Positions 1 through 32,357 of a DNA stretch of 32,357 nucleotides are shown one piece after another; positions within the stretch are counted from its first letter, which is position 1; each line of letters begins with the position of its first letter. Both the position numbers and the translations under genes were made by a program. Location of the stretch: NCBI GenBank assembly GCA_009903935.1, contig WYEG01000025.1, positions 1-32,357 on the forward strand, read 5' to 3'. This DNA is from Caldimicrobium sp. GTDB taxonomy: Bacteria; Desulfobacterota; Thermodesulfobacteria; Thermodesulfobacteriales; Thermodesulfobacteriaceae. Below the pieces are notes generated by a model that saw nothing but the letters and a program-made list of their open reading frames with translations, was not told where the DNA came from and did no database searches.

Positions 1-545
1 ATAACATGATTTGAGACGATTAGGAGGTTTTTTAAGCCCTCTTCTTTAATTCTTTTAGCCAAGAAGGCGGTGTGAGGAGTCGTAGTTTCAAACCCTATGG
101 CAAAGAAGATAACCTTCTTTGAATGATTTTCCTTAGCTATGGCTATGGTAGCAAGGCTGGAATCGACTATTCGGACATCCTTCCCCTTTGCTCGGATTTG
201 TTGAAGGGAAAGTCCATTGCTTCCAGGGATGCGTATCAAGTCTCCGTAGGTGGCAAGGATTACATCTTCCCTTTCGGCAAGGCTTAAGGCGTAGTCAATC
301 CTACTTTGAGCTATGACGCAAACAGGGCAGCCCGGTCCATGAACAAACTCTATCCACTCTCCCAAAGCTTCATCTATCCCATGCCTTAAGATGACATGGG
401 TATGTCCTCCGCAAAACTCAAGGATTCTAATTCTATCTTTAAGACTAAGTCCGGAAAGCTTATCTTTAAGCCTTGAGAGGAGCGGTTTTAATACCTTGGG
501 GTCTGAGAAAAAAGTAAGAACTTCAGAGTTTTTCAAGTTCTTCAT
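1..545 (-). CDS. hypD: HypD, hydrogenase maturation iron-sulfur protein (C-terminal part outside window)
   Basis: HypD carries the Fe(CN)2CO unit together with HypC during assembly of the NiFe-hydrogenase active site. The minus-strand reading frame opens with ATG at 545 and runs off the left edge after 181 codons. It shows the family signatures: CGGHTH (Cys45), GPGCPVCV (Cys73 and Cys76), and a later stretch reading FFAIGFETTTP. These cysteines and their surroundings match the cyanide-handling and cluster region of HypD. The start lies inside the last codons of hypC (23-bp overlap), so the two are probably translationally coupled. No other hydrogenase gene is visible in the window. Confidence 0.95.
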   Translation of the reverse strand, partial: MKNLKNSEVLTFFSDPKVLKPLLSRLKDKLSGLSLKDRIRILEFCGGHTHVILRHGIDEALGEWIEFVHGPGCPVCVIAQSRIDYALSLAEREDVILATYGDLIRIPGSNGLSLQQIRAKGKDVRIVDSSLATIAIAKENHSKKVIFFAIGFETTTPHTAFLAKRIKEEGLKNLLIVSNHV

Positions 546-747
546 CCCAGAGGTTTATTGTTTGAAGGGCTTGCTCTTCATCGACCTTGGCTATGGCAAA
601 CCCAACATGAACTAAAACCCAGTCCCCTGGCTTTACCTCTTCGGGTAGAAGAGAAATGTATATTTCCTTCTTTACTCCCTTTGATTCTGCAAGGGCAGTA
701 AAAGGACCAGTAATCTCTAAAATTTTAAAGGGATATCCAAGACACAT
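523..747 (-). CDS. hypC: HypC, hydrogenase maturation chaperone
   Basis: This is a 74-residue protein with the hallmark N-terminus MCLGYP, in which Cys2 is the residue that binds the iron ligand complex with HypD. The central VKPGDWVLVHVGFAIAKVDE stretch is the typical OB-like HypC core. Length and sequence fit the HypC/HybG family closely. It starts one base after the stop of the phosphatidyltransferase gene and overlaps hypD by 23 bp, so it sits in the middle of a minus-strand operon. A clear Shine-Dalgarno is not seen, which fits coupling to the upstream gene. Confidence 0.95.
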   Translation of the reverse strand: MCLGYPFKILEITGPFTALAESKGVKKEIYISLLPEEVKPGDWVLVHVGFAIAKVDEEQALQTINLWDEELEKL

Positions 748-748
748 C

Positions 749-1342
749 TTATTTTCTCGTTTGCTTGTAAACGTGAAGGATCCTTTGCAGGGCGGTAATA
801 TGAGTTAGGACGGAGATTATCGTTAAATAGAGAAAGATGGCTTCCAAAAGAAGGGAGATGATGAGCAAAAAGACCCTTTCAAACCGGGTAAAAAGCCCAA
901 TCTTGCATTGAAGCCCAAGACCTTCAGCGCGAGCTCTGGTATAACTAACCATAAGGGAACCTGTTAAGGCTACGAAGGATAAGACAATCCCTGCTCCTGA
1001 GCCTACATATATGTAGTAAAGGCAAAAGGCAAGAAAGATGAATATCTCTCCGTAGCGGTCAAGGGTTGAGTCAAGGAAGGCTCCAAAGGTGGTCACCATG
1101 TTGCCAACCCTTGCTAGCATCCCGTCAACGGCATCAAGAGGGGCAAAAAGGAGAAGCAAAAGTCCTGCTACAAGAAACTTCCCCTGGGCAATAAAGACAG
1201 AAGAAGCTACAAAGCCTAAAAAACAAGCTAAGGTCACATGGTTTGGCTTTACACCAAGCCTAAGTAAGAAACGAGCAATCGGGATAAGGATAGGCTCAGT
1301 CGAAGCTCGGACCTTTTCTGAGAGGGCAAGCTTTTCTAACAT
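749..1342 (-). CDS. CDP-alcohol phosphatidyltransferase family membrane protein
   Basis: This 197-residue integral membrane enzyme probably transfers a phosphatidyl (or archaetidyl) group from a CDP-activated lipid to a small alcohol. The catalytic signature D-x2-D-G-x2-A-R-x8-G-x3-D-x3-D is complete, reading DAVDGMLAR followed after eight residues by GAFLDSTLD. Several hydrophobic helices surround it. The RLGVKPNHVT segment just before the second helix is typical of the PgsA/PIP-synthase/archaetidylinositol-phosphate-synthase superfamily. The sequence does not settle the acceptor alcohol, so no gene symbol is given. It is the first gene of a run with hypC and hypD. The start has no Shine-Dalgarno and lies 8 nt downstream of a good -10 box. 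Confidence 0.88.
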   Translation of the reverse strand: MLEKLALSEKVRASTEPILIPIARFLLRLGVKPNHVTLACFLGFVASSVFIAQGKFLVAGLLLLLFAPLDAVDGMLARVGNMVTTFGAFLDSTLDRYGEIFIFLAFCLYYIYVGSGAGIVLSFVALTGSLMVSYTRARAEGLGLQCKIGLFTRFERVFLLIISLLLEAIFLYLTIISVLTHITALQRILHVYKQTRK

Positions 1343-1350
1343 TGATTATT

Positions 1351-1378
1351 ATTTTAGCACTGAGCGCCCTTTCCTCAA
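1351..1378 (-). promoter_or_regulatory. Candidate sigma-70 promoter of the phosphatidyltransferase-hypC-hypD run
   Basis: On the minus strand there is TTGAGG at 1378-1373, a 16-bp spacer and TAAAAT at 1356-1351. The -10 box ends 8 nt before the ATG at 1342, so a transcript would begin at or next to the start codon (leaderless). The box lies in the short gap after the comM stop codon. Confidence 0.45.
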
Positions 1379-1380
1379 GC

Positions 1381-2907
1381 CTAAACTTCATAAAGCTTTC
1401 TTTCAAGAACCCTATACTGTAGAGCTTCAAGCACATGCTCCTTAGCAATACGTTCCCGCCCCTCAAGGTCAGCGATTGTCCTTGCAACCTTTAGCACCTT
1501 GTGGAGAGCCCTTGCTGAAAGGGAAAGCCTTTTTGCTGAAGCTTCAAGGAAGGATTCTACCCCGGGCTCAAGAAGACAAATCTTTTTTATCTCCTTAGGT
1601 TTGAGCTCGGCGTTTGTTTTATCACCTTGACGTCTTTTCTGTTTTTCTCGAGCAAATAAAACCCTTTCCCGGACCTCAGCGGAGCTCACTCCAGAGCTCT
1701 TCTTTTCTGCCAAGAGCTCGCCTATCTCAACGGGTGGAACCTCTACATGAAGGTCTATCCTATCAAGGATAGGTCCTGAGAGCTTGCTTTTGTACTTCCT
1801 TATTTCTTGAGGGGTGCATTGGCAGGCTTTGGTGGGATGACCAAGGTAGCCGCATTTACAAGGGTTCATGGCGCAGACTAAGAGGAATCTCGCAGGGTAG
1901 GTGACGGTTGCGTTTGCCCGAGTGATGACCACATAGCCGTCTTCGAGGGGTTGTCGAAGAGCTTCTATCACATCCCTTCTAAACTCTGGAAATTCATCCA
2001 AAAAGAGGACCCCGTTATGGGCAAGGCTAACCTCACCTGGGCGTGGCGGATTTCCTCCGCCGATCAATCCCACTTCAGAGACAGAGAAATGGGGATTTCT
2101 AAAGGGTCTAAAGTTAATAAGCGGTCTTTCAGGGGTTAAAAGACCTGAAACTGAATATATTTTAGTTGTCTCAAGAATTTCCTTATCTGACATGGGAGGC
2201 AAGATAGTAGGTAACCTTTGGGCAAGCATTGTTTTTCCAGCACCGGGTGGTCCTATGATAAGGATATTGTGATTGCCAGCCGCGGCGATCTCCATTGCTC
2301 TTTTGGCAAGCTCCTGCCCTACAACCTCGCTAAAATCAACCTCATACTGGGGCAAAAAACTCTCTTCCGCTAAGCCACAGGCTTCAAGCCCGCCCTCACC
2401 GGTAGTGAGATAGGTAAAAACCTCCCTCAGATGAGAAAATGCTCGAACCTTCACCTCTTTGACCAAGGCTCCTTCTTTTAAGTTTTCCGTGGGTATTATG
2501 ACCTCATCAAGGTTTAGCTCCTTAGCTAACATAACAGATGGTAAAATCCCCTTTACTCCTTTGATGCTTCCATCAAGGGAAAGCTCTCCAAGGAAAGCCT
2601 TTCTTTCAACAGCGCTTTGAAGAACGATTTCTTCGGCAACCAAAATACCAACAGCCATCGCCAGGTCAAAATGAGACCCTTCCTTTCTTAGGTCAGCAGG
2701 AGCAAGGTTTATGGTTATTTTGCTTAATGATGGAGAAAAACCAGAGTTTTTTAAGGCTGAGCGCAGGCGCTCTCTGCTTTCTTTGATGCTACTATCGGGA
2801 AGCCCAACAATAGTAATTCCAGGAAGACCTTTAGATAGGTCAACCTCAACTTCAACTAAAAAGGCCTCAATACCAAGAACAGCAAAGCTTAAAACTTTAC
2901 TTAGCAT
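1381..2907 (-). CDS. comM: YifB/ComM family Mg-chelatase-like AAA+ ATPase
   Basis: ComM-type proteins are hexameric DNA helicases that promote branch migration during natural transformation; many non-competent bacteria also carry one. The 508 residues show the N-terminal S5-fold domain (VEVEVDLSKGLPGITIVGLP), a Walker A motif (GPPGAGKTML), the ChlI-like stretch LIGGGNPPRPGEVSLAHNGV, Walker B (LFLDEFPEF), a four-cysteine NPCKCG...CQC zinc-type motif, and a C-terminal lid domain. The length is normal for the family. The ATG at 2907 is preferred because it matches the usual N-terminus; a TTG directly upstream is possible. The start is only 5 nt beyond the T-tract of the atpE terminator and has no Shine-Dalgarno. 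Confidence 0.95.
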   Translation of the reverse strand: MLSKVLSFAVLGIEAFLVEVEVDLSKGLPGITIVGLPDSSIKESRERLRSALKNSGFSPSLSKITINLAPADLRKEGSHFDLAMAVGILVAEEIVLQSAVERKAFLGELSLDGSIKGVKGILPSVMLAKELNLDEVIIPTENLKEGALVKEVKVRAFSHLREVFTYLTTGEGGLEACGLAEESFLPQYEVDFSEVVGQELAKRAMEIAAAGNHNILIIGPPGAGKTMLAQRLPTILPPMSDKEILETTKIYSVSGLLTPERPLINFRPFRNPHFSVSEVGLIGGGNPPRPGEVSLAHNGVLFLDEFPEFRRDVIEALRQPLEDGYVVITRANATVTYPARFLLVCAMNPCKCGYLGHPTKACQCTPQEIRKYKSKLSGPILDRIDLHVEVPPVEIGELLAEKKSSGVSSAEVRERVLFAREKQKRRQGDKTNAELKPKEIKKICLLEPGVESFLEASAKRLSLSARALHKVLKVARTIADLEGRERIAKEHVLEALQYRVLERKLYEV

Positions 2908-2912
2908 CAATC

Positions 2913-2945
2913 AAAAAAAGGGGGAGAGGCAAAACCCCTCCGCCC
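2913..2945 (-). terminator. Rho-independent terminator of the F0 ATP-synthase operon
   Basis: On the minus strand the 5' arm GGGCGGAGGGG (2945-2935) and the loop TTTTG are followed by the 3' arm CCTCTCCCCC and seven T (2919-2913). Pairing from the loop gives about ten pairs with one G-T wobble and one C-C mismatch. It starts 26 bp after the atpE stop codon and ends just before the comM start codon. Confidence 0.85.
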
Positions 2946-2971
2946 TTAGCTTCTAAGGAGCTTGTAAGATA

Positions 2972-4188
<1,217 letters not shown>

Positions 4189-4200
4189 CTTTCGCCTCCT

Positions 4201-4623
4201 TTAGCAAATCTCTTTTCTTTTCAAGGTATACCAAAGGGTTAATAAAAAGATCTGGGCATATACTAAAGTAAAACCGACTATAATAAAAACTGGGTGTAGT
4301 TTTAGCCAGGTTATAAGAAAATAAAATATCAACCCTAAAGCTAAAAGTCTAAGATAAACTTTTATTAAAAAAAGCGTCCTTTCTTTCTGATATGGTTTTT
4401 CCATACAACACATAACATTATTATAAACTTTTTGTAAAAACTTCTTCCCGTCTTGTTTAAGGGTAAAGAGATTTAGATAGCCTAAAAGAGCTCCGACTAA
4501 AAAAGAAAAGGATATTACTGTAGAAAAATAGATTAATGAAAGTAAAAAAAATCCTGCTAAGGTTACAGAGAGGCTTAAATTTCTTAAATCTTTAAAAAAA
4601 GGGTTAGCCTCAGCTTTTTCCAT
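4201..4623 (-). CDS. atpI: ATP synthase subunit I-like membrane protein (AtpI)
   Basis: This 140-residue protein has four predicted hydrophobic helices (about residues 17-35, 38-52, 83-105 and 111-132) and sits directly upstream of atpB. Position, size and topology fit the AtpI family. AtpI helps c-ring assembly and, with AtpZ, has been linked to divalent cation uptake. Sequence identity in this family is low, so the name rests largely on context. Its start overlaps the end of the upstream atpZ-like gene by 14 bp. Confidence 0.75.
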   Translation of the reverse strand: MEKAEANPFFKDLRNLSLSVTLAGFFLLSLIYFSTVISFSFLVGALLGYLNLFTLKQDGKKFLQKVYNNVMCCMEKPYQKERTLFLIKVYLRLLALGLIFYFLITWLKLHPVFIIVGFTLVYAQIFLLTLWYTLKRKEIC

Positions 4624-4867
4624 TACCCTTTTCCTTAAACCTTTTTCTGGTGTAGTAAAGAAGGTTTTTTATCCCCCCAATAGCGCCAAAGATAATAAAG
4701 ATGGTTGTTATCCAGGGGGAAGTCCTCCCCTGCAAAAGCTTTTCTTCTATAAACCAACCGGTTATAGCACCCGCTAAAATAGACCCCATGACAGCTAAAC
4801 CTATAGCAATACTCTCCCCAAGTACAGTCAATAAAAATTTTAAATTGTTCTCTTTCCGTTCGTTCAA
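4610..4867 (-). CDS. atpZ: AtpZ/AtpQ-like small membrane protein of the ATP synthase operon
   Basis: This 85-residue protein has two hydrophobic helices separated by a short polar turn (GWFIEEKLLQGRTSPW) and a basic C-terminus (YYTRKRFKEKG). That matches the 'ATPase gene 1' (AtpZ/AtpQ) family found first in F0 operons. The start is a TTG at 4867 with no Shine-Dalgarno, 8 nt from a good -10 box. A downstream TTG around residue 14 cannot be excluded. It overlaps atpI by 14 bp and heads the operon atpZ-atpI-atpB-atpE. Confidence 0.75.
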   Translation of the reverse strand: MNERKENNLKFLLTVLGESIAIGLAVMGSILAGAITGWFIEEKLLQGRTSPWITTIFIIFGAIGGIKNLLYYTRKRFKEKGNGKS

Positions 4868-4875
4868 TTTTACAA

Positions 4876-4904
4876 ATAATAGAAGATTAAATCTTTTACT
4901 TCAA
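4876..4904 (-). promoter_or_regulatory. Candidate promoter of the F0 ATP-synthase operon
   Basis: On the minus strand TTGAAG (4904-4899) and TATTAT (4881-4876) are separated by exactly 17 bp. The -10 box ends 8 nt before the TTG start of atpZ, which predicts a leaderless or nearly leaderless transcript. The region also separates the operon from the end of the large activase gene upstream. Confidence 0.6.
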
Positions 4905-4952
4905 GTTGGGAAAATTCTCTTTTTTGTTAAATAGAGTATTTAACTTTCAATT

Positions 4953-7900
4953 TTAAAAATTTATTGCCATCTTTTGCATGTTTGCTTTTCTTTTTCCTTC
5001 AAAGAATTCTTTTACCTGTTCTACGAAGGCTTCTATCCTCATCTTGGTTCCAAGGGACTTTTGTCCATCGCAAGGGACGGTTAACAGCGGTAGTCTATCT
5101 CCCTCTTCATCCCTAATTCTCTTAAGGATTGCTGCTTGAACATTTCCAGGCATACAGGCAAAGGGGATTACATTGATCAAACCAGAGACCCCCTTTCTTA
5201 AATAATCCCGTGCCTTTCCTATCGAAAGCATAACCTCCCCGCCTTCATAATCTGGATGGACATATTTTTGGGCTAACCTTTCGAGCTCCTCGATGGTTGG
5301 CTCATGAGAAAACTCAACCAGGTCCTCAATCAACCTTATGAACCTTTCTTCTTCCTTCATCTGAAATTGATTTTCCAGAATGAACTTAAGGACTGCGCCA
5401 AGCCTACCCTCCCTTTTTGCCCATTTCTTAGAGATATAGTTTATAAAATAGATCCATTCCCCAACAGGAGGAAGGAGCACTTCAAGCCCCAGGTCCTCAA
5501 GCATGCGGTAGAGGTTCTCATTAGAAAAACGATTATTTCTTACATAAATCTCTCCCACAACGCCAACCTTAGGGATCTCAACTTCTTTTCTTTCTATTTT
5601 CATAAACTTTTCTCTTATCTTAGCCAAAGTTGAAACTAAGTCTCCTCTTTCTTCCACAGTCCTTTCAATCAAGGAAAGCCCTTCTTTATAGACCTCATCA
5701 ACCTTGGTTTTATCAACGGCATATGGTCTTATGGTTCGGTACATCTTATCGAGGATGTCAACGGCAACCACTCCCCGCCAAGCGATCTTAGTAAAATCCC
5801 GCCCTACGATGCCAAGGTCATCATAAAACTCGATATCCTGCTGGGGTGAATAAATGGGGAGCCTATCAAGCCCGAGGTCCCTAAGGATCTTCCTTTGAAG
5901 TCGGTTGTATTGCCCAAACCTACAAGGACCAGACCCATCAGGCATGAAGAATATAGCTTTGTCGGGGTCAAAGTCTGGTCGGTTGATGAGCTTTATAAGG
6001 TCTCCTGTTGTAAGCACCGTGGGATAGCACTCCTTGCCAGAGGTGTAGCGTCTCCCAAGTTCGAGAGATTCATCATCAGGCTCAGGAAGCGCCTCAGCTT
6101 TAACACCGCAAGCTCTAAAAGCAGCTGCTAAAACCCTTGCATGGTCTGCCATGTAGGGAATGTAGATCGTTCTATCCTCTGAAGGATGGACCTTTTGAGG
6201 AATGAATTTTCTTTTGAGCTCAAAGCGTTTGAACTTTCCTTTAAGGCTATCAACGAAGGCTTCAAGCCTTGTGATAACGCCTGCTTCTGCGCTATGTTCG
6301 TCAACTTCAAGCTCAAGATAAGGCTTTCCTGCAAGCAACTCTTCAAAGAAATGCTGAATAAAGGAGTCCGGTCCGCAAGAGAAGTTGGTAAAGTAGATGG
6401 GGAAAAGGTTAGGCTTCTCCCTAAGATAATGGGCCGCAAGTAAGAACCTTTGCCCGTATTCCCAATACATGCCCTCGAGCCCATCCGTTGTTTTAACCTC
6501 CTCAAGGGGTAGCATGTCAACAGGCAAGCCCAAAAGACCAAGCTTCCGTATTTTGAAATGTAGACCAAGGTTTGCACCTGGGTCGCAAGAGTTGTAAGGT
6601 CTCCCAACTATGACAAGAATAAGTTTGTCCGCAAACTCTTCAATAAGCTCTTTGCCTCTTGCCTTTAAAAAGTTATGAAATTCCTCCTGAGCAAGCTCTG
6701 CGACCCTCCAAGCTTTTTTCACCTTGTCTAATGGCTCATCAAGCATTTTGGCTAATTCCTTTAGTTCTTCGTTCAACACGCCTCCACCTCTCCCAAGATG
6801 AAAAACAGGTCTTAAAGCTTTCGCCCCGTATTTTTCAAAGGAGAGGCTTGTCTCAACAATCCAAGGCACACCTTGAACCCAAGGACAGATCTTTCCAAGC
6901 TTAAACTGTGGCGCCTCTGGTGGTAAATCCGTTATCTGGGGCAAGAATATGTTCTTTACTCCAAGCTCAAGAAGCTTGTAGATATGCCCAAGGGCGATCT
7001 TCACAGGAAAGCAGGGCTCCCCTGGGGCAAGCTCGCAGCCGATTTTGATTATCTCCTTTGAAGTAGGCGGAGAGAGAAGGACCTTATAGCCAAGCTCAGA
7101 AAAAAGGGTGGCAAATAGGGGAAGCCATTCAAACATCTGAAGGGCTCTTGGGATGCCTATGACCCTATCTGAGGAGGGGTCCCCTTCAAAGGGGGGCACA
7201 AAGGAAAGGAGCTTCGCTTCTCTTTCTAAGATGGGGTTTGGCAGGCTTTCTTTTGGTTTTCTGTGGTCAAGCTCGTATCTATCGCACCTTCCACCGTAGA
7301 ATAGGGTCGTTCCGCCGTCTAAGGTTACTTTGTGGATTTCGCATTGGTTCGGGCAGTGATGGCATTCAAAGGAGGAAATTAAATACTTCACGTTTACCAA
7401 ATCAAAGCCTTTGAACTTACTTTCTCCTTTGGTTTCTTCTTTAGCAAGAATGGCGACTCCGATGGCACCGGTTACCTCGTTGTTGGGGGGCACGATGATC
7501 CTTTTGCCGAGAACCTTTTCAAAGGCTGAGACAACGCCCTTGTTGCAGGCTACGGCGCCCTGAAAGAAGATCTTTTGGCCGATCTTTCTATCTTCTACCA
7601 CCTTGTTTAAGTAGTTGTAGACGATGGAATAGCAAAGACCGGCAACAAGGTCCTCCTTCGGGAAACCCTGCTGTTGATAGTGTAAAAGGTCAGATTGCAT
7701 AAAAACTGTGCATCTCTCCCCCATCTTTAAAGGAGCCTTGCTTCTTAAGGCGTAATCGCCAAACTCCTCAATGGGGATGCCAAGCTTTACGCCCTGCTCT
7801 TGAAGGAATGAACCCGTTCCGGCAGCGCAGGCTTTGTTCATTGTAAAGTCGGCAATCGTTCCTTTGTCAAGGAAGATGTATTTAGAATCTTGCCCTCCTA

Positions 7901-9161
7901 TCTCAAAGATGGTGTCAACTTCTGGGTCGATGTAGAGGGCACCAAAGGCTTGGGCGGTAATCTCATTCCGTATAACATCTGCCCCTACAAAATCTCCCAC
8001 CAAATAGCGACCAGAACCTGTTGTGCCAACGCCTTTTACTTTTACCTTCTCTGGAAGCTTTGCCCTAAGGTCAAGAAGCCCTTTTTTAACGCTCTCTAAG
8101 GGCTTCCCATGATGGAATAGATAGGTCTTAGCGATAAGGCGCCCTTCTTTATCGATGGCTACAAGCTTTGTGCTAACTGAGCCTACATCGATCCCCAAAT
8201 AAACCTCTACCTCCTCATCCTTATCGACCTTGGGAATGACAAACCTTTTCCAGAGCTTTTCTGACTCCTCTAAAGACCCGCATGGGTATAGGACTTTATG
8301 CCTTGGCACCTCGACCTTTCTTTCCCTAAGGTAAGTAGACAAGATTTCTGAGCCACGATAAGGGGAGCTTGCCTTACCTTCAAGCCCATATAGGGCGGCC
8401 CCGATCGCTCCCATTATCTTGAAATGCTCTGGGATAATGAGCTCATCATCTTTTAGACCAAATATTTCCTTTATGGCTCGCCTAACGCCAAGGTTTGCTG
8501 CAACTCCTCCTTGAAAAACAAGGGGTGGACGAATGGGTCTACCCTTGGCGAGGTTGCTACGGAGGTTTCTTATGATGGCAAAGCAGAGCCCAGCTATTAT
8601 CTCTTCGTCTGGCACAGCTGCCTGCTGAAGATGGATCATGTCTGATTTGGCAAACACAGTGCAGCGACCGGCAATGCGGGGTATGTTCTTGGCAAGAGTT
8701 GCTTTGTGGCTAAACTCTTCGATAGTGTAGCCAAGCCGGGCTGCCTGTTGTTCTAAGAAGGAGCCAGTTCCGGCTGCACAAAGTGTATTTAAGGCAAAGT
8801 CCTCGATCTCAGGTTGCCCCCTTTCATGGGTTATGAAAATAAGCTTTGAATCCTCTCCCCCGATGTCGATTATGGTGCGAGCTTCGGGATGGAAAAAGGT
8901 TGCTGCTTTGGCATGAGCCATCACTTCGTTTACAAAGGCAACACCAAGGATCTGGGATATGGTTTTTCCTGCAGTTCCTGTGCAAGTTAGACCAGAAAGG
9001 TCATTTCCAAAGTTTTTTTCAACCTCGGAAAGTAGGTCTCTTGCCTTCTCAATGGGTTGCCCATGGGTTCTCTCATACTTTGAGAAAAGAATTTCTTTTT
9101 TTTCGTTCATTACTACAACCTTTGCTGTCCCAGACCCAACATCAAGCCCTACATAGAGCAC
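4953..9161 (-). CDS. Giant acyl-CoA dehydratase activase/2-hydroxyacyl-CoA dehydratase-like protein
   Basis: The 1402 residues contain two BadF/BcrA/HgdC-type ATPase domains, residues 1-265 (DVGSGTAK) and 319-590 (DVGSVSTK). A DUF2229-type region follows (about 650-880, with GYKVLLSPPT and CELAPGEPCFPVK), then a C-terminal part related to the HgdB dehydratase. Both ATPase domains keep the two cysteines that hold the bridging [4Fe-4S] cluster in the homodimeric HgdC activator: Cys128/Cys167 and Cys445/Cys484, each in CAAGTGSF and RCTVF contexts. One chain could therefore form the whole two-headed activator. Such ~1400-residue proteins are a known but functionally unassigned family; ATP-driven low-potential electron transfer is the likely activity. 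The start is GTG with AGGAGG 9 nt upstream. It stands alone, divergent from a hemerythrin. Confidence 0.9.
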   Translation of the reverse strand: MLYVGLDVGSGTAKVVVMNEKKEILFSKYERTHGQPIEKARDLLSEVEKNFGNDLSGLTCTGTAGKTISQILGVAFVNEVMAHAKAATFFHPEARTIIDIGGEDSKLIFITHERGQPEIEDFALNTLCAAGTGSFLEQQAARLGYTIEEFSHKATLAKNIPRIAGRCTVFAKSDMIHLQQAAVPDEEIIAGLCFAIIRNLRSNLAKGRPIRPPLVFQGGVAANLGVRRAIKEIFGLKDDELIIPEHFKIMGAIGAALYGLEGKASSPYRGSEILSTYLRERKVEVPRHKVLYPCGSLEESEKLWKRFVIPKVDKDEEVEVYLGIDVGSVSTKLVAIDKEGRLIAKTYLFHHGKPLESVKKGLLDLRAKLPEKVKVKGVGTTGSGRYLVGDFVGADVIRNEITAQAFGALYIDPEVDTIFEIGGQDSKYIFLDKGTIADFTMNKACAAGTGSFLQEQGVKLGIPIEEFGDYALRSKAPLKMGERCTVFMQSDLLHYQQQGFPKEDLVAGLCYSIVYNYLNKVVEDRKIGQKIFFQGAVACNKGVVSAFEKVLGKRIIVPPNNEVTGAIGVAILAKEETKGESKFKGFDLVNVKYLISSFECHHCPNQCEIHKVTLDGGTTLFYGGRCDRYELDHRKPKESLPNPILEREAKLLSFVPPFEGDPSSDRVIGIPRALQMFEWLPLFATLFSELGYKVLLSPPTSKEIIKIGCELAPGEPCFPVKIALGHIYKLLELGVKNIFLPQITDLPPEAPQFKLGKICPWVQGVPWIVETSLSFEKYGAKALRPVFHLGRGGGVLNEELKELAKMLDEPLDKVKKAWRVAELAQEEFHNFLKARGKELIEEFADKLILVIVGRPYNSCDPGANLGLHFKIRKLGLLGLPVDMLPLEEVKTTDGLEGMYWEYGQRFLLAAHYLREKPNLFPIYFTNFSCGPDSFIQHFFEELLAGKPYLELEVDEHSAEAGVITRLEAFVDSLKGKFKRFELKRKFIPQKVHPSEDRTIYIPYMADHARVLAAAFRACGVKAEALPEPDDESLELGRRYTSGKECYPTVLTTGDLIKLINRPDFDPDKAIFFMPDGSGPCRFGQYNRLQRKILRDLGLDRLPIYSPQQDIEFYDDLGIVGRDFTKIAWRGVVAVDILDKMYRTIRPYAVDKTKVDEVYKEGLSLIERTVEERGDLVSTLAKIREKFMKIERKEVEIPKVGVVGEIYVRNNRFSNENLYRMLEDLGLEVLLPPVGEWIYFINYISKKWAKREGRLGAVLKFILENQFQMKEEERFIRLIEDLVEFSHEPTIEELERLAQKYVHPDYEGGEVMLSIGKARDYLRKGVSGLINVIPFACMPGNVQAAILKRIRDEEGDRLPLLTVPCDGQKSLGTKMRIEAFVEQVKEFFEGKRKANMQKMAINF

Positions 9162-9201
9162 AGCCCTAACCTCCTACATGAAGGATTTTACTTTATTTTA
9201 A

Positions 9202-9228
9202 ATCATAACTTCTTTAATTAAAAGTCAA
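9202..9228 (-). promoter_or_regulatory. Tentative promoter of the activase gene
   Basis: On the minus strand TTGACT (9228-9223) is followed after 15 bp by TATGAT (9207-9202). The spacer is shorter than ideal. A strong Shine-Dalgarno and the GTG start lie about 40 bp downstream. Confidence 0.35.
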
Positions 9229-9254
9229 AGTCTACTGGCTTTGCGTTTTTGGTA

Positions 9255-9282
9255 TTGACTGCTAACTTTAGGGTCTTATAAT
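9255..9282 (+). promoter_or_regulatory. Promoter of the hemerythrin operon
   Basis: TTGACT (9255-9260), a 16-bp spacer and a perfect TATAAT (9277-9282) lie upstream of the GAGGAGGC ribosome-binding site (9299-9306) and the ATG at 9312. This is the best sigma-70-type promoter seen in the window. Confidence 0.75.
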
Positions 9283-9311
9283 AACATAAAAATTTAAAGA
9301 GGAGGCTAAAT

Positions 9312-9719
9312 ATGGGTTTTATGGAATGGAGCGACAAGCTTGTTACCGGTGTTAAGGAATGTGATGAGCAACACAAAAAGCTTGTTAGCCTCATCAACGA
9401 GCTCTACGATGCCATGAAGCAGGGTAAGGGAAAGGATGTCCTTGATAAGATGCTCGATGAGTTGGTAAAGTATGCAGGTTATCATTTTACGACTGAAGAA
9501 ACTTTGATGACAAAGTATGGTTATCCTGATTTAGCAACCCATAAAAAGGAACACGAAGCCTTTAAGGCAAAGGTCAAGGAATTTTTAGATAAAAAAGCCA
9601 AAGGTGAGGTTACGCTTACCGTTGAGTTAATGTCCTTTCTTAAGGATTGGCTTGTAAAACACATCATGGGAACGGACAAGAAGTATGGTCCCTTTCTCGT
9701 GGAAAAGATGAAGAGATAA
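9312..9719 (+). CDS. Bacteriohemerythrin
   Basis: This single-domain 135-residue hemerythrin is a four-helix bundle with a di-iron site that binds O2 reversibly. All seven expected metal ligands are present: His21, His58, Glu62, His77, His81, His117 and Asp122, in the contexts DEQHKKL, YHFTTEE, HKKEH and HIMGTDKKY. The size is normal. It has its own strong promoter and a strong Shine-Dalgarno, so high expression is plausible. Its divergent partner is a predicted O2-sensitive iron-sulfur activase. An oxygen-scavenging or sensing role in an anaerobe is inference. Confidence 0.95.
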   Translation: MGFMEWSDKLVTGVKECDEQHKKLVSLINELYDAMKQGKGKDVLDKMLDELVKYAGYHFTTEETLMTKYGYPDLATHKKEHEAFKAKVKEFLDKKAKGEVTLTVELMSFLKDWLVKHIMGTDKKYGPFLVEKMKR

Positions 9720-9723
9720 TTCG

Positions 9724-10392
9724 ATGAGCCACCTTTCAATCTACAAAAGCCTTTTATTAATTTTGCTTACTCTTTTTCTTTACTCCTGCGCAAAGGAGCA
9801 GCCCGCCTACTTGACACCTCGGCAGTTAGATTCCTTAAAAGTTGTTTTAGTTTGGCCTGCAGACATCTACTGCGAGCCTCCTTCCCCTATACCTTTTTAC
9901 TGCCCGGTGCGCAACATCATTCCTGGTGAAATTTCCCCCTCTGCAAAAGAGGTAATGGGAAGGCTCTTGCGGACAAGCCTTGAAAAGTTCTCTGATAGAC
10001 ATAATTTCCTCTTTTTAGATGAAGGGACAGCAGAGCTTCTTCTTGAGAAGGTCTTGGAGCAGAAGGTCCAAAGCCCTGAGCTTGCGGTTAGAATGATAGC
10101 GGAGTCTACGCAAGCTGGCTCAATTCTTTATCTACGGATCTATCGTTTTAAAGAAAGAGTAGGAAGGGGTATAGGTGTTACTGAGCCGGCAAGCGTAGCC
10201 TTTGCCCTCTTCCTTTACGACGGAAAAACGGGGAAGCTTCTTTGGCATGAGGTCTTTGATGAGACTCAAAAACCCCTTTCCGAAAACATCCTAAACTTAA
10301 GCCTTTATAAGTCCATAAAATGGCTCACGGCAGAAGAGCTTGCCAAAAACGGTTTAGAAAAAATCCTTAGTAGGTCGCCTTTTGCCAGATGA
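9724..10392 (+). CDS. Hypothetical lipoprotein
   Basis: This 222-residue protein has a signal peptide ending in the lipobox LYSC, so Cys22 is the likely lipidated residue and the mature protein is anchored in an envelope membrane. The remainder is a mixed alpha/beta domain with a VVLVWPADIYCEPPSPIPFYCP segment near the start and FALFLYDGKTGKLLWHE near the end. The latter resembles the strand pattern of small periplasmic lipoprotein domains, but I do not recognise the family. It starts 4 nt after the hemerythrin stop and overlaps hisA by ATGA, so it belongs to that transcription unit. No function is assigned. Confidence 0.8.
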   Translation: MSHLSIYKSLLLILLTLFLYSCAKEQPAYLTPRQLDSLKVVLVWPADIYCEPPSPIPFYCPVRNIIPGEISPSAKEVMGRLLRTSLEKFSDRHNFLFLDEGTAELLLEKVLEQKVQSPELAVRMIAESTQAGSILYLRIYRFKERVGRGIGVTEPASVAFALFLYDGKTGKLLWHEVFDETQKPLSENILNLSLYKSIKWLTAEELAKNGLEKILSRSPFAR

Positions 10393-11120
10393 TCCTAATC
10401 CCAGCCATAGACTTAAAAGGAGGAAAGGTAGTTCGGCTCTTTCAGGGGGATTTCTCAAAGGAGAAGGTCTACGGAGATGCCCCCCTTACCTATGCCAAAC
10501 ACTTTGAAAAGGTTGGAGCAAAAAGGCTTCACATCGTTGACCTTGATGGGGCAAAGGAGGGTAGACCTGTTCATAAAGACTTGATCCTTAGTTTGGTTAA
10601 GGAAATCTGCATCCCTTTTCAAGTAGGAGGCGGTATAAGGACCGAGGAAGATGTCTCCTCTTACCTTGAGGGGGGTGTTTCTCAAGTTATCCTCGGCACA
10701 AAGGCGGTAGAGGACTTAAGTTTTTTGGAAAGACTTTGCGACAAGTTTCCCCAAAGGGTCATCGTGAGCGTCGATGTAAAGGGAGAGTTCGTTGCCATCT
10801 CCGGCTGGCTTGAAGTTTCATCTGTCAGGTATTTAGATTTTATCAAAAGATTAAACGACCTCCCACTTTTTGCTATAATCCTAACTTTGATTGAGAGGGA
10901 TGGCACGCAGGCGGGCATAGACCTTGAGAGGCTAACCAAGGCTTTAGAAGTCTCAAGGCACCCTCTTATCCTTGCTGGTGGTGTGGCAACTATTGAAGAC
11001 CTAAAGCTTCTCAAACCCTTAAGTCAAAAGGGGCTTTTTGGAGCCATCTCTGGAAGAGCTATCTACGAAGGAACCTTGGATTTAGAGGCTGCTCTAAGAT
11101 ATCTTGAAACTCCTTCATAA
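10389..11120 (+). CDS. hisA: HisA, ProFAR isomerase of histidine biosynthesis
   Basis: HisA opens the ribose ring of ProFAR to give PRFAR, the fourth step of the histidine pathway. The 243-residue TIM barrel begins ILIPAIDLKGGKVVRL with catalytic Asp8, has the phosphate-binding loops FQVGGGIR and ILAGGVAT, and keeps the second catalytic Asp129 in VSVDVKG. The family's usual TD pair before the RDGT motif reads TL here, which also occurs loosely in the related HisF. Length and motifs are otherwise ordinary. The ATG overlaps the lipoprotein stop. No other his gene is nearby. Confidence 0.93.
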   Translation: MILIPAIDLKGGKVVRLFQGDFSKEKVYGDAPLTYAKHFEKVGAKRLHIVDLDGAKEGRPVHKDLILSLVKEICIPFQVGGGIRTEEDVSSYLEGGVSQVILGTKAVEDLSFLERLCDKFPQRVIVSVDVKGEFVAISGWLEVSSVRYLDFIKRLNDLPLFAIILTLIERDGTQAGIDLERLTKALEVSRHPLILAGGVATIEDLKLLKPLSQKGLFGAISGRAIYEGTLDLEAALRYLETPS

Positions 11121-11140
11121 TAAGCAAATTTTTAATCAAA

Positions 11141-13153
11141 ATGGACCTTACAAGCCTTAAGGGATGGTTAGTTGATATCTTCTATCGGGATAAAATCTAT
11201 CCTGCCTATGTGAAGGAGGTAAAGGGGAAGCGTCTTCTTGTTTATCTTCCTACGGGAAAAGAGGAGTCTGTTTCTCATTCTGCCCTGGTTTGCATAGGGG
11301 CAAAGGTTGGCGAAAAGGTAGACCTAAACAGTCTTTCAGAGCTTTTTAAGAGCGCTCAAGCTTTAAGAGAGGAGCTAAAGAGCCAGTTTAACCTTGAAGA
11401 GCTCTGGGAGGTTGTGAAGGGAGAGCTTACCTCCGCAAGCCCAGACTCTCTTGTAGAGCTTTACCTTGGAAGAAAGCCAAAGCCGGATGAGGTCTGCGCC
11501 TTCCTAAGGCTTATTCTTGAAGAAAAGCTTTACTTTCGTTTTAAAAGCTTTGACGAGGTTGAAGTCCTATCCGAAGAAGAGGTCAAAAACATCCTTCATC
11601 AGCGGGAAAAGGAGAGAGAGAAGGAGCTTCTTCGGGAAGGATTTAAAGACTTTCTGCAAAGGCTTCCTGAAGGAAAGGTCGCTTCTAACGACGAAGACTT
11701 CATCTCCGCTTTAAAGCATTTTGTCATCTTTGAAAACGAACAAGCCTTGGGTAAGGACCTTTATAATGTGCTTTCTGAGCATAATTTAGCCCAGCCTCAG
11801 AAGGTTTTTTCGCTCCTTGTCAAGGCAGGAGTTTTTAAGGAGGACGAAAACCTTGAACTTTTAAAGTTTGGCTTTCCGCGGGAGTTCTCTCAGGCTTCAC
11901 TTTCTCAAGCTGAAGAATGCTTAAGTATGAGGCTTGAAGATTTCCCCCATTTTGACCGTTTCCAGGACCTAACCCATCTTGAGACCTATGCGGTTGATGC
12001 GCCGGAGACGCAGGATGTTGACGATGCCTTTAGCATTGAGGACAAGGGCAGCACAATAACGGTTTATGTTCATATAGCGGATGTGTCAAGCTTTATACCG
12101 ATTGGGAGCCCCCTTTTTGAGGAAGCCCTTGAGAGGGCTTCAACCCTCTATTTGCCGGATGAAGTTATACCTATGCTTCCTTTTTCGCTATCCCATGACA
12201 AATTTAGCCTTCTTGAGGGTGAGCTTAGGTCCTCCCTTACCTTCAAGATAGACCTTCGAGAAAAGCCCTTTGAAGTGTTATCCTTTGAGGTTATCCCAGC
12301 TATCATAAAGGTTAAAAAAAGGTTTACCTACGAGGAAGTATATACCTACCTTGAGGAGGGGCATCCCTTTTGGAAGAGCCTATATTCCCTGCTTTTAGAG
12401 CATAAAAAGAAGAGGCAGGCACAAGGAGCATTTGCTATCATTTTACCTGAGGTTCAGGTTAGGGTATTAGAGGATGGGGAAATCGTAGTAAATAGGTATG
12501 AGATGACGCCTGCTCGAGACTTGATCTCAGAGCTTATGATCTTGACCAACCATCTTTCGGCAAAGTTTTGTTATGAGGCAGGCATCCCTATCATCTATCG
12601 GAAGCAAGACCCGCCTTTCCAAGTATTTCCAGAGGCTGAAGGTTCCCTTTTTTACAAACTTTTACAACTTAGATACTTTGCCAGGTCTGAGCTAACCACA
12701 GAGCCAGGCTTTCATTCAGGCCTCGGTCTTAACTTTTACACCACTCTTACTTCACCCATAAGAAGGAGCTTAGATTTGATCGTTCATCATCAGATAAAAA
12801 GCCATCTCTTTTCAGAAAAAGCCTTGTCTCAAGAGGATTTACAAAGGCTAATCCCAGAGTTAGAGGAAAACTTTAGAAGGGCACAGACGATACAGCAGAA
12901 AAGGGTGCGCTATTTTCTGTTAAAGTATCTTGCTAAACATTATGCTAAAAAGGAAGGGCAAGGTGAAGTAAAAGCCTTAAAAGGGCTTGTGGTAGAAAAA
13001 AAAGAGAGGTTGCTTAAGGTTTATCTGCCAGATTTTAACCTTATGGGAGAGGTGAGGGGAAGTTTTCCTCAGGTTAATCCTGGTGATGAGGTTGTTGCAA
13101 GCGTGGAGAGAGTTGAACCACGAGAGGAGCTTCTTCTTTTGAGCTTGCTATGA
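11141..13153 (+). CDS. RNB-domain exoribonuclease (RNase II/R family)
   Basis: This 670-residue 3'-5' exoribonuclease has the catalytic RNB core starting near residue 280. The metal-binding acidic cluster is complete (Asp286, Asp292, Asp294 and Asp295 in DAPETQDVDDAF), and the later GLNFYTTLTSPIRRSLDLIVH motif is typical. The N-terminal 270 residues are a long divergent region without an obvious cold-shock domain signature. The C-terminus is a short S1-like domain. This layout resembles the shorter RNB proteins of cyanobacteria and thermophiles more than E. coli RNase R. It begins 20 nt after hisA without a Shine-Dalgarno. Its last 80 bp overlap the end of the convergent GGDEF gene. Confidence 0.92.
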   Translation: MDLTSLKGWLVDIFYRDKIYPAYVKEVKGKRLLVYLPTGKEESVSHSALVCIGAKVGEKVDLNSLSELFKSAQALREELKSQFNLEELWEVVKGELTSASPDSLVELYLGRKPKPDEVCAFLRLILEEKLYFRFKSFDEVEVLSEEEVKNILHQREKEREKELLREGFKDFLQRLPEGKVASNDEDFISALKHFVIFENEQALGKDLYNVLSEHNLAQPQKVFSLLVKAGVFKEDENLELLKFGFPREFSQASLSQAEECLSMRLEDFPHFDRFQDLTHLETYAVDAPETQDVDDAFSIEDKGSTITVYVHIADVSSFIPIGSPLFEEALERASTLYLPDEVIPMLPFSLSHDKFSLLEGELRSSLTFKIDLREKPFEVLSFEVIPAIIKVKKRFTYEEVYTYLEEGHPFWKSLYSLLLEHKKKRQAQGAFAIILPEVQVRVLEDGEIVVNRYEMTPARDLISELMILTNHLSAKFCYEAGIPIIYRKQDPPFQVFPEAEGSLFYKLLQLRYFARSELTTEPGFHSGLGLNFYTTLTSPIRRSLDLIVHHQIKSHLFSEKALSQEDLQRLIPELEENFRRAQTIQQKRVRYFLLKYLAKHYAKKEGQGEVKALKGLVVEKKERLLKVYLPDFNLMGEVRGSFPQVNPGDEVVASVERVEPREELLLLSLL

Positions 13154-14078
13154 TCGTTTCAGGGTCAACGACGAAGGTATTCCCTGGCATCTTTTTAGCC
13201 TGATACATGGCAGAATCGGCTCTTATGATTAAGTCAGAGACAGACCTTTCAAGGTCTCCTCTGTCTATAAGGCTTGCTATTCCGAAGGATAGGGTTACGG
13301 GTTCAAAGGGGTTCTTTTCATAGGCTTTGATGATCCTTTTTACTACTACGAGAGCCCTTTTCCAATCGGTATGGGGAAGGATGATGACAAACTCATCGCC
13401 ACCGTATCTACAAACTTTATCAACCTTAAGCCTCGTGTTTGCACACAACAAAAGAGCTATACCTTGTAAAACCTTATCTCCCTCGGCATGCCCATAGGTA
13501 TCGTTGTAATACTTAAACTTATCAAGGTCTATCATGACCAAGCTAAGAGGAAAACCATACCTTAGAGCCCTTAAAGCTTCTTCCCTTATGCTTGCCTCAA
13601 AGAAACGCCGGTTGTAAGCAAAAGTAAGCGGGTCTTCAACCAGAAGTTGTTCAACTTTTTTCTCCAAGTAGTAGGTTCGCAAAAGCTTTGCCAATCTTGC
13701 GATAAACTCTCCCATGGAGAAGGGTTTTTGTATAGCTTCGTCAGCTCCAGAAAAGAAAAGCCTTGCTAAATCAACCTCATCATCGTAAGGAGCAAGGCAA
13801 AAGACCTTTAGCTTGGGAAAAAAGGATTTTATCTGGTTGATATTAGCGATAACCTTTTCAAAATTACCATAAAAGGAATAGACGAGAACGGTAGGACAGG
13901 CCTTTGAGAGAAGAAGGAAAAGCTCTTCTTCATTTTTTACACTCTTTATTTCTTCTACTCCATGATACTTTAATGCTTCTTCAATAAGCTCCTTAGCTTC
14001 TTCTTCCTCTTCAAAAAGCACAATTCGAGGGGTTTCTTTAAGCTCTCTTTTGATGCTATCTAAAATTTCTTTTAGCAT
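13074..14078 (-). CDS. Diguanylate cyclase with degenerate receiver domain
   Basis: The 334 residues comprise a receiver-like domain (about 17-135) and a GGDEF domain (about 145-305). The cyclase signature is intact (RYGGDEF, with [14 protein letters not shown] upstream), so synthesis of c-di-GMP is expected. The receiver keeps the acidic pocket (EEEEE) and the conserved Lys in KPF, but the phosphoacceptor position reads VYSF, with no Asp. The product-inhibition motif RxxD is not in register: Arg216 is four, not three, residues before Asp220. The start has AGGAAG upstream and overlaps the IMPase-Nudix gene by 23 bp. About 26 C-terminal residues are encoded antisense to the RNase gene. Confidence 0.9.
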
Positions 14079-15273
14079 TCGCTTTCTTCCTGTTTAAATA
14101 ATCTTTTAGAATTTCCCCATGGTCAAAGCAAAGATTATCCCAAGGTATTTCGTCTATGGAAACTAAAAAAGCTCTTTTTGCGTCATCACCAGCTTTCAAT
14201 GTTCCTTTACCTTTTGCTACAAAAACGGTAGTTATGGTATGAAATCGAGGGTCTCTCTTTGGGTCTGAGTAGCAAGAAAGGAGCTCAAGGTCCTCTACAT
14301 CTAACCCGGTTTCTTCTTTTGCCTCCCTTATTGCGCACTCCTCTAAGGTTTCTCCATACTCCACAAATCCGCCAGGTAAGGCATAACCATGAGGAGGGTT
14401 TTTCCTTTCTATAAGAACGATCTTTCCTTCGTATTCAATGATGACATCAACGGTTGGGAAGGGGTTTCTGAAGGGTTTTACTTTTTCTGGATGCATGTCC
14501 TTTAGGACCTCTACAAGCTTTTCATGAATGTATGGGTTTGCCGCAACGATGGTGTCTGAGCTTAAGGTGTAAGGATTTCCGTAGTAGTCTGAGACTTTGC
14601 CCCCTGCCTCTTCAACGAGGACCACACCAGCCATAGTGTCCCAGGGCTTAAGATAAGGCTCATAGAAGCCGTCGTATCTCCCGCAGGCAGTGTAGGCAAG
14701 GTCTAAGGTTGCCGCACCAAACCGTCTAACTCCTTGAGATTTTTTAAGAAATTCCCGAAAGGGCACAAGGTAGGGCTCTGGTTTCTCTATGATTTTGGCA
14801 ACAGGAAACCCAGTGGAAAGTAATGCCTCTTGCAAATCCTTTGCGTCTGAGACCTTGATCCTTTCTCCGTTAAGATAGGCACCTTTTCCTTTCTCCGCAA
14901 AGAAGAGCTCATCAAACGCAGGATGATAGATGATACCAAGAACGGGTTTCCCAGTTTCAATAAGGGCTATGCTTATACCAAACCAAGGTAGCCTGTGGGC
15001 AAAGTTTGTAGTTCCATCAAGCGGGTCGATGACAAAAAAAGTCTCATAGTCTATGCTTCCAGTAAAGCTCTCCTCTGACACAACGGGAAGAGAAGGGAAA
15101 AACCTTTGGACCAATTCTTTTAATTTCTCCTCGGAATAGAGGTCAGCGTTCGTTACAAGGTCGATAGGACCTTTATGGTTCACCTCTAAGGAGGACTTTT
15201 GCATCTCTAAAAGCTTTTTCCCCACTTCTTTGACTGCAGAAATGAAAAGCTGAAGATCCACTGACTTAAGCAT
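14056..15273 (-). CDS. Inositol monophosphatase family domain fused to a Nudix hydrolase
   Basis: This 405-residue bifunctional-looking protein has an IMPase-type phosphatase at about 1-262, with metal ligands Glu68 (VVSEES), Asp83/Asp86 (DPLDGTTNF) and Asp212 (KPWDTMAG). It is followed by a Nudix domain at about 270-400 with a full Nudix box [23 protein letters not shown] (residues 301-323; key residues G, E, RE and EE). The first could act on inositol-, fructose- or nucleoside-type phosphates and the second on a nucleoside diphosphate derivative. The ATG at 15273 is preferred on family length. An upstream in-frame ATG at 15318 would add 15 residues in AT-rich spacer; neither has a Shine-Dalgarno. 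It lies between mnmA and the GGDEF gene. Confidence 0.88.
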
Positions 15274-15333
15274 TTTTGTAGGGCTGATTTTTAATAAATA
15301 GCGGTTTAAAAAAATCATAAAAATTAGATAATG

Positions 15334-16368
15334 TCAAGAGGAGGAACTTATTATGCCCCCTCCAATTAAATATTCTCTCTCATAAAAGGCGCAGACTTGC
15401 CCTGGGGTTATCGCAAAGACCTTTTGTTTAAGCTCAACCAAGAGTTTTTCATCTTGTCTTTCAACTTTAGCCACAGCCGCTCGGCTACTCCTATAACGCA
15501 CTTGGGCTAAAGGTGTTTCCCAGAGCTCAAAGGGAAGGTGAAAATTAGTCTGAGAAAGCACCAGTTTATCAGAAAAGATTTCATCTTTATTCCCAAGGTA
15601 GATGCGGTTTTCTTCAGGGGAAATCCTTGCCACATAAAGGGGCTTTCCCATCCTTATTCCTAGCCCCTGCCTTTGCCCTATGGTATAGAAGTAATAGCCT
15701 TCATGTTTGCCAACTACTTTTTCTTGATAAATGATTTCTCCTTCTATTTTTGGAAGGTATTTTGAAAGAAAGCTTTTTAAGTCAAGCCCTTTTAAAAAGC
15801 AAACATCCTGAGATTCTTCAGCCTTTTGCCAAAGGTCTAAACCATAGGACTTCAAGGCTTCAAGAGCAACCCTTTTTTCAGGCACATCCCCCATGGGAAA
15901 TATAAGTTTCGCCAGGCGTTCCTTCTTCACTAAGGCTAAAAAATAGGTCTGGTCTTTTTTTTGATTTTTAGGTTGAGTTAACACAGGATAGCCTTTGTAG
16001 GTTGAAAGCCTTGCATAGTGACCAGTAGCGTAAAAGTCTGCTTTTGCTTCTTTCATTGCCAAATCCATGGCTAAACCAAACTTGATATCTCTATTACAGA
16101 TGGCGCAAGGATTTGGAGTGATCCCCTGTCTGTAGCCTTCGATGAAAGGTGTGATGACCCTTTTTTCAAATTCATTTGTAAGCTCAATAACAAAATGAGG
16201 AATGTCAAGAAGTTTAGCAACAACGATTACTTTATCAATTTCACAACAGCCGCCCTCTTTAAGCAAACGGAAAGTTACACCAATGACTTCATAGCCCTGC
16301 AATTTTAGCCACAGGGCGGAAAAAGAGCTATCAATCCCACCGCTCATCGCAACGACAACCCTTTTCAT
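15334..16368 (-). CDS. mnmA: MnmA, tRNA-specific 2-thiouridylase
   Basis: MnmA adds sulfur to U34 of tRNAs for Lys, Glu and Gln using ATP and a persulfide carrier. The 344 residues show the PP-loop SGGIDSS, the conserved GHYAR segment, the first catalytic cysteine Cys91 (NPCAICNRDIKFG), the second, Cys190 (ESQDVCFL), and the C-terminal domains (FYTIGQRQGLGI, then VRYRS). An extra GGCC pair at 39-42 is common in anaerobe versions. It is the first gene of the minus-strand run with the IMPase-Nudix and GGDEF genes and is divergent from argH. Confidence 0.96.
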   Translation of the reverse strand: MKRVVVAMSGGIDSSFSALWLKLQGYEVIGVTFRLLKEGGCCEIDKVIVVAKLLDIPHFVIELTNEFEKRVITPFIEGYRQGITPNPCAICNRDIKFGLAMDLAMKEAKADFYATGHYARLSTYKGYPVLTQPKNQKKDQTYFLALVKKERLAKLIFPMGDVPEKRVALEALKSYGLDLWQKAEESQDVCFLKGLDLKSFLSKYLPKIEGEIIYQEKVVGKHEGYYFYTIGQRQGLGIRMGKPLYVARISPEENRIYLGNKDEIFSDKLVLSQTNFHLPFELWETPLAQVRYRSSRAAVAKVERQDEKLLVELKQKVFAITPGQVCAFYEREYLIGGGIISSSS

Positions 16369-16451
16369 TTTGCCTAACTCTTCTCAAGCTTATGGGATTA
16401 AATTTTATCAACCTATGCTAAAATGATTAAGACATCTTTTAGGAGTTTACC

Positions 16452-17843
16452 ATGAAAAAACCATGGGGTGGAAGATTTAGCGAAGAGATAGACGAATTTT
16501 TGGAAGCCTTTTCAGAGTCCATAAGCTTTGACAAGGAGCTTGCCTTTGCTGAGATAAAGGCAAGCAGAATCTATGCTCAAGCCTTAAGAAAGGCTGGACT
16601 TTTGTCAGAGGAAGAGCTTGATCAAATTTTGCAAGGGCTTTCAGAGATTGAAGAGGAGATAAAGCAGGGGGCCTTTCCCTTTAGGATAGAGCTTGAAGAT
16701 ATTCACATGCATGTTGAAAAAGCCCTTGCGGAAAAAATTGGAGATATTGCCTATAAGCTCCATACCGGAAGAAGTAGAAACGAGCAGGTGGTTGCTGACG
16801 AGAGGATATACATAGCAGAAAGGCTTGAGGAGCTAAAGGCTCTGCTCGTTGATTTTATTTTGGTCATTCTTGACAAGGCGGAAGAATACTTTGAAGTTGT
16901 GATGCCAGGTTTTACTCATCTTCAGCATGCCCAGCCTGTTCTCTTTTCCCATTGGGTCACAACCTTCGCTGAGATGATGCGTCTTCATCTTCAAAGATGC
17001 CTCGACTTTGAAAAAAGACTGAAGCAGTGCCCCCTTGGAAGCTCAGCCTTTGCTGGATGCGGTTTTCCTTTAGATAGGGAATTCATGGCTAAAGCCCTTT
17101 CCTTTTACGAACCAACAAGGCATAGCGTCTATGCTGTAAGCTCTCGAGACTTTATCTCGGAACTCCTCTTTATCTTAAGCCTTATCATGGTTGACCTTTC
17201 AAGGTTCTCAGAAGAAATCATTCTCTGGACAAGCGAGGAGTTTTGCTTTGCCTCGTTGCCTGACAGACTAACCACTGGAAGCTCCATCATGCCCCAGAAA
17301 AAAAACCCAGACCCAGCGGAGCTGATAAGAGGAAAGTCTGCTACTGTTATCGGAAACCTTTTTCAGATGCTAACCCTTCAGAAGGGGCTCCCTTTAAGCT
17401 ACAATCGGGACCTTCAAGAGGATAAGCCTCCGCTATTCCAAGCCTTAAACTATACGCTTAATTCTTTAAGGATGGCGACCCTATTGGTTAAAGGATTAAA
17501 GCTAAATGCGGAGAAAATTTCTGAGCATCTAAAGCATGGTTATCTTTTAGCTACAGAGCTTGCCGATTATCTTGTGCTAAAGGGAGTTCCGTTTAGGAAG
17601 GCGCACCATGTGGTGGGCGAGATTGTGAGGTATGCTGAGGGCAGAAAAAAAGAGCTTTCTGAGCTTTCCCTTGATGAATATAAGAAGTTTCATCAAGCCT
17701 TTGAAGAGGATGTCTATGAATGGTTGACTGTTGAGCATGCCTTATCGAGAAGAAACATCCTTGGGGGAACGGGGAAAAGGGTGGTCAAAGAATACATTGA
17801 TTGTCTTCGTTCAGAGCTAAAGACGATGGTTGGTAGGGATTAG
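16452..17843 (+). CDS. argH: ArgH, argininosuccinate lyase
   Basis: ArgH splits argininosuccinate to arginine and fumarate. The 463 residues carry the superfamily signature GSSIMPQKKNPD with the catalytic serine near 277-278, the HTGRSRNEQV loop (usually RND), and THLQHAQP with His159. The length is typical. The Shine-Dalgarno AGGAGT lies 6 nt before the ATG. It starts a long plus-strand stretch and shares an 83-bp divergent spacer with mnmA, in which only weak -10-like TAAAAT sequences are seen. Confidence 0.97.
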   Translation: MKKPWGGRFSEEIDEFLEAFSESISFDKELAFAEIKASRIYAQALRKAGLLSEEELDQILQGLSEIEEEIKQGAFPFRIELEDIHMHVEKALAEKIGDIAYKLHTGRSRNEQVVADERIYIAERLEELKALLVDFILVILDKAEEYFEVVMPGFTHLQHAQPVLFSHWVTTFAEMMRLHLQRCLDFEKRLKQCPLGSSAFAGCGFPLDREFMAKALSFYEPTRHSVYAVSSRDFISELLFILSLIMVDLSRFSEEIILWTSEEFCFASLPDRLTTGSSIMPQKKNPDPAELIRGKSATVIGNLFQMLTLQKGLPLSYNRDLQEDKPPLFQALNYTLNSLRMATLLVKGLKLNAEKISEHLKHGYLLATELADYLVLKGVPFRKAHHVVGEIVRYAEGRKKELSELSLDEYKKFHQAFEEDVYEWLTVEHALSRRNILGGTGKRVVKEYIDCLRSELKTMVGRD

Positions 17844-17861
17844 ACCTAAGGGGTGGGTTAG

Positions 17862-18860
17862 ATGCAATCCTTAAACCTTGAGGCTTACGCTAAAGCTGAA
17901 AGTGGAATGAAAGAGGTATTCTGGGAAGATTATGAAAGATTTCTTGCGGAGAAGGGCGAGATTTGTATCGAAGATGTTCGCATACCTTTGAAGGGGAAAA
18001 AGCAGGTAGAAGTTCTCAACCCGCCTGAGTTTGAGATTGAAGAAACGACGGTATGGTCCTTTCCAGAGAGGGGAAGCTGGGCAACACATCAGGGAAATTA
18101 TCGTGGAAACTGGGCTCCTCAAATACCACGGAACTTGATCTTGCTCTATACCGAACCTGGAGATTGGGTCTTAGACCCTATGGTTGGGAGCGGAACTACC
18201 TTGATAGAATGCAAACTCCTCGGTCGAAACGGAATAGGAGTTGACATAAACTATGAAGCCTTGATGCTAACCTTTGACAGGCTTAATTTTGTCCCCCAAA
18301 ACCTCTTTGAAAGCCTCCCGAAGACAGAAATAAGGCTTTATCATGGAGATGCACGGAACCTTGACCTTATCCCCGATGAAAGCATAGACTTAATAGCAAC
18401 GCATCCACCTTATGCTAACATCATTTCCTATTCTAAGGGTAAAAGTATAGAGGGGGACATCTCCCTTCTGCGTTCCCTTGAAGATTATTTAGAGGCTATG
18501 ACTGAAGTAGCTAAGGAATGCTTTAGAGTGCTAAAACCTGGTAAATACTGCGCTCTCCTTATTGGCGATACAAGAAAGCATAAGCATTATATACCCATAT
18601 CTTTTTATGTTATGGAACGGTTTATGAAAGTTGGGTTTATTCTTAAAGAGGATGTAATAAAAGTGCAATGGAAGATGAAGGGAACAAGAGAACGTTGGCA
18701 GTTTAAGAAGAAAAAAGATTTCCTTCTTATTTATCATGAACATTTATTGATCTTCCGTAAACCAACCATTGATGAAGATGTAAAAAAATATCGTTATAGT
18801 ATGAAAAATAATATTGCTACATTACCGACGGGAAAGAATATACTTAGATTTACAATTTAA
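17862..18860 (+). CDS. Orphan site-specific DNA methyltransferase (N6-adenine or N4-cytosine type)
   Basis: This 332-residue amino-methyltransferase has an SAM-binding motif I at Asp105 (DPMVGSGTT), motif II (GVDIN) and catalytic motif IV at 181-184 (HPPY, in THPPYANI). The order I then IV, with a preceding WAPQIPRNLI segment, fits the COG0863-type DNA methylases. HPPY does not by itself separate N4-cytosine from N6-adenine methylation. No restriction endonuclease gene adjoins it, so it is an orphan here. The 3' end (from about 18750) is clearly more AT-rich than its neighbours, which suggests horizontal origin or decay of a lost partner. It follows argH by 18 nt with AAGGGGTG upstream. Confidence 0.87.
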   Translation: MQSLNLEAYAKAESGMKEVFWEDYERFLAEKGEICIEDVRIPLKGKKQVEVLNPPEFEIEETTVWSFPERGSWATHQGNYRGNWAPQIPRNLILLYTEPGDWVLDPMVGSGTTLIECKLLGRNGIGVDINYEALMLTFDRLNFVPQNLFESLPKTEIRLYHGDARNLDLIPDESIDLIATHPPYANIISYSKGKSIEGDISLLRSLEDYLEAMTEVAKECFRVLKPGKYCALLIGDTRKHKHYIPISFYVMERFMKVGFILKEDVIKVQWKMKGTRERWQFKKKKDFLLIYHEHLLIFRKPTIDEDVKKYRYSMKNNIATLPTGKNILRFTI

Positions 18861-18865
18861 AACAA

Positions 18866-18922
18866 GTGGAAGCATACTTATTAGCGGATATTAAAGCAAT
18901 TTTTGATAATGAGAAACAATAG
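18866..18922 (+). pseudogene. Possible remnant of a coding sequence after the methyltransferase gene
   Basis: In the 72-bp gap after the methylase, a different frame reads VEAYLLADIKAIFDNEKQ from GTG to TAG, with protein-like composition and no start signal. It could be the tail of a lost gene, for example a restriction subunit. It is too short to prove and may be chance. Confidence 0.25.
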
Positions 18923-18932
18923 GGGGTAGGCA

Positions 18933-19967
18933 ATGAAAAACTATGAAATAATCATTGTTGGAGCGGGTCCGGCTGGGCTTCAGGCAGGAATTCACACGGC
19001 AAGGAGAAAACACTCCGTCCTAATCCTTGGAAAACCTCAAGCAAGCGCCCTATGGAACGCTCACATTGAGAATTATTTTGGCGTTCCAGGAAAAGCCTCT
19101 GGAGCTGAGCTTTTAAAGGTAGGCTTAGCTCAGGCTCAGGGTTTCGGGGCAGAATTCTTGGAAGAGGATGTTGTTAAAATTGAAAGAGTAGAACCCGGTT
19201 TTTTGGTTGAGACTGAAACAGGGAAGACCTTCCAAGGCTTAGCCCTTATTTTAGCGCTGGGAGTAAAGAAAAAGAAGAAGATTTTTAAAGAGGAGGATAA
19301 GTTTGTTGGCAAGGGGGTTTCTTACTGCGTAGACTGTGATGCCTGGTTTTATAGAGGAAAGAGGGTTGCAGTGATAGGCGATGGTAGCGCAGCCCTTCAT
19401 GGAGCTCAAACTTTAACCAAGTTTGCCGAAAAGGTTTATCTCATCCCTTATTCTTTTCGTCATCCCGAGCGTAGCGAGGGATCCCCTACGGCGTTCGGAG
19501 CGACAACTAATGAGGAGACCCCTCGGCTTGCGCCTCGGGGTGACATGATGGATACTCTGGGTGACATTGAAGGGGGTCGTGCTGACAAAAAAACTGCTTT
19601 GGATGATATAACCGAAGAGGCAGAAAAGATTGAAGTTATAAGAAAGAAGCCTTTGGAGATAGTGGGGGAGGATGAGGTTTCTGGGCTCAAGTTTGAGGAT
19701 GGAGAGAGCATTTCCGTTGATGGCATCTTCATTGAGATTGGGGCAAAGGGACCGCTTGAACTCCTTGCCCCTTTAGGTATTGAGCTTGACCCTCAAACCT
19801 TTAGCTATGTTAAAGTTAATCAAAGAATGGAGACGAATGTGCCTGGTGTTTTCGCCTGCGGTGACCTCACTGGTCCCCCTCTTCAGGTAGCAAAGGCGGT
19901 TGGAGAAGGTTGCGTTGCCGGAATCTCAGCCTCGGATTATGTAAAGGCATTAAAAGGGAAAGGCTAA
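18933..19967 (+). CDS. Thioredoxin-reductase-like FAD oxidoreductase carrying an in-frame repeat insertion
   Basis: This is a 344-residue flavoprotein of the thioredoxin reductase class. It has the FAD motif GAGPAG at the N-terminus, a redox pair Cys132-Val-Asp-Cys135, a nucleotide-binding GDGSAA, and the C-terminal FAD motif GVFACGDL. Residues 176-216 (FRHPERSEGS onward to GGR) are encoded by a HPERSEGS-type repeat. They sit right after the strand VYLIP, where NADPH-dependent thioredoxin reductases have the HRRDxxR phosphate-binding motif. Without the insertion the protein would be about 303 residues, the normal family size. The frame is open throughout and the downstream FAD motif is intact, so it is probably functional; its electron donor is uncertain. 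GGGGGTAGG precedes the ATG. Confidence 0.88.
   Translation: MKNYEIIIVGAGPAGLQAGIHTARRKHSVLILGKPQASALWNAHIENYFGVPGKASGAELLKVGLAQAQGFGAEFLEEDVVKIERVEPGFLVETETGKTFQGLALILALGVKKKKKIFKEEDKFVGKGVSYCVDCDAWFYRGKRVAVIGDGSAALHGAQTLTKFAEKVYLIPYSFRHPERSEGSPTAFGATTNEETPRLAPRGDMMDTLGDIEGGRADKKTALDDITEEAEKIEVIRKKPLEIVGEDEVSGLKFEDGESISVDGIFIEIGAKGPLELLAPLGIELDPQTFSYVKVNQRMETNVPGVFACGDLTGPPLQVAKAVGEGCVAGISASDYVKALKGKG
19458..19580 (+). repeat. REP/BIME-like HPERSEGS element, copy 1 (inside a gene)
   Basis: Two inverted hairpin units lie here. Unit 1a at 19459-19486 (plus) has the head GTCA and stem ATCCC-GA-GC-GTA-GC-GA-GGGAT. Unit 1b at 19519-19544 (minus) has head GTCA and stem CCCC-GA-GGC-GCAA-GCC-GA-GGGG. 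A degenerate tail follows with another GTCACCC on the minus strand near 19564-19558. The proposed insert is 123 bp (41 codons), which keeps the reading frame. Twenty-nine bases, 19519-19547, are identical to 23620-23648. The exact ends are inferred. Confidence 0.85.
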
Positions 19968-19972
19968 TCAAA

Positions 19973-21088
19973 ATGCCCCTTATTTGGTCTAAAACCTTAG
20001 AGATAACCCTTGGAAACTTAAGAAAAAACCTTCAAAGCATAAAGAGACTTCTTCCAGAAGAGGTGGGCATCCTTCCAGTCATAAAGAACGATGCCTATGG
20101 GCATGGTCTGCTTGAGGTCGCAAAGGTCCTTGCCGAAGAAAAGGTTTGGGGCTTTGGGCTATCCGAGCCTGACGAGGGGCTAATCTTAAGGAAGGCTGGC
20201 TTCATTCATCCTATCATTCTTCTTTCTGGATTTGAAAAGGATTGGCTACCCGAGATGGTGCATCTTAGACTAACCCCAGTTGTCACAAGCCTTGATTCCT
20301 TTTTTATCCTTAAGGAATTCTGCCTAAGAAAAGGGATAAGCGTTGAGTTTCATCTTAAAGCCGAGACAGGGATGAACCGCTTCGGTCTTCCTTTCGAAGA
20401 CCTTCAAATTCTCATTGAAGAATTAAGGGAAAATTCCTATTTAAAGCTTGTTGGGCTTATGACCCATCTTGCGGCAAGCGAAGACCCAGATTCTTCTTAC
20501 ACTCAAGCTCAGCTTGAAAACTTCAAAAAGTTTTTGAAGGTTTTGCAAACTGAGGGGTTTGCTCCCAAATACATTCATTTTTGCAATTCAGGGGGTATAA
20601 TCTTTCTTCCTGAGAAGGGGAATTTGGTAAGACCTGGCATCGCCCTATATGGTGGCTATCCATCCTTCCGGGCAAGGGCTTTCCTTAAACTTTATCCTGT
20701 CATGAGTTTGAAATCCCGTATCGTTGAAATAAAAAGACTAAAACCGGGAGAAGGGGCAGGCTATGGACCAACCTTCATAGCGAAAAGGGAAACAAGGCTT
20801 GGGATAGTTCCCGTTGGCTATGGAGATGGTTATCCTCGGGCTTTAAGCAACCGTGGCTTTGCCTATTGTTTAGGCACAAGAGTGCCTATTGTGGGAACCA
20901 TTTCCATGAAAGCTTTATACATTGACCTAACAGGTTTAGCTCACGCCAAGGTTGGGGATGAGGTGATCCTTCTTGGGGGACCAAACAATGAGGTTCCTGC
21001 TGATGAGCTTGCCCAGCTTGCCGGCACCATTTGCTATGAGCTTTTTTGCCAGCTTGGAAGGGCAATCTCAAGGACCTACAAGGATTAA
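19973..21088 (+). CDS. alr: Alanine racemase
   Basis: This PLP enzyme interconverts L- and D-alanine for peptidoglycan. The 371 residues contain the PLP lysine in VIKNDAYGHG, the second catalytic base tyrosine in GEGAGYGPTF, and the C-terminal GTISMKALYIDLT. In most alanine racemases that last motif reads SMDQ, so Asp is replaced by Lys here. ATG 19973 is chosen because it follows the flavoprotein stop by 5 nt and gives the standard N-terminus; the frame is open further upstream only through overlap with that gene. tatB follows after 2 nt. Confidence 0.93.
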   Translation: MPLIWSKTLEITLGNLRKNLQSIKRLLPEEVGILPVIKNDAYGHGLLEVAKVLAEEKVWGFGLSEPDEGLILRKAGFIHPIILLSGFEKDWLPEMVHLRLTPVVTSLDSFFILKEFCLRKGISVEFHLKAETGMNRFGLPFEDLQILIEELRENSYLKLVGLMTHLAASEDPDSSYTQAQLENFKKFLKVLQTEGFAPKYIHFCNSGGIIFLPEKGNLVRPGIALYGGYPSFRARAFLKLYPVMSLKSRIVEIKRLKPGEGAGYGPTFIAKRETRLGIVPVGYGDGYPRALSNRGFAYCLGTRVPIVGTISMKALYIDLTGLAHAKVGDEVILLGGPNNEVPADELAQLAGTICYELFCQLGRAISRTYKD

Positions 21089-21090
21089 GC

Positions 21091-21414
21091 ATGTTTAACA
21101 TTGGCTTTAGCGAAGCTTTGATCATCTTTTTTGTGGCTCTTGTTGTCCTCGGTCCTGAACGGTTGCCTGAAGTTGGAAGGTTTTTGGGTAAGCTAAGCCT
21201 TGAGTTCAAAAAAGCAATCGATGAGTTAAAGAAAGAGCTTGAGATAGAGGAGCTTGAAAAGGAGGTAGAAGAGACAAAGGAAGAGGTAAAAAAGGTTTTG
21301 GATTCGGAGATAGAGCCTTTGAAGGACCCTTTAAAGCTCCTTGAGGAGTATAAAACTCAAGATGGGTCAAAGGTAGAAGGAAAAGAAGGCTCTTCTCGAA
21401 CTCCCCCTAATTAA
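21091..21414 (+). CDS. tatB: TatB-type twin-arginine translocase subunit
   Basis: This 107-residue protein has one N-terminal membrane helix, an LGPERLPEVGR hinge, an amphipathic helix (FLGKLSLEFKKAIDELKKEL) and a long acidic/charged coiled tail. Glu8 and the GPERLP hinge favour TatB over TatA, although some bacteria use a single bifunctional TatA/B. It is directly followed by tatC. ATG 21091 is preferred because it gives the canonical MFNIGFSE start; an upstream in-frame start would lie within alr. Confidence 0.88.
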   Translation: MFNIGFSEALIIFFVALVVLGPERLPEVGRFLGKLSLEFKKAIDELKKELEIEELEKEVEETKEEVKKVLDSEIEPLKDPLKLLEEYKTQDGSKVEGKEGSSRTPPN

Positions 21415-21416
21415 CT

Positions 21417-22133
21417 ATGATAAAAATTCATGAAAAGCTTAGGCTCCTTTTTGCCCCAGATTTTCTAACAAGGCTTCGTCGTATGCTTATTCTTTATTCT
21501 GCCCTTTTTTTAATCCTTTGGTTGGCAATTTTTCTCCTTTTTCCTAAGATTTTTCCTTTTCTCATGCATTCTTACTATCATCTCGTAGGTGGGAAGCCTT
21601 TAGTTTTTATAAGCATTGAAGAAGCGCTTTTTGTAGCCATAAAGGCAAGCTTTTATCTGGCCATGATCCTTCTTTTGCCGGTCTTTCTTATCAAACTTTG
21701 GGGTTTGATCTCCCCTGAGCTTTACGAATACGAAAGAAGATTTTTGCAAAGGCTTATCGCCCTTTCTTTTCTTCTTTCTGTCTTAGGATTTTTGTTTGGC
21801 TACTATTTTCTTTTTCCAGCCTTAGTAAAAGTTTTCTTATATTTTGGGGAAAATTTTGAAAACAATCTAAGGATTGGAGCCTTTTTGTTCTTTATGTTAA
21901 AGATAATTCTTTTTTCGGTTATAATTTTTCAAATTCCGATTATCTTTGCCCTTCTTGTTAAAGAGGGATGGATTACCGAAGATTTATACCGTAAGAGAAA
22001 GCTTTATCTTTTGAGCGTTTTCTTTGGGCTTTCCTTCATCATCGCTCCATCTGATTTTTTTTCTCAACTCTTGCTTACATTGTTTTTTTTCTTATTTTTT
22101 AAGTTATCCTTTTTAATTGCTAAGGTTTTATAA
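21417..22133 (+). CDS. tatC: TatC, twin-arginine translocase core subunit
   Basis: This 238-residue protein has six predicted membrane helices. It recognises twin-arginine signals and assembles the Tat pore for folded (often cofactor-bearing) proteins. The family stretch IEEALFVAIKASFYLAMILLLPVFLIKLWGLISPELYEYERR is present, retaining the glutamate that aligns with E. coli Glu103. The N-terminus is divergent: where E. coli TatC has HLIELRKRL with Glu15, this protein reads FLTRLRRML. It starts 2 nt after tatB. Confidence 0.92.
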   Translation: MIKIHEKLRLLFAPDFLTRLRRMLILYSALFLILWLAIFLLFPKIFPFLMHSYYHLVGGKPLVFISIEEALFVAIKASFYLAMILLLPVFLIKLWGLISPELYEYERRFLQRLIALSFLLSVLGFLFGYYFLFPALVKVFLYFGENFENNLRIGAFLFFMLKIILFSVIIFQIPIIFALLVKEGWITEDLYRKRKLYLLSVFFGLSFIIAPSDFFSQLLLTLFFFLFFKLSFLIAKVL

Positions 22134-22148
22134 AAAAAGGAGGAGAGT

Positions 22149-23552
22149 ATGCCCAAGAAAAAGAAGCAAGAAGGCGTTGAGGTTGAGGCAGAGGTGAAAA
22201 CCCAAAAAAAGGGGCGAGGTAAAAGCCAGGTTGACGAGACTACTAAAGAGCCCACCCAAACAAAGGTTCTAAAGAAAAAAAGGGAAAAGCTTGAGCCTAC
22301 GGGTCCAAGGAAATACATCATGCTTATTGGGGACGGAATGGGAGATTTTATGATAAAGGAGCTTGGGTGGAAGACCCCGCTTGAGGTTGCTATAACCCCG
22401 GGGTTAGACTTTTTAGCAAGCTATGGAGAGGTTGGCTCCTGCCAGACTATTCCTCATGGGATGCATCCTGGCTCGGATGTTGCCATCATGGGACTTTTAG
22501 GCTATCCACCAGAAGAAAAATACACGGGGAGAGGACCAATTGAAGCCTACGCTCGTGGTATTGAGCTTAAGCCCGAAGATGTGGCCTATCGTTGTAATCT
22601 TGTTACCCTTCGTCTTGAGGGGGATGAGCTGATAATGGAAGACTATTCAGCTGGGCATATCGATACAGAATCAGCCATAGAGCTTATTGAAGCCATAAAT
22701 CGCGTGGCCGGAACTGATAAGGTCGAGATCGTGCCTGGAGTAAGCTATCGCCATATTTTAATCTGGAGGGGTGGGTCTGGAGGCTTGCAGACCTATCCTC
22801 CCCATGACCTTATCGGAAAGAATGTCTGGTTTGCCTTTCAAGCCTACGACGAGGAGCCTTACCTAAAAGAATTCATTCTAAAGGCTATAGCCGTGCTTGA
22901 AAAGCATCCCATAAACCAACAGAGAAAGCTTGAGAACAAGCCAGTTGCCAACGCCATTTGGCCATGGGGACAAGGGCGAGCTCCAGACCTTGAGCCTTTT
23001 GAAGAAAAATGGGGGCTAAAGGGGGCGGTAATTTCCGCGGTTGACCTTATCAAGGGATTGGGCAGGCTTGCCAAGATGACCGTTATAGATGTTCCTGGAG
23101 CAACGGGATACATTGACACAAACTACGAGGGCAAGGTTGATTATGCCATCTCAGCTTTAGAGACGCACGATTTTGTGCTTATCCATGTTGAAGCACCTGA
23201 TGAGGCAAGCCATGAAGGAAATCTTGAGCTTAAGATCAAAGCTATAGATGAGTTTGACAGACGGGTTGTGAGGTATCTTTTAGAGCGGATAGTTGAACTA
23301 ACAGATAACTATAGAATCCTTGCCTGCTGCGACCACCTTACTCCCATTTCCATCCGCACCCATTCCACAAAACCCGTTCCCTTTGTCATCTATGATTCTA
23401 AGCTTCACACCAAAAAGAAAGGGGATATTAAATTCTGTGAGAGAGTGGCTTATGAATCTCCCCTTTATTTTCCTTCTGGACCAGAGCTTTTTTCCTATTT
23501 CATTGAACGTCCTTTAAAATCAGAGGAAGTCGCAGAGCATGCTGGGCGTTAG
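22149..23552 (+). CDS. apgM: Archaeal-type cofactor-independent phosphoglycerate mutase with Lys-rich N-terminal extension
   Basis: This ApgM-family enzyme (467 residues) converts 3- and 2-phosphoglycerate in glycolysis and gluconeogenesis. It shows the metal-binding LIGDGMGD near residue 60, the nucleophilic serine in HPGSDVAIMGLLGY, and EAPDEASHEGNLELK near the end. The first ~54 residues are a Lys/Glu/Thr-rich low-complexity tail absent from typical members. A strong Shine-Dalgarno (AAGGAGGAGAG) directly before the ATG supports this start. The stop codon lies in the first bases of repeat copy 2. Confidence 0.93.
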   Translation: MPKKKKQEGVEVEAEVKTQKKGRGKSQVDETTKEPTQTKVLKKKREKLEPTGPRKYIMLIGDGMGDFMIKELGWKTPLEVAITPGLDFLASYGEVGSCQTIPHGMHPGSDVAIMGLLGYPPEEKYTGRGPIEAYARGIELKPEDVAYRCNLVTLRLEGDELIMEDYSAGHIDTESAIELIEAINRVAGTDKVEIVPGVSYRHILIWRGGSGGLQTYPPHDLIGKNVWFAFQAYDEEPYLKEFILKAIAVLEKHPINQQRKLENKPVANAIWPWGQGRAPDLEPFEEKWGLKGAVISAVDLIKGLGRLAKMTVIDVPGATGYIDTNYEGKVDYAISALETHDFVLIHVEAPDEASHEGNLELKIKAIDEFDRRVVRYLLERIVELTDNYRILACCDHLTPISIRTHSTKPVPFVIYDSKLHTKKKGDIKFCERVAYESPLYFPSGPELFSYFIERPLKSEEVAEHAGR

Positions 23553-23831
23553 CAAGTCCTTTCCCGCTCATCTTGTCGTTTCGAGCATAGCGAGAAATCC
23601 CCTCTTTGACAATCGGAGCCCCCTCGGCTTGCGCCTCGGGGTGACATGGGAAAAGGAGACCCCTCTCCTTGAGCGTTGGGGTGACATCCTCCACTCTGTC
23701 ATGCCGAGGGATAGCGAGGCATCTTTCACTTCGTTCGGGACGGCGTCCCCAGGGTGCCCTCTCGCTTGACAGCTCGGGGTAACAAAAAAGAGAAGCTCGG
23801 GGAGACAAAAGGAGGACTCGGGATAACAAAA
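23546..23831 (+). repeat. REP/BIME-like HPERSEGS element cluster, copy 2
   Basis: This mosaic fills the apgM-nadB gap. From left to right it has a shared 59-bp end (23546-23604) containing unit 2a (plus; stem GTTTC-GA-GC-ATA-GC-GA-GAAAT, 23578-23598); unit 2b (minus, 23620-23645, identical to 1b); degenerate unit 2c (minus, 23660-23685); unit 2d (plus, stem ATGCC-GA...GA-GGCAT, 23701-23722); and unit 2e (minus, about 23727-23747). Three short tails follow at 23771-23831, each reading CTCGGG(G) plus TAAC or AGAC plus AAAA. The left end includes the apgM stop codon. Confidence 0.88.
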
Positions 23832-23846
23832 GGGTGGAGCAAAAAT

Positions 23847-25451
23847 ATGAAAGTTGAAAAGACGGATTTTTTGATCGTTGGCTCAGGAATTGCCGGTCTT
23901 TCTTTAGCCTTAAAGCTTAAAGACTTTGGAGAGGTTGTAATTTTAACTAAAAAGAGGAAGTTTGAAACGGCAACCTCTCTTGCTCAAGGTGGCATAGCCT
24001 GCGTGATGGGAGAAGATGATAGTTTCGACCTGCATATACAGGATACGTTGATCGCAGGTGATGGTCTTTGTGATAGAAAGATCGTTGAGCTCGTGGTAAG
24101 GTCAGCCCCGGAGAGGATTGCTGAGCTCCTTAGCTTAGGGGTTAACTTTGATCGGGACCCAGATGACCCAAGGAAATTTCACCTTGGTTTAGAGGGAGGA
24201 CATTCCAGGCGAAGGATCCTTCATGTAGGTGATTATACTGGAAGGGCCATTGAAAATGTGCTCATCGAAAGGGTTGTCGCCTCATCAAACATAAGGCTTC
24301 TTGAGCATCACTTTGTGGCTGACCTTTTGCTTTCTGAAACAGGGGAAGGGAGAAGGCTTGTTAGCGGGGTTCTTGCCTTTGACTTACTTCATGGTGAACC
24401 AAAGATCTATCTTGCGGACTTTGTTGCCCTTTGCACTGGTGGTGCAGGGAAGGTCTACCTATATACCAGCAATCCCGATACAGCAACAGGAGATGGCATT
24501 GCCCTTGCGGCGAGGGCTAACTGCCGAATAGCCAACATGGAATTCTTTCAGTTTCATCCAACCTGTCTTTATCATCCAAAGGCTAAGAACTTTTTGATCT
24601 CTGAAGCCTTAAGAGGCGAGGGCGCAATCCTTCTTAATCCTGAAGGTAAGCCCTTCATGCACCGCTACGACCCAGTAAGAAAGGAGCTTGCTCCAAGAGA
24701 TATTGTCACAAGGGCGATAGACTTTGAGCTTAAAAAGACGGGTGGTGAATGCGTCTACCTTGACATAACCCATCTTCCTTCAGACTACATCAAGAAGCGT
24801 TTCCCTTATATTTATGAGACCTGTTTGAAGTATGGGATAGACATTACCACTCAACCCATTCCGGTTGTGCCAGCAGCTCACTACCTTTGCGGCGGGGTCT
24901 ACACCAACGAGTATGGACAGACGGACATCCTAAATCTTTTTGCCGTGGGTGAATGCGCCTACACTGGACTTCATGGGGCAAACCGCTTAGCCTCAAACTC
25001 CCTTCTTGAGGGCTTGGTCTTTGCTCATCAAGCAAGCTTAAAGATTAAAGAGCTTTATCCTCAACTTAAAGGAAGGGTCCCTCCCCCAAGAATCAACGAA
25101 CCAAAGATAGAAGACATAAAGGATGAAAAAATCTTCATTTCCCACAACTGGGACTTAATTAGAAAGATAATGTGGGATTTTGTGGGAATCGTGCGGAGCA
25201 TAAAGATGCTTGAGTTTGCCCAAAAGAGGCTAAACCTGTTGATAGAGGAGATATCAGCAAATTGGGGTGGGTTTTATCTTGACCTTGATGTCATGGAGCT
25301 AAAAAACATAGCCATTGTGGCTGAGCTCATAGTCCGTTCAGCCATCTCACGAAAGGAATCCCGAGGAACTCATTACCTTCTTGACTATCCGGAAAAAAGA
25401 GAAGATTTTTTAAAACCCACGATCTTATTGCTGAACGGCTTTTCTATTTAA
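23847..25451 (+). CDS. nadB: NadB, L-aspartate oxidase
   Basis: NadB oxidises L-aspartate to iminoaspartate, the first step of de novo NAD synthesis; in anaerobes fumarate serves as electron acceptor. The 534 residues contain the FAD motif GSGIAGLS, TSLAQGGIACVMGEDDS, EGGHSRRRILHVGD, the active-site region EFFQFHPT, VPAAHYLCGG, and the second FAD contact GANRLASNSLLEGLVF. Start 23847 is chosen because it gives the family N-terminus and has GGTGGAGC upstream; the open frame before it is translated repeat DNA. The 3' end overlaps nth on the other strand by 27 bp. nadA and nadC are not in the window. Confidence 0.95.
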   Translation: MKVEKTDFLIVGSGIAGLSLALKLKDFGEVVILTKKRKFETATSLAQGGIACVMGEDDSFDLHIQDTLIAGDGLCDRKIVELVVRSAPERIAELLSLGVNFDRDPDDPRKFHLGLEGGHSRRRILHVGDYTGRAIENVLIERVVASSNIRLLEHHFVADLLLSETGEGRRLVSGVLAFDLLHGEPKIYLADFVALCTGGAGKVYLYTSNPDTATGDGIALAARANCRIANMEFFQFHPTCLYHPKAKNFLISEALRGEGAILLNPEGKPFMHRYDPVRKELAPRDIVTRAIDFELKKTGGECVYLDITHLPSDYIKKRFPYIYETCLKYGIDITTQPIPVVPAAHYLCGGVYTNEYGQTDILNLFAVGECAYTGLHGANRLASNSLLEGLVFAHQASLKIKELYPQLKGRVPPPRINEPKIEDIKDEKIFISHNWDLIRKIMWDFVGIVRSIKMLEFAQKRLNLLIEEISANWGGFYLDLDVMELKNIAIVAELIVRSAISRKESRGTHYLLDYPEKREDFLKPTILLLNGFSI

Positions 25452-26087
25452 AACATAGGAACACAAGTTATTTAACGGACATTCTTCACACCTTGGTTTT
25501 GCTGGCTTACAGATAGTTTGTCCAAAGGCAACAAGGAGCTTGTTAAGCTTTGGTCTTAGGTCTTCGGGAACAATTTGATGGAGAACCTTTTCTGTTTCCT
25601 CAACCTTTTTCGTGTTGATAAGTCTTAAGCGATTGCAGACCCTATGAACATGGGTGTCAACTCCAATGTAAGGAAGGTTGAAGGCTTGACTTAGGACTAT
25701 GTTGGCAACCTTTCTCCCAACTCCAGGAAGTTTTAGAAGCTCATCTTGAGACTTAGGAACAGAGCCCCTGTGTTTTTCTAAGAGAACTTTGGCAAGATTG
25801 CGAAGCCTCTTTGCCTTTTCTCGATAGAAACCAACAGGATATAGAAGCTTTGCTAAATCTTCTTCAGAAAATTTTAAAATGTCTTGAGGAGTGTTTATCA
25901 CTGAAAGGAGTTTTTCGCAAACCTTAGCTGTAGTCTCATCCCTTGTTCTCGTTGAAATAAGGGCGCAGATTAAAACTTTAAAAGGGTGTGGGTCTATGAG
26001 GCTTGAAAGTCTTTTAACCGGAGCTGATAGCTCTGAGTAGGTTTTTTCTAAGATTTCGTAAATTTGTCGAAGCCTATCTTCCTCCAT
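25425..26087 (-). CDS. nth: Endonuclease III (Nth)
   Basis: This DNA glycosylase/AP lyase acts on oxidised pyrimidines. The 220 residues contain the helix-hairpin-helix LPGVGRKVANIVL with the catalytic lysine, the catalytic aspartate in VDTHVHRVCNR, and a C-terminal [4Fe-4S] loop C-x6-C-x2-C-x5-C (CKPAKPRCEECPLNNLC). The damage-probing segment reads STRTRDETT rather than the E. coli SAQATD; this version is common in thermophiles. It is 10 nt downstream of the NIL-ferredoxin gene and overlaps nadB convergently by 27 bp. Confidence 0.95.
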   Translation of the reverse strand: MEEDRLRQIYEILEKTYSELSAPVKRLSSLIDPHPFKVLICALISTRTRDETTAKVCEKLLSVINTPQDILKFSEEDLAKLLYPVGFYREKAKRLRNLAKVLLEKHRGSVPKSQDELLKLPGVGRKVANIVLSQAFNLPYIGVDTHVHRVCNRLRLINTKKVEETEKVLHQIVPEDLRPKLNKLLVAFGQTICKPAKPRCEECPLNNLCSYVLNRKAVQQ

Positions 26088-26097
26088 TATAGCTTCT

Positions 26098-26520
26098 TTA
26101 AATGGCTTCGCTTGGAATGAAGACCTCCATAGCCTTGGTTATGCAGGCTGAAACACAAAAACCGCAGGCCGTGCATTTTTCCGGGTCGTAGATAACCTGA
26201 AAAGTCTGCCTATCTACAAAAAGGGCTCCTGTTGGGCAGACGGCAGTGCAAGCCCCGCAATGGATGCATACTTCTTCATTCTTTGCCACCTGCTGAGCTA
26301 TGGTTTTAACATCAACCCCAACATCTGTAAGGAATTTTAACCCCTTCTCTAAGTTTTCCCTATCTCCTGAAAGTTCAAGGATCATGATTCCTTCTTTGCC
26401 TGGGGTTATCATCGCCTTAAGGATGTTGAACACAAGGTTAAAGTCCTTTACCAATCGGTAAACTATAGGCTGGTCAACGATCTCTGGAGGGAATCTTAGG
26501 ACTAAACCTTTTTTGAGCAT
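26098..26520 (-). CDS. NIL domain-2x[4Fe-4S] ferredoxin
   Basis: This 140-residue protein has a NIL (ACT-like) domain at about 1-75 followed by a dicluster ferredoxin with Cys85/88/91/95 and Cys116/119/122/126 (both C-x2-C-x2-C-x3-C). NIL-ferredoxins in methanogens are partners of the COG1900 protein in homocysteine formation from aspartate semialdehyde and sulfide, which makes a sulfur-related redox role plausible. No COG1900 gene is visible here; the upstream neighbour is a YcaO-TPR gene 17 nt away. GGAGGTTGCCCT precedes the ATG. Confidence 0.88.
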   Translation of the reverse strand: MLKKGLVLRFPPEIVDQPIVYRLVKDFNLVFNILKAMITPGKEGIMILELSGDRENLEKGLKFLTDVGVDVKTIAQQVAKNEEVCIHCGACTAVCPTGALFVDRQTFQVIYDPEKCTACGFCVSACITKAMEVFIPSEAI

Positions 26521-26537
26521 AGGGCAACCTCCATACT

Positions 26538-28316
26538 TTAATTATTTTCTGGAACAAACTTTTCGCAGTAGGCTAATCCCCTTTTTGCCATCTCTAAATC
26601 TGGGTTCAATGATAAGGCTTTAAGGAAAAATAGCTTTGCTTGAGAAAGAAAGAGCATCCTTGCTTCCTCAGTTTGCAAACTTTCGCCAATAGATTTTAAA
26701 CTAAACCCTGCATTAGCATAATCTATAGCTGAGCTCGGGTCAAGCTCTGTAGCCTTAAGAAAATACTCTAAAGCTTTGGAAAATTCATGTAGTTTGTAGT
26801 AGGACCTACCGAGGAGATTATAAACCTCTGGGGCTTCTCCATATTCTAGGGCTTGCTCGCAGGCAGAAATTGCCTTTAAGTATTCACCTTTGGTAAAGTA
26901 AGCATCCGCAAGGTGGGTTAGAATGGCAAGTTTATCCGGAGCTTGAGGCTCAAGACTTAAAGCCCTTTCATAGCAGGAAATGGCGCTATCTAAATCCCCT
27001 CGGTCCTTAAGCAAATTCCCGTAAAATCCCCAGACATAGTACCGGTCCTGCACCTCCGATAACACCTCGCTGATAAGCCTTTCTGTTACCTCCCTTGGAT
27101 GATAAAAATAGCTTATCCTTACTAAATGGAAAAGAAAAGGAATCTTCGTTCTTTCCCTAAAAAGGATGCCAGGAATTACCGCATAGACAGCGGGCAGATT
27201 TAGCTCTTCGTTAGTTATATCTATTAAATAAGTTTCAAAACCTCTATCCTTTAGCTTTTGGGCTAAAGTATTAAGCTCTTCCGCATGGTCCTCAGAATAA
27301 ACATTAGGAAGAGAGTTAAGCTCAACCTCTCCATCATGCTCTATCACAATCTTTGCCTCTTCAAGGGTTTGGAATTTAGGAAGACCGCTTTCAACATACT
27401 TTCCCTCGGTATCAAAATCACCTGCAAGTTGGGCAACCTCAGTCAAGGCTCTGATCAAGGCTCTTTCAGGACTTGTTCCTGTCCCAGCTGCGTAAACTAT
27501 CTCGCTTCTTTCAGGGTAGGTAGAGGGGTCCATAGCCATAACAGCAACTGTAGGTGCGGGCATCCCAAAGGTCATGTCCCTTATCCATACTCGTATGTTT
27601 AGCCTTTCAAAGCACTTCAAAACCTCTTCTGCCGCTCCCTTTATACTCTCCCTTTTGATAGCAGGCATGGGTTTGTTAAACCTTATAGAAAGGGCGTTTG
27701 TGTGCCTTTCAATGAGCTCGCAGATTGCCTGAACGCTTGCCTCAGGATAGGTGTTTCCTCCAGCAGACCCGTTATACTCATAAAGCATCCAAAACCAATG
27801 AAAGGGAAGATATTTGACCTCCTTCGTCCTTACTTCAAGAGCTGGAACAAAGTAGAAGGGAAACTTCTTTATAAGCTTTAAAGCTACCTTCTTAACTCTT
27901 TCATCCTCTTCATCTTCAAGGGATTTTAAAAATACTTCCCAAGGGATTGCCTCCTCTTTAAGCTCTTCAAAGGTTGCCAAAATTCCCTGCTCAGGCACGC
28001 TTTTAAGGAAGGAAAATAGAGAATACCGTTCCACCAACTCTACAAGGGCGCTTGCTTTAGCAAGAAGCTCTGTTACTCCCTTCCCCATTTGCTTATAGTT
28101 TCCGGTGGTTTTGACCCCGTCCACATCATAAAAACTTATAAAGACAGGCAATCCAAGCCTTCCCTTATCAATCCTTTTTACTCCTTTATAAACCTTCGCC
28201 CCAAGGCTTTTCAGTCTTTCTTCAACTACGCTGATTGTTTCTTCCGGAAGAAGCGCCTTATCCGCAATAACCTTGCGAGAGGGAAGAAAAAACTTATCGA
28301 AGCTTCGCTTAACCAT
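26538..28316 (-). CDS. YcaO-domain protein with C-terminal TPR repeats
   Basis: YcaO enzymes phosphorylate peptide backbone amides with ATP to make azolines, macroamidines or thioamides. This 592-residue protein has the YcaO ATP-binding elements GKGVTELLAKASALVELVERYS (79-100), GGNTYPEASVQAICELIERH (187-205) and GTGTSPERALIRALTEVAQL (278-297), with the conserved E/ER residues. A TPR array of about four units follows (about 420-590). There is no PxPxP C-terminus as in azoline cyclodehydratases, and no precursor peptide, TfuA or E1-like gene nearby. The target is unknown. It is transcribed with the NIL-ferredoxin and nth and has a GGAGG site before its ATG. Confidence 0.9.
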   Translation of the reverse strand: MVKRSFDKFFLPSRKVIADKALLPEETISVVEERLKSLGAKVYKGVKRIDKGRLGLPVFISFYDVDGVKTTGNYKQMGKGVTELLAKASALVELVERYSLFSFLKSVPEQGILATFEELKEEAIPWEVFLKSLEDEEDERVKKVALKLIKKFPFYFVPALEVRTKEVKYLPFHWFWMLYEYNGSAGGNTYPEASVQAICELIERHTNALSIRFNKPMPAIKRESIKGAAEEVLKCFERLNIRVWIRDMTFGMPAPTVAVMAMDPSTYPERSEIVYAAGTGTSPERALIRALTEVAQLAGDFDTEGKYVESGLPKFQTLEEAKIVIEHDGEVELNSLPNVYSEDHAEELNTLAQKLKDRGFETYLIDITNEELNLPAVYAVIPGILFRERTKIPFLFHLVRISYFYHPREVTERLISEVLSEVQDRYYVWGFYGNLLKDRGDLDSAISCYERALSLEPQAPDKLAILTHLADAYFTKGEYLKAISACEQALEYGEAPEVYNLLGRSYYKLHEFSKALEYFLKATELDPSSAIDYANAGFSLKSIGESLQTEEARMLFLSQAKLFFLKALSLNPDLEMAKRGLAYCEKFVPENN

Positions 28317-28354
28317 TGCCTACCTCCATTTTTAATCTATAGTAAACAATTCAA

Positions 28355-28382
28355 AATATAAAGTATAAAAGTAAAAAGACAA
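28355..28382 (-). promoter_or_regulatory. Candidate promoter of the ycaO-ferredoxin-nth operon
   Basis: On the minus strand TTGTCT (28382-28377), a 16-bp spacer and TATATT (28360-28355) lie about 40 bp before the ATG at 28316. The leader would contain the GGAGG ribosome-binding site. Confidence 0.4.
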
Positions 28383-28401
28383 TAGCGCGGTTTTTCTCTC
28401 C

Positions 28402-28429
28402 TTGACATTTGCAAAAAATTCCGTATTTT
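28402..28429 (+). promoter_or_regulatory. Promoter of the coiled-coil protein gene
   Basis: A perfect TTGACA (28402-28407) is followed after 16 bp by TATTTT (28424-28429). The -10 box ends 6 nt before the ATG at 28436 and no Shine-Dalgarno lies between, so a leaderless transcript is likely. Confidence 0.55.
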
Positions 28430-28435
28430 AAATAC

Positions 28436-28864
28436 ATGGAGCTTCAACCAGAGGAAACCAGAGAAGTAGTCTACCGTATAGACCCCTTTTCTATCATCTT
28501 TCGTGAACTCGACCTTATTCATTCTGAAATAAGAGAAATCAAATCTGAAATAGTCTTTCTTCATCAAAGGGTCGATGAGACGAATAAGCGGATCGATGAG
28601 ACGAATAAACGGATCGATGAAATGAATAAACGCATTGATGATCTGAATATGAGAGTTGATAAAAAGATTGATGAGACGAATAAACGGATCGATGAGTTGA
28701 ATATAGCAATCAACAAAAGAATAGATGAGACGAACCTTAGGATTGATGTCCTTGCAAGCGATATTAACAGGCGATTAGACAAGCTCTTTTTAGTTGTAAT
28801 CATAAACCTTATCGCCATAATAGGCTTTTTGTTTAAAATTGTCTTAGACGGATTGATAAAATAG
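28436..28864 (+). CDS. Membrane-anchored coiled-coil protein with heptad repeats
   Basis: This 142-residue protein of unknown function has a charged N-terminus, a long continuous coiled coil made of RIDETNK-type heptads (about residues 40-120), and a single C-terminal hydrophobic helix (LFLVVIINLIAIIGFLFKIV). It would be tail-anchored with the coil in the cytoplasm. ATG 28436 is preferred over an upstream TTG at 28409 because the latter lies inside the promoter. The coil is encoded by 21-bp direct repeats. It is divergent from ycaO and followed by repeat copy 3. Similar coiled-coil/one-helix proteins are often annotated as hypothetical or DUF1640-like; I do not assign a family. Confidence 0.8.
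   Translation: MELQPEETREVVYRIDPFSIIFRELDLIHSEIREIKSEIVFLHQRVDETNKRIDETNKRIDEMNKRIDDLNMRVDKKIDETNKRIDELNIAINKRIDETNLRIDVLASDINRRLDKLFLVVIINLIAIIGFLFKIVLDGLIK
28574..28744 (+). repeat. 21-bp coding tandem repeats
   Basis: Seven 21-bp units occur at 28574, 28595, 28616, 28637, 28670, 28691 and 28724, with 12-bp breaks before the fifth and the seventh. Each encodes one IDETNKR-like heptad. The units at 28595-28615 and 28670-28690 are identical, which points to recent duplication or gene conversion inside the gene. Confidence 0.9.
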
Positions 28865-28883
28865 CCCAAAAGGCTTCCTTTTT

Positions 28884-29060
28884 GTCTTCCCGAGCCTCTT
28901 TTTTTTGGCATCACTGGAGACGCCGTCCCGAACGAAGTGAGGAAGGACGCCGTCCCGAGCGAAGCGAGGGATGTCTCGGCTTGCGCTCGGCAGGACAAGG
29001 TGAGGGGATTTCTCGCTACCTTCGAAACGACAAGATGAGTAGCAGAGGACTTGCTAACGC
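28884..29060 (-). repeat. REP/BIME-like HPERSEGS element cluster, copy 3 (inverted relative to copy 2)
   Basis: The segment 29002-29060 is the reverse complement of 23546-23604 with 52 of 59 bases identical. To its left lie two plus-strand units in tandem at 28925-28949 (GTCCC-GA-AC-GAA-GT-GA-GG) and 28952-28974 (GTCCC-GA-GC-GAA-GC-GA-GGGAT), and a minus-strand unit at 28975-28996. A stretch from about 28907 also resembles the right part of copy 2. A short perfect palindrome (GAGGGG-T-CCCCTC, 29100-29112) lies beyond. The element fills the convergent gap between the coiled-coil gene and uppP; no gene is seen there. Confidence 0.85.
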
Positions 29061-29131
29061 GAATCTTGACAAAGGGAGAAATATTACCGCGAGCAAATCG
29101 AGGGGTCCCCTCCAATTCAACACAAAAACCT

Positions 29132-29887
29132 TTAAATAATCTTAAGGAAAATTAAGGTTAAAAGGAGGCAACCTAAAAGTATCCTGTAGAAAATAAAAGC
29201 ATAAAGGGAATATTTTTTAAGGAAAGGTATTAGAAAGGCTATGGCTACAAGGCTCGAGATGAAGCTACCAATAAACCCAGCAAAAGCTAAATCAGTGGGG
29301 ATGGTTCCCCCCTTTACTAACTTTAGCCCTTCGTATAAGCCAGCCCCAAGGATTAGGGGAGCTCCTGCTAAGAAAGAGTATCTTGCCGCCTCTTCCCTTT
29401 TTAGCCCTACGAGCAATCCAGCTGAGATGGTTATTCCGCTTCTTGAGGTGCCAGGGATCAAAGCTAAGGCTTGAGCAAAGCCGATAAAAAGAGCTTTTCC
29501 GATGTTTAGCTCGCCTATCCTTAAGCTTTTCTGCCCTAGCCTTTCTCCAAGGATCATCGGAAGGGTCATGACAAGCAAAGCAAGCGTTACAACCAAAGGT
29601 GTGCGAAAATAGCTTTCAACTATATGGTGAAGGACTAAGCCAGCTATCCCCCCAGGTAAGGCTGAGACAAAGATGAGCCACCTCAAGCTCCAGATTTTCA
29701 TTAAATCTTTCCAAAAGTAGATAAGTATAGCAAAAAAAGAACCAAGATGTAAAAAGGCATCTATCTCAAGGCTTGATGGTATGTTGAAAAATTTTTCAAA
29801 GAGAATGAGATGCCCAGTGCTTGAAATGGGTAGAAACTCTGTTAACCCTTGAACAAAGCTTAAGAAAAGGATGGCTATTAAAGTCAT
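29132..29887 (-). CDS. uppP: UppP/BacA, undecaprenyl-diphosphatase
   Basis: UppP recycles the undecaprenyl carrier for peptidoglycan and other envelope polymers by removing a phosphate from undecaprenyl diphosphate. The 251-residue polytopic protein has the two catalytic motifs QGLTEFLPISSTGHL near the N-terminus and PGTSRSG in the middle. The length is slightly below the 265-280 usual for E. coli-type members. It begins 12 nt after the corA stop codon, so the two genes are probably cotranscribed. Confidence 0.96.
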   Translation of the reverse strand: MTLIAILFLSFVQGLTEFLPISSTGHLILFEKFFNIPSSLEIDAFLHLGSFFAILIYFWKDLMKIWSLRWLIFVSALPGGIAGLVLHHIVESYFRTPLVVTLALLVMTLPMILGERLGQKSLRIGELNIGKALFIGFAQALALIPGTSRSGITISAGLLVGLKREEAARYSFLAGAPLILGAGLYEGLKLVKGGTIPTDLAFAGFIGSFISSLVAIAFLIPFLKKYSLYAFIFYRILLGCLLLTLIFLKII

Positions 29888-29899
29888 GCTTTAAACGAG

Positions 29900-30856
29900 C
29901 TATATGTATTTCTTCTTTCGAAAAATGAAGAAAAGCACTATACAGATAGCAAAAATAATAGCATTAAGTATATAAAAAGCATGGGGGGTTTTTTCTAAAG
30001 GTGGCAATTCTTGGAAAGGGAGTGGTATGTTCATTCCATACATACTGTAGATGATGTTAGGTATAGAAAGGATGATAGCCATGCTGGCTAAGAATTTCAT
30101 GATTACATTGAGGTTGTTGTTGACAATGGAGACGTAAGCATCCATTGTGTTTGCTAAAGTGCTTATAAAGACTTTAGTCATTTCTAAAGCCTGTTTGTTC
30201 TCAATTTGAACATCGTTTAGGAGTTCAATATCATCATCGGTCAATCTGATAAACTTTCCAGAAAGAAGTTTAGAAAGAACCAAGTCATTACCTTGTAGAG
30301 CAGTGTTAAAGTAGGTTAAAGTTTTTTCTATGCTTAACATGTGGAGGATCTCTTCATTGACTAAGGCTCTAAAAATGGCTTCTTCATAGGTTTCTATGAT
30401 TCTATCAATATGTCGAAGATAGCGTATGTAAAGGGTTGTCCCATGAAGCATAAAATGGAGTAAAAAGCTTACGGGTTTTGAAAGGTCAAAAGATTTTGCT
30501 TTGTTAGCAAACTGGATAAAGTCTTCAAAAATAGGGTGTTCTGCTAAACAAATGGTTAAAATGTACTCTTCCGTTAAGATTATACCTACAGGGATGGTTT
30601 CGTATTTATTGTAAAGACCGGTAGTTGTGGGCATGGGAATACGGATGATGATTAAAACTTGTCCTTCTTCTTTTTCAACCCTTGGTCTCTCCTCTTCATC
30701 CAAAGGATATCTTATGAATTCTGAAAAGATTTTTAGCTTTTTTTCGATGTAGTTTATTTCATCTAAAGAGGGATTAAGAAGGAGGACCCAAGAATGTTTC
30801 TCAATTTTTTCTGCTGGTATGAGGACCCCATTTTCTGAACGATAGATCTTAATCAT
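29900..30856 (-). CDS. corA: CorA family Mg2+/Co2+ transporter
   Basis: This 318-residue magnesium channel has a large acidic alpha/beta and helical cytoplasmic domain and two C-terminal membrane helices. The selectivity motif YGMN follows the first helix, as in all CorA proteins, and the C-terminus is basic (FRKKKYI). GAGGTTCGT precedes the ATG, and a good promoter lies 32 bp further up. Confidence 0.95.
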   Translation of the reverse strand: MIKIYRSENGVLIPAEKIEKHSWVLLLNPSLDEINYIEKKLKIFSEFIRYPLDEEERPRVEKEEGQVLIIIRIPMPTTTGLYNKYETIPVGIILTEEYILTICLAEHPIFEDFIQFANKAKSFDLSKPVSFLLHFMLHGTTLYIRYLRHIDRIIETYEEAIFRALVNEEILHMLSIEKTLTYFNTALQGNDLVLSKLLSGKFIRLTDDDIELLNDVQIENKQALEMTKVFISTLANTMDAYVSIVNNNLNVIMKFLASMAIILSIPNIIYSMYGMNIPLPFQELPPLEKTPHAFYILNAIIFAICIVLFFIFRKKKYI

Positions 30857-30887
30857 ACGAACCTCAGAGGCTAAAAAGTGCCTTTTT

Positions 30888-30915
30888 ATTAAACTTCTAA
30901 TTTTTTACCTGTCAA
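30888..30915 (-). promoter_or_regulatory. Promoter of corA-uppP
   Basis: On the minus strand there is a perfect TTGACA (30915-30910), a 16-bp spacer and TTTAAT (30893-30888). The predicted start near 30881 gives a leader of about 25 nt that includes the GAGG site. Confidence 0.65.
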
Positions 30916-31004
30916 GCGGTTGTAGAGGGTTATTTTGCAGGGTGAAAACTCATTGCCCTCTAATTTAAGATGTTGCAAAGGTGGTCCAAAATTACTTTTA
31001 ACAC

Positions 31005-31032
31005 TTGACCCAAAAGAAAACTTAAGTAAACT
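31005..31032 (+). promoter_or_regulatory. Candidate promoter of pilT
   Basis: TTGACC (31005-31010), a 16-bp spacer and TAAACT (31027-31032) end 12 nt before the ATG at 31045. No Shine-Dalgarno is present, so the leader would be about 5 nt. Confidence 0.45.
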
Positions 31033-31044
31033 TCATTTTTAAGC

Positions 31045-32136
31045 ATGGCCCGTCTTGACCCTTTTTTTAAACTTGTAGTTGAGACCAAGGCTTCAGACCT
31101 TCATCTTAGCGTTGGCAATCCCCCTATCCTTAGGATTCACGGTGAGCTTCAAAGGGTAAAGTATAAGCCTTTGGAGGATGAAGAGCTTAGGGCAATGCTC
31201 TATGAAGTGATGCCTGAAGAGATTATCAAGAAGTTTGAAGAGGAAGGTGAGGTTGACTTTGGTCTTGAAATCCCTGATTTAGCAAGGTTTAGGGTTAATG
31301 TTTATCGAGAAAGAAAGGGCGTTGCTGCTGCCTTTAGGGTTATTCCCTCTCGAATAATGACCGTTGAAGAGCTTGGTCTTCCTTCCATTCTAAACAAGCT
31401 TGCCCTTTTGCCAAAAGGTTTGGTCCTTGTTACCGGTCCAACAGGCTCTGGTAAGTCTACCACCCTTGCAGCCATGATTGATTATGCTAACAGAAACCGC
31501 TACGACCATATCATTACCATTGAAGACCCTATCGAGTTTGTCCACGAATCAAAGAACTGTTTAGTCCATCAGAGGGAGCTCGGCACCCACACCAAGAGCT
31601 TTGCCAATGCTCTTCGTGCCGCTCTAAGAGAGGACCCGGACATAATCCTCGTTGGTGAAATGAGGGACCGGGAGACCATTGCCCTTGCCATAGAGGCCAC
31701 CTTGACTGGTCATTTAGTTATGTCAACCCTTCATACCGTATCAGCTGCCCAAACGATTAGCAGGATAATCGATGTCTTTCCAGCTGATGAGCAAGACCAA
31801 ATTCGAACCACCCTTTCTGAGGCTTTAAGAGCGGTGGTCTCTCAGACGATGTTTAAGAGGATAGATAGACCGGGAAGGATTGTGGCAACAGAAATTCTCA
31901 TTGCCACCCCTGCCATAAGAAACCTCATCCGGGAAAACAAGATCCATCAAATTCCTTCGATGATTCAAACTGGTAAAAAATACGGGATGATGAGCCTTGA
32001 CGACGTCATTATGGATTATCTAAAGAAAGGCTGGATTAGCCCTGAAGAAGCCTTCATAAAAGCGGTAGATAAATCAAGGTTTTTGCCCTTTGTTAAGAAC
32101 ACAGAACTTATCGATTTTACCGAGGTTCCAGGCTAA
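31045..32136 (+). CDS. pilT: PilT, type IV pilus retraction ATPase
   Basis: PilT is a hexameric ATPase that depolymerises type IV pili for twitching and DNA uptake. The 363 residues show the N-terminal PAS-like domain (SDLHLSVGNPPILRIHGEL), Walker A GPTGSGKST, the Asp box (IITIEDPIEF), Walker B (DPDIILVGEMRD), the His box (GHLVMSTLHT), and the C-terminal AIRNLIRENKIHQIPSMIQTG helix typical of PilT (the AIRNLIRE motif). The length is normal. A second PilT-like gene follows after 6 nt. Type IV pili would fit with the comM gene at the other end of the window if the organism is transformable, but that is inference. Confidence 0.96.
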   Translation: MARLDPFFKLVVETKASDLHLSVGNPPILRIHGELQRVKYKPLEDEELRAMLYEVMPEEIIKKFEEEGEVDFGLEIPDLARFRVNVYRERKGVAAAFRVIPSRIMTVEELGLPSILNKLALLPKGLVLVTGPTGSGKSTTLAAMIDYANRNRYDHIITIEDPIEFVHESKNCLVHQRELGTHTKSFANALRAALREDPDIILVGEMRDRETIALAIEATLTGHLVMSTLHTVSAAQTISRIIDVFPADEQDQIRTTLSEALRAVVSQTMFKRIDRPGRIVATEILIATPAIRNLIRENKIHQIPSMIQTGKKYGMMSLDDVIMDYLKKGWISPEEAFIKAVDKSRFLPFVKNTELIDFTEVPG

Positions 32137-32142
32137 AGGTCT

Positions 32143-32357
32143 ATGCTTACAGCCATAGAAATCCATCATCTTATTCAAAAACTGGCAAATCTTGAAAACG
32201 GCATATCCGATATTTTTATCCTTTCTGGTTATCCATTTCAGGTCATGGTTTATGGAAGGGTAAAAAGTGTCTACTTAGAAGAATTCCCTGTTGAGAAGCT
32301 TACTCCCTTTCAATCCGAGCAGATTGCCTTCTATCTTCTAAGGGAGCATCCCTATCT
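32143..32357 (+). CDS. Second PilT/PilU-like ATPase (N-terminal fragment, continues past window)
   Basis: The ATG at 32143 opens a frame of 71 codons that runs off the right edge. The visible part (ISDIFILSGYPFQVMVYGRV, then LTPFQSEQIAFYLL) matches the N-terminal domain of PilT-type ATPases in pattern, with SDIFIL where PilT has SDLHLS. The ATPase core is not in view. AAAGGT lies 5 nt upstream. Tandem placement after pilT suggests a PilU-like accessory retraction ATPase. Confidence 0.7.
   Translation, partial: MLTAIEIHHLIQKLANLENGISDIFILSGYPFQVMVYGRVKSVYLEEFPVEKLTPFQSEQIAFYLLREHPY

What the first reader, a model, noticed from the sequence alone, without database searches (positions are those of the whole stretch)
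19458..19580. A mobile palindromic repeat is built in frame into a flavoenzyme
The sequence shows a HPERSEGS-type repeat of about 123 bp inside an otherwise complete thioredoxin-reductase-like gene, adding residues 176-216 without breaking the frame. It falls right after the VYLIP strand, at the site where NADPH-dependent family members carry the HRRDxxR phosphate-binding motif. This resembles the Rickettsia palindromic elements that create new protein segments, here in an unrelated lineage. The change may alter donor specificity or be tolerated as a surface loop.
Basis: partly seen in the sequence, partly recalled or inferred. Interest (0 to 1): 0.8.

Follow-up and report, generated by a model that had tools for sequence, protein, structure and literature searches.

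The report
Mobile palindromes translated inside conserved proteins
In a bacterium related to heat-loving Caldimicrobium, short mobile DNA hairpins have landed in at least ten conserved genes without breaking them, so their sequence is now read as extra protein loops, as was described before for Rickettsia.

Summary
Window 18933-19967 encodes a complete 344-aa thioredoxin-reductase-like flavoprotein. It carries about 45 extra residues (about 175-219; DNA about 19456-19590) made of repeat DNA. Twenty-nine relatives lack the insert and have nothing of similar length there. The repeat is a REP-type hairpin family: at least 176 units in this 1.56-Mb genome, covarying stems, and a TGTC/CGTC tag like the CGTC REPs that include Rickettsia RPE-4 and RPE-6. 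The case is not isolated: in-frame copies lie inside at least nine other conserved proteins, including TrpE (about 100 aa), IspE, HyuA, TldD, PriA, a pseudouridine synthase, a RecB-like helicase, a glycosyltransferase and DnaX. No comparably long ORF was clearly cut by a copy. The donor-specificity idea fails: the whole clade already lacks HRRDxxR, and the nearest solved structure is an NAD(P)H-independent reductase. The insert falls in the most variable loop and is predicted disordered (pLDDT about 30). Best reading: selfish hairpins are kept only where they stay in frame in tolerant loops. A new, unusually rich case of a known phenomenon in a new phylum; mobiliser unknown.

The parts
18933..19967 (+). 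thioredoxin-reductase-like flavoprotein gene (TRi/FFTR-like, no HRRDxxR), 344 aa
19456..19590 (+). repeat-derived insert, about 135 bp / 45 codons, absent from 29 orthologues
19458..19486 (+). complete hairpin unit 1: CGTC tag, ATCCC/GGGAT stem, tandem G.A, read as RHPERSEGSP
   Evidence: 44.5 bits
19486..19505 (-). degenerate inverted unit remnant (CTACGGCGTTCGGAGCGACA)
   Evidence: by eye (compare copies in L044, L045)
19514..19545 (-). complete hairpin unit 2 in opposite orientation: TGTC tag, ACCCC/GGGGT stem, read as ETPRLAPRGD
   Evidence: 43.3 bits
19555..19566 (-). half-unit remnant (CTCTGGGTGACA)
   Evidence: by eye
19575..19589 (-). half-unit remnant (GGTCGTGCTGACAAA) at the 3' end of the insert
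   Evidence: by eye
23546..23800 (.). intergenic array of the same family, upstream of a nadB-like gene whose ORF opens inside it
28914..29060 (.). intergenic array of the same family

Best explanation
The insert is one dispersed copy (two hairpin units facing each other plus half-unit remnants) of a REP-type palindromic family that has spread through this genome. Shown: it is absent from orthologues, has the same make-up as intergenic copies, lies in frame, and similar in-frame copies sit inside at least nine other conserved proteins. Inferred: copies land more or less at random; those that break genes are lost, and those that are stop-free, a multiple of three long and in a permissive loop survive and are translated as a disordered segment. 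In this reductase the landing place was the short variable loop where NADPH-using relatives keep HRRDxxR, a loop already without that role in this clade, so catalysis probably goes on as before. What moves the hairpins is unknown; no Y1/RAYT-type transposase, IS605 OrfB or reverse transcriptase was detected in the genome.
For: Orthologue alignment: 29 relatives lack the insert, gene otherwise collinear. Repeat census: 60 BLAST matches, 176 model matches, 111 sites in the fetched DNA. Stem covariation: 45 double-change cells vs 11.8 shuffled, 0/500. Other in-frame cases against orthologues: HyuA about 50 aa, TrpE about 100, IspE about 57, RsuA-type pseudouridine synthase about 20, PriA about 18, RecB-like helicase 12, TldD, glycosyltransferase, DnaX linker; SbcC by sequence only. 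No ORF with 150 or more aa ahead of an array is clearly truncated by it. The site is the most variable window of the family; residues 175-223 have pLDDT below 50 in an otherwise TrxR-like model.
Against: No expression or protein data. The structure model rests on six sequences. A second TrxR homologue exists in the genome (C67), so this gene might be under relaxed constraint. Single MAG, no second genome of the genus, so the insert is not seen independently. Out-of-frame disruptions were sought only through ORF shape, not by homology of both flanks.
Confidence: 0.87

Rival explanations
1. The insert changes the enzyme: it replaces or mimics the 2'-phosphate-binding loop and alters electron-donor choice.
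For: It lies at the HRRDxxR position of NADPH-dependent relatives.
Against: All clade members without the insert also lack HRRDxxR. Nearest solved structure 5nii is NAD(P)H-independent, 6gna is ferredoxin-dependent. The insert is predicted disordered.
Confidence: 0.03
2. The copies are not translated as such: the hairpin is bypassed by ribosomes or removed from the mRNA, like bypassing elements or introns.
For: Strong RNA hairpin in the mRNA (MFE -61.6 kcal/mol for 170 nt); some mobile hairpins elsewhere are known to be bypassed (from memory).
Against: All intragenic copies counted are stop-free in the gene's frame and keep phase, which bypass or removal would not require.
Confidence: 0.04
3. 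The gene is a decaying pseudogene, a redundant second reductase tolerating junk.
For: A second TrxR homologue exists in the genome.
Against: The frame is intact; CxxC, the FAD motif and the C-terminal GD motif are conserved; about 62% overall identity to the nearest relatives. Inserts occur likewise in genes such as PriA, IspE and DnaX.
Confidence: 0.05
4. Assembly or binning artefact.
For: Repeats break assemblies, and several contig ends carry copies.
Against: The insert is mid-contig, frame is kept, and the pattern recurs in at least nine other orthologue-checked genes.
Confidence: 0.01

Closest known systems
Rickettsia palindromic elements (RPE; Ogata et al. 2000, 2002, cited through PMC10969869 and PMC3733652)
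   Same: Palindromic dispersed repeats inserted in frame in many unrelated metabolic and housekeeping genes; the translated segments look tolerated.
   Different: Different phylum (Thermodesulfobacteriota, thermophile judged by its relatives). Here several reading frames are used and arrays contain tandem half-units; each RPE family is reported to code for a conserved peptide.
CGTC-tagged REPs (Di Nocera et al. 2013, PMC3733652), which include RPE-4 and RPE-6
   Same: CGTC/TGTC tag, short hairpin, inverted dimers, no dedicated transposase, intragenic copies, several in replication/repair and pseudouridine-synthase genes.
   Different: Stem of 5 + 2-3 bp split by an invariant tandem G.A instead of 8-9 bp; tail CTCC/CCCT rather than CCA; larger clusters; a lineage not found by name in the parts of that paper read here.
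Desulfovibrio vulgaris TRi and FFTR thioredoxin reductases (PMC5627308, PMC12796991)
   Same: TrxR fold, CxxC, GKG, no HRRDxxR; best sequence matches in PDB.
   Different: TRi's TQ/NGK motif is not seen at that place; electron donor not tested.

Membership tests
CGTC-tagged REP superfamily | CGTC (or TGTC/CCTC) unpaired tag at one end | tested here: met
   73 of 94 units TGTC or CGTC, 16 CGCC
CGTC-tagged REP superfamily | 8-9 bp stem with AT first, 4-5 nt loop | tested here: not met
   5 bp + tandem G.A + 2-3 bp; loop 3-4 nt; first pair G-U or A-U
CGTC-tagged REP superfamily | short 3' tail fitting CCA | tested here: not met
   tails mostly CTCC, CCCT, GCCT
CGTC-tagged REP superfamily | no dedicated Y1/RAYT transposase | tested here: met
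   PF01797 and PF01385 absent from own genome
REP-type dispersed palindrome (broad sense) | short, palindromic, many copies, mostly extragenic | tested here: met
   at least 176 units, covarying stem, most of 111 sites outside long ORFs
Rickettsia palindromic elements | in-frame copies inside conserved genes that orthologues lack | tested here: met
Rickettsia palindromic elements | sequence homology to an RPE family | not tested
   no RPE sequence was compared here
Rickettsia palindromic elements | a family reads as one conserved peptide | tested here: not met
   HPERSEGSP, TPRLAPRGD, EGPLASLGMT, LSPRAKRG, GPLAYARGDK: several frames
NAD(P)H-independent TrxR (TRi/FFTR) | HRRDxxR absent, CxxC and Trx-binding GKG present | tested here: met
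NAD(P)H-independent TrxR (TRi/FFTR) | does not use NAD(P)H | not testable with these tools
   needs enzyme assay

The most novel reading that the evidence does not exclude
The inserts are not merely tolerated: their gathering in replication and repair genes (PriA, DnaX, SbcC, RecB-like, RadA tail), as also reported for REPs in other phyla, reflects either insertion during DNA repair at transcribed or stalled loci, or a selected change of genome stability. The repeats would then be a recurrent source of new protein segments.
Probability: 0.1. Interest if true: 0.85.

Novelty: new variant of a known kind. Interest (0 to 1): 0.6.

Why it matters
Protein-coding palindromes were first described as a peculiarity of Rickettsia; scattered intragenic REPs were later listed in other bacteria. 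A small-genome, Caldimicrobium-related lineage with at least ten conserved proteins carrying translated hairpins of 12 to about 100 residues gives a second, independent and dense case. It makes testable whether such segments are neutral loops or raw material for new protein parts, and whether replication/repair genes are preferred. It also helps annotators: HPERSEGS-like segments in proteins are repeat DNA, though here really in frame.

Tried and rejected
Target-site duplication at this insert: none beyond 6 nt. Mobiliser search: Y1_Tnp, OrfB_IS605 and RVT_1 families absent; other transposase families not tested. Rfam: nothing. In-frame cases in relatives G033/G034, which carry 29 and 24 units: the few spanning ORFs look spurious. 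Spacing of tandem half-units modulo 3 inside versus outside genes: suggestive only (6 of 8 vs 31 of 98 multiples of three). N-terminal overlaps (nadB, a folK-like ORF, L088, L123) were not counted as insertions, since translation may start downstream. RadA, L096 and L055 C-terminal tails not counted as internal. 'HPERSEG' is in no held paper. No same-genus genome was among those returned.

Full report
What is there. The ORF at 18933-19967 is a complete thioredoxin-reductase-like flavoprotein. Its flanks match relatives at up to 62% identity overall (76% up to residue 173) with nothing missing, but about 58 residues separate the two matched blocks where relatives have about 12-16. The excess, about 45 residues, equals about 135 bp at about 19456-19590. 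The exact ends cannot be fixed to the base because the flanking loop is variable.

The DNA is repeat DNA. The same genome has 60 BLAST matches. From them a unit can be read: a TGTC/CGTC tag, a 5-bp stem, an invariant tandem G.A (CGAG...CGAG), a 2-3 bp inner stem, a small loop, a short tail. The stem changes on both sides between copies (ATCCC/GGGAT, ACCCC/GGGGT, GTGCC/GGCAT, ATTTC/GAAAT, ATTCC/GGAAT), so it is the hairpin that is kept. A covariance model finds 176 units. Copies are patchy in relatives: 7, 4, 1, 29, 24, 5, 9 and 64 units in eight of 40 genomes, none in the rest. In the window insert, unit 1 (19458-19486, +) and unit 2 (19514-19545, -) face each other, with remnants around them.

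Not an isolated case. DNA around most model hits was fetched; 111 sites were defined. Besides the reductase, copies lie inside long ORFs. Compared with relatives, the inserts are extra in HyuA (about 50 aa), TrpE (about 100 aa, between the N-terminal and chorismate-binding domains), IspE (about 57), an RsuA-type pseudouridine synthase (about 20), PriA (about 18), a RecB-like helicase (12), TldD, a glycosyltransferase, and the DnaX linker. SbcC (coiled coil) and a pyruvyl-transferase-like protein show the translated repeat but had no orthologue in the comparison. Families were confirmed. RadA has a repeat-derived C-terminal tail. The RecB-like and DnaX copies are the weakest matches to the unit. 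Several reading frames are used, so the common factor is staying in frame, not one peptide.

Filter model. Intergenic arrays have on average 2.43 of 6 frames open over 135 bp (background 1.24); with the one-in-three length condition, roughly 14% of random landings would stay in frame. Yet the long ORFs that run into arrays are in frame, and none with 150 or more aa ahead of the array is clearly truncated; the one long ORF that ends there (L096) has a tail of six residues at what looks like a natural end, and RadA's is similar. This is as expected if gene-breaking copies are lost. This estimate is mine and rests on ORF shape; split genes were not sought by homology.

The reductase site. The insertion point is the most variable 12-column stretch in the family alignment. 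In the AlphaFold model (six sequences, mean pLDDT 72) residues 175-223 are below 50 while the rest folds as TrxR. The site does correspond to HRRDxxR of NADPH-dependent enzymes, but none of the 29 clade members has that motif, and the best PDB matches are D. vulgaris TRi, shown to be NAD(P)H-independent (PMC5627308), and Clostridium FFTR. So the loop had lost that role before the insertion; the donor-switch idea is not supported.

Mechanism of spread. Unknown. No Y1 transposase, IS605 OrfB or reverse transcriptase was found. Two sites show long direct duplications: 29 bp around the unit in the glycosyltransferase gene, a sequence found nowhere else in the genome, and about 67 bp, by eye, around an intergenic array (L053; 37 bp of it exact). 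These are longer than usual transposase duplications and would fit capture during repair of a staggered break; inference only. The window insert has no such duplication.

Relation to known things. In-frame palindromes in genes are known from Rickettsia (PMC10969869) and, as GTAG/CGTC REPs, from other phyla (PMC3733652), where replication/repair and pseudouridine-synthase genes recur, as they do here. The unit meets the tag and no-transposase features of CGTC REPs but not their stem or tail, so I call it CGTC-REP-like rather than a member. What is new is the lineage (nearest named relative Caldimicrobium), the number of conserved proteins affected and the size of some inserts.

Noticed in passing
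L074:2431-2526 (G000 contig C24): A repeat unit inside a glycosyltransferase gene is flanked by a perfect 29-bp direct duplication found nowhere else in the genome: a young in-frame insertion with an unusually long target duplication.
   Followed up: partly
L053:4898-5345 (G000 contig C4): An intergenic array is flanked by a near-perfect direct repeat of about 67 bp.
   Followed up: partly
window 23754-23847: The nadB-like ORF starts inside a repeat array; the true start is probably the ATG at 23847 (MKVEKT), so a gene caller may add about 31 repeat-derived residues.
   Followed up: no
window 28409-28864 and L055:1703-2173: Two closely similar small proteins with RIDETNKRIDE coiled-coil repeats and a C-terminal membrane segment, each next to a repeat array.
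   Followed up: no
L044-L077, many arrays: Many intergenic arrays end in an AT-rich stretch like TTTTTGTGCAAGCCC and contain tandem half-units (TTTTTGTCACCCCGAGCCCC, 20-24 bp spacing).
   Followed up: partly
G000 contig C67:2889-3407: A second thioredoxin reductase homologue (about 38% identical).
   Followed up: no
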